Positions 1 through 39,786 of a DNA stretch of 39,786 nucleotides are shown here, in pieces (the first letter of the stretch is position 1; every line of letters begins with the position of its first letter). Source of the stretch: Solirubrobacteraceae bacterium (lineage in GTDB: Bacteria; Actinomycetota; Thermoleophilia; Solirubrobacterales; Solirubrobacteraceae); NCBI GenBank assembly GCA_017882375.1, contig JADGPP010000029.1:1-39786 (forward strand), written 5' to 3'. The translations under genes and the position numbers were made by a program. The notes below the pieces were generated by a model that made no database searches, was not told the origin of the DNA, and saw only the letters and a list, made by a program, of their open reading frames with translations.

Positions 1-375
1 GCGCTCGCCCTGGCTGAGGTTGCGCGCGAGCCAGCGGCGCAGGTCCAGCGGCAGCGAGCGCCACAGGCGGATCCACGGTCGCCCCAGCACGATCAGCGGG
101 GCCGCGACGACCAGCAGCAGCACGTGCTGGACCATGTGTGCCCAGAACAGCTGCTCTGAGAGGATGTCCAGCGGCGAGCTCAGCGCAATCGCCAGCACCG
201 CCAGGCCGGCGTAGTAGGACGCGCTCTGCCAGCGGCGCTCGTGCTCTGCGCGCGCCGGCGTGACCGTGCGCCGGGCGCCCAGCCAATAGACGATCGCCAG
301 GCCGATCACCAGCACCAGCGGGGGATCGAATGACCAGTCCCAGAAACCGGGCGCGACTGTCGCCGCGGCGAGCAT
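1..375 (-). CDS. ctaG: Cytochrome c oxidase assembly protein CtaG (caa3-type), C-terminus cut by window edge
   Basis: The reading frame starts at ATG 375 and stays open to the window edge (125 codons visible). It is hydrophobic, with at least three membrane segments. Visible landmarks are an FDPP motif near residue 17, a conserved-looking HMVQH motif (about residues 79-83) and an RPW...LW stretch. These match the Caa3_CtaG family (Bacillus CtaG type), membrane proteins needed to assemble the CuB/heme a3 centre of caa3 oxidases. The start overlaps the ctaE stop as TGATG, so it is very likely translationally coupled as the last visible gene of the cta operon. About half of the usual family length is outside the window. 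Confidence 0.85.
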   Translation of the reverse strand, partial: MLAAATVAPGFWDWSFDPPLVLVIGLAIVYWLGARRTVTPARAEHERRWQSASYYAGLAVLAIALSSPLDILSEQLFWAHMVQHVLLLVVAAPLIVLGRPWIRLWRSLPLDLRRWLARNLSQGER

Positions 376-1040
376 CAGAGCAGGTACAGCGTCACGTAGG
401 CGATCGCGCCGAGCGCGGCCAGATAGGACCAGAAGAACACGCACGCATCCAGGCCCGGGGCGATCAGCCGATCGGGGTCCTTGATGTCGCCGTGCGCGGG
501 CGCGGGCGTACGGCGCGCGCGAAGCTCGGTGGCGATCTGCGTCTCCAGCCAGTACATCGTCGCCAGCGCTGCAATCGCGTAGAAGGCCGTCCACGCGCAG
601 AACACGCTGGCGTAGGCGCCGTCGGTCGGGCCGAAGTGCTGCACCGTGTACTCCACGCACTGCAGCGCGATCGCCGCGAGCCCGAGCGCCAGCGAGGCGA
701 TCGCCGGCCCCAGCCAGCCACTCGACTGCGCCTTCATCTGGCGTCCGGCGACGATCGCCAGCACCGCGCTGAGCAGCACGCAGGCGACGATCACCGCGCC
801 CAGGCCCTGATCGGCTTTGACGTGGCCGAGGTGCCACTGGTGGTTCTGGTTGAGCGAGCGCAGGTAGAAGTAGGCGAACAGGAAGGCGAGGAAGAAGAAC
901 GTCGTGGCGCCGGCCAGCAGCCGCCCAGCGATGTACAGGGCGCGCGCGCCGACGTCCGGCGGCTCGGGCGGGATCTCCACGCCGGGGGTGACCGGCGGGA
1001 CCATCATCCCCAGGGGGCGCTCTTCGCCGGACGCCGCCAT
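375..1040 (-). CDS. ctaE: Cytochrome c oxidase subunit III
   Basis: 221 residues, beginning MAASGEERPLG. ATG 1040 is preferred because it lies 2 nt after the ctaD stop; an upstream in-frame extension to 1169 would lie inside ctaD. Five membrane segments follow a Pro-rich N-terminus: about residues 32-60, 80-100, 110-130, 140-165 and 198-220. Subunit III motifs include the FFFLAFLFAYFYLR helix, the ECVEYT-like stretch (here QCVEYT) and a C-terminal YWHFVD-like helix (here FFWSYLAALGAI). It is a structural subunit of the aa3/caa3 oxidase that stabilises subunit I; it binds no metal. It is the fourth gene of the operon and overlaps ctaG. Confidence 0.88.
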   Translation of the reverse strand: MAASGEERPLGMMVPPVTPGVEIPPEPPDVGARALYIAGRLLAGATTFFFLAFLFAYFYLRSLNQNHQWHLGHVKADQGLGAVIVACVLLSAVLAIVAGRQMKAQSSGWLGPAIASLALGLAAIALQCVEYTVQHFGPTDGAYASVFCAWTAFYAIAALATMYWLETQIATELRARRTPAPAHGDIKDPDRLIAPGLDACVFFWSYLAALGAIAYVTLYLL

Positions 1041-1042
1041 GG

Positions 1043-2947
1043 TCAGGCCCCCGCCGTCGCGGGCTCGGTGCCGCCGATGCCCAGCGGCGTGCCGTAGTCG
1101 TAGGGATCGGAGTCGATCACCGGGATCTGCTCGAAGTTGTTGACGGGCACGGGCGTCGGCACCTGCCACTCAAGCGACTTCGAGCGCCACGGGTTGGCAG
1201 CCGCAGGCAGCCGCACGACGATCAGCGAGTAGACGGCGTTGAACAGGAAGATCAGCATCGAGAAGCCGAGCACGAAGGCGGAGATCGAGACCCACACGTT
1301 GAGGCCGTGCAGGTTCGGTGCGTAGCTCGAGACGCGCCTGGGCATGCCTTTCATGCCGAGCACGAACAGCGGCATGAACGTCGAGTTGAAGGCGACGAAC
1401 ATCAGCCAGAAGTGTGCCTTGGCCAGGCGCTCGTTGAAGCGCAGGCCGGTCATCTTCGGCACCCAGTAGTAGATCGCGGCGAAGAACGTGAAGATCAGCC
1501 CGCCCATGATCGTGTAGTGGAAGTGGGCCATCACGAAGAAGCTGCCGTGTGTGTCGGTGTCGCTGGGCGTGTCTGAGAGGAACACGCCGGAGAGGCCGCC
1601 GATGAGGAAGTTGAAGGTCCAGCCCAGGCAGAACAGCATCGGCACGGTGAACGAACTTCGCGCCTTCCACAGCGTCCCCATCACGCACAGGAAGATGAAG
1701 CCGGTGGGGATGGAGATGATCTCGGTGGAGAGCATGTAGAACGGGCGCAGGTCGGCGTTGATGCCGCTGACGAACAGGTGGTGCTGCCAGACGAAGAAGC
1801 TCAGCAGGGCGACGCCGAGCATGCCCGAGACCGCCAGCCGGTAGCCCCACAGCGGCTTTCGCGTGAACACGGGCAGCAGCTCGAGCACGATGCCGAAGCC
1901 CGGCAGCGCGAGGATGTAGACCTCGGGGTGGCCGAAGAACCAGAACAGGTTCTCGAACAGATAGGGGCTGCCGCCGCCGCCGGGCATGAAGAAGGAGGTG
2001 CTGATCGTGCGGTCCAGCGCGGCCATCGCCAGCGTGGCGATCAGCATCGGCGCCGCGAGCACCATCAGCACCGAGGTGGCGAGCACCGACCACACGAAGA
2101 TCGGCAGCCGCGACCACGTCAGGCCGGGCGCGCGCATCGTGATGATCGTGGCGATCATGTTCAGCCCGAGCAGGCACATCGAAATGCCGACGAGCGCGAA
2201 GAAGACGATGTAGGAGTCCATCCCCATGACCGCCTGGTCGTTGAGTGGCTCATAGCCCGTCCAGCCGGTTGGGAAGCCGCCGAAGAAGATCGTCGAGGTG
2301 AGGATGAAGCCGGCCGCCATCAGCAGCCAGAAGGTCAGCGCCTCGATGCGCGGGAAGGCCATCCGCCGGGCGCCGATCATGATCGGCACGAAGTAGTTGG
2401 CAAACGGGCCGAGCACGCCCGAGGTCATCACCCCCATCATCATCGCCCCGTGCATGCCCACCAGCGAGAGGTACTGGTTGGGGGCGATTGTCGTCGGCGT
2501 GGAGTGCAGCAGCTCGGTGCGGATCAGCATCGCGTTCAGCCCGGCGATGAAGAAGAACAGGCCGATGCCCACCAGGTACTGCATGCCGACAACCTTGTGG
2601 TCGGTGCACAGGCCGAAGTAGCGACCGATCCCCTCGTCCTCCTTCTCGCGCAGCGAGGCGTGCTTGCCGAGCAGGCGGCTGACGGGATAGTTGGCGAAGC
2701 CCAGCCCGATCAGGAAGCCGACCACGCCGAACAGGTAGGCGAGCAGCAGCGCGACGTCGTTCTCGTCGGTCGCCGAGATGAATTTGAAGCTCTTGCCCGA
2801 GGAGACCTGATGGCCGATGAACCAGCCGAGGTAGTAGCCGGCGACGCCGAGCAGCACGGCGGTGAGCAGGTTGAAGCCGACCAGCCGCCGCAAGAGCGGG
2901 CGCCTGACCGGTGCGGGCTGAGAGTGGGACTCGATCGTCGTGCTCAT
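1043..2947 (-). CDS. ctaD: Cytochrome c oxidase subunit I (heme-copper), unusual proton-channel residues
   Basis: 634 residues. ATG 2947 overlaps the ctaC stop (ATGA). All redox-centre ligands are present: H166 (GMHG, heme a), H340 with the cross-linking Y344 (HPEVY), H389-H390 (CuB), H475 (heme a3) and H477 (heme a) in HFHYTI. E342 of HPEVY, the end of the D pathway, is kept. Two landmarks differ from textbook A-type oxidases: the D-channel entry motif GAPDMAFPR reads GARRMAFPR (R195 for Asp; E202-A203 for the two Asn), and the K-channel motif PTGIK reads PTGFI (I418 for Lys). About 110 extra N-terminal residues carry two added membrane segments (22-47, 64-86). The protein is therefore longer than the usual 530-560 residues. 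It is the catalytic oxygen-reducing, probably proton-pumping, subunit in the plasma membrane. Confidence 0.93.
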   Translation of the reverse strand: MSTTIESHSQPAPVRRPLLRRLVGFNLLTAVLLGVAGYYLGWFIGHQVSSGKSFKFISATDENDVALLLAYLFGVVGFLIGLGFANYPVSRLLGKHASLREKEDEGIGRYFGLCTDHKVVGMQYLVGIGLFFFIAGLNAMLIRTELLHSTPTTIAPNQYLSLVGMHGAMMMGVMTSGVLGPFANYFVPIMIGARRMAFPRIEALTFWLLMAAGFILTSTIFFGGFPTGWTGYEPLNDQAVMGMDSYIVFFALVGISMCLLGLNMIATIITMRAPGLTWSRLPIFVWSVLATSVLMVLAAPMLIATLAMAALDRTISTSFFMPGGGGSPYLFENLFWFFGHPEVYILALPGFGIVLELLPVFTRKPLWGYRLAVSGMLGVALLSFFVWQHHLFVSGINADLRPFYMLSTEIISIPTGFIFLCVMGTLWKARSSFTVPMLFCLGWTFNFLIGGLSGVFLSDTPSDTDTHGSFFVMAHFHYTIMGGLIFTFFAAIYYWVPKMTGLRFNERLAKAHFWLMFVAFNSTFMPLFVLGMKGMPRRVSSYAPNLHGLNVWVSISAFVLGFSMLIFLFNAVYSLIVVRLPAAANPWRSKSLEWQVPTPVPVNNFEQIPVIDSDPYDYGTPLGIGGTEPATAGA

Positions 2948-3771
2948 TCGGCTCGCCTCGTCGGTTCGGGTAGGTAGGTCTTGCTGTACGGCGGCAGGGC
3001 CTTGGTGGCCGCCGCGTACTTCGTCTGCTGTTCGGCGATCCACGTGTTGAACGCTTCCTGGCTGACCACGTGGCCGTGGTCGAACATCGCGCCGTGCCAG
3101 ATTCCGCACAGCTCGGCGCAGCGCACTTCGAAGGTCTGTTCGTGCGTCGGCTTGACATACACGACGTTGTCGACGTTCGGGTTGGCGTCCGCCTTGACGC
3201 CCAGCTGGTAGGCCCAGAAGGAGTGGATGACGTCGAGCGAGGTGACGTGCAGTTCGACCAGCTGGTTGACCGGCAGCTCGAGGTGGGGGACCTCGACGCC
3301 GCCGTATTCGGGGAAGCGGTAGGTGAACTCCCACTGCTGGGCGATCACCTGCACCTTCAGCTTCTTGCCGCTCGGCACGACGACCGGCGAGGGGCCGCCG
3401 CCCGAGCCCGCGCCGTCTTCCTCCAGGCGCACGGTCCCGTACACGGCCAGCGACACCACGAGGATCGAGGTGACGACGATCCACCACGTCTGCAGCCGCT
3501 GGTTGCCGCGCACCGCCGGGCCTTCCAGCACGCCGCCCTTGGGCTGGCGAAAGACGATGATCGCGTAGATCAGATAGATCACGACGAGCAGCAGCACGGG
3601 CGTGGCCATCGCCAGCAGGACCGTGTTGTCCGTGACGTGGCCGGAGGCTTGTTGCGAGCCGTTGCCGGGGGGCAGGATCGGACCGAGCAGCACGATCACC
3701 AGCGGCGTGGCGATCAGCGACGCGACGACCCACAGGACCGTGAAGCGCCGCGCGTGGTTGGGCTCGGCCAT
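2944..3771 (-). CDS. ctaC: Cytochrome c oxidase subunit II (CuA)
   Basis: 275 residues. It has three hydrophobic segments (about 11-33, 52-74, 96-113; the first may be an uncleaved signal) followed by an extracytoplasmic cupredoxin domain. The complete CuA ligand set is visible: H183 in SLDVIHSFW, then C218, E220, C222, H226 and M229 in CAELCGIWHGAM. The aromatic electron-entry motif QQWEFTY is at about residues 145-151. No C-terminal cytochrome c domain is fused, so this is aa3-type rather than caa3-type at the subunit II level. ATG 3771 lies 3 nt after the cupredoxin stop. Role: accepts electrons from a cytochrome c or a cupredoxin and passes them to heme a. Confidence 0.93.
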   Translation of the reverse strand: MAEPNHARRFTVLWVVASLIATPLVIVLLGPILPPGNGSQQASGHVTDNTVLLAMATPVLLLVVIYLIYAIIVFRQPKGGVLEGPAVRGNQRLQTWWIVVTSILVVSLAVYGTVRLEEDGAGSGGGPSPVVVPSGKKLKVQVIAQQWEFTYRFPEYGGVEVPHLELPVNQLVELHVTSLDVIHSFWAYQLGVKADANPNVDNVVYVKPTHEQTFEVRCAELCGIWHGAMFDHGHVVSQEAFNTWIAEQQTKYAAATKALPPYSKTYLPEPTRRAE

Positions 3772-3774
3772 CCG

Positions 3775-4452
3775 CTACACGACTTCCAGGTACCCGTCCA
3801 TGTAGCCGAGCGTCTGCATCGGCCCTCCTCCCCCGGTGAGGAAGCCCGCGGCGCAGGGCACGAAGCACTGCCAGTGGTAGCGGCCCTTATTGTGAGTGTG
3901 GATCGTGAAGGTGATCGTGCGGTGGGCCTCTGCCATCGTGCACGGGGCGAATTCGCACTGGTCCTTGGCTTCTTCGGCGACGCCCGGCAGCGGCACGAGG
4001 ATCCCCATTTCCGGCACCGCGAAGGTGTGCGAGGCTTCTTCGGGGTTGATTGCGTTGACCGTCTTGCCGTCGATCGTCTCGGTCGCGCCGACCGTGCCCT
4101 GAACCTGCGAGAGGAACGGGTTGCGCAGACCGCTGTCGCCGTCGTACTGCAGCACGGTGATCTGCACGTCGGAGTTGGCCGGCACTTTGTAGTCGGTGCT
4201 GTGGATCCACTTGCCGTGGCTCTGCACGAGATAGGAGACCCAGTCGGGGTGCGCGGGGCTGTATTTCGCCCCGACCGCCGCGACCGTCTGCAAGGTCAGC
4301 CGGGTGCTGACCCCGGTGGTCGTGGCGCTGCCCGACGCGGCGACAGTCTCGGGAAAGCTCGTGGCCCAACTGGCTACGTAGAGGCCGATCAGCACCCCCA
4401 CCACGATCACCGCGGTACCGATCCCCAAGACCTTCTTTACCAACAGGCTCAC
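3775..4452 (-). CDS. Membrane-anchored cupredoxin-like protein, first gene of the cta operon
   Basis: 225 residues from GTG 4452. This start is chosen because GGAGGA lies 6-7 nt upstream; the in-frame GTG 4470 has no such site. One N-terminal membrane anchor (about 8-28) leads to an extracytoplasmic domain of cupredoxin type: H142 (SHTFAVPEMG), an HTH and YHWQCFVPC block with C196-x3-C200, and C-terminal M212 and M218. A second Cys pair, C166 and C171, could form a disulfide. C-x3-C resembles a CuA loop, but the usual His four residues later is missing, so the metal site is uncertain. Its position 3 nt before ctaC suggests an electron donor to the oxidase or an accessory subunit; this is inferred from context. 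Confidence 0.7.
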   Translation of the reverse strand: MSLLVKKVLGIGTAVIVVGVLIGLYVASWATSFPETVAASGSATTTGVSTRLTLQTVAAVGAKYSPAHPDWVSYLVQSHGKWIHSTDYKVPANSDVQITVLQYDGDSGLRNPFLSQVQGTVGATETIDGKTVNAINPEEASHTFAVPEMGILVPLPGVAEEAKDQCEFAPCTMAEAHRTITFTIHTHNKGRYHWQCFVPCAAGFLTGGGGPMQTLGYMDGYLEVV

Positions 4453-4497
4453 GTCCGATCCTCCGCTCACCTTCGCACTCCCCGGTTCCTGCTGGCG

Positions 4498-4503
4498 ACT
4501 CTA
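4498..4503 (-). promoter_or_regulatory. Candidate -10 element (TAGAGT) for the cta operon
   Basis: Read on the minus strand, TAGAGT lies 45 nt before the GTG start at 4452, leaving a leader of about 40 nt that holds the GGAGGA ribosome site. A second candidate, TAGATT, is at 4534-4529. No good -35 is visible for either, so this is weak. Confidence 0.25.
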
Positions 4504-4685
4504 CATCGGCGTGCGGCCGCCGTGCGGGAATCTATGGGGCTCTTTGCGAGAATCCTATTGGATACGGGCTCTCAGTGATCGATCGCCGCGATGTTCTGCG
4601 GCGCGCGCTCGGCCGAGCCGAACCGAGCCCGGCCGAAACTCGAGCCCCGAGCCACGCTTCGCGCCGAGGCACGCTTTAGGACACC

Positions 4686-4786
4686 TGTCCAGAAATGCCG
4701 GACACCCGAATGCGATCGGGCGTGTCGTCCGAAAGGTACGACATGAATTGCCCGATAGGAACGCAAAGGACGACAGGATGTCGTCC
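4686..4786. promoter_or_regulatory. Cluster of three related inverted repeats
   Basis: Three palindromes in 100 bp: TGTCC-N9-GGACA (4686-4704), TGTCGT-N9-ACGACA (4723-4743) and GGACGACA-GGA-TGTCGTCC (4768-4786, perfect 8-bp arms). The same TGTCGT/ACGACA word appears four times in alternating orientation. They lie 35-135 bp upstream of the gene at 4821. They could be operators for a dimeric repressor or RNA hairpins in a leader; the sequence does not decide. Confidence 0.5.
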
Positions 4787-4820
4787 GCTAGGGGCAGAAC
4801 CAGAAGCGGAGGCTGTTGCC

Positions 4821-5231
4821 ATGGATGCTGTGCGGTCAGAAGTGCTGGTGATGGATCGGGGGGTCGGGACGTTCGGGCCGATCAGGACGTTCGCGCCGGC
4901 CGGGACGTGCGAGCCGACGTTTGACGGGCTCGTCGAGCTGCCGCTGCACTGCGTCTGGAGCGACGCGCGCGACGACTGCTCGTGTCAGTCGCGGATCCCC
5001 AAGGCGGTCGTCGAGCAGGCGTGGCAGCGCGAGCTCGCGGCGAGCGGTGACCGCGAAGGTCGCTTCTTTCACCTGATCCACGATGGCGGTGTGTGGCAGG
5101 CCTACGGCCTGGACAACGGCGAGGTTCGCGGCGTCTACTGCCCTTCGCACAACAGCCAGCGCGCGGCACGCTCGCGCGCGGCGTCCTGCGACACAGGCGA
5201 CGTCGTTCACGAGATCGCGCTCGTGGCCTGA
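4821..5231 (+). CDS. Hypothetical protein with Cys-rich centre
   Basis: 136 residues. ATG 4821 is chosen because GGAGG sits 8 nt upstream and G/C-rich third positions begin only here. I do not recognise a family. Visible features are a short N-terminal threefold six-residue repeat of the TFGPIR / TFAPAG / TCEPTF kind, a central DDCSCQ motif and later single Cys residues (VYCPSH, AASC). There is no signal peptide or membrane segment, so it is probably cytoplasmic. The middle (FFHLIHDGGVWQAYGL) looks like a small beta-rich domain. It stands alone: a strong hairpin follows at 5243, and valS has its own promoter. Confidence 0.6.
   Translation: MDAVRSEVLVMDRGVGTFGPIRTFAPAGTCEPTFDGLVELPLHCVWSDARDDCSCQSRIPKAVVEQAWQRELAASGDREGRFFHLIHDGGVWQAYGLDNGEVRGVYCPSHNSQRAARSRAASCDTGDVVHEIALVA
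4865..4918 (+). repeat. Three tandem degenerate 18-bp units
   Basis: Units start at 4865, 4883 and 4901; each resembles CRGGACGTKCGVGCCGRY, with few mismatches between copies. They lie in frame in the 4821 gene and encode a six-residue repeat beginning Thr-Phe/Cys. Confidence 0.6.
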
Positions 5232-5242
5232 GAGGCGGCGGC

Positions 5243-5264
5243 GGGCGGGTCCGCTAACCCGCCC
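5243..5264 (+). terminator. Hairpin after the 4821 gene
   Basis: GGGCGGGT-CCGCTA-ACCCGCCC, perfect 8-bp stem with a 6-nt loop, 11 nt after the stop. No T-run follows, so it would be an actinobacterial-style hairpin terminator. Confidence 0.5.
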
Positions 5265-5359
5265 CCGCGATCGCCGGCGCAGGACGTGCGCAGCGATCAT
5301 CTTTGCGCGATGGCCCCGCCGCGGCCGGCCCGCCGAGCGAGCGAGCTGCGGCCGGCGGA

Positions 5360-5365
5360 TACGAT
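5360..5365 (+). promoter_or_regulatory. -10 element TACGAT of valS
   Basis: TANNNT 7 nt before TTG 5373, the same geometry as the other starts in this window. Transcription would begin at or within 1-2 nt of the start codon (leaderless). Confidence 0.55.
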
Positions 5366-5372
5366 CAACCGC

Positions 5373-8027
5373 TTGACGCCCGATCGCGCAAAGACGCAGC
5401 CGCCAGCCGCCGCCGAGGTCCCCGAGCGGCCGACGCTCGATGGCCTGGAGGAGAAGTGGGGCGAGGTGTGGGAGCGCGACGGCTGCTACCGCTTCGACCG
5501 CTCGGCGCCGTGCGAGCGCGTGTTCTCGATCGACACCCCGCCGCCGACCGTCAGCGGCTCGCTGCACGTCGGGCACGTGTTCTCCTACACGCACACCGAC
5601 ACCATCGCGCGCTACCAGCGGATGCGCGGCAAGGCGGTCTTCTACCCGATGGGCTGGGACGACAACGGGCTGCCGACCGAGCGGCGCGTGCAGAACCACT
5701 TCGGCGTGCGCTGCGATCCCTCGGTCGCCTACGACCCCGACTTCAGCCCGCCCGCGGAGCCCTCGGAAAAGGCGCCGGTGTCGATCTCGCGGCCGAACTT
5801 CGTCGAGCTGTGCCTGCGCTTGACCGAGACCGACGAGCGGGCCTTCGAGCAACTGTGGCGCGGGCTCGGCCTGTCGGTCGACTGGTCGATGACCTACACG
5901 ACGATCGGCGCGCCCGCGCAGCGCATCTCCCAGCGTTCCTTCCTGGCGCTGCTGGAGCGCGGCGAGGCCTACCAGCTGGAGGCGCCGACGCTGTGGGACG
6001 TCGACTTCCAGACCGCCGTCGCGCAGGCCGAGCTGGAGGATCGCGAGCGTTCAGGTGCGATGAACCGCGTGCGCTTTCACGTGGCCGACGGCGACGCGCG
6101 CGAGGCGCTGATCGAGACGACGCGCCCGGAGTTGATCCCGGCGTGCGTGGCGCTGCTGGCGCACCCCGACGACGAGCGCCAGCGCGAGCTCGTCGGCAAG
6201 GAGGTCTTGACGCCGCTGTTCGGCACGCGCGTGCCGGTGCTCACGCACCCGCTCGTCGATCCGCAGAAGGGCACCGGGCTGGTGATGGTGTGCACGTTCG
6301 GCGATCTCACGGACGTCGTGTGGTGGCGTGAGCTCGGTCTGCCGGTGCGCTCGGTGCTCGGACCGGACGGACGCCTCGCCGACGTGCCCTGGGGTGCCGC
6401 CGGCTGGGAGTCCGAGGACTTGGAGCGCGCGCGACGCGACTACGGCGAGCTGAGCGGCAGGACGGTCAACCAGGCACGCAAGCGGATCCTCGAGCTGCTG
6501 GAGCAGGCCGGCGAGATAGTCGGCGAGCCGACGCTCCTGACGCGCGCGGTGAAGTTCTTCGAGAAGGGCGAGCGACCGGTGGAGATCGTCACCAGCCGCC
6601 AGTGGTTCTTTCGCACGATGCCCCACTCAGAGGCGCTGATCGAGCGCGGGCGCGAGCTTGCCTGGCACCCGCCGTACATGCGCGCGCGCTACGAGGACTG
6701 GGTCAACGGGCTGACGGGCGACTGGTGCGTGAGCCGACAGCGATTCTTCGGCGTGCCGTTTCCGCTGTGGTATCCGCTGGACGCCAGCGGCGCGGTGCGC
6801 CACGACGAGCCGATACCGGCGGGCGAGGAGCAGCTGCCGGTCGACCCGTCGACCGACGTCCCCGGCGGCTACACGCCCGAGCAGCGCGGGCAGCCCAACG
6901 GCTTCGCCGGCGACCCCGACGTGATGGACACGTGGGCGACCTCGTCGCTGACGCCGCAGATCGCCGGGCAGGCCGGCGAGGACGACGAGCTGTTCGCGAA
7001 GGTCTTTCCGATGGACGTGCGCCCGCAGGCGCACGACATCATCAGGACCTGGCTGTTCTCAACGATCCTGCGCTCGCACCTGGACTACCAGGCGCTGCCG
7101 TGGCGCAATGCGGCGATCTCCGGCTGGGTGCTCGACCCCGACCGCAAGAAGATGTCCAAGTCCAAGGGCAACGTCGTCACGCCGATGCACCTGCTGGAGG
7201 AGTACGGCGCGGACGCCGTGCGCTACTGGGCGGCGAACGGGCGGCCGGGCACAGACACGGCGTTCGACGCGCAGCAGATGAAGGTCGGCCGCCGACTGGC
7301 GGTGAAGCTGCTCAACGCGTCGAAGTTCGCGCTCGCCGACCTGCCGCCCGAGGGCGAGTCGCTGACCAACCCGCTGGACCGCGCGATGATGGCGCGCCTG
7401 GCCGCGGTCGTCGCGGATGCGACGAGCAGCTTCGAGCAGTTCGACTACGCACGCGCGCTCGAGCGCGTGGAGAGCTTCTTCTGGTGGTACTGCGACTACT
7501 ACCTGGAGCTCGTCAAGGGCCGGCGCTATGACACGGGCGGCTCGCAGGACGGCGACGGTTCGGCGGCCGGCGACGGCGGCGGGGAGGAGACGGCGTCGGT
7601 CAGCCGCGCGCTGCGGCGCTCGCTGTCGATCTTCCAGCGTCTGCTCGCGCCGTTTCTGCCGTTCGTCGCAGAGGAGGTCTGGTCGTGGTGGCAGGAGGGC
7701 TCGGTCCATCGCGCGAGCTGGCCGCAGGCGGGCGAGCTGAACGCCGCGCTCGGCGAGGCGCGTGCGGCCGACGGGGAGCTCGAGGACGCGGCCCTGGGCG
7801 TGGCCGCGGACGTGCTCAAGGAAGTGCGCAAGGCCAAGTCGCAAGCGCGGCGACCGATGCGCGCGCCGGTCACGCGGGCGGTCGTGCAGGACAACGCGCA
7901 GCGACTGGCGGCGCTCGAGCTGGGAGCCGGGGACCTGCGCCAGGCAGGCTCGATCGAGACGATCGAGACGGTGGTCGCAGAGGAGTTCGCGGTGGAGGTC
8001 GAGCTGGCGCAGGAGACCGCGGATTAG
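5373..8027 (+). CDS. valS: Valyl-tRNA synthetase
   Basis: 884 residues from TTG 5373, chosen because a -10 TACGAT lies 7 nt upstream; the frame is open to 5286. It is a class Ia synthetase: HVGH signature at residues 65-68, CP1 editing insertion at about 190-380, KMSKS at 593-597, then an anticodon-binding helical domain. The PNFVELCLRLTETDE and FEQLWRGLGLSVDWS blocks mark the archaeal/actinobacterial ValRS subtype. An Asp/Gly-rich linker is at about 728-740. The long C-terminal tRNA-binding coiled coil of Thermus-type enzymes is not obvious. It attaches valine to tRNA-Val and edits threonine in the cytoplasm. Confidence 0.95.
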   Translation: MTPDRAKTQPPAAAEVPERPTLDGLEEKWGEVWERDGCYRFDRSAPCERVFSIDTPPPTVSGSLHVGHVFSYTHTDTIARYQRMRGKAVFYPMGWDDNGLPTERRVQNHFGVRCDPSVAYDPDFSPPAEPSEKAPVSISRPNFVELCLRLTETDERAFEQLWRGLGLSVDWSMTYTTIGAPAQRISQRSFLALLERGEAYQLEAPTLWDVDFQTAVAQAELEDRERSGAMNRVRFHVADGDAREALIETTRPELIPACVALLAHPDDERQRELVGKEVLTPLFGTRVPVLTHPLVDPQKGTGLVMVCTFGDLTDVVWWRELGLPVRSVLGPDGRLADVPWGAAGWESEDLERARRDYGELSGRTVNQARKRILELLEQAGEIVGEPTLLTRAVKFFEKGERPVEIVTSRQWFFRTMPHSEALIERGRELAWHPPYMRARYEDWVNGLTGDWCVSRQRFFGVPFPLWYPLDASGAVRHDEPIPAGEEQLPVDPSTDVPGGYTPEQRGQPNGFAGDPDVMDTWATSSLTPQIAGQAGEDDELFAKVFPMDVRPQAHDIIRTWLFSTILRSHLDYQALPWRNAAISGWVLDPDRKKMSKSKGNVVTPMHLLEEYGADAVRYWAANGRPGTDTAFDAQQMKVGRRLAVKLLNASKFALADLPPEGESLTNPLDRAMMARLAAVVADATSSFEQFDYARALERVESFFWWYCDYYLELVKGRRYDTGGSQDGDGSAAGDGGGEETASVSRALRRSLSIFQRLLAPFLPFVAEEVWSWWQEGSVHRASWPQAGELNAALGEARAADGELEDAALGVAADVLKEVRKAKSQARRPMRAPVTRAVVQDNAQRLAALELGAGDLRQAGSIETIETVVAEEFAVEVELAQETAD

Positions 8028-8036
8028 GCGCGCGGC

Positions 8037-9209
8037 GTGAGCGAGGGGGCGAGCCCGCGCGACGGACGGTCGGTACTCGTCCTGGGTGACGCGGAGGGGC
8101 TCGCGGCGGCGCTCGTGCTGCGGCTTCAGCAGCGGGGCGTGCGCGTGGAGGTGGCGAGCGCGCTGAGCGACAGCGAGACGTCGGCGATCCTCGCGCAAGG
8201 CTGGTGGAGCGCGGTGTGCGTGGTCACGCGCGACGACGTGCTGGCGCTGCGGCTGACGCTGCTGAGCGCCCATCTGAGACCCGACCTGCCGCTGTGGGTG
8301 ACGATGTTCGACAGGACGATCACGCGCGAGCTGCGCCACGTGGCTCCGGCCGTGCACGTGCTCTCGCCCTCAGAGCTCGTCGCCAGCGACCTGGCCGAGC
8401 AGTGCGTCGCGGCCACCGGCAAAGACCGGGCGGGCGGGCGCGGGCGCAACGGGATACGCCTGGTCGACGGTGCCTTGCGCCTGCTCGTTCGTGCCGGCAT
8501 CGGCTTGCTGCTGGCGCTGGTATTCGAGGGAGCGATCACGATGATCGCGCTGCACGAGGGCGTGATCGATGCGCTGTACTTCAGCACGCGCTCGGTGGCC
8601 ACCGTCGCGGGGACGCCCGGCGCTGCCTCGGCCTCGGCCTGGTTCAAGGTGCTCTCTGCGCTGGACACGCTGGCCGCGCTGCTGCTCGTGGCCGTGTTCA
8701 CGGCGGCGCTGGTACGCCGGCTGAGCCGGCCGCGGCTGACGACGCTGCTCGGGCGCCGCGCTGCGCCGGCCCGCGGCCACGTGCTGCTGATCGGCTTCGG
8801 GCAGGTCGGCTTCCGCCTCGCGCAGGAGCTGCGCCGGCGCGGCATCGCCGTGCTGGGCGTGGAGCGATACCCCGACGCGCCGTGCGTGCGCCTGGCGCGG
8901 GCCGCCGGTATCCCGGTGGCGATCGGACGCGGCGATGACCGCGAGACGCTCGAGCGTCTCGGCATCCGCCGCTGCGCGGCCGTTGCGGCCGTGACCTCCA
9001 CCGATCTGGTCAACGTCGCGGTGGGGCTGGCGGCGAGCGACCTCGCGCCGGGCACGCCGCTCGTCCTGCGCCTGGGCGACGGCGAGGTCGCCGCGGAGAC
9101 GGACTCGCTGCTGCATCTCGGCTGGATCTGCGACGCGCACAAGATCGCCGCCGAGACGCTCGTACATGGGCTTAGCAGCGCGCCGGCTCCGCCCGTGGGC
9201 CTGGGATGA
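8037..9209 (+). CDS. RCK / TrkA-N membrane protein: Rossmann - pore-like 2TM - Rossmann, degenerate K+ filter
   Basis: 390 residues from GTG 8037, 9 nt after valS. Residues 12-120 look like an N-terminal Rossmann/RCK-like domain (VLVLGDAEG). Residues 147-173 form a membrane helix, 176-188 resemble a pore helix (DALYFSTRSVATV) and 204-226 a second membrane helix. Residues 247-380 form a clear TrkA-N/RCK domain (LLIGFGQVGFR, acidic E276 ending strand 2). Order and spacing match two-helix K+ channels with RCK domains. Where TVGYGD should be, the sequence reads TVAGTP (189-194), so K+ selectivity is probably lost. It could be a ligand-sensing membrane protein rather than a channel. Confidence 0.8.
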   Translation: MSEGASPRDGRSVLVLGDAEGLAAALVLRLQQRGVRVEVASALSDSETSAILAQGWWSAVCVVTRDDVLALRLTLLSAHLRPDLPLWVTMFDRTITRELRHVAPAVHVLSPSELVASDLAEQCVAATGKDRAGGRGRNGIRLVDGALRLLVRAGIGLLLALVFEGAITMIALHEGVIDALYFSTRSVATVAGTPGAASASAWFKVLSALDTLAALLLVAVFTAALVRRLSRPRLTTLLGRRAAPARGHVLLIGFGQVGFRLAQELRRRGIAVLGVERYPDAPCVRLARAAGIPVAIGRGDDRETLERLGIRRCAAVAAVTSTDLVNVAVGLAASDLAPGTPLVLRLGDGEVAAETDSLLHLGWICDAHKIAAETLVHGLSSAPAPPVGLG

Positions 9210-9218
9210 TCGGCAGAG

Positions 9219-9641
9219 ATGAACCTTCACAAGCACCGCCTCATCGCGAGCTGCCTGCTCGCCGCCGCGGTCACGCTCGCGGCACTTGCCATCTCGGCCT
9301 CGGCGGCCGCGCCGCTGAAGATCACCAACTGCAACAAGACGGCGAGCCGGCCGAGACTGCTGACGCTGACGTGCGGCGACGGCAACACGGTGCTCAAAGG
9401 GCTGAGCTGGTCGAGCTTCGGTGGTGCGACGGCGCAGGCGAAAGGCACATTCGTGACGAACACGTGCAAACCGAACTGCGCGCAAGGCAAGGACGTCAGC
9501 TACCCGGTGAGCGTGAAGGCGAGCGCGTCGAAGAAATGCAAAGGCGGCGTGAGGGTCTATGAAAAGGTCGCGCTGACGTTCACCGCCCGCAAGCCCGGAT
9601 CGTCGATACCGAGGAACTGGAAGCTCGGCTGCCCGATCTGA
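9219..9641 (+). CDS. Small secreted Cys-containing protein
   Basis: 140 residues. It has a Sec-type signal peptide (MNLHKHR, hydrophobic 9-28, likely AxA-type cleavage near residue 30). The mature part is small, basic and Ser/Thr/Lys-rich, with about six Cys in CNK, TCGD, TCKPNC, KCKG and a near-terminal GCPI, suggesting three disulfides. I recognise no family. There is no lipobox, so it is probably released or wall-associated. It starts 9 nt after the RCK gene and is followed by a strong hairpin, so it may be co-transcribed with the gene upstream. Confidence 0.65.
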   Translation: MNLHKHRLIASCLLAAAVTLAALAISASAAAPLKITNCNKTASRPRLLTLTCGDGNTVLKGLSWSSFGGATAQAKGTFVTNTCKPNCAQGKDVSYPVSVKASASKKCKGGVRVYEKVALTFTARKPGSSIPRNWKLGCPI

Positions 9642-9649
9642 GGTCGCTC

Positions 9650-9673
9650 GTCCGCCCCGCGCCGGGCGGACGC
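9650..9673 (+). terminator. Strong hairpin after the secreted-protein gene
   Basis: CGTCCGCCC-CGCGCC-GGGCGGACG, perfect 9-bp stem with a 6-nt loop, 8 nt after the stop; no T-run. It separates this gene from aspS. Confidence 0.6.
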
Positions 9674-9727
9674 GGACTCCCGTCGCGCGCTTGTCGGGCG
9701 CGGGCCGTGAAGTCGTGCGCGCTTGGA

Positions 9728-9733
9728 TAGGGT
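9728..9733 (+). promoter_or_regulatory. -10 element TAGGGT of aspS
   Basis: TANNNT 7 nt before GTG 9741. It decides between GTG 9741 and an upstream in-frame TTG at 9723, which would lie before the -10. Confidence 0.6.
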
Positions 9734-9740
9734 CCTGCCG

Positions 9741-11048
9741 GTGAAACGCACGCTGATAGCCGAGCTTCCGGGGCTCATCTCCGAGCGCGTGAGGCTGCGT
9801 GGCTGGGTCAACGCCCTGCGCGACCAGAAGCGCGTGCAGTTCATCGTGCTGCGCGACGAAACGGGCCTCGCGCAGGTCGTGCTGGCAAAGGGCGACCCGC
9901 CGAGCGAGCTCAACGAGCGCCTGTCGGCCTTGACGGTGGAGTCGGCGGTGACGATCGTCGGCACGGTCGCGGCCGACGAGCGGGTAAACCTCGGCGGGCT
10001 GGAGCTGAAGCTGGAGGAGCTGGAGGTCGACTCGCTGGCCGAGCCCGAGGTGCCGATCGCGGCGGACTCGGCGCTGGACAAGCGCATCGACTGGCGCTAC
10101 CTCGACCTGCGCCGTCCCGACCGCAAGCTGATCTTCGAGGTGCAGACGACGGCCGAGCAGGCGATGCGCGAGTTCTGGCGCAAAGAGCAGTTCATCGAGA
10201 TCCACACGCCGAAGCTGATGGGCTCGGCGAGCGAGTCCGGCGCCGAGCTGTTCAAGGCCGAGTACTTCGATCGCACGGCGTATCTGGCGCAGTCGCCGCA
10301 GTTCTACAAGCAGATGGCGATGGCTGCGGGCTTTGGCAAGGTGTTCGAGGTCGGCCCGGTGTTCCGCGCCAACCCGTCGTTCACGTCGCGTCACGACACC
10401 GAGTTCACCAGCGTGGACGTGGAGATCTCGTGGGTCGACTCACACGAGGACGTGATGTCCTTCGAGGAGCGCTGGCTGGCGCACGTGCTGACGACGGTCA
10501 AGGAGGCGCACGGCGAGCAGATCGCGCAGAGCTTCGACACGGCGCTCGTCGTGCCGGAGCTTCCCTTCCCGCGGATCACGCTGGAGGACGCCAAGGAGCT
10601 GCTGCGCGAGGCCGGCCACGACGCGCCGCCCGCCGGACACGACCTGGACCCGCCGAGCGAGCGGGCGCTGTCGGCGATCGTCTCCGAGCGCCACGGCAAC
10701 GAGTTCGCCTTCGTCACCGACTACCCGACGTCGGTGCGGCCCTTCTACCACATGCGCTACGAGGACCGGCCGACGGTCACCAAGAGCTTTGACCTGCTGT
10801 GGCGCGGCATCGAGCTGACGACCGGCGCCCAGCGCGAGCACCGCTACGACAAGCTGCTCGCACAGGCCGACGAGAAGAAGGTCGACGTCGGCCCGATCCA
10901 GTACTACCTGGACTTCTTCCGCTTCGGCGCGCCCCCGCACGGCGGCTTCGGCTTCGGGCTGACGCGCCTGCTGATGCAGATGCTCGGACAGGAGAACGTG
11001 CGCGAGGTGACGTTCCTCTATCGCGGACCGCATCGTTTGGAGCCGTAG
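9741..11048 (+). CDS. aspS: Aspartyl-tRNA synthetase, archaeal (short) type
   Basis: 435 residues. An N-terminal OB-fold anticodon domain (about 5-105) is followed by a class IIb catalytic core: motif 1 region with SASESGAELF, motif 2 FEVGPVFRAN and motif 3 GGFGFGLTRLLM. Its length and the YLAQSPQFYKQ block fit archaeal-type AspRS; the GAD insertion of the usual 590-residue bacterial AspRS is absent. It is not AsnRS, because the GAELF...QSPQ signature is AspRS-like. Some archaeal-type enzymes in bacteria also charge tRNA-Asn for the GatCAB pathway; the sequence alone does not settle this. GTG start from the leaderless promoter. Confidence 0.92.
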   Translation: MKRTLIAELPGLISERVRLRGWVNALRDQKRVQFIVLRDETGLAQVVLAKGDPPSELNERLSALTVESAVTIVGTVAADERVNLGGLELKLEELEVDSLAEPEVPIAADSALDKRIDWRYLDLRRPDRKLIFEVQTTAEQAMREFWRKEQFIEIHTPKLMGSASESGAELFKAEYFDRTAYLAQSPQFYKQMAMAAGFGKVFEVGPVFRANPSFTSRHDTEFTSVDVEISWVDSHEDVMSFEERWLAHVLTTVKEAHGEQIAQSFDTALVVPELPFPRITLEDAKELLREAGHDAPPAGHDLDPPSERALSAIVSERHGNEFAFVTDYPTSVRPFYHMRYEDRPTVTKSFDLLWRGIELTTGAQREHRYDKLLAQADEKKVDVGPIQYYLDFFRFGAPPHGGFGFGLTRLLMQMLGQENVREVTFLYRGPHRLEP

Positions 11049-11059
11049 GTAGGTCGGGC

Positions 11060-11065
11060 TAGTCT
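11060..11065 (+). promoter_or_regulatory. -10 element TAGTCT of the MmcQ/YjbR gene
   Basis: TANNNT 5 nt before ATG 11071; leaderless geometry. Confidence 0.55.
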
Positions 11066-11070
11066 GGCGT

Positions 11071-11454
11071 ATGGCCAGCTGGGAGGACGTCGCGCGCATC
11101 GCACTGGCGCTGCCTGAGACGAGCGAGCGGGTCTCGCGCGAGAAACGTCAGTGGCGCGTCAAGGACAAGCTGTTCGTGTGGGAGCGTCCGCTGCGCGCAA
11201 AGGAAATCGAGGAGCTGGGAAGCGGGGCGCCGGACGGGCCGGTCCTGGGCGCGCGCGTCGAGCATCTCGTGGCGAAGGAGGCCCTGCTGGCCGACGATCC
11301 AAGCGTGTACTTCACCACCTCGCACTTCAAGGGCTACGCGGCGATCCTCGTGCGGCTCGATCGCATCTCGGTCGAGGATCTCCACGAGGTGGTCACCGAA
11401 ACTTGGCTGGCGCGGGCGCCGAAGCGGTTGGGGGACGCGTATCTGGACGAGTAA
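11071..11454 (+). CDS. MmcQ/YjbR family protein
   Basis: 127 residues, a single compact domain. It has an N-terminal helix (WEDVARIALALPETSE), a KRQWRVKDKLFVWERPL beta stretch, then VYFTTSHFKGYAAILVRLD and a C-terminal helix with TETWLARAPKRL. These are the landmarks of the MmcQ/YjbR (DUF419) family, with its CyaY-like double-wing fold. The family is often called DNA-binding, but its biological role is unknown. No partner gene is evident: aspS upstream is separated by a promoter, and the next gene converges. Confidence 0.85.
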   Translation: MASWEDVARIALALPETSERVSREKRQWRVKDKLFVWERPLRAKEIEELGSGAPDGPVLGARVEHLVAKEALLADDPSVYFTTSHFKGYAAILVRLDRISVEDLHEVVTETWLARAPKRLGDAYLDE

Positions 11455-11552
11455 CCCTGAGCGATCGCAAGGCTCACTGCCTGTGTGGAAACCGCGGCCG
11501 CCAGTCGCGATTGCACTACCGTCGGAGGGCTGTTCTCAGGCCGCGCGCGAGG

Positions 11553-11822
11553 CTAGCGGCGCTTGGACTTGCGAAGCGTCGAGCCTGAGCCAGCACGCTT
11601 CGTGGCCTTGACCGTTCGACCGGTGATCTTGCGAGTGTCCATCACCTTGCCCATCTCGTTCATCACCTGGACATGGCCCCCGCCCTCACTTTGCACGAGG
11701 TGACTTGCGCGGGCTACGGCCTTTTGCTTGCTTGGCGCCCGGATCGCAGAACGACGGTGCCCCTCCTTGAGGACATCCCAGCTACCAGAGGCGTTCTGCT
11801 TGACATATCGCTTGGCAGTCAT
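11553..11822 (-). CDS. DUF2188 domain protein
   Basis: 89 residues, small and basic. The N-terminal half (KRYVKQNASGSWDVLKEGH, then KQKAVARASHLVQSEGGGHV) has the DUF2188 layout: a WDV strand, a helix, and a GHVQVMNEMGKVMDT strand pair. The C-terminal tail is Lys/Arg-rich (TVKATKRAG...SKRR) and may bind nucleic acid. It has one of the best ribosome sites in the window, AAAGGAGGA at 11836-11828, 5 nt before ATG. DUF2188 genes are common in accessory DNA and of unknown function; this one lies in a lower-GC patch beside the broken DUF4917 gene. Confidence 0.8.
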   Translation of the reverse strand: MTAKRYVKQNASGSWDVLKEGHRRSAIRAPSKQKAVARASHLVQSEGGGHVQVMNEMGKVMDTRKITGRTVKATKRAGSGSTLRKSKRR

Positions 11823-11827
11823 GCTCG

Positions 11828-11836
11828 TCCTCCTTT
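11828..11836 (-). promoter_or_regulatory. Strong ribosome-binding site of the DUF2188 gene
   Basis: AAAGGAGGA, nearly full anti-16S complementarity, 5 nt before ATG 11822. It stands out because most transcription units here look leaderless. Confidence 0.8.
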
Positions 11837-11903
11837 CCTCGAACTCGGTCCAACGACAATACGCATCTCTCCGGATACAAATCTAGCGCTGCTTCGTCCC
11901 GGC

Positions 11904-12908
11904 TCAAGGCTCGCAGCAGAGCTCCGGCGCACCGAGCGGATGCGTCCCGGCATCGAAAAAGTACAGATCCTCGGCGTCGACGCGGCCGTAGATGTCGTTT
12001 TGGCGGGGGGCCAACTCGCGCTTGGACCCGGGCAGCATCGAGATTGCGACGGCTCGTCCGGAGCCCTCGTTCAGGGCATCGATCAGATGCTGGTCGTTGT
12101 CTCCCAGGCGGCTGCCGAAAACGACCGCCGGAAGCTCGATCGTCCTCAAGCGCTCGAGAGCATGTGAGAGGTACTCGTTGCCTTCGATTGCCCTGAGCTT
12201 GTCGTGCGCAGACCCCTCCGTAACCAGCAAGGGTCGCGCCTGCGGGTCGCCTGCTATGGCGTCGCCGAACTGGTCGAGAATCGTCTGCAGGTCGCCGCTC
12301 TTTAGCTTCCAGGTCGCACCGGAGCCGCCGACGACTAGATGGAGGGCTCCGTGCAGGAAGTGCACCGGGATCTCGCCCTCGTAGACGTCCTCGCGCTCGG
12401 GGTCGAACTCGAGCCGTCCGCCATGCTTGAAGCCATCTACGAAGGGCTTCCAAACGCCCCGATGACCCATTGCCCAATAGACGATGAGGTCGTACGAAGT
12501 CGTAAAGATCCACTCATATCGCGCCAGCTCATCGTGAATCGCTTGGAGGGTGGTGCCCGGGATGCGGCTTCTACTCACGTGGACCTCGCGAATCGCATGC
12601 CCGAGCGCACGCTGGATGCTTCTGTAGCGCTCGTAGATTCGGGAGGCGTCGAGCCCCAATGCCTCGTTCACGCGGAGGGCCGTGTTTAGATCCGCGAGGA
12701 CGTTCTCAAAGTTCGGCGTCTCATCGAACAGAGCGAGGTCGTCGGCCGTGAGGCTTCCATCTTAAGCGTGATCGAATAGCGACCCGTATGCGAACTGCGG
12801 CCAAACGTTGACGCTTAGCCCGTTGCCGAGCAGCAGCACAGAGCCGTTGAACGACTCTCTTATCTCCTCCCACCGACGCAGAGTTCCATCGGGCGGGGAG
12901 CTTGACAT
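11904..12908 (-). pseudogene. DUF4917 family gene interrupted by an in-frame TAA
   Basis: One continuous frame of 335 codons from ATG 12908 (MSSSPPDGT...) to the stop at 11904, broken only by TAA at 12764-12762 (codon 49). Both sides match DUF4917: N-terminal VLLLGNGLSVNVWPQF and YGSLFDHA, then after the stop FENVLADLNTALRV, the Y-W-rich middle (SYDLIVYWAMG), and VHFLHGALHLV. The LLLGNGxS loop resembles the SIR2-like GAGxS nucleotide loop. A GTG at 12671 downstream of the stop could make a 255-residue fragment without that loop. Codons are less GC-biased than neighbours, suggesting acquired DNA. Either a true nonsense mutation or a sequencing error. Confidence 0.75.
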
Positions 12909-13029
12909 TCCATACTTCGTAACACATGGCTTGGTCGGAACTCTGCCCCTCCGAGCCTTTGGAGCGGTTTTTGTCCCCGCCGCGTATATACCATCGCTAT
13001 CGCTCGGAGCGAAAGGCAGGTCACCACGC

Positions 13030-13046
13030 CGCCGGCTCAGCCGGCG
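13030..13046. terminator. Perfect palindrome at the end of the LLM gene
   Basis: CGCCGGCT-C-AGCCGGCG; as RNA a 7-bp stem with a 3-nt loop. It contains the LLM stop codon and could serve as a hairpin for the leftward gene. No T-run. Confidence 0.35.
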
Positions 13047-14059
13047 AAGGCTGAGGCCAACAGCTCATAAGACCGCCGCCGCGCCTGGTGGTCGTAGAGG
13101 ATGTTGACGGCGATCACCTCGTCGGCTCCGTATTTCACGGCGACGTCCTGAAGCTCGGCGCGAACGGCGTCGGGCGTGCCGACGACGGCGCGTCGCTGAC
13201 CTCGCGACTGCCCGGGCCCAGGCGTCGGCTTGTCGTTGGCGAGGAACTCGAGCGCCTTCTCGGGCGGCGGGACGGCGATCAGCTCTCCGCGGCGCAGCAG
13301 CGTGAAGGTCATGCGCCCGCTGGCGGCGAGCCGCTGCGCCTGCTCGTCGCTGTCGGCGCAGATCACCCACACAGCGACGGCGGTACGCGGCTTCGCCTCG
13401 GCAGGGTGTTCGTGTTCGGCGAAGCGTTCGCGATACAGCGATGCGATCTCGGCGCCGGCGGCGTTGATGAAGTCGGCGAAGGCGTAGGGCATGGCAAGCT
13501 CGGCGGCCCAGATGGCGCTCTGCTGCGAGGAGCCGAGCAGCCAGCGCTCGGGCAGCTCGGGTCGTCCGGGCAAGGTCTTCGCCAGGCGGGCGAACGGGTG
13601 GTCGTCGGGCATGCGGTCGTCGAGGTAGGCGAGCAGCTCGGCGAGCTGCTCGGGGAAGTCGTCGGGCGCGGCCTGGCGGCGGTCGCGCTGCAGGGCGAAG
13701 GTGGTCATCGGGTCGGTGCCGGCGGCGCGCCCGAGCGCGAGGTCGATGCGCCCGGGAAACAGGCCGGAGAGCAGGCTGAAGGTCTCGGCGACCTTGAAGG
13801 GGCTGTAGTGGGGGAGCATCACACCGCCGCTGCCGACGCGGATGCGCGAGGTCGCCGCGGCGATCGGTCCGATCAGCGCCTCGGGGCTGGGCCCGGCGAG
13901 CATCGGGCCGCCGTGGTGCTCGGCGACCCAGTAGCGGTGATAGCCGAGCTCGTCGCACAGGCGCGCGAGGTCGATCGTGTTGAGCAGCGCCTGTGAGCCG
14001 GTCGAGCCCTCGGCGACGGGCGACTGGTCGAGCACGGATAGCTGAAAGGGTGGGGACAT
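13037..14059 (-). CDS. LLM-class flavin-dependent oxidoreductase (bacterial luciferase-like)
   Basis: 340 residues from ATG 14059, the start where family similarity begins (PPFQLSVLDQSPVAEG). A single TIM-barrel luciferase-like domain: ELGYHRYWVAEHHG (active-site His region), RIRVGSGGVMLPHYSP, GRIDLALGRAAGTD, and a C-terminal GTPDAVRAELQ and GADEVIAVNILYDH. This is the group-1 (MsnO8-like) subfamily, FMN- or F420-dependent monooxygenases/reductases whose substrates are mostly unknown. It is monocistronic, divergent from the yhaM-like gene with 79 bp between starts. AAGGGCGG upstream may be its ribosome site. Confidence 0.88.
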   Translation of the reverse strand: MSPPFQLSVLDQSPVAEGSTGSQALLNTIDLARLCDELGYHRYWVAEHHGGPMLAGPSPEALIGPIAAATSRIRVGSGGVMLPHYSPFKVAETFSLLSGLFPGRIDLALGRAAGTDPMTTFALQRDRRQAAPDDFPEQLAELLAYLDDRMPDDHPFARLAKTLPGRPELPERWLLGSSQQSAIWAAELAMPYAFADFINAAGAEIASLYRERFAEHEHPAEAKPRTAVAVWVICADSDEQAQRLAASGRMTFTLLRRGELIAVPPPEKALEFLANDKPTPGPGQSRGQRRAVVGTPDAVRAELQDVAVKYGADEVIAVNILYDHQARRRSYELLASAFAG

Positions 14060-14126
14060 GGGCCGCGCCGCCCTTCTAGCAGACGCGGACGTGCGGCCGG
14101 CTGCGCGTCCCGTCCGCACTCCCATC

Positions 14127-14132
14127 TACCTT
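14127..14132 (+). promoter_or_regulatory. -10 element TACCTT of the YhaM-like gene
   Basis: TANNNT 6 nt before ATG 14139; it supports this start over the longer frame beginning at 14058. Confidence 0.55.
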
Positions 14133-14138
14133 CAGGAC

Positions 14139-15188
14139 ATGCTCGTCAACGAGCTCATCGACGGCGTGGAGATCGACCAGGTTCTGCTGGTGCGCGAGGC
14201 CGAGCGCCGCCAGCGCCGAGACGGGGGCGATTACCTGCGCCTGCAGCTGGGCGACCGCACCGGAGCCCTGGCGTGCATGGTCTGGGAGGAGCTCGGCGAG
14301 GTCGAGGAGCTGGCGTGCGCCGGATCGCCGGTGCGGGTGCGCGGCCGCTACACCGTCCACCCGCGCTTCGGCCCGCAGATCAATCTGCGTGGTCTGGAGC
14401 CGGCCGAGCCGGGAACTTTTTCTCTTGATGATTTGCTCGATGGCCCGGTGCGTGGCGTCGAGCAGATGGAGCGGGAGATCCGTGAGCTGATCGCGACGAT
14501 CCAGGAGCCTCACCTGGGGCTGCTGCTGGAGCGGGTGTTCGGCGAGGACTCCGAGCTTTGGCAGGTCTATCGCGAGGCGCCGGCGGCGAAGTACTACCAC
14601 CAGGCCTACCGCCACGGCCTGCTGGAGCACTGCCTTGGCGTTGCGCAGGCCGTCTCGGCGATCAGCGCGACGTTCCCGGGCATCGACCGCGACGTCGCGG
14701 TGACGGGCGCGCTGCTGCACGACATCGGCAAGCTCGAGGCGTACACCGACGACCCGCAGAACATCGACCTGACCGACGCGGGGCGCCTGCAGGGCGAGAT
14801 CCCGCTCGGCTACTACCGCATCCGCCGCGCGATCGAGGACATCGAGGGCTTTCCGCCGGAGCTGGCGCAGGCGGTCGTGCACATCATCCTCTCCCACCAC
14901 GGCACGCTCGAGCACGGCAGCCCGGTGGTGCCGTGCACGCGCGAGGCGACGCTGGTGCACATGATCGACAACCTCGGCGGGCGCCTGGGCAGCTTTGACC
15001 GCCTGGAGAAGGAGCTGGCGCCGGGCCGGCGCTGGTCGAGCTTCGACCGCGCGATCGACGGCGCGGCGTTCTTCGCCGAGCGCGGCGAGATCGAGCGCTC
15101 GGCGGCCGAGGACGCGGTCGAGGACGCAGAAGCCGAGGCCGGCGGGCAGATCGCCCTGCCGACGCCGCCCGCGCGCGAAGCGGCCTGA
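14139..15188 (+). CDS. YhaM-like 3'-5' exoribonuclease: OB-fold plus HD domain
   Basis: 349 residues. An N-terminal OB-fold (about 1-95: YLRLQLGDRTGALACMVWEE, VRVRGRY) is followed by an HD phosphohydrolase domain (about 155-300) with H159/H164 (YRHGLLEHCLGVA), the H194-D195 pair (LLHDIGK), H253-H254 (LSHHG) and D277 (HMIDNLGG). This OB+HD order defines the YhaM/Cbf1 family, Mn-dependent 3'-5' exonucleases of RNA and single-stranded DNA. The C-terminal 30 residues are Glu/Ala-rich and probably disordered. The start is set by a -10 element 6 nt upstream. Next gene, 75 bp on, is the PafBC-like regulator with its own promoter. Confidence 0.88.
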   Translation: MLVNELIDGVEIDQVLLVREAERRQRRDGGDYLRLQLGDRTGALACMVWEELGEVEELACAGSPVRVRGRYTVHPRFGPQINLRGLEPAEPGTFSLDDLLDGPVRGVEQMEREIRELIATIQEPHLGLLLERVFGEDSELWQVYREAPAAKYYHQAYRHGLLEHCLGVAQAVSAISATFPGIDRDVAVTGALLHDIGKLEAYTDDPQNIDLTDAGRLQGEIPLGYYRIRRAIEDIEGFPPELAQAVVHIILSHHGTLEHGSPVVPCTREATLVHMIDNLGGRLGSFDRLEKELAPGRRWSSFDRAIDGAAFFAERGEIERSAAEDAVEDAEAEAGGQIALPTPPAREAA

Positions 15189-15248
15189 AAACCCGCAAAT
15201 AGCGGCTCGGCTGGTCGCTCGTGCGGCAACCGTCTCGCCGCCGGGTTC

Positions 15249-15254
15249 TAAGGT
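15249..15254 (+). promoter_or_regulatory. -10 element TAAGGT of the PafBC gene
   Basis: TANNNT 9 nt before ATG 15264, giving a leader of only about 2-3 nt. Confidence 0.5.
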
Positions 15255-15263
15255 GTCTCGTTC

Positions 15264-17432
15264 ATGGCCAAGGACACCGAGAAGCTGATCCGCCAGCTGT
15301 CGCTGATCTCCTACCTGATGGCCGAGCGCCGGCCGGTCACCGCACTGGAGATCCGCCGCGACGTCGAGGGATACAGCGGCATGAACGAAGACGCGTTCGC
15401 GCGGCGCTTCTACGCCGACCGCTCGGAGCTTGAATCGCTGCGCATCCAGCTGACCGTCGATCGGCCGGCCGACGGCGCGGCCGAGCAGGAGAACTACTCG
15501 CTGCGCCCGGAGAACTTCCACCTTCCGGCAATCGCCTTCACCGACAAGGAGCTGGCGGCGCTGCAGACAGCGCTGAGCCTGCTCGACGGCGAATTCGCCT
15601 ACGCCGAGCCGCTGCGCCTGGCGCTGCAGCAGATCACGTGGGGGCGCCCGAGCCCGCTGCGCGCTCCCGAGCAGCGCTCGGTGGCGCTCGGCATCACCGC
15701 GTCGGCCGGCGGACACGAGCTGTCGGCGCGCCTGGCCAAGGTCGAGACGGCGATCTTTCGCAACAAGACGATCCTGTTCGAGTACTACACGATGGAGCGC
15801 GACGAGGTGGGCCCTCGCCGCGTCGATCCCTACCACCTGCTGTTCCAGGGCGGGCAGTTCTACCTGCTGGGCTACTCGCACGAGCGCAAGGCGATCCGCG
15901 TGTTCCGCCTGTCGCGCATCCGCGGCAAGGTCTCCTACGCGACGAAGGCCGAGCACGACTTCCGCCGCCCGGCGGACTTCGACCCGCGCGCGTACGCCAA
16001 CCGCGCCGACTGGCAGCTCGGTGACGAGCTGGGCGTCGCGGAGGTGCTGATCTGCGAGCGCATCGCCTGGCAGGTCGAGCGCCACTTCGGCCGCTACGGC
16101 GAGATTCGCGAGGCCGACGGCGGCGACAAGATGTTTCTGACCGGCTACTCCAACCCGCGCGGCGTCATCTCGTGGGTGCTCGGCCTGGGCGTCAACGCGA
16201 GCCTGCAGGGGCCGGCGGAGCTCAGCAAGGAGATGGCGCGGCGGCTGAAGCTGCTGAAGGACCGCCACGGCAGGACGCTTCCGGGAGCCGGCGCGACGGC
16301 GACCGCGGCGAACGGCTCGGCCACGTCCGGCGCCGCGCCGGCCCGCGGTCGCGGCGGCGGGCGCCGCGCCGCTGGCGACGGCGATGCAGACGACGCGCAC
16401 TCCGGTCGCCCCGACACGGCGATCCGGCCCGAGCGCTTCGCGCGCCTGGTGACGCTCGCGAGCATCCTGATCCGCGCCGGGCGCGCCGGCGAGCGCGTGC
16501 AGATCGCCGAGGTCTGCGAGCGCCTGCAGCTCAGCGAGGAGGAGCTGTACGAGGACGTCAACGTGCTCAACGTCGTCAACTTCGGCGGCGGCTCGTACGT
16601 GCTGTACGCGGAGATCGACGAGCAGGCCGGCGAGATCGAGGTCGACCCCGAGCCCTACAGCGACAACTTCGACCGCCCGGCGCGACTGCTGCCGGTCGAG
16701 GCCAAGGCGCTGGTGGCGGCGATCGACTTGATCGGCGAGCACATCCCCGAGGGGTCGCTGACGTCGGCGCGCGAGAAGATCGTCGCGGCGCTCGGCGAGG
16801 ACCCGATGGAGCAGGGACTGCAGGTGGCCAGCGCCAGCGGCGACGACTCTGGCGTGGCGCGTCAGATCTCCGATGCGATCGTCGAGAACAAGCTCGTCGA
16901 GCTGGAGTACTACAAGGAGAACGAGGACGACCTCGTCAGGCGCAGGGTCGAGCCCTACGCGCTGACCAACGGACGCGAGGGCTGGTACGTCGCGTCGTTT
17001 GATCCTGCGCGCGAAGACATGCGCCACTTCCGCCTGGACCGGATCAAGCAGGCGACGGTCACCGACGAGACGTTCGAGCCGCGCCCGGAGGTCGATCCGG
17101 CGGCGGAGGTCGACGGCTGGCTGCGCACCGGCGAGGTGCAGGCGTCGCGCAGCGCGCGCGTGTGGGTCTCGCCCGAGCGCGCGCGCTGGGCGCGCGAGGC
17201 GCGTCGCGTGGTCGAGGAGCGAAGCGACGGCGCAGTGGTCGTCGAGCTGAGCTTCGCCGGCGTGGACTGGCTGGTGCGCGAGATCCTCAAGGAAGCCGGC
17301 GACGCCGCCGTGCTCGAGCCCAAGGATGCGCGCGAGGCCGTGCGCGAGGCGGTCAGGCGCCTGACCGAGGCCCAGCGCAAGCCGGCGCGCCGACGCCCGA
17401 AGGACCGCCGCGCCAAGCTCCAGCCTGCTTGA
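15264..17432 (+). CDS. pafBC: Fused PafB-PafC-like WYL-domain transcriptional regulator
   Basis: 722 residues in two homologous halves joined by an Ala/Gly/Arg-rich linker (about 340-385). Half 1 (PafB-like): winged helix (LIRQLSLISYLMAERRPVTA, DEDAFARRFYADR-like region), then a WYL domain with ILFEYYT, FYLLGY and RVFRLSRI, and a C-terminal extension. Half 2 (PafC-like): winged helix near RLVTLASILIRAG, then WYL with LVELEYYKEN, GWYVASFD and HFRLDRI. In mycobacteria pafB and pafC are adjacent genes whose heterodimer activates the LexA-independent DNA damage response; natural fusions are known in Arthrobacter. The Pup-proteasome genes usually nearby are not here. Confidence 0.85.
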   Translation: MAKDTEKLIRQLSLISYLMAERRPVTALEIRRDVEGYSGMNEDAFARRFYADRSELESLRIQLTVDRPADGAAEQENYSLRPENFHLPAIAFTDKELAALQTALSLLDGEFAYAEPLRLALQQITWGRPSPLRAPEQRSVALGITASAGGHELSARLAKVETAIFRNKTILFEYYTMERDEVGPRRVDPYHLLFQGGQFYLLGYSHERKAIRVFRLSRIRGKVSYATKAEHDFRRPADFDPRAYANRADWQLGDELGVAEVLICERIAWQVERHFGRYGEIREADGGDKMFLTGYSNPRGVISWVLGLGVNASLQGPAELSKEMARRLKLLKDRHGRTLPGAGATATAANGSATSGAAPARGRGGGRRAAGDGDADDAHSGRPDTAIRPERFARLVTLASILIRAGRAGERVQIAEVCERLQLSEEELYEDVNVLNVVNFGGGSYVLYAEIDEQAGEIEVDPEPYSDNFDRPARLLPVEAKALVAAIDLIGEHIPEGSLTSAREKIVAALGEDPMEQGLQVASASGDDSGVARQISDAIVENKLVELEYYKENEDDLVRRRVEPYALTNGREGWYVASFDPAREDMRHFRLDRIKQATVTDETFEPRPEVDPAAEVDGWLRTGEVQASRSARVWVSPERARWAREARRVVEERSDGAVVVELSFAGVDWLVREILKEAGDAAVLEPKDAREAVREAVRRLTEAQRKPARRRPKDRRAKLQPA

Positions 17433-17436
17433 CAGT

Positions 17437-17442
17437 AGGCTC
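17437..17442 (+). promoter_or_regulatory. -10 element TAGGCT of the PPOX gene
   Basis: TANNNT 5 nt before ATG 17448, within the 15-bp gap after pafBC. Confidence 0.55.
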
Positions 17443-17447
17443 CGCGA

Positions 17448-17951
17448 ATGAGTCGCAGGGAGCAGATCAGGATGACGGCGGCCGAGGTCGCCGGCTTCCT
17501 GGCCGAAGAGCGCACGGTCACGTGCGCGACGATCGGCCAGAGCGGTTGGCCGCACCTGATGCCGCTGTGGTACGTGCTGCGCGGGCACTCGGCCGGCGAA
17601 CCGGGGCCGCGCATCTGGTCGTGGACGTATGGCGCCTCGCAGAAGGTGCGCAACATCGAACGCGATCCGCGCGCGACGCTGCAGGTGAAGTCTGGCGAAC
17701 AGTACGGCGAGCTGCGCGGCGTGATGCTCGAATGCGACGTCGTCGTGCACCGCGACATCGCCGAGATCGTGCGCCTGGGCGCCGAGATCATGACCCGCAA
17801 CGCCGTCCCGCGCGACGCGACGCCGTTGATCGAGCTGCCGCCCGACGCCCGCGACGTGATCGCCGCGCAGGCCGGCAAGCGTGTCGGGCTGGAGTTCGTC
17901 GAGCTGCGGCGCGCCAGCTGGGATCACCGAAAGCTCGCCGGCGTCTACTGA
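17448..17951 (+). CDS. Pyridoxamine 5'-phosphate oxidase-like flavin/F420-binding protein
   Basis: 167 residues, a single split beta-barrel domain: EVAGFLAEERTVTCATIG, WPHLMPLWYVL, IWSWTYGASQKVRNIERDPRA and GVMLECDVVVHRD. These are the landmarks of the PPOX/FDOR family (Rv1155-like), small dimeric proteins using FMN, F420 or binding heme or biliverdin. The K-V-R-N-I-x-R-D-P block is the cofactor-phosphate-binding region. Substrate cannot be told from sequence. It lies between pafBC and rmlA, each with its own -10 element, so no operon is implied. Confidence 0.85.
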   Translation: MSRREQIRMTAAEVAGFLAEERTVTCATIGQSGWPHLMPLWYVLRGHSAGEPGPRIWSWTYGASQKVRNIERDPRATLQVKSGEQYGELRGVMLECDVVVHRDIAEIVRLGAEIMTRNAVPRDATPLIELPPDARDVIAAQAGKRVGLEFVELRRASWDHRKLAGVY

Positions 17952-17962
17952 GCATGCCCCGA

Positions 17963-17968
17963 TAGGCT
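17963..17968 (+). promoter_or_regulatory. -10 element TAGGCT of the rml operon
   Basis: TANNNT 7 nt before ATG 17976; the only promoter-like element for the three overlapping rml genes. Confidence 0.6.
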
Positions 17969-17975
17969 GGCGCCG

Positions 17976-19067
17976 ATGGAGCCGCTGAAGGGACTGATCC
18001 TCTCGGGAGGCAAGGGCACGCGCCTGCGCCCGATCACGCACACGAGCGCAAAGCAGCTCGTGCCCGTCGCCAACAAGCCCGTGCTGTTCTACGGCATCGA
18101 GGCGATGGCCGCCGCGGGCATCGAGGAGGTCGGCATCATCATCGCGCCGGACACCGGCCCGGAGATCGAACAGGTCGCCGGCGACGGCTCGCGCTTCGGC
18201 GTGCGCATCACCTACCTGCTCCAGGACGAGCCGCTCGGGCTCGCTCACGCCGTCCTGACTGCGGAGCCGTTTCTCGGCACAAGCCCGTTCGTGATGTACC
18301 TCGGCGACAACCTGCTGCAGGGCGGTATCTCCGATCTCGTAGCCGCCTTTCGCGAGCACCAGCCCGACGCGCTGATCCTGCTCACTGCGGTCCCCGACCC
18401 GGAGAACTACGGCGTCGCCGAGCTCGCCCCGGCGCCGGCCGGCGAGACCGGGCAGGTCGTGCGCCTGGTCGAGAAGCCGCAGCAGCCGGCGACCGACCTC
18501 GCGCTCGTCGGCGTGTACATGTTCACCGGGCAGATCCACGACGCGGCGCGCGCGATCGAGCCGAGCGCGCGCGGCGAGCTGGAGATCACCGACGCGATCC
18601 AGCACCTCGTCGACAGCGGCATGCGCGTCGAGCCGCACATCGTGCGCGGCTGGTGGAAGGACACCGGACGCCTGGAGGACATGCTCGAGGCCAACCGGCT
18701 GATCCTCGACACTCAGGTGGAGCGCCTCGACGGCGAGCTGATCGACTCGCGCGTCGACGGACGTGTGGTGATCGAGGCGGGCGCGCGGCTGGAGCGCACG
18801 ACCGTGCGCGGCCCGGCGATCATCGGCGCCGGCGCGCGCCTGACCGACTGCTACGTCGGCCCGTACACGGCGATCGGCGAGCGTTGTGAGATCACCGCCT
18901 CGGAGGTCGAGCACTCGATCCTGCTCGCCGGCTGCACCGTCTCAGACCTCGACGGGCGCATGGAGTCCTCGCTGCTCGGGCGCAACGTCAGCGTGCGCCG
19001 CGGCGACCGCCAGCCGCGCGCATATCGCTTCATGGTCGGGGACAACTCCGACATCTCGATCCTGTGA
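17976..19067 (+). CDS. rmlA: Glucose-1-phosphate thymidylyltransferase, long (StrD-like) form
   Basis: 363 residues. The N-terminal nucleotidyltransferase domain (1-240) carries LILSGGKGTRLRPIT, SAKQLVPVANKPVL, LGLAHAVLTA, MYLGDNLL, VEKPQQP and GWWKDTG. The C-terminal 110 residues form a left-handed beta-helix of hexapeptide repeats (VVIEAGARLERTTV, AIIGAGARLTDC). This is the long form seen in antibiotic and actinobacterial sugar clusters (StrD type), about 70 residues longer than E. coli RmlA. It makes dTDP-glucose from dTTP and glucose-1-phosphate. The stop overlaps the rmlD GTG start as GTGA. Confidence 0.92.
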   Translation: MEPLKGLILSGGKGTRLRPITHTSAKQLVPVANKPVLFYGIEAMAAAGIEEVGIIIAPDTGPEIEQVAGDGSRFGVRITYLLQDEPLGLAHAVLTAEPFLGTSPFVMYLGDNLLQGGISDLVAAFREHQPDALILLTAVPDPENYGVAELAPAPAGETGQVVRLVEKPQQPATDLALVGVYMFTGQIHDAARAIEPSARGELEITDAIQHLVDSGMRVEPHIVRGWWKDTGRLEDMLEANRLILDTQVERLDGELIDSRVDGRVVIEAGARLERTTVRGPAIIGAGARLTDCYVGPYTAIGERCEITASEVEHSILLAGCTVSDLDGRMESSLLGRNVSVRRGDRQPRAYRFMVGDNSDISIL

Positions 19068-19948
19068 GGCTGCTCGTCACAGGCGCCGCCGGGATGCTCG
19101 GGCACGACGTCATGCGCGCCGGCGAGCGCTCCGGGCACGAGCTCGTGCTCGTCGACCTGCCCGAGATCGACATCACCGACCCGCCGGCCGTCGACGCGCT
19201 GCTCGATCGGCTGCGTGCGCAGCCCGGATCGCTCGACGCGATCGTCAACTGCGCCGCCTGGACCGACGTCGACGGCGCCGAGTCAAAGCGCGAGCTGGCG
19301 CATGCGGTCAATGCCGACGGCGCCGGAAACCTGGCGCGGGGGGCCGCGCGCATCGACGTGCCGCTGCTGCACATCTCGACCGACTACGTGTTCGACGGCG
19401 TCGCTCCGCTGGACGCCGGCGGGCGCGCGCGCGCGTACGTCGAGTCCGACCCGACCGGCCCGCGCTCGGTCTACGGCTCGACCAAGCTCGACGGCGAGCG
19501 CCAGGTGCTGGCGGCCTCGCCGCGGCACCTCGTCGTGCGCACCGCCTGGCTGTACGGCGTCGACGGGCCCAACTTCGTCGAGACGATGCTGCGCCTCGCC
19601 GGCGAGCGCGACGCCGTCCAGGTCGTCACCGACCAGATCGGCTCGCCCACCTGGTCCGGGCATCTCGCCCCGGCCATCCTCGGCCTGCTCGAACGCGAGC
19701 TCAGCGGCCTCGTGCACCTCACCGGCGCCGGCGAGGTCTCCTGGAACGGCTTCGCCAGGGAGATCTTTCGCCAGGCCGACGTCGAGTGTCTCGTCGAGGC
19801 GGCCAGCAGCGAGCAGATGGCTCGCCCCGCGCCCCGTCCGGCCTGGTCGGCGCTGGCGAGCGAACGCGACGACGTGCTGCCGATGCCCGACTGGCGCGAC
19901 GGCCTGGCGGGGTATCTGGCAGCGCGGGCTGGGATGATGCGCGCATGA
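19064..19948 (+). CDS. rmlD: dTDP-4-dehydrorhamnose reductase
   Basis: 294 residues from GTG 19064, overlapping rmlA. Extended SDR fold: N-terminal LVTGAAGMLGHD (nucleotide loop), NCAAWTDVDGAE, HISTDYVFDG, the catalytic YGSTK, and VRTAWLYG. It matches RmlD/StrL in length and motifs. It reduces dTDP-4-dehydro-L-rhamnose (or a related dTDP-4-keto sugar) with NAD(P)H, the last step of dTDP-rhamnose synthesis. Its ATGA stop/start overlap with rmlB shows tight coupling. Confidence 0.92.
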   Translation: MRLLVTGAAGMLGHDVMRAGERSGHELVLVDLPEIDITDPPAVDALLDRLRAQPGSLDAIVNCAAWTDVDGAESKRELAHAVNADGAGNLARGAARIDVPLLHISTDYVFDGVAPLDAGGRARAYVESDPTGPRSVYGSTKLDGERQVLAASPRHLVVRTAWLYGVDGPNFVETMLRLAGERDAVQVVTDQIGSPTWSGHLAPAILGLLERELSGLVHLTGAGEVSWNGFAREIFRQADVECLVEAASSEQMARPAPRPAWSALASERDDVLPMPDWRDGLAGYLAARAGMMRA

Positions 19949-20949
19949 AACTCTTGGTCTGCGGCGGCGCCGGCTTCATCGGCTCGACGTTCGTGCGCCA
20001 GCGCCTGCTCGAGCACGGCGACGAGGTGACGGTGCTCGACAAGCTCACCTACGCCGGGCGTGAGGAGAACTTCCACGACTTCGCCGAGCACCCGTCGTTT
20101 CGCTTCCTGCGCGGCGCGATCGAGGACCCCGCGGCGGTGTCCGGCGCGATCGACGCGGCCGCGCCGCAGGCGATCGTCAACTTCGCCGCCGAGACGCACG
20201 TCGACCGCTCGATCGCCGAGCCCGACGCGTTCGTCTCCACGCACGCGCTCGGCACATACGTCCTGCTCGAGGCCGCGCGCGCGGCAGCGCTGCGCTACGT
20301 GCAGGTGTCGACCGACGAGGTCTACGGCTCGATCGAGTCCGGCTCGTTCACCGAGCAGTCGCCGCTGCGACCGTCCTCGCCGTACTCGGCGACCAAGACC
20401 GGCGCCGACCTGCTCGTGCAGAGCTACTTCCACACCTACGACCTGCCCGCGGTGATCGCGCGCGGCTCGAACAACTACGGGCCATACCAGTACCCGGAGA
20501 AGCTGATCCCGCTGATGATCCTCAACGCGCTGCACGGCGACGCGCTGCCGGTGTACGGCGACGGCATGCAGGTGCGCAACTGGATCCACTCGACCGACTT
20601 CTCGCGTGCGATCGGGCACGTGCTCGAGCACGGCGTCCCCGGCGAGGTCTACAACGCCGGCGGCCCCGACGAGGAGGCCAACATCGACGTCGTCAAGCGG
20701 ATCATCGCGGCGACCGGTGCCAGCGAGTCGCAGATCGAGCACGTCGCCGACAGGCCCGGCCACGACCGCCGCTACTCGCTGTCCTCGGACAAGGTCCGCG
20801 CGCTCGGCTGGGAGCCGCAGGTGCGCTTCGCCGAGGGCCTGGAGCAGACGGTTGCGTGGTATCGCGACAACTCGTGGTGGTGGCAGCCGATCCGCTCGGG
20901 CGACTACCGCGCCTACTACGAGCGCCAGTACGGACGCACACTCGCCTAG
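19945..20949 (+). CDS. rmlB: dTDP-glucose 4,6-dehydratase
   Basis: 334 residues. Extended SDR: CGGAGFIGSTFVR nucleotide loop, NFAAETHVDRSI, STDEVYG (the catalytic Thr-Asp-Glu triad), YSATK, SNNYGPYQYPEKLIP and the C-terminal EGLEQTVAWY. All motifs that separate RmlB from epimerases are present. It converts dTDP-glucose to dTDP-4-keto-6-deoxyglucose. ATG 19945 overlaps the rmlD stop (ATGA). No rmlC follows, so the 3,5-epimerase must be encoded elsewhere or the product is not rhamnose. A longer open frame upstream is only the rmlD region read out of frame. Confidence 0.95.
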   Translation: MKLLVCGGAGFIGSTFVRQRLLEHGDEVTVLDKLTYAGREENFHDFAEHPSFRFLRGAIEDPAAVSGAIDAAAPQAIVNFAAETHVDRSIAEPDAFVSTHALGTYVLLEAARAAALRYVQVSTDEVYGSIESGSFTEQSPLRPSSPYSATKTGADLLVQSYFHTYDLPAVIARGSNNYGPYQYPEKLIPLMILNALHGDALPVYGDGMQVRNWIHSTDFSRAIGHVLEHGVPGEVYNAGGPDEEANIDVVKRIIAATGASESQIEHVADRPGHDRRYSLSSDKVRALGWEPQVRFAEGLEQTVAWYRDNSWWWQPIRSGDYRAYYERQYGRTLA

Positions 20950-20965
20950 CCGCCACCGCAGTGCT

Positions 20966-20979
20966 CTGCGCTCACGCAG
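20966..20979 (+). terminator. Small hairpin after rmlB
   Basis: CTGCG-CTCA-CGCAG, 5-bp stem 16 nt after the stop; no T-run. Weak. Confidence 0.3.
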
Positions 20980-21017
20980 CGTGCGCCCCCTCGCCGGCCC
21001 ATGCCCCTGGACGGTGA

Positions 21018-21043
21018 GACAACTGTCTGTGGAACTAGTTGTC
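21018..21043. promoter_or_regulatory. Inverted repeat upstream of the XRE-type regulator
   Basis: GACAACT-N12-AGTTGTC, perfect 7-bp arms, ending 22 nt before ATG 21066. Likely an operator, perhaps for autoregulation by the small HTH protein. Confidence 0.5.
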
Positions 21044-21065
21044 CGTCATACACGAGACTGCAGGC

Positions 21066-21284
21066 ATGACCACCTCACGTGAAAAATTCGCCGAGAACTT
21101 GCGCGAGCGGCGCGACCTCGCCGGCCTCTCCCAGGAGGCGCTCGCCGACGTGTGCAACCTGCACCGCACGGAGATCAGCCTGCTCGAGCGCAGCAAGCGC
21201 TCGCCGCGCCTGGAGACGATCGTGATCCTTGCGCGCGGGCTCGGGCTGAAGTCCTCCGGCGACCTGCTCGACGGCATCAACTAG
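21066..21284 (+). CDS. Small XRE-family HTH transcriptional regulator
   Basis: 72 residues, essentially one HTH_XRE (Cro/C1-type) domain: FAENLRERRDLAGLSQEALADVC, HRTEISLLERSKRSPRLETIVILARGL. It begins at ATG 21066; an upstream in-frame TTG (21039) would start inside the palindrome. Proteins of this size and sequence are common actinobacterial regulators; the target is unknown. It stands alone between rmlB and a convergent lipoprotein gene. The palindrome just upstream is a candidate operator. Confidence 0.85.
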   Translation: MTTSREKFAENLRERRDLAGLSQEALADVCNLHRTEISLLERSKRSPRLETIVILARGLGLKSSGDLLDGIN

Positions 21285-21312
21285 CCGTCGCGGGCTGCGG
21301 CCCATAAGGCGT

Positions 21313-21348
21313 CCGGCGTCCGGCGGGCGAGTCGACGCTCGACGCCGG
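21313..21348. terminator. Hairpin between the convergent XRE and lipoprotein genes
   Basis: CCGGCGTC-N20-GACGCCGG, perfect 8-bp arms. It could end transcription from both sides. Confidence 0.4.
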
Positions 21349-21363
21349 CGGCTCAGCTCCAGC

Positions 21364-21789
21364 TCAGCTGAACTTGGCGATCTTCCACTTGCCGGCTTCC
21401 TTGACGAGCGAGATCGTCGAGACCTTGTTCTTGCCGGCGTACTTGCTCTTGGCCTTTGCGATCGCCGCGTGCCCGGCGCTGGTGATCTGAATCGACTGGA
21501 CGTTGACTTCGAAGGACGCGACCTCGGCAAGCTGGTCTTTGATCGCCTGCTGACAGCCGCCTTTGGCCGAGCTGAGGCTCTTGACGACCGGGCCGGCGAG
21601 GTCGTTGTTGCAGACCTTCTTCTGTTCGCCGGCGGTGACGTCGGCCTGCAGGTTCTTGATCGTCTGTGCGACGTCCTTGGCTTCGCCTTTGTAGCCGGAC
21701 GTGGAGACGGTCGTCGCGCAGGCCGACAGGCCGATCACGAGCAGCACGGCGCAGGACTGCAGGGAGGAGCGCTTGAGAAAGGACGGCAT
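21364..21789 (-). CDS. Small lipoprotein, NTF2/DUF4878-like
   Basis: 141 residues from ATG 21789. It has an N-terminal lipoprotein signal (MPSFLKRSSLQS, hydrophobic run, lipobox LSAC with Cys at about 24). The mature domain has two further Cys (KVCNNDL, GGCQQAI; probably a disulfide), a helical half (DVAQTIKNLQADV) and C-terminal strands (FEVNVQSIQITSAGHAAIAKAK, STISLVKEAGKWKI). The ending ...LVKExGKWKI is typical of small NTF2-like/DUF4878 lipoproteins. Function unknown; anchored on the outer face of the membrane. Confidence 0.75.
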   Translation of the reverse strand: MPSFLKRSSLQSCAVLLVIGLSACATTVSTSGYKGEAKDVAQTIKNLQADVTAGEQKKVCNNDLAGPVVKSLSSAKGGCQQAIKDQLAEVASFEVNVQSIQITSAGHAAIAKAKSKYAGKNKVSTISLVKEAGKWKIAKFS

Positions 21790-21800
21790 ACCGGCCGCAG

Positions 21801-21806
21801 AGAGTA
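21801..21806 (-). promoter_or_regulatory. -10 element TACTCT of the lipoprotein gene
   Basis: Minus-strand TANNNT, 11 nt before ATG 21789; leader of about 4-5 nt. Confidence 0.45.
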
Positions 21807-21866
21807 CGCGACGCGCCCGAGCGAAGGCAGCACCTCCGCCCGCCGCGCGCCGCTTGTGCGGGGCGC

Positions 21867-22733
21867 TCAGCTCTGCTCGTCGTCGCGGCGGTAGCCCAGG
21901 CGCGCGGAGATGCGGTCGGCGGTGGAGACGAGGTGCGGTCCGAGCGCGTCGACGAGCTCGCCGATCGAGATCATCGAGCTGGACACGGCGATGTCGACGG
22001 CGGCGACGACGTCGCGCGCCTCGTCGCGCACGGGCGCGGCGATCGAGTACAGGCCCTTGGCGAGCTCTTCGTCGTCGACGGCGAAGCTCGCCTCGAGCAC
22101 CTCGTCGAGCTCGTCGCGCAGCGCTTTCTTGGAGGCGATCGTGTTCGGGCCGCTCTTGGTCAGCTTCATCGAGGCGATCAGCTCGCGCTGGTCTGAGTCG
22201 GGCAGGTTGGCGAGCAGCAGCTTGCCCATCGCCGTGCAGTACGCCGGCAGGCGCGAGCCGATGCGCACGTCGGGTCCCTCCTGGCCCTGGCCGCGGCGGA
22301 AGCTGCGCGCGCGGTCGACGTAGAGGATCTCCGGGCCGTCGAGCACGGCGAGGCTGACCGAGTAGGAGGTGCGCTGGCGCAGCTCTTCCAGGTAGGGCTG
22401 GGCGTGCTCGCGCAGGCCGGTCGAGTTGAGCGCCGACATGCCGAGGTCGGTGACACGCAGGCCGAGGCGGTACTTGCGCGAGGCGCCCTGCTCGAGGTAG
22501 CCGAGCGCGAGCAGCGTGATCACGTAGCGGTGCGTCGTGGAGCGGCTCATCCCGAGCTCGTCGGCGATGTCGGCGATGCCGAGCACCGGGCGCTTGGGCG
22601 TGAAGCAGCTGAGGATCGCCAGACCACGCTCGAGCGACTGCGAGTAACGCGGTTCGCGCAGGCTCGGGATCGACCACGCCGGCTCAAGCGTGGAGGCGGA
22701 GGATTTCGGAGCTTTGGAGCTTGTTCTGGGCAT
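21867..22733 (-). CDS. IclR-family transcriptional regulator
   Basis: 288 residues. About 30 low-complexity N-terminal residues precede an IclR winged helix (SQSLERGLAILSCFTPKRPVLGIADIADELGMSR... HRYVITLL, 31-95) and a GAF-like effector domain (100-280) with ILYVDRARS, LPAYCTAMGKLLLA and SIAAPVRDE...AAVDIA. Full-length and intact. IclR proteins respond to small carboxylates or aromatics and often regulate a neighbouring catabolic operon. No such operon is adjacent: the upstream gene is dCTP deaminase in the same direction. The target is therefore unclear. Confidence 0.92.
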   Translation of the reverse strand: MPRTSSKAPKSSASTLEPAWSIPSLREPRYSQSLERGLAILSCFTPKRPVLGIADIADELGMSRSTTHRYVITLLALGYLEQGASRKYRLGLRVTDLGMSALNSTGLREHAQPYLEELRQRTSYSVSLAVLDGPEILYVDRARSFRRGQGQEGPDVRIGSRLPAYCTAMGKLLLANLPDSDQRELIASMKLTKSGPNTIASKKALRDELDEVLEASFAVDDEELAKGLYSIAAPVRDEARDVVAAVDIAVSSSMISIGELVDALGPHLVSTADRISARLGYRRDDEQS

Positions 22734-22838
22734 GTGGGGTGGGTCCCTGTCCTTTTTGCTGGGGGTTGGGCGGGCTCTCCCTCGTCCAGGAAAAAGCCCT
22801 CGCTGTGAGAATTGCGGCCGGGGCCGCGAGATCAGACG

Positions 22839-22844
22839 ATCATA
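22839..22844 (-). promoter_or_regulatory. Candidate -10 (TATGAT) for the IclR gene
   Basis: Best -10 match in the 208-bp gap, about 105 nt before ATG 22733. The partial palindrome GGTTCCGACC (22853-22862) lies just upstream on the transcript side and could be an IclR site. Confidence 0.35.
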
Positions 22845-22907
22845 AACAGACTGGTTCCGACCGAATGATAGAGCGGACGCTGGTCGTTTATTTCGTACAA
22901 CCGCTGA

Positions 22908-22929
22908 CAGCGAGCCCCACGGGGCGCTG
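22908..22929 (-). terminator. Hairpin after dcd
   Basis: CAGC(GA)GCCCC-AC-GGGGCGCTG, a GC-rich bulged stem starting 12 nt past the dcd stop on the minus strand; no T-run. Confidence 0.4.
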
Positions 22930-22941
22930 CCGGCGCGCGCC

Positions 22942-24093
22942 TCAGGCGTCGGCGTCGGCCGGCTGGCCGAGGAAGTGCTTGCTGAGCATTGTCTGCTGGC
23001 CCTGGTAGTTGGAGCCGACGTCCTCGCCGTAGAGCACGTCGGGCTCCTCGGCCATGCGCTCGAAGGCGAGCTTGCACACCGGCTGGCCGTGCTCGACCAT
23101 GAACGACACGTCGCGCGCGCGCACCTCCAGCGCCGCCCGGCTGCCCGTCGTGTCGCGCTTTCGCGAGTAGCCGAAGCCGGGGTCGAAGAAGCCGGCGTAG
23201 TGCGTGCGCAGCTCGCCGGCGGTCGGGTCGTAGGCGAGCATCTCGGCGGCGTAGGAGGGGGGGATGCTCACGCCCTCGGCCGACAGCAGCAGGTAGAAGA
23301 CCTCTGGCTCGAGCACGATGCGCTGCTTGGCCTCGGGGCGCACCGGCTCCCAGTACTCCTGCCAGCGCAGCGCGCCGACCTTCGTCAAGTCGATCGGCAG
23401 GCTGTTCTTCTTCGCGCGGTAGCCGACCGTGGCATCGGGGCCGCCGGATGCGTCGAGGCTGAGGAACAGCCCGTCGCCGAGCGACAGCGATCCGGCCGCG
23501 AGCGGCTGACCGTCGCGGAACAGCAGCGGCACCTGCCCGTGCAGGGCGAGCAACTCGCGGTCGCTCAGGCGACCGTCGCCGTCGATCAGGCGGACCTGGT
23601 TGAGCGCGAGGCCGGTCTTCACGCGAATCGCGAACGTGCGCGGCACGACCTCCAGGTAGAGCTGGCCGCGATAGCCGGCGGCGATCTCGTCGAAGCGGTG
23701 GTTGCGATCGGTGAGCACGCGCGTGAACACATCCAGGCGGCCGGTCGAGCTCTTCGGGTTGGCCTTTGCGCGGATCTCATCCGGCAGGCGCAGCTCCTCG
23801 ATCAGCGGCACCAGGTAGGGACGGTCGCGCTCGAGCGTCGCACCGTCGCGCAGGTCGATCTCTTCGAAGGCCAGATCCTCGGCCTTCTGCTCGACCGTCG
23901 AGTCGCTGTCGGGCAGGAAGCTGCAGCGCAGCGCCCACGCGCGCTCGCCGAGGCGCAGGTCGACGCTCGCCGGCTGCACGGACTCGCCGGGAATCCGCCA
24001 GGCGCCGGCGACGATCCACTCGCGCTCAATCGCCTCGCGCAGGCGCTGGGCCGGCAGCACGCCGGTCGTCTCGCCGGCGCCGCGCTCCGCCAC
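22942..24093 (-). CDS. dcd: 2'-deoxycytidine 5'-triphosphate deaminase, long two-domain form
   Basis: 383 residues if started at GTG 24093. The frame is open to 24222, and TTG 24129 is an alternative, so the start is uncertain by 12 codons or more. Two dUTPase-fold repeats: half 1 with ESVQPASVDLRLGERAW, ANPKSSTGRLDVFTRVLTD and GYRGQLYLEVVPRTFAIRV; half 2 with EPEVFYLLLSAEGVSIPP, HYAGFFDPGFGY and MVEHGQPVCKLAFERM. This is the about 365-residue DCD family best known from alphaproteobacteria, unlike the 190-residue Dcd of most actinobacteria. It makes dUTP from dCTP for thymidylate synthesis. A minus-strand TACACT at 24163-24158 is a possible -10. Confidence 0.87.
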   Translation of the reverse strand: MAERGAGETTGVLPAQRLREAIEREWIVAGAWRIPGESVQPASVDLRLGERAWALRCSFLPDSDSTVEQKAEDLAFEEIDLRDGATLERDRPYLVPLIEELRLPDEIRAKANPKSSTGRLDVFTRVLTDRNHRFDEIAAGYRGQLYLEVVPRTFAIRVKTGLALNQVRLIDGDGRLSDRELLALHGQVPLLFRDGQPLAAGSLSLGDGLFLSLDASGGPDATVGYRAKKNSLPIDLTKVGALRWQEYWEPVRPEAKQRIVLEPEVFYLLLSAEGVSIPPSYAAEMLAYDPTAGELRTHYAGFFDPGFGYSRKRDTTGSRAALEVRARDVSFMVEHGQPVCKLAFERMAEEPDVLYGEDVGSNYQGQQTMLSKHFLGQPADADA

Positions 24094-24443
24094 GTTCGGG
24101 CCCGCGCTCGCGGCGGATGTGCTCGTCAAAGCGACGCTCGCTCGTCCATCTGCGCCAAGTGTATGGCGGTGCGCGGAGAGCGTCCGTGCCGAGCCGGAAG
24201 TGGGAGACGGCACTGGTGGCAACGCATACGTGGAAGTAGCGTGCTCAGCGGAAACGTCATGGCCCTCGCCATCGGGTCACGGCCGTATTCATCGTCACAA
24301 AGGGGGCGTATAGCTTGGGCATCGTCAACCCCCTCCAACGATGCTCGAGGAGAGATCGAGGCGTCACTCCTTCGATGCCGGGTCTCCGCGGGCGCCGCAG
24401 CTCTTTGCCCGGACGCGGCGTCCGTGAAGGCCCGGGCTCAGAG
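24094..24443. other. Low-coding stretch between dcd and the PIN toxin gene
   Basis: 350 bp. It holds the dcd start region and a lower-GC stretch. A 70-residue minus-strand frame (24338-24126) with one CxxC (MRCHQC) looks like a zinc-ribbon fragment, but it has no ribosome site and overlaps dcd's possible start. A hairpin next to vapC is at 24410. I see nothing else supported. Confidence 0.45.
24410..24424 (-). terminator. Hairpin after the PIN toxin gene
   Basis: CGGACGC-G-GCGTCCG, realistically a 5-bp stem with a 5-nt loop, about 20 nt past the vapC stop. Confidence 0.35.
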
Positions 24444-24875
24444 TCACATCGTCAGCAAGGTGGACAACCCGTCGCGATCGGGCACGACGTGCGATATCTC
24501 CGGTACGCGAGCGAAGCCTCTGTCTGCGGACACCACTGCGCTGATCCCGTTGCGAGCGACAGACGCGGCGAGCACCGCGTCGAATGCGCCGAGATCTTGG
24601 GTTCGCTCGAACAGCGCGAGCCCGTTGGTGAGATCCTGAGCGGTCACGTTCAGTAGCGGGGAGAGGAGCTCGGCGTAGTCTCGTCCGAGTGCGGCGGCGT
24701 CGGATCTGTCGCGATGTCGAGCGCGAACGTGCACGAACTCCTGGACGACCTCAACGGTCGTGGTCGCCTCGATCCGCCGCTCGGCGATCGCCTGGATCAG
24801 CTCGCGGCACGGCTCTCGCAGGGCATGGTCCTGCCCCTTGGCGTAGACGAGGACGGTCGTGTCGAGCAGGATCAC
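24444..24875 (-). CDS. vapC: PIN-domain ribonuclease toxin (VapC type)
   Basis: 143 residues from GTG 24875. PIN-domain acidic residues are visible: D5 ([11 protein letters not shown]), E46 (VVQEFVHV), D99 ([10 protein letters not shown]) and D118 (VVSADRGF). This is the Mg-dependent RNase set of VapC toxins, usually cleaving tRNA or rRNA. Its start overlaps the antitoxin stop as GTGA, the standard antitoxin-toxin coupling. Longer in-frame starts would read through the antitoxin gene and are rejected. All four acidic residues are kept, so it is probably active. Confidence 0.88.
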
Positions 24876-25120
24876 CCGTGTCGCCCGCGCAACGCGTCCA
24901 GCTCGGCGCGAAGCTCTCGGGGATCGGGAACGGGCATGTCGGGGGCTTCGCGGAGACGCTGCCAAGCCGCTCGCCGCTGCGAATCGGGGTTCGTCAGGCC
25001 GCGGTCGATGGCGTCGCGCACGACCGTCGCCACCGATACCCCACGCTCTCGCGCGGCAGCCGAAATGCGTCGATGACGCTCATCGTCGATCAAGATCTGC
25101 AGGCGATGCTCCAAAGACAT
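24872..25120 (-). CDS. vapB: Ribbon-helix-helix antitoxin (VapB/CopG type)
   Basis: 82 residues from ATG 25120. N-terminal ribbon-helix-helix: [27 protein letters not shown] then [14 protein letters not shown]. The C-terminal half ([19 protein letters not shown]) is the likely toxin-neutralising arm. A second ATG at 25126 is rejected because the -10 TACAGT would directly abut it; 25120 lies 6 nt downstream, the window's usual leaderless geometry. It probably represses its own promoter through the palindrome at 25118-25137. Confidence 0.85.
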
Positions 25121-25137
25121 GCTCATACTGTAGCATG
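25118..25137. promoter_or_regulatory. vapBC promoter and autoregulatory operator
   Basis: CATGCT-N8-AGCATG, perfect 6-bp arms, with an extra direct repeat CATGCTC at 25118-25124 and 25134-25140. It covers the minus-strand -10 TACAGT (25132-25127) and the antitoxin start, as expected for toxin-antitoxin autorepression. Confidence 0.6.
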
Positions 25138-25157
25138 CTCAACTCAGTTGGCTGCAC

Positions 25158-25829
25158 TCAGCTTTCGCGCGGCAGCGCGTCGAGCATGCGCTTGGCGAGC
25201 GAGCGCTTGCCGGCGAAGCGTAGCCCGGAGTAATCGCCGCCGGGTCCGAGCGCGGCGACCCACGCCGCTTCGTCGCCCTGCACGCGAGCCGTCGCCTCGG
25301 CGGCGCTCTCGCCGACCGTCAGGCGGCCGTTTGAGATCTGAAACCAGTGGCTCGCGCCCGCATCGTCGTCGCCCGGGCCGACGCTGGCCTCGACGATGCC
25401 GTCGGGCAGGCCGGTGGCCTCCTCGAGCAGCGCGGGCAGCTGGCGCAGGATCGCGTCGGCACGTACGTGCTCGAGGCCATCGGGCATCGGCCACTCGTGA
25501 CGCATGCCCCAGCGAGCCAGCGCTGCGGCGATCGGCAGCAGGTCGGTGCCGCTCTCGGTCAGTGCGACTTCCACACGCGGCGGCATTTCGCGAAAGCGCT
25601 CGCGCGAGAGCAGGCCCAGCGCGATCATCTGGCTGAGGTGGTGGTCGAGCACTCCCGAACTGACGCCGGGAAGGCGGGTGCGCAGGACGTTGAGGCGAAG
25701 CTTGTCGTGCGCCAGCGCGAGCACGATCAACAGCGTCCAGTGGTCACCTACGGCGGTCAGCGCACGCGCCAACGGCGTCCATTGGCGATGGGCGCGCACG
25801 GGGAGCGTCGTGCCCAGTCCGTACTCCAT
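25158..25829 (-). CDS. HxlR-family regulator with C-terminal SCP2-like domain
   Basis: 223 residues. Winged helix of HxlR type (about 15-110: PLARALTAVGDHWTLLIVLALAHDKLR, RLPGVSSGVLDHHLSQMIALGLLSRE, VEVALTESGTDLLPIAAALARWG). It is followed by an SCP2/sterol-carrier-like domain (about 120-220: HWFQISNGRLTVGE..., DEAAWVAALGPG). The pairing occurs in actinobacterial regulators; the SCP2-like part may bind a hydrophobic effector. ATG 25829 is fixed by the -10 TACGCT 7 nt upstream. No obvious target operon; lysS-like lies upstream in the same direction, 201 bp away. Confidence 0.85.
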   Translation of the reverse strand: MEYGLGTTLPVRAHRQWTPLARALTAVGDHWTLLIVLALAHDKLRLNVLRTRLPGVSSGVLDHHLSQMIALGLLSRERFREMPPRVEVALTESGTDLLPIAAALARWGMRHEWPMPDGLEHVRADAILRQLPALLEEATGLPDGIVEASVGPGDDDAGASHWFQISNGRLTVGESAAEATARVQGDEAAWVAALGPGGDYSGLRFAGKRSLAKRMLDALPRES

Positions 25830-25836
25830 GCCTAGG

Positions 25837-25842
25837 AGCGTA
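25837..25842 (-). promoter_or_regulatory. -10 element TACGCT of the HxlR-type gene
   Basis: Minus-strand TANNNT 7 nt before ATG 25829. Confidence 0.55.
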
Positions 25843-26030
25843 GTTCCTCGTCAGCTGCCCGATTTCGCTGTCAGCCAAGCAGATCACCCGTTACACGAAA
25901 CCCTGCACGCTCGCCGATTGTCGGGCAATGGATGACAGATTCCGCTAGTCGGATTTTGCGAGAACTGTTTCCGACGGTGCGCCCAGACATCGGCGGCGGC
26001 ACCGAGCGCTGAACATCGGGGCCCGTCGGC

Positions 26031-27605
26031 TCAGCGCAGCTCTCGCAACGTCGGAAATGGGACGACTTCGCGAATCGACTCGGCACCCGAGAGGATCATC
26101 AAAAGCCGGTCCACGCCGATCCCACCCCCGGATGTCGGCGCCATCCCGTATTCCAGCGCTCGCACGTAACCCTCGTCATGGGGGTGCGGCTGGTCGCCAT
26201 CGTCGCCGGCGCGCTGCTCGCGCTGTTTGACGAAGCGGTCCAGCTGGTCGATCGGATCGTTCAGCTCGGAGTCGCCTGAGAGCACCTCCATACCCCGGAT
26301 GACCGTGTCGAAGTGCTCTCCCAGGCGCGGATCCTGCGAGTGGCGCTTGCAGATCGGGAACAGGTCGAGCGGAAAGTCGAAGACGTGCGTCGGCTGCATC
26401 AGGTAAGGCTCGACGTGCTTGGAGTAGACCGCTTCGACGAGCTTCGCCCAGCTCGTCTCCTGCTCGATCGTCTCGTCCAGATGGCTCAGCAGCTGCTCGC
26501 TGCTCGCCTCCAGGTAGTCGATGCCGACGGCCTGTTTGATCGCGTCGCGCAGCGTGATGCGCGCCCACGGTTTGGCCAGGTCGATCACTTGGCCGTCGTA
26601 TTGCTCGATCTTCGTGGTGCCGAGCGTCCGCAACGCAACCTGCTCGGCGACCTCTTCGCACCAGACGGCGATGTCGATGTAGTCGGCGTAGGTCTGCATG
26701 CACTCGAGGATCGTGAATTCCGGGCTGTGACGGTGGGAGAGACCCTCGTTGCGAAACGCCCGGCCGAGGTCGTAGACGTTCTCCAGCCCACCGACGACGC
26801 AGCGGTTCATGTAGAGCTCGACCGAGATCCGTAGGTGAACGTCGATGTCCAGCGCGTTGTGATGCGTCGTGAACGGGCGCGAGGCGGCGCCGCCGGCGAG
26901 TGTCTGCAGCACGGGCGTCTCGATCTGCGTGAAGCCTTTCTCGCGCAGGACCTGATGGATCGTCTCGATCACCTTCGTGCGTTTGAAGAACATCTCGCGC
27001 GTCGCAGCGTTCGCGAGCAGGTCGAGCTCGCGATAGCGGTAGCGGGTCCCGAGATCCTCCATACCGTGATGACGATCCGGGGGCGGGCGCAGCGCCTTGG
27101 CCAGCATCGTGCAGTCGTTCACGCCCAGCGCGAGCTCGCCGCGCTTGGTCACGTAGACGTCGCCGTCGACGCTGAGGATGTCCCCGATGTCGAGGCTCAG
27201 CATCCGCTTGTAGGCCTCGGCTCCCATCGCCTGCCGGCGCGCGACGACCTGCAGCGTGCCCGACTGGTCGCGTACGTCGAAGAACGTCGTCTTCGCGTGA
27301 TCGCGCCGGGCGGTCAAGCGCCCGCAGATGCGGTACGTCAGCGCCGGATGAGCGCCGGGTTCCATGTCCGCCGGTACATGCGCCGCCAGCAGGTCGGCGA
27401 TCCACGTGCGCGGCGTATCCCTGCGCAGGTGAGGGTAGGGCTCGAGCCCCTGACGGCGCAGGCGCTCGAGCTTCGCGCGGCGTTCGTCGACGCCTACGGC
27501 CGCTTCAGCCGGCGGCGCAGCGCTCAGCGGCTCGCTGCTCGGCCCGTCTGTCACCAGGGCCAATGGTGCGTCCTCGGGCGGAATGTGCCCGTTCTCGTTG
27601 CTCAC
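26031..27605 (-). CDS. lysS: Class II lysyl-tRNA synthetase-like protein with altered amino-acid pocket
   Basis: 524 residues from GTG 27605, whose GTGA overlaps the kamE stop. After about 85 low-complexity/helical residues come an OB-fold anticodon domain (about 90-170) and a class IIb core: motif 1 region (GFTQIETPVLQ), GGAASRPF, motif 2 (FRNEGLSHRHSPEFT) and motif 3 (GGGIGVDRLLM). The catalytic frame is intact, so adenylation is plausible. Against E. coli LysRS, E263, E301 and E447 match E240, E278 and E428, but Y280 is M303, N424 is S443 and F426 is D445; the usual APELYL reads SVELYM. It has the OB domain, so it is not EpmA. It may be the cell's LysRS or one specific for a lysine isomer. 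Confidence 0.85.
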   Translation of the reverse strand: MSNENGHIPPEDAPLALVTDGPSSEPLSAAPPAEAAVGVDERRAKLERLRRQGLEPYPHLRRDTPRTWIADLLAAHVPADMEPGAHPALTYRICGRLTARRDHAKTTFFDVRDQSGTLQVVARRQAMGAEAYKRMLSLDIGDILSVDGDVYVTKRGELALGVNDCTMLAKALRPPPDRHHGMEDLGTRYRYRELDLLANAATREMFFKRTKVIETIHQVLREKGFTQIETPVLQTLAGGAASRPFTTHHNALDIDVHLRISVELYMNRCVVGGLENVYDLGRAFRNEGLSHRHSPEFTILECMQTYADYIDIAVWCEEVAEQVALRTLGTTKIEQYDGQVIDLAKPWARITLRDAIKQAVGIDYLEASSEQLLSHLDETIEQETSWAKLVEAVYSKHVEPYLMQPTHVFDFPLDLFPICKRHSQDPRLGEHFDTVIRGMEVLSGDSELNDPIDQLDRFVKQREQRAGDDGDQPHPHDEGYVRALEYGMAPTSGGGIGVDRLLMILSGAESIREVVPFPTLRELR

Positions 27606-28384
27606 GCGGCGACGCCCCTTTGGGCCGAGGTGTCGTTCTGCGCCAGTCGGGCGGCGACCTCGCGCACGAGGAAGCTCGCCAGGTGGTGCGGGTATGTGCC
27701 GCGCGAGAAGCCCGCGTCGAAGCCGAGCTCCTTGGCGAGCTCGTTGGACACGCGTGAGCCGCCGCACGCGAGGATCGTCCGCGAGCGACGGCCCTCCGCC
27801 TCGACGATCTCCACCAGCTCGGTCAGGTTGTGGATGTGCAAGTCCTGCTGGGTGACCGTCTGGGAGACGAGGATCGCGTCCGCGTCGAGCTCGATCGCCT
27901 TGGCGAGGAGCACGCCGTTGGGCACCTGGCTGCCCAGGTTGTGCGCCTCGAACGCGCGGTAGCCTTCCAGTCCGCGGTTGCCGTGAAAGCCCTTCAGGTC
28001 AAGCATCGCGTCGATGCCCACGCTGTGCGTGTCCGAGCCCGTGCAGGCGCCCACGACGACGATCGGCCGCCCGATGTGCTGCGCGGCAAAGCCGTCGATC
28101 TCGTCTTCGCTCATGTACTCGGTGTCGACATCGCCGATCTGCTGGGCTGTGTAATCGAATGTCTGAACGACGTGCGCATAGACGAGGAAGTGCGTGTAGC
28201 CGTCGAGCAGGCGCTGGTGGTGGACCACCTCGGCGCGATCGAGGCCGAGCTTCGCGGCCAGCTCCATCGCCGTCTTGCGCGCAGCTGGGCCGTCGGGAAC
28301 GGGCAGCGTGAAGCTGAGCTGGATTATCCCGTCGCCGAGATGGTCGCCGTAGGGCTTGACCTTCGTGAGGTCGACCTCGGGCAT
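27602..28384 (-). CDS. kamE: D-lysine / beta-lysine 5,6-aminomutase, beta (B12-binding) subunit
   Basis: 260 residues. ATG 28384, 4 nt after the kamD stop, is chosen over an in-frame TTG at 28396. N-terminal region: YGDHLGDGIIQLSFTLPVP, with HFLVYAHV. The B12-binding Rossmann domain has the base-off signature DTHSVG within VVVGACTGSD, and the lysine in MLDLKGFHG matches the residue that forms a Schiff base with PLP in the resting enzyme. C-terminal: LVSQTVTQQDLHIHNL, ACGGSRVSNELAKELGFDAGF. Length matches known KamE (about 262). With KamD it moves the terminal amino group of D-lysine or L-beta-lysine from C6 to C5. Confidence 0.95.
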   Translation of the reverse strand: MPEVDLTKVKPYGDHLGDGIIQLSFTLPVPDGPAARKTAMELAAKLGLDRAEVVHHQRLLDGYTHFLVYAHVVQTFDYTAQQIGDVDTEYMSEDEIDGFAAQHIGRPIVVVGACTGSDTHSVGIDAMLDLKGFHGNRGLEGYRAFEAHNLGSQVPNGVLLAKAIELDADAILVSQTVTQQDLHIHNLTELVEIVEAEGRRSRTILACGGSRVSNELAKELGFDAGFSRGTYPHHLASFLVREVAARLAQNDTSAQRGVAA

Positions 28385-28388
28385 CGCG

Positions 28389-29945
28389 CTAGGCAACCTG
28401 CACCCCCTGCATCAGCTCCACGACCGGGTTCAGATAGCACTCCTCCGTCGCCACGATCCCGTCGATTCCGCGACCCTCGTCGATCCGACGGCGCACGTCG
28501 CCGAACGTGCCGTCTTCGATCGCTCCGAACATCCCCACGTCGGCAATCCGCTCGAGCAGCTCGTGCGCCTGGCGCAGCACTTCGCGCGCCCGCGTGACGA
28601 TGATGCCGTCAGGCTTGAACTGAATCTCCTCGCCCAGGTCGCGTGCGTAGTTGAACACATAGCCCACGCACTCCAGGCCGACCACGCGGTCGTGCAGGTG
28701 GGGGGTGAAGACGCCCTCGGTCGGCACCCCGGCGGTCTGAATCCCCTGCCCTGTGGCGATCGTGATCAGGTTGAACAGCGTGTCGCACGCGTGCGTGCGG
28801 AACAGGTTGCCGTCCATGTGCCGCGTCGGCGGCATGTACTTGACGGGGCAGTTCGGGAACAGCTCGCGTGTCAGCTGCGCCTGCGCCCACTCATACAGCA
28901 GGCCGTTGGTCGTCGGTGGGTCGATCTCGAACGCGTCACCCAGTGCGATCTGCTCGTCGGGCATGCCCGAGTCGCGCGCGAGCTGATGGTTGATGAACTG
29001 CGAGGCCGTCACCGACGGGGCGGCCTGCAGCGCGTCGGCCGTGCGCAGGTAGTTGTCCTCGCCCGTGTTGATGACAATTCCGAAGAAGCCGGTGATCATC
29101 CGCGAGATGCGCTGGTCGATCATCGTGCGCACCGGGTTGATGTCGCGGTAGAGGATTCCGTAGAGGGCGTCGTTGACCATGTTGTCCAGGCCCTCCATCG
29201 CGCCGAGCGTCGCGAACTCCGTCATGCACAGGCCCGAGCAGAAGCTCGACAGGCGGATGTAGCGCCCGTTGCGCTCGCACCACTCATCGAGCGCCTCGCG
29301 CAGGATGCGGAAGTTCTCCTGCGTGGCGAACGTGCCGCCGAAGCCCTCCGTCGTCGGGCCGTAGGGCACGTGTTCGAGCAGGCTCTGCGCCGTCGAGCGG
29401 GTCATCGAGACGACGTCGCCGCCCGTCTCCGCAACGGCCAAGGCGTGTACGACGTCCTCGTAGACGTTGCCCGTCGCGCTCAGCATATAGCGAAGCGGCG
29501 GCCTGCCGCCGAGCCGTTCGCGCTGCTCGCGGCGTTCGTCCGTCCGCCGCCGGATCTCGCCCATACGCTGGCGGCACTCGCCCGTGACCAGCTCGCGAAT
29601 CGCCCACTCCTCGGCAAGCGGAAGGCCGCACATGTCCAGCTCACCCGCGCCGACGGCCTCGGCAATCTGCTGCGCGTCACGTCCGCTGTGCAGCATCGCG
29701 TTGCCGAGCCAGTAGGCGACGCCGCGGCCGACGCCGCCGGCTTCCCGCACATGGTCGATCAGCGCATTTGGCAGCGGCACCTCCAGCTCGTTGATCCCGT
29801 CGACACCAAGGAAGCGCGTCACCGATCGCTCAACCGACAGAGTCGTCTTGCCGGCGGTTTCCTTCGCCATGCGCTCGGCGATCTGCGCGGCCGTCTGCCG
29901 GCACGCTTCGACGACACCGAGGTCCAGGTCGAGCTTTGAGTCCAT
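28389..29945 (-). CDS. kamD: D-lysine / beta-lysine 5,6-aminomutase, alpha (PLP/AdoCbl TIM-barrel) subunit
   Basis: 518 residues from ATG 29945, close to the 516 of clostridial KamD; a -10 TACGCT lies 10 nt upstream. Landmarks: SVERSVTRFLGVDG, GVGRGVAYWLGNAML, LRYMLSATGNVYEDVVHA, GTFATQENFRI, SSFCSGLCMTEFA, MITGFFGIVINTGEDNYLRTA, and PTRHMDGNLFRTHA. The TIM barrel carries the adenosylcobalamin/PLP active site. In clostridia the product is oxidised by Kdd and cleaved by Kce; neither gene is in this window. Here it is the first gene of a three-gene operon with kamE and the LysRS-like gene. Confidence 0.95.
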   Translation of the reverse strand: MDSKLDLDLGVVEACRQTAAQIAERMAKETAGKTTLSVERSVTRFLGVDGINELEVPLPNALIDHVREAGGVGRGVAYWLGNAMLHSGRDAQQIAEAVGAGELDMCGLPLAEEWAIRELVTGECRQRMGEIRRRTDERREQRERLGGRPPLRYMLSATGNVYEDVVHALAVAETGGDVVSMTRSTAQSLLEHVPYGPTTEGFGGTFATQENFRILREALDEWCERNGRYIRLSSFCSGLCMTEFATLGAMEGLDNMVNDALYGILYRDINPVRTMIDQRISRMITGFFGIVINTGEDNYLRTADALQAAPSVTASQFINHQLARDSGMPDEQIALGDAFEIDPPTTNGLLYEWAQAQLTRELFPNCPVKYMPPTRHMDGNLFRTHACDTLFNLITIATGQGIQTAGVPTEGVFTPHLHDRVVGLECVGYVFNYARDLGEEIQFKPDGIIVTRAREVLRQAHELLERIADVGMFGAIEDGTFGDVRRRIDEGRGIDGIVATEECYLNPVVELMQGVQVA

Positions 29946-29955
29946 CGTGCAGGCG

Positions 29956-29961
29956 AGCGTA
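29956..29961 (-). promoter_or_regulatory. -10 element TACGCT of the kamD-kamE-lysS operon
   Basis: Minus-strand TANNNT 10 nt before ATG 29945. No clear -35 at the expected distance. Confidence 0.5.
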
Positions 29962-30015
29962 ACCAGTTGACGATGGGGCCTCGGCATTCGCCCGGCTGCT
30001 CGGCAGAATGCCCGT

Positions 30016-30031
30016 TGTGACACAGATCACT
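30016..30031. promoter_or_regulatory. CRP/GlxR-like palindrome in the divergent promoter region
   Basis: TGTGA-CACAGA-TCACT: nine of ten conserved positions of the TGTGA-N6-TCACA consensus of CRP-type regulators. It lies 55-70 bp upstream of the kamD -10 and about 143 bp before the plus-strand -35, placed to act mainly on kamD. Confidence 0.5.
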
Positions 30032-30173
30032 GAGAGCAAAATGTCTCTCTTTGAGTGTCGGAAACGGGCGGCTCGATCTGCCCAGAAACCGCGCTTGATG
30101 GTGAATTCCCTGCGTTGTGGCGCTTTTCCTGAATCGAACGCCCGCCTGCCCACCGCGATGGTTGGGCGGCCGT

Positions 30174-30201
30174 TTGACTTCTCACACTCCTCGGCTAGCC
30201 T
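30174..30201 (+). promoter_or_regulatory. Promoter of the ArgRS-like operon (-35 TTGACT, -10 TAGCCT)
   Basis: TTGACT at 30174-30179, 16-bp spacer, TAGCCT at 30196-30201, then 12 nt to ATG 30214. The most complete promoter in the window; the leader would be about 5-6 nt. Confidence 0.65.
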
Positions 30202-30213
30202 CGCCCCACCGTC

Positions 30214-31638
30214 ATGGCCATCGACATCTCACAGTTCGACGCCCCGCCGGACCTGATCTTCGAGGCGCCCTCGATCCAGATCAGCGACTCCCGCGTCGCC
30301 GAGCTCGGCGCCCGGGGAGCGGGTCGGCGGCAACTGCCGGCGACGCGCGACCTGCTGAAGGACGTGCCATACATCGTCGACTTCTGCGATCCCAGCCCGA
30401 CGACGGCGCTGCACGCTGGTTATCTGCGCAACATAGCGCTCGGGCACGCGCTTGCGAGCGCGCTCGAGGCAGCGGGCGCGCACGTCGCGCGCCAGACGCA
30501 GATCGCCGACGCCGGCCGCGACATGGGCGAGGCGATGGCCGGCTACATTCGCTACGCGGAGGAGGTGGACCCGGCCACGGCGCGGGAGAAGAGTGACCGG
30601 TTCGTCGGCCGCCTGCACGCGATGCACGCGAAGGAGCAAGGCGGCTTAGCGGACTACCTGCTGGCACGACTCGCAGCCGGCGATCCCGAGATCCGCGATC
30701 TGTGGCACACGGTGCGCGACTGGGCCGTGAGCGGTCAGAACGAGACGCTCGTACGACTGGGGGTTCGCTTCGATCGGACGATCTTCGACTCGCAGTACGT
30801 GCCGCGGATCGATCCGCTCGTGCGCCTCGCGCTCGCTCAGGGAGTCATCGCCGGCTCGCCGCAGGGGCCGCTGGCTTTCGAGACCGACGCGCCCGCGGAG
30901 GTGCACCTGCCGCTGATCGGCAGCGACGGCCTGCCGACGAAGGATCTGCGCGCGCTGACGATCTGGCGCTCGCTGATGACCGAGATGACCGACGTGACCT
31001 TGATCCGGCTGACCAGCGAGGAACGCCGCGACAACCTCGACGAGATCCTGCGCGGGCTCGCGCCGGGGTCGAAGGTCTATCCAACCGCGGTGCTGCACGC
31101 CGAGGTCGTCACCGACCGCGACGACGGGCCCGGGGGCGAGAGCACGCTGCTGATCGACGACCTGCTCGACATGCTCTTGAAGCACGACGAGCTTCGCTCG
31201 CTGGCTATCGAGGAGCGCCCGGCCTGCGCCGCGCAGGATCTCGCGGCGATGGTGCTGATGGGCATGTGCCTTGACCATCCGCTGCACGAGGCGCTGACGA
31301 TCACGCCCGAGCGCGTGCTGGACGGCCAGACGAATGCGGGATGGACGCTCGCGCGCGCTTGGATGAAGGCGTGGGATCCGCGCAACGACGGCGGTCCGCT
31401 GCCGCTCGCCGACGACGAGCACTACCGCTCGGTCGCCGCGCAGTCGCAGCTGCTGCCGCTGCTCGACCGCGCCGTCAAAGGCCTCGACGTCCTGCGGCTG
31501 GTGCGCTTCCTCGCCCGCATCGGCAGCTGGTACCTGGACACGGACACCGATCCGGCGGTCGGGCGGATCATGCGCTCGCTGCTCTCCAGCGGACTTGGCA
31601 GCCTGGGGCTCGTGCGTGCGCAGGAGCTGAGCGGCTGA
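30214..31638 (+). CDS. Arginyl-tRNA synthetase-like protein lacking HIGH and KMSK signatures
   Basis: 474 residues. ArgRS class Ia core: YIVDFCDPSPTTALHAGYLRN (52-73) aligns with the ArgRS block ending LHVGHLRN, then IADAGRDMGEAM (ArgRS INDAGRQIG), LVRLGVRFDRTIFDSQYV, SDGLPTKDLRAL and a helical DALR-like C-terminus. HIGH is HAGY (67-70). The lysine that replaces KMSK in many ArgRSs, two residues before the Leu of LHVGH, is Thr64. The KMSTR...TLDDLL site reads GGESTLLIDDLL (308-319). The N-terminal tRNA-binding Add1 domain is missing. It is a paralogue, possibly an amino-acid ligase/activator or a tRNA-independent enzyme; a normal argS should exist elsewhere. ArgS-LysA adjacency is typical of actinobacteria. 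Confidence 0.8.
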   Translation: MAIDISQFDAPPDLIFEAPSIQISDSRVAELGARGAGRRQLPATRDLLKDVPYIVDFCDPSPTTALHAGYLRNIALGHALASALEAAGAHVARQTQIADAGRDMGEAMAGYIRYAEEVDPATAREKSDRFVGRLHAMHAKEQGGLADYLLARLAAGDPEIRDLWHTVRDWAVSGQNETLVRLGVRFDRTIFDSQYVPRIDPLVRLALAQGVIAGSPQGPLAFETDAPAEVHLPLIGSDGLPTKDLRALTIWRSLMTEMTDVTLIRLTSEERRDNLDEILRGLAPGSKVYPTAVLHAEVVTDRDDGPGGESTLLIDDLLDMLLKHDELRSLAIEERPACAAQDLAAMVLMGMCLDHPLHEALTITPERVLDGQTNAGWTLARAWMKAWDPRNDGGPLPLADDEHYRSVAAQSQLLPLLDRAVKGLDVLRLVRFLARIGSWYLDTDTDPAVGRIMRSLLSSGLGSLGLVRAQELSG

Positions 31639-32363
31639 TGGCCGCGATCGACCGCACCTCGGGCTATGAGACCTCGATGGCGGACCCCAACGCGCTCGAG
31701 AACGACCTGCGCTCCTTCTACCTGACCGGCAGCGAGGAACCGAGCATCTTCGAGGAATGGGAGCACGGGATCGCCCGCGGCGACTCGACGACTCCCTCGA
31801 TCTGCTCGCCCACCTACCGCTGGTGGATCCTCGAGCATCTGCGCAACGCGCTCGACCGCGACCGCAAAAACCTGCTGCTCAGCCTCGGCGCGGGCAACGC
31901 CTTCGTCGAGCGCGTTCTAGGGCGCGAAGGCTATCCCGTGCTCGCCGTCGACGCGCTCGACCAGGCGGTCGAGCTGGCGCGCCAGGCCGGCGTGCCGGCG
32001 ATCTGCCAGAACCTCTACACCTGGGACGCTAAGCCTGAGTATTGGGATGTGATCTACGCGGACGGCCTGCTCGGTCACCTGCACGACGGCAGCGATGGCG
32101 CGCACACGGCGCTGGGCCTGTTCCACGGCTGGCTGAAGCCCTCCGGTGGGACCGTCGTCATCTCCAACGACTCGCCGAAAACGGACGATCCTGTCCAGCA
32201 GTCGGCGAACGTGCCGGGGTTCTACTGGCTGTCGGACAGATGGATCGCCGCCGAACTGAAGCGCGCTGGCTTCACGCGCGTCTCCACGGCGTCGCTCACC
32301 TACAGACGCCCCCTGTCTGGGCTGCGCACGCGAGCGATCATCACCGCGCACCGCAGCGGGTAG
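31638..32363 (+). CDS. SAM-dependent methyltransferase (class I fold)
   Basis: 241 residues, ATG 31638 overlapping the previous stop (TGATG). After about 70 N-terminal residues: motif I LLLSLGAGNAFVERVL, acidic post-I VLAVDALD, then QNLYTWDAKPEYWDVIYADGLLGHL (motif IV region) and GWLKPSGGTVVISNDSP, which is a methyltransferase_11/12-like order. The substrate is not evident. Tight coupling to the ArgRS-like gene and 16-bp spacing to the LysA-like gene place it inside the same pathway, so an amino-acid-derived small molecule is the natural guess. Confidence 0.78.
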   Translation: MAAIDRTSGYETSMADPNALENDLRSFYLTGSEEPSIFEEWEHGIARGDSTTPSICSPTYRWWILEHLRNALDRDRKNLLLSLGAGNAFVERVLGREGYPVLAVDALDQAVELARQAGVPAICQNLYTWDAKPEYWDVIYADGLLGHLHDGSDGAHTALGLFHGWLKPSGGTVVISNDSPKTDDPVQQSANVPGFYWLSDRWIAAELKRAGFTRVSTASLTYRRPLSGLRTRAIITAHRSG

Positions 32364-32379
32364 GAGGGCCGGCGCAGCG

Positions 32380-33681
32380 ATGCCGATGAGCGAGCACTTC
32401 GAGCGGCGCCTGGAGCCGATCCTCGCGGAAGTCGCCGAGCACTTCGGCACGCCGTTTCACATCTACGACGAACAGGGCATGCTGGCGAGCGTCGAGCGCC
32501 TGAGCGCCGCTTTCGCCACGCTGCCCTTCCACGAGTACTTCGCCGTCAAGGCGCTGCCGAACCTGACCGTGTTGCGCATCCTGCGCGAGCACGGTCTGGG
32601 CATGGAGTGCAGCTCGATCGCCGAGCTGGAGCTGGCCGCCGACTGCGGCGCGCGTGGCGAGGAGGTCTTCTTCACCTCCAACAACACCACGCACGCGGAG
32701 TTCGCCGCGGCGCTTGCCACCGACGCGATCGTCAACGTAGACGACATCACGCTGATCGACAAGCTGCCGGGCGTTCCGTCGGTCTGCTCGTTTCGCTTCA
32801 ACCCCGGACCCGAGCGCCTCGGCGACCGCCTGATCGGCTCGCCGATGGAGGCCAAGTTCGGTCTTCGCCGCGACCAGCTCCAGGACGCGTTCGCGCGGAT
32901 GCGCGAGCTGGGCGCCGAGCGCTTCGGGCTGCACGCGATGATCGCCTCCAACGTGTCGACGGTCCAGCCGCTGCTCGCGACGATCGCGATGCTGCTGGCG
33001 CTCGAGGACGGGCTGAGCCGCGAGCTCGGAATCGAGCTCGAGTTCATCAACGCCGGCGGTGGCCTGGGAATCCCGTACCGGCCCACCGATCACAGCCTCG
33101 ATGTGCACGCGCTCGGGCTCGGGGCGGCTCAGCTGCTGAAGGCCCACGAGGAACGCACCGGCCGCCTGCCGAAGCTGTTCTTCGAGGCCGGGCGCTACAT
33201 CACAGGCCCCAGCGGCGTGCTCGTGACCCGCGTGATCAACCGCATGAGCAAGTGGCGCGAATACGCGGGCGTCGATGCCGGGATCGCCGCGCTGTTGCGC
33301 ACCGCGTTCTACCCCGATGCCTACCACCACCTCACGCTGCATGGCGATCACGGCGAGCGCCCGCTGCAGCGCATCGACGTGGTCGGGTCGCTGTGCGAGA
33401 ACAACGACAAGTTCGCGATCCAGCGGGAGCTGCCGGAGCTGCGGGTGGGCGACCTGCTGCTGATCCACGACACGGGCGCGCACGGCCTCGCGATGGGCTT
33501 CAACTACAACGGCCGGCTGCGCCCGCAGGAGCTGTTGCTGCGCGTGGACGGGAGCGTCGAGCTGATCCGCCGCCGCGAGGAGGTCCGCCGGGACTACTTC
33601 GCGACGCTCCAGTTCGAGCCCGACGTGCTGATGGCGGCCGGCGAGTCCGCGCGCGAGCCGATCGTGGCGCAGGTGAGCTGA
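32380..33681 (+). CDS. lysA: LysA-like PLP (fold III) decarboxylase
   Basis: 433 residues; GGAGG precedes ATG 32380 (an in-frame ATG is at 32386). Alanine racemase-like barrel with PLP lysine K57 (YFAVKALPN), GGGLG (226-230), E269 (FEAGRY), then the second domain with C339-E340-N-N-D343 (LCENND, the CExxD specificity motif), DTGAHGLAMGFNYN and RRRE. This is the diaminopimelate decarboxylase family, making lysine from meso-DAP. One departure: the HxHIGS motif reads HAMIAS (185-190), so the His that stacks on PLP is Met187 and the Gly is Ala. It may be a genuine LysA variant or act on another D-centre amino acid. Confidence 0.78.
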   Translation: MPMSEHFERRLEPILAEVAEHFGTPFHIYDEQGMLASVERLSAAFATLPFHEYFAVKALPNLTVLRILREHGLGMECSSIAELELAADCGARGEEVFFTSNNTTHAEFAAALATDAIVNVDDITLIDKLPGVPSVCSFRFNPGPERLGDRLIGSPMEAKFGLRRDQLQDAFARMRELGAERFGLHAMIASNVSTVQPLLATIAMLLALEDGLSRELGIELEFINAGGGLGIPYRPTDHSLDVHALGLGAAQLLKAHEERTGRLPKLFFEAGRYITGPSGVLVTRVINRMSKWREYAGVDAGIAALLRTAFYPDAYHHLTLHGDHGERPLQRIDVVGSLCENNDKFAIQRELPELRVGDLLLIHDTGAHGLAMGFNYNGRLRPQELLLRVDGSVELIRRREEVRRDYFATLQFEPDVLMAAGESAREPIVAQVS

Positions 33682-33683
33682 GG

Positions 33684-34538
33684 ATGGCCACGCTCGCGAG
33701 CATCGCGGACTTCGGCGGCCTGGACTCGCTGCATGAGGAGATCGATCGTCTGTGGGCGCGCCGCGCAGAGCTCGACGACAGCGACCCGCGGGTGCAAGCG
33801 ACTGTGCTCAGCGTGATCGACCTGCTCGACCGCGGTCGCGTCCGCGTCGCGGAGATCGACAGCGACGGCGAGGTGAAGGTGCATGAGTGGCTAAAGCGCG
33901 CGATCGTGATGCTGTTCCGCGTCTGTCCGATGGAGCGCACCGAGGCTGGACCGATGCTGTTCGCCGATCGACTGCCGCCCAAGCGCGATTGTCCGAACGT
34001 GCGCGTCGTGCCGGGCGCCTACGCGCGCTTTGGCTCGTTCCTCGCGCCGGGCGCGATCCTGATGCCGAGCTTCGTCAACGTCGGCGCTTACGTCGGCAGC
34101 GGAACGCTGGTCGATACTTGGGCGACGGTCGGCTCGTGCGCGCAGATCGGAGAGCGCGTGCACCTCTCGGGCGGCGTCGGCGTCGGCGGCGTGCTCGAGC
34201 CGTTGCAGGCGAGCCCGGTGATCGTCGAGCGCGACGCCTTCATCGGCAGTCGCTGCATGCTGATCGAAGGCGCGCGCGTGGGCGCGGGCGCGGTCGTCGG
34301 GGCCGGCGTGATCCTCTCGCCGACGATCCCCGTGATCGACGCGGCGACAGGCGAGGAGATCGCACGCGGGCGCATACCGGCGTGGAGCGTGGCGATCGGC
34401 GCGACACGCTCGCGCAACTTCCCGGGCGGCGACTTCGGGCTTCCGTGCGTGCTCGTCGTCAAGCGCCTGTCTGAGGGCGAGCGTCACGACAAGGTCAAGC
34501 TGAACGAGCTCGTGCGCGATCACGGCGCGACGCTGTAG
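33684..34538 (+). CDS. dapD: Tetrahydrodipicolinate N-succinyltransferase
   Basis: 284 residues, ATG 2 nt after the lysA-like stop. Left-handed beta-helix acyltransferase of the E. coli DapD type: VRVVPGAYARFGSFLAPGA, MPSFVNVGAYVGSGTLVDTW, VHLSGGVGVGGVLEPLQA, PVIVERDAFIGSRC, and C-terminal VVKRL...HDKVKLNELVR. It is of the E. coli subfamily, unlike the Mycobacterium-type DapD of many actinobacteria. It transfers succinyl from succinyl-CoA to tetrahydrodipicolinate in DAP/lysine synthesis. Its last 19 nt overlap the 3' end of the convergent dapC. Confidence 0.92.
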   Translation: MATLASIADFGGLDSLHEEIDRLWARRAELDDSDPRVQATVLSVIDLLDRGRVRVAEIDSDGEVKVHEWLKRAIVMLFRVCPMERTEAGPMLFADRLPPKRDCPNVRVVPGAYARFGSFLAPGAILMPSFVNVGAYVGSGTLVDTWATVGSCAQIGERVHLSGGVGVGGVLEPLQASPVIVERDAFIGSRCMLIEGARVGAGAVVGAGVILSPTIPVIDAATGEEIARGRIPAWSVAIGATRSRNFPGGDFGLPCVLVVKRLSEGERHDKVKLNELVRDHGATL

Positions 34539-35677
34539 CGCGCGCCCTCGCTCTGGAGCAGCTCGGCGGCGAGAGCGATTCGCGCGGGCGTCGGCGTCAG
34601 CGCTACGCGCAGGTGGCCCTCGCCGCCTGCGCCGAGATAGGAGCCGGGCACGACGAGCAGCGAGCGCTCGAGCAGCCGCTCGTGCGCGCGGACGTCGTCG
34701 CCGCCGGGCACGCGCAACCACAGAAAGATCCCCGCCGGTGTACCTGCGTCCTCGAATCCGATGCGTCGTGCTGCGGCGCCCAGCAGCGCGCGCTTGTGCG
34801 CATAGCGGTCACGCGCCTGGTCCACGTGCGCGTCGTCCTCCCATGCGGCGATCGAAGCGCGCTGCACGAGCACAGGTGGCGTCGTGCCGATGTCGCTGCG
34901 GTAGCGCTTGATGCGCCCGACGATCTGCGGATCGCCCGCGACGAACCCCGAGCGCAGACCGGCGAGCGCAGAGCGCTTGGAGAGCGAGTTGAACACGACC
35001 ACGCCGCTGCGATCGACCAGCTGCAGGCCCGAGGCGGGCGGCTCGCCCTCGTACCAGAATTCGGAGTACGTCTCGTCGAGCGCGAGGATCGCGCCGTTGC
35101 GGCGGCAGCGGTCGGCGAGCTCCTCCAGCAGCGCGACCGGCGCGATCGCGCCGGTCGGGTTGTGCGGGCTGACCACCCAGACGATCGCGGTCTCCTCCCA
35201 GGGGACGGCATCCGGGTCGGGCAGCCAGCGTTTCGCCGCCGTGAGGATCTGCGCGCTCACCGCCAGGCCGGACGCGCGCGCGCTGCGCTCGGGCACGGGA
35301 TAGGAAGGTGAGCTGACCGCGATCGTGTCGCCGGGCTGCGCGAACAGGCGCGCCATCAGCGCGATCGGCTCCTTGGCGCCGAGCGTCGGCAGGATTTCGC
35401 GCCCGGGCTCGAGCGCGACGCCGAAGCGTCGCACGATCCATCTGGCGATCGCCTCGCGCAGTTCGAGCAGTCCTTCGGCCGGCGGATACGGGCACAGCGA
35501 CAGCGACGCGGCGTCTTGCGCGAGCGCAGCGCGCACAGCTCGCGGGGCCGGGTCGGTCGGCTCTCCCATGCTCAGGTCGACTACGTCCACACCGCCAGCT
35601 TCCGCCGCACGCCGCTGTTCGGCCAGACGCACGAAGGGATAGGCGGGAGCCCGCTCGACGTTTGCGTTTAGGCGCAC
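34520..35677 (-). CDS. dapC: N-succinyldiaminopimelate aminotransferase
   Basis: 385 residues from GTG 35677, which overlaps the last 10 nt of dapE; longer starts would lie within dapE. Class I/II aminotransferase fold: MGEPTDPAP, YPPAEGLLELREAIARW, LPTLGAKEPI, SPHNPTGA (N173), LDETYSEFW (D201, Y204), and PLP lysine K234 in NSLSKRSALAGLR. C-terminal GIFLWLRVPGG and HLRVALTP. It fits the DapC family (actinobacterial/betaproteobacterial) that makes succinyl-DAP from the keto acid with glutamate. Its sequence alone cannot exclude a related aminotransferase, but dapE and dapD next to it make DapC likely. Confidence 0.88.
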   Translation of the reverse strand: MRLNANVERAPAYPFVRLAEQRRAAEAGGVDVVDLSMGEPTDPAPRAVRAALAQDAASLSLCPYPPAEGLLELREAIARWIVRRFGVALEPGREILPTLGAKEPIALMARLFAQPGDTIAVSSPSYPVPERSARASGLAVSAQILTAAKRWLPDPDAVPWEETAIVWVVSPHNPTGAIAPVALLEELADRCRRNGAILALDETYSEFWYEGEPPASGLQLVDRSGVVVFNSLSKRSALAGLRSGFVAGDPQIVGRIKRYRSDIGTTPPVLVQRASIAAWEDDAHVDQARDRYAHKRALLGAAARRIGFEDAGTPAGIFLWLRVPGGDDVRAHERLLERSLLVVPGSYLGAGGEGHLRVALTPTPARIALAAELLQSEGARYSVAP

Positions 35678-36765
35678 AGAAACGACTGCAGCATGTCGTG
35701 AGCGCGCGCAAGCGCGTGGATCGAGACGCGCTCGTCCGCGCGGTGTGCGAACGCGGGATCGCCGGGACCGAAGTTGACGGCGTCGACGCCGGCGGTGGCG
35801 AATTCGGCGACGGGCGTCCAGGCCTGCTTGGGCTGCGCCGGCGCCTGGCTGCATGCGATGAGCCTGCTCATCAGCGGGTTCTCGTGCGGCGGAAGAGCGC
35901 CCTGCGAGTTGGCGACCACGTCGAGCTCGCCGTATCGCTCGCAGATCTCGCGCAGCGTCCGAGCCGCCTCCGTCGCGCTGGTGCTGGGCGAATAGCGGAA
36001 ATTGACGTTCGCCGCGCACGTGCCCGGGATCACGTTGCGCGCGACGCCGGCGTGCAGCGCCGTCACGGAGGCGACCTGCGTGAAGCCGAGTCCGTCGATC
36101 GCGACGCGCAACGGCTCGAACGCGTGCAGGGCGCGGATCCCTGCGACGGCGTGGTCGATCGCGTTGTCCGCGAGCCACGGGCGCGCCGAGTGCCCAGCGC
36201 GCCCGTGGAACGTCCACGTCGCGTCGAGATTGCCCAGGCAGCCCGCCTGCACGAGGTTGGCCGTGGGCTCGAGCACGATCGCAAGATCGGCATCGCGCAG
36301 CCCGTCCTCGCGTGCGAGCAGCGGCGCGAGGGCGCTGCGATCCGACGACAGCTCCTCGCGGCCGAACAGCAGGCAACCGAGATCGGCTGAGTAGTCGGCC
36401 AGCGGTTCTGCGGCGCGCGCCAGCGCGAGCTCGAGCATCACCGCGACGCCGCTCTTCATGTCGCTCGCTCCCACTCCGGCGACGTGCTCGCCGAGCATCC
36501 GACCCGGCCAGTTGCCCTGCGCGGGAACCGTGTCGAGATGACCGGCGAGCAGCACGAGGGGGCGATCGGTGCGCGCGGTCGCCCCTGCGAGCACGCATGT
36601 GTCGCCGGCGTCCCGCACAGGCACGCCACCCGCCTGAAGCACGGCGACAACGTGATCGACGATGTCTCTCTCTGCGCCCGATTGAGAGGCGATGTCGACG
36701 AGCTCGAGCGTCCGGGTCGCCAGTCGGGCCTCGAGGTCGGTGGCGGGAATGCTGGTATTCGCCAT
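35668..36765 (-). CDS. dapE: Succinyl-diaminopimelate desuccinylase
   Basis: 365 residues. M20 metallopeptidase fold with the two-zinc site visible: H76 and D78 (AGHLDTV), D102 (GASDMKSG), E137-E138 (GREELSS), E166 (LEPTAN) and a C-terminal His (PAFAHRADE). The dimerisation/lid domain holds AGHSARPW and NVIPGTCAANVNFRY. It matches the actinobacterial DapE type. It releases succinate from N-succinyl-LL-DAP. It is transcribed leftward with dapC, which starts inside its end. The promoter must lie in the 100 bp shared with the divergent lhr gene. Confidence 0.92.
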   Translation of the reverse strand: MANTSIPATDLEARLATRTLELVDIASQSGAERDIVDHVVAVLQAGGVPVRDAGDTCVLAGATARTDRPLVLLAGHLDTVPAQGNWPGRMLGEHVAGVGASDMKSGVAVMLELALARAAEPLADYSADLGCLLFGREELSSDRSALAPLLAREDGLRDADLAIVLEPTANLVQAGCLGNLDATWTFHGRAGHSARPWLADNAIDHAVAGIRALHAFEPLRVAIDGLGFTQVASVTALHAGVARNVIPGTCAANVNFRYSPSTSATEAARTLREICERYGELDVVANSQGALPPHENPLMSRLIACSQAPAQPKQAWTPVAEFATAGVDAVNFGPGDPAFAHRADERVSIHALARAHDMLQSFLCA

Positions 36766-36854
36766 TGCTGTTGGGCCATCCCGGACTCGCGTCGCGCATC
36801 GGTCGGCCGGCCTGCCTTAGATTCTCCCAGCGCGCTGCGAGGTGCTCGCCGCGC

Positions 36855-36860
36855 TAGCCT
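36855..36860 (+). promoter_or_regulatory. -10 element TAGCCT of lhr
   Basis: TANNNT 6 nt before ATG 36867, in the divergent gap with dapE; leaderless geometry. Confidence 0.55.
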
Positions 36861-36866
36861 CGAACG

Positions 36867-39786
36867 ATGGCCCTTCAGACCTTCACTCCGCGCGTGCGCG
36901 AGTGGTTCGAGCAGGCCTTCGACGCACCAACTCCCGCGCAGACGAAGGCCTGGCCGGCGATCGCCGCCGGCGAGAACGTGCTGCTTTCGGCGCCGACCGG
37001 CTCGGGCAAGACGCTCGCGGCGTTCCTGTGGGCGCTCGACCGGCTGAGCGCGGAGAAGGCCGACGCGCCGGGCCCGGCTGCCAACGGCGCCGAGACAGAC
37101 GCTGGAACCGAGCGCGCGCCGGGGGTGCGCGTCGTCTACATCAGCCCGCTGAAGGCGCTGGCGTATGACATCGAGCGCAACCTGCGCACACCGCTGCGCG
37201 GGATCGGCGCCGACGACGTGAGCGTCGCCATCCGCACGGGCGACACACCGCAGCGCGAGCGCGCGGCGATGGCGCGCAAGCCGCCGGACATCCTGATCAC
37301 CACGCCGGAGTCGCTGTATCTGATCCTCACGTCGCAGGCGCGCGAGACGCTGCGCGGCGTCGAGGCGGTGATCGTCGACGAGATCCACGCCGTGGCGGCG
37401 AGCAAGCGCGGCTCGCACCTGGCGCTGACGCTCGAGCGACTGGAGGCGCAGGCGGGGCGCCCGGTGCAGCGGATCGGCCTGAGCGCGACGCAGAACCCGC
37501 TGGAGGAGATCGGCCGCTACCTCGTCGGCCCGCGACGCGAGGTGACGATTGTCGACGCCGGCCACCGCAAGCAGATGGACCTGCGCATCGAGGTGCCCGT
37601 CGAGTCGATGAGCGAACCCGGCGGTCCGGTCGACCCCAATCGCGACCCGCTGGAGCCGGTCGCCGGCGGCGAGTCCACGCGCAGCTCGATCTGGCCGGCG
37701 ATCTATCCGGAGCTGCTGAAGCTCGTCAAAGCGCACAACTCGACGATCGTGTTCGTCAACAACCGCCGCTCGGCCGAGCGCGTCGCGCTGCGCCTTAACG
37801 AGCTCGCCGGCAAGCAGCAGGCGGAGAAGGATGAGATGGCCGCCTCTGGCGGAGGGTCGCGTGCCGCAGCAGCCGGCGAGGGCGCCGGGCCGGTTGGGCC
37901 GGCTGGCGGACCCGGCGACGCGGCGCAGGGCACGGCACCGGGCGGCTCCGTCGACGGGCCTGTGGCACCGCTGGAGATCGCGCGGGCGCATCATGGCTCG
38001 CTGGCGCGCGAGGAGCGCACGAAGGTCGAGGAGCTGCTGAAGGCCGGCGAGCTGCCGTGCCTGGTGGCGACGAGCTCGCTGGAGCTCGGCATCGACATGG
38101 GCGCCGTCGACCTCGTGCTGCAGATCGAGTCGCCGAAGTCGGTCGCCCGTGGGCTGCAGCGCATCGGCCGTGCCGGGCACGGCGTCGACGAGGTCAGCCG
38201 CGGGCGCATCTTCCCGAAGTTCCGCGGCGACCTGCTCGAGTGTGCGGTCGTCGCGCGGCGCATGCACGAAGGACTGATCGAGCCGACCGTCGTCCCGCGC
38301 AACGCGCTGGACGTCCTCGCCCAGCAGATCGTGGCGATCGCCGTGTCCGCCGAGCCCGACGGCATCTCCGTCGCCGACCTGCATGCGCTTGTCACCCGCT
38401 GCCACTCCTACTCCGAGCTGTCGATGGAGCTGCTGGAGAACGTGCTCGACATGCTCGACGGGCGCTACCCGTCCAAGGACTTCGGCGAGCTGCGCGCGCG
38501 CATCGTCTGGGATCGCGTCGCCGGCACGATTCGCGCGCGCAAGGGCTCGCGCCAGCTGGCCGTCGCCAACGCCGGCACGATCCCCGACCGCGGGCTGTAC
38601 GCGGTGACGCTGCCCGACGGGCGGCGCGTCGGCGAGCTCGACGAGGAGATGGTCTACGAGGCGCGCCCCGGGCAGGCGTTCCTGCTCGGCGCGTCGACCT
38701 GGCGGATCGAGGAGATCGGGCGCGACCGCGTGATCGTCACGCCCGCTCCCGGCGCACCCGGCGCCGTGCCGTTCTGGAAGGGCGACTCCGTCGGGCGCCC
38801 CAAGCAGCTCGGCGAGGCGATCGGAGCCTTCTCGCGCTGGGCCGTCGAGCAGGACGCCGACACGCTGCAGCGCGACTACGACCTCGACGAGCGCGCCGCG
38901 CGCAACCTGCTCGCCTACCTGCGCGAGCAACAGGACGCCACGCGCGTGCTGCCCAGCGAGCGCACGATCGTGCTCGAGCGCTTCCGCGACGAGATCGGCG
39001 ACTGGCGCCTGTGCGTGCTCTCGCCGTTCGGCGGGCGCGTGCACTCCGCCTGGGGCCTGGCGATCTCCGCGCGAATCCGCGAGCGCTTGGGCCTGGAAGC
39101 CGACGCGATCTCCTCCGACGACGGCATCGTGCTGCACCTGCCCGACCTCGACGCCGACGACGCCGAGGCGCTGCCCTCGGCGGCCGAGCTGATCATGCTC
39201 GAGCCCGAGGAGGTCGAGGCGGCGATCACCGCCGAGCTCGGCGGCTCGGCGCTGTTCGGCGCGCGCTTTCGCGAGAACGCCTCGCGCGCGCTGCTGATCC
39301 CGCGCGCCTACCCCGGCAGACGCACGCCGCTGTGGCAGCAGCGCCTGAAGGCGCAGAACCTGCTCGAGGTCGCGCGCCGCTATGACGACTTCCCGATCGT
39401 GCTGGAGACCTATCGCGAGTGCCTGCGCGACGTGCTCGACGTGTCCGGACTGGAAGAGCTGCTGCGCTCGCTGCACTCGCGCGAGATCTCGCTGGTGGAG
39501 GTCGAGACGCCGACGGCCTCGCCGTTTGCCTCCTCGCTGCTGTTCGACTACGTCGCCACGTACATGTACGAGGGCGACACGCCCAGCGCCGAGCGCCGCG
39601 CGGCCGCGCTGTCGCTCGACCGCGACCTGCTGCGCGAGCTGCTCGGCCAGGAGGAGCTGCGCGAGCTGCTCGACCCCGACGCGCTGGCGCGCGTGGAGGA
39701 CGACCTGCAGCACCGCTCGCAGATCACGCGCGCGACCGGGCGCGACGGCCTGCACGACGTGCTGCGCCACGTCGGCGACCTCAACG
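36867..39786 (+). CDS. lhr: Lhr-family large ATP-dependent helicase, C-terminus beyond the window
   Basis: 973 codons visible, still open at the edge; family members are about 1500 residues. SF2 motifs in order: Q-motif region FDAPTPAQTKAWPAI, Walker A APTGSGKT, ISPLKALAYD, ITTPESLYLIL, Walker B VDEIHAV, motif III SATQNP, IVFVNNRRSAERVALRLN, HHGS, TSSLELGID (motif V) and QRIGRAGH (motif VI). Then the Lhr-specific winged helix and beta-sheet domains. A Gly/Ala/Pro-rich insertion lies at about 325-370 between the two RecA halves. Lhr is a 3'-5' DNA translocase/helicase that prefers RNA:DNA hybrids; mycobacterial lhr is induced by DNA damage. Confidence 0.93.
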   Translation, partial: MALQTFTPRVREWFEQAFDAPTPAQTKAWPAIAAGENVLLSAPTGSGKTLAAFLWALDRLSAEKADAPGPAANGAETDAGTERAPGVRVVYISPLKALAYDIERNLRTPLRGIGADDVSVAIRTGDTPQRERAAMARKPPDILITTPESLYLILTSQARETLRGVEAVIVDEIHAVAASKRGSHLALTLERLEAQAGRPVQRIGLSATQNPLEEIGRYLVGPRREVTIVDAGHRKQMDLRIEVPVESMSEPGGPVDPNRDPLEPVAGGESTRSSIWPAIYPELLKLVKAHNSTIVFVNNRRSAERVALRLNELAGKQQAEKDEMAASGGGSRAAAAGEGAGPVGPAGGPGDAAQGTAPGGSVDGPVAPLEIARAHHGSLAREERTKVEELLKAGELPCLVATSSLELGIDMGAVDLVLQIESPKSVARGLQRIGRAGHGVDEVSRGRIFPKFRGDLLECAVVARRMHEGLIEPTVVPRNALDVLAQQIVAIAVSAEPDGISVADLHALVTRCHSYSELSMELLENVLDMLDGRYPSKDFGELRARIVWDRVAGTIRARKGSRQLAVANAGTIPDRGLYAVTLPDGRRVGELDEEMVYEARPGQAFLLGASTWRIEEIGRDRVIVTPAPGAPGAVPFWKGDSVGRPKQLGEAIGAFSRWAVEQDADTLQRDYDLDERAARNLLAYLREQQDATRVLPSERTIVLERFRDEIGDWRLCVLSPFGGRVHSAWGLAISARIRERLGLEADAISSDDGIVLHLPDLDADDAEALPSAAELIMLEPEEVEAAITAELGGSALFGARFRENASRALLIPRAYPGRRTPLWQQRLKAQNLLEVARRYDDFPIVLETYRECLRDVLDVSGLEELLRSLHSREISLVEVETPTASPFASSLLFDYVATYMYEGDTPSAERRAAALSLDRDLLRELLGQEELRELLDPDALARVEDDLQHRSQITRATGRDGLHDVLRHVGDLN

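What the first reader, a model, noticed from the sequence alone, without database searches (positions are those of the whole stretch)
26031..27605. LysRS-like protein coupled to kamE has a changed lysine-binding pocket
Motifs 1-3 and three pocket acids are kept, but positions matching E. coli Y280, N424 and F426 are M303, S443 and D445, and APELYL reads SVELYM. In E. coli LysRS, changes at Y280 and F426 alter discrimination of lysine analogues. Asp in place of Phe adds a negative charge that could meet a shifted amine, as in the KamDE product. GTGA coupling to kamE points to shared function. It retains the OB anticodon domain, so it is not EpmA; a tRNA or tRNA-like partner is possible.
Basis: partly seen in the sequence, partly recalled or inferred. 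Interest (0 to 1): 0.75.

Follow-up and report, generated by a model that had tools for sequence, protein, structure and literature searches.

The report
Second LysRS paired with lysine mutase
In a group of uncultured bacteria, a spare copy of the enzyme that normally attaches lysine to tRNA has a rebuilt amino-acid pocket and overlaps the gene of an enzyme that makes a rare amino acid (a different one in different relatives), which suggests a family of enzymes that activate amino acids outside the standard twenty.

Summary
The gene at 26031-27605 (-) is a full-length class II LysRS with Y280M, N424S, F426D and APELYL->SVELYM, overlapping kamE by 4 nt (GTGA). It is one of three LysRS genes in its genome; a canonical LysRS sits elsewhere, and a second altered copy stands beside another kamD-kamE-kamB. 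The altered LysRS forms one clade (100/99 support) in its order, sister to canonical LysRS, and accompanies a canonical copy in 18 of 19 carriers of the genus. Within the clade, pocket and coupled partner change together: Met280/SGD with KamDE (12 of 12 KamD genomes), Leu280/SGD with a diaminobutyrate transaminase, Phe280/Trp397/GGG-D428 with a second PrmC-type methyltransferase. The OB anticodon domain and three U35-reading residues are kept. Best reading: a LysRS repurposed to activate the partner-made amino acid, here 2,5-diaminohexanoate (KamA is absent, so not the 3,5 isomer), probably onto tRNA-Lys; the final acceptor is unknown. No published account was found in the open papers searched.

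The parts
26031..27605 (-). LysRS paralog (Met280 type): OB fold about 92-167, class II core 187-520; pocket S261 V262 E263 S294 E301 M303 F416 S443 G444 D445 E447
   Evidence: translation; Pfam; alignment; AF2 model pLDDT 80.8, best matches 3e9h/6wbd LysRS Z 35.8, 454-457 residues aligned
27602..27605 (-). GTGA: stop of kamE overlapping start of the LysRS paralog
27602..28396 (-). [quoted passage not shown]
   Evidence: NCBIfam NF052385 338 bits, cut-off 280; motif
28389..29945 (-). [quoted passage not shown]
   Evidence: NCBIfam NF052384 737 bits, cut-off 600
30214..31638 (+). divergent ArgRS-like protein (474 aa); a canonical-size ArgRS lies on contig C106; similar gene directly upstream of kamD in L055
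31638..32363 (+). SAM methyltransferase in the divergent operon
   Evidence: Pfam PF13489; syntenic in G003/L043
32380..33681 (+). diaminopimelate-decarboxylase-like PLP enzyme (TIGR01048 284.7 bits, cut-off 297.9)
33684..34538 (+). DapD-like tetrahydrodipicolinate N-succinyltransferase
   Evidence: NF008808 297 bits, cut-off 204

Best explanation
The gene is a member of an old clade of LysRS paralogs that activate a non-standard amino acid made by the enzyme encoded next to them. In this operon KamD-KamE (B12/PLP lysine 5,6-aminomutase) moves the terminal amine of lysine from C6 to C5, giving 2,5-diaminohexanoate. The paralog binds it in a pocket where Asp445 (in place of Phe426) meets the shifted amine and Met303 (in place of Tyr280) packs against the new methyl, and forms the aminoacyl-AMP. 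It then most probably transfers the residue to tRNA-Lys, because the OB domain and the U35-reading residues are kept. Shown: anatomy, gene overlap, pocket changes, one clade, co-variation of pocket type with partner enzyme, a housekeeping LysRS elsewhere, purifying selection. Inferred: substrate identity, adenylation, tRNA charging. Unknown: what receives the amino acid.
For: Three LysRS-type genes in the genome, one canonical. Single paralog clade 100/99, sister to 27 canonical LysRS. Partner swaps: kamDE (usually with kamB) with the Met280 sequences; diaminobutyrate--2-oxoglutarate transaminase family (TIGR00709 404 bits, cut-off 401.6, in G019; 395.5, just below, in G014) in 5 of the 6 Leu280 genomes that lack KamD (the sixth contig ends); a second PrmC-type methyltransferase, with a true PrmC elsewhere, in all 9 genomes checked with the Phe280/Trp397 form. 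In 4 Leu280 genomes the paralog sits at the same site, next to an apbC/Mrp gene. 4-nt overlaps occur with three different partners. OB divergence relative to the catalytic domain is 1.19, against 1.13 in canonical LysRS; R77/F84/Q95 are invariant in 22 of 22. KamA/EpmB absent. KamDE elsewhere in the phylum has no LysRS-like neighbour in the flanks read. LysRS fold by AF2, Z about 35.
Against: No biochemical data. The Met280 and Leu280 forms are each one clade, so partner-pocket co-variation rests on few independent events (three or four). No dedicated tRNA-Lys was found among 47 tRNA matches of the genome, so charging tRNA-Lys would compete with translation. MprF-type transferase is absent except a partial hit in 1 of 24, and FemAB gives only weak hits in 3 of 24. 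Adenylates of 2,4-diaminobutyrate and 2,5-diaminohexanoate should tend to cyclise. Glu134, another residue near U35, is Gln in 18 of 22 paralogs.
Confidence: 0.5

Rival explanations
1. A tRNA-independent lactam-forming or amide-forming ligase: it makes the diamino acid adenylate, and the near amine attacks it to give 3-amino-6-methylpiperidin-2-one (or 3-aminopyrrolidin-2-one in the Leu280 form), or a small-molecule amine is acylated.
For: Both partner products would give 5- or 6-membered rings, unlike lysine. Class II LysRS is reported to convert ornithine to its lactam through Orn-AMP (PMC8001834, read; also PMC7373986). An Asp beside the amine could act as base. No aminoacyl-tRNA transferase stands out.
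Against: The OB domain and U35 readers stay under normal constraint, which a tRNA-free enzyme would not need; EpmA and AsnA-type relatives lack that domain. The PrmC-coupled form does not fit lactam formation.
Confidence: 0.2
2. A lysine-specific backup or analogue-resistant LysRS: the pocket is altered to exclude the toxic lysine analogue made by the neighbour, protecting translation while the analogue is present.
For: Antibiotic producers carry resistant second aaRS copies (review PMC9437257, read); the analogue-making enzyme is adjacent, as in self-resistance.
Against: The pocket gains a charge and loses the Tyr that contacts the epsilon amine (structural role from knowledge of LysRS), which should hurt lysine binding. 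The canonical LysRS keeps an ordinary pocket and would still mischarge.
Confidence: 0.12
3. A regulator or scaffold: the paralog binds the KamDE product or KamDE itself without catalysis.
For: HisZ-like precedents exist (PMC9437257); the genes are tightly coupled.
Against: Class II residues R262, E264, H270, motif-3 R480 and all three pocket acids are invariant in 22 of 22, as expected for a working adenylation site.
Confidence: 0.08
4. Ribosomal use: the charged tRNA-Lys places the non-standard residue at some lysine codons.
For: tRNA-Lys recognition appears kept; only the two normal tRNA-Lys isoacceptors were found.
Against: AAA and AAG usage looks ordinary for a GC-rich genome (70 and 512 of 27,774 codons). 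Peptidyl-tRNA ending in such residues would be prone to cyclise. Canonical LysRS competes.
Confidence: 0.05

Closest known systems
Bacterial class II lysyl-tRNA synthetase LysS/LysU (TIGR00499)
   Same: Whole architecture, motifs 1-3, OB anticodon domain, score above the family cut-off; 42-51% identity to canonical LysRS of the order
   Different: Y280M/L, N424S, F426D, A238S, N271S and other fixed changes; an extra copy; coupled to an amino-acid-making enzyme
EpmA (PoxA/GenX), EF-P (R)-beta-lysine ligase
   Same: LysRS paralog paired with a lysine aminomutase (EpmB there) and using an isomer of lysine
   Different: EpmA lacks the OB domain and transfers to EF-P; the genus lacks an EpmB/KamA-type mutase; score 176 bits against a cut-off of 287
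LysX (MprF-LysRS fusion of actinobacteria)
   Same: A second LysRS in an actinobacterial genome used outside translation
   Different: No MprF domain here; separate clade on the tree
Lysine 5,6-aminomutase KamDE with KamB reactivase of lysine fermenters
   Same: kamD, kamE, and kamB in the sister cluster, all over family cut-offs
   Different: No KamA in the genus; LysRS paralog in the operon
Resistant or biosynthetic aaRS duplicates (valanimycin SerRS route, SbzA, indolmycin TrpRS)
   Same: Duplicated aaRS tied to a metabolite pathway
   Different: Those use or protect a proteinogenic amino acid; here the partner makes a non-standard amino acid and is exchanged within one clade

Membership tests
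Class II LysRS (TIGR00499 lysS_bact) | Family model score above cut-off | tested here: met
   455.5 bits, cut-off 427.6
Class II LysRS (TIGR00499 lysS_bact) | Class II core plus N-terminal OB anticodon domain | tested here: met
   PF00152 and PF01336; AF2 model against LysRS structures Z 34-36
Class II LysRS (TIGR00499 lysS_bact) | Conserved lysine pocket Y280, N424, F426 | tested here: not met
   M, S, D; in 27-32 of 33 comparison LysRS these are Y, N and F
Class II LysRS (TIGR00499 lysS_bact) | U35 anticodon-reading residues R77, F84, Q95 (numbering without Met1) | tested here: met
   invariant in 22 of 22 paralogs; their role is from knowledge of LysRS-tRNA structures
Class II LysRS (TIGR00499 lysS_bact) | Charges tRNA-Lys with L-lysine | not testable with these tools
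   needs an enzyme assay
EpmA / EF-P beta-lysine ligase | No OB anticodon domain | tested here: not met
   OB domain present
EpmA / EF-P beta-lysine ligase | EpmA model score above cut-off | tested here: not met
   TIGR00462 175.8, cut-off 286.9
EpmA / EF-P beta-lysine ligase | EpmB/KamA-type 2,3-aminomutase in the genome | tested here: not met
   0 of 24 genomes over cut-off
LysX | Fused MprF synthase domain | tested here: not met
   absent from the protein and from the genome; NF002821 435, cut-off 742
Lysine 5,6-aminomutase (partner KamDE) | alpha and beta subunit models over cut-off, DxHxxG and PLP lysine | tested here: met

The most novel reading that the evidence does not exclude
A natural family of synthetases for non-standard amino acids: one LysRS clade that has repeatedly changed its amino-acid specificity (2,5-diaminohexanoate, 2,4-diaminobutyrate, possibly a methylated amino acid) by exchanging the overlapping gene that makes the amino acid, giving aminoacyl-tRNAs outside the standard set for a dedicated use.
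Probability: 0.33. Interest if true: 0.92.

Novelty: new variant of a known kind. Interest (0 to 1): 0.78.

Why it matters
Known synthetases that naturally handle non-standard amino acids are very few (PylRS, SepRS, EpmA). Here one clade offers at least three pocket types, each with a named supplier enzyme, so substrate predictions can be tested directly in vitro. If right, it gives ready-made enzymes for genetic-code engineering, shows how LysRS specificity evolves, and bears on why ornithine and diaminobutyrate are left out of the genetic code.

Tried and rejected
Chance or assembly oddity: rejected; the gene and its neighbours are conserved across the genus and under purifying selection. 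EpmA, LysX and sole housekeeping LysRS: rejected by the membership tests. 3,5-diaminohexanoate as substrate: unlikely, no KamA. Dedicated tRNA-Lys next to the gene: ARAGORN finds no tRNA in the window, and only tRNA-Lys UUU and CUU in the genome. Lipid or wall transfer through MprF or FemAB: no good candidate. Riboswitch (cobalamin, lysine, T-box): no Rfam match at gathering score in six loci. A first AF2 run with 15 sequences was poor (pLDDT 54) and was not used; no ligand could be docked. Plasmid copies: only lysS-like places at 41% identity or less in the rows shown. Literature: no paper linking KamDE or diaminobutyrate transaminase with a LysRS paralog was found; only openly licensed papers are held. 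One alignment was a mis-typed reference and means nothing.

Full report
The observation. The minus-strand ORF 26031-27605 encodes a 524-aa class II LysRS. Against E. coli LysS (sequence checked as 1bbu) the pocket reads S261-V262-E263 for A-P-E, S294 for N271, M303 for Y280, and S443-G444-D445-S-E447 for N-G-F-S-E428. The kamE stop and the LysRS start overlap as GTGA. An AF2 model with 39 sequences has mean pLDDT 80.8, with the blocks holding the pocket strand 439-447 above 90, and superposes on LysRS structures with Z about 35 over some 457 residues.

Gene count and family. The genome (3.57 Mb, 96% complete) has three LysRS genes: a canonical one on C84, the window one, and a second altered one on C53, which stands before kamD, kamE and the reactivase kamB. 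Among 24 genomes of the genus, 19 carry the altered type and 18 of these also show a canonical LysRS; the exception is an 83%-complete genome. Five genomes show no altered copy, including a 97%-complete one. The altered type is therefore an accessory gene, not the housekeeping enzyme. Named relatives are uncultured Solirubrobacteraceae/Solirubrobacterales.

One clade, several pockets, several partners. A maximum-likelihood tree puts all altered LysRS in one clade (100/99) sister to the canonical LysRS of the order, apart from LysX. Within it: (a) Met280 form, 14 sequences in 12 genomes; these 12 are exactly the KamD-bearing genomes of the genus, and KamDE stands close by wherever the flanks were read. 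(b) Leu280 form, 7 sequences, six of them in genomes without KamD; in five the next gene is a class III aminotransferase of the diaminobutyrate--2-oxoglutarate family (404 bits against a TIGR00709 cut-off of 401.6 in G019; just below it, 395.5, in G014), in three with a 4-nt overlap. In four Leu280 genomes the gene sits beside the same apbC/Mrp gene that precedes the Met280-KamDE operon elsewhere, so the partner was exchanged in place. G016 has both forms. (c) Phe280/Trp397/Gly424-Gly-Gly426/Asp428 form in two genera of another family and, with small differences, in one further genus of this family. In the nine genomes checked it follows a PrmC-type methyltransferase that scores 176-193 bits, below the PrmC cut-off of 199, while a true PrmC (226-246 bits) lies elsewhere; 4-nt overlaps are common. 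(d) one sequence (G017) with Glu280/SGS, followed by another SAM methyltransferase.

What is kept. Class II catalytic residues and the three pocket acids are invariant in the 22 genus paralogs; the Phe280 form has Asp428. The OB domain diverges at nearly the same pace relative to the catalytic core as in canonical LysRS (1.19 against 1.13). R77, F84 and Q95, which read U35 of tRNA-Lys, never change in the paralogs; E134 is Gln in most. dN/dS is about 0.2 for LysRS, KamD and KamE. KamE keeps DTHSVG and the lysine 11 residues later, corresponding to the known PLP lysine. I infer a working mutase and a working, tRNA-binding synthetase.

Which amino acid. In lysine fermenters beta-lysine from KamA is the KamDE substrate for 3,5-diaminohexanoate (PMC3149608); that KamDE also acts on D-lysine, giving 2,5-diaminohexanoate, is from established knowledge of the enzyme. 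No KamA/EpmB-type gene is above cut-off in the 24 genomes, so 2,5-diaminohexanoate is the expected product. KamDE loci elsewhere in the phylum have no LysRS-like neighbour in the flanks read; in Micromonospora KamDE-KamB lies beside an NRPS and a P450, another biosynthetic use. In both (a) and (b) the side-chain amine is nearer the carboxylate than in lysine, which fits the shared Asp at position 426; Met in (a) could pack against the methyl. For (c), Trp397, Phe280 and a hollowed floor could hold a methylated amine. These pocket statements are inference.

How it might work. Most likely the paralog adenylates the partner's product and loads tRNA-Lys (about 0.5). The main rival is tRNA-free lactam or amide formation: canonical class II LysRS is already reported to turn ornithine into its lactam (PMC8001834), and both diamino acids would form favourable rings (0.2). 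No acceptor enzyme was found: MprF is absent bar one partial hit, and FemAB is weak in 3 of 24 genomes.

Neighbourhood of the window copy. KamD faces a divergent operon: ArgRS-like, methyltransferase, LysA-like, DapD-like, all conserved in G003, where the two kam clusters lie tail to tail and kamB is present in both. The window cluster lacks the kamB that stands between kamE and the LysRS gene in G003. An ArgRS-like gene stands directly upstream of kamD in actinomycete SZAS-16 (L055) too, so it may also use the KamDE product.

Limits. All of this is sequence inference; there are few independent partner changes; the genomes are metagenome-assembled; only open-licence literature was searched.

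Noticed in passing
G000:C53:93038-93110 (+) = L157:1501-1573; also L130, L129, L217, L218, L220, L222, L223: Orphan 73-nt tRNA with anticodon UAA and no long variable arm (a normal tRNA-Leu(UAA) exists on C99), in most loci beside an ArgRS-like gene (about 555 aa), a PabA-PabB-type aminodeoxychorismate synthase, a chorismate-mutase-like protein, a protein resembling prephenate dehydratase by eye (no family match) and a P450: looks like a p-aminophenylalanine-type pathway with its own synthetase and tRNA. TTA codons are very rare in the sampled genes (6 of 27,774).
   Followed up: partly
window 30214-31638: ArgRS-like paralog divergent from kamD; related gene directly upstream of kamD-kamE-kamB in L055 (6374-7897).
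   Followed up: partly
L053 (Micromonospora matsumotoense): kamD-kamE-kamB next to a P450 and an NRPS, suggesting a KamDE-made building block in a natural product.
   Followed up: no
G000:C34:5-100 and C171:5089-5175: tRNA-like gene (97 nt) that can be read as tRNA-Glu(UUC) with a hairpin inserted in the D arm; two copies at contig ends.
   Followed up: no
window 9723-11048: Archaeal-type aspartate--tRNA(Asn) ligase (NF003483, 483 bits); by the PF00152 search the only AspRS/AsnRS-type gene found in this genome.
   Followed up: no
L116:7799-9496 and 9294-10928 (G017): Early-branching LysRS paralog with Glu280 and SGS, followed by an unnamed SAM methyltransferase.
   Followed up: partly
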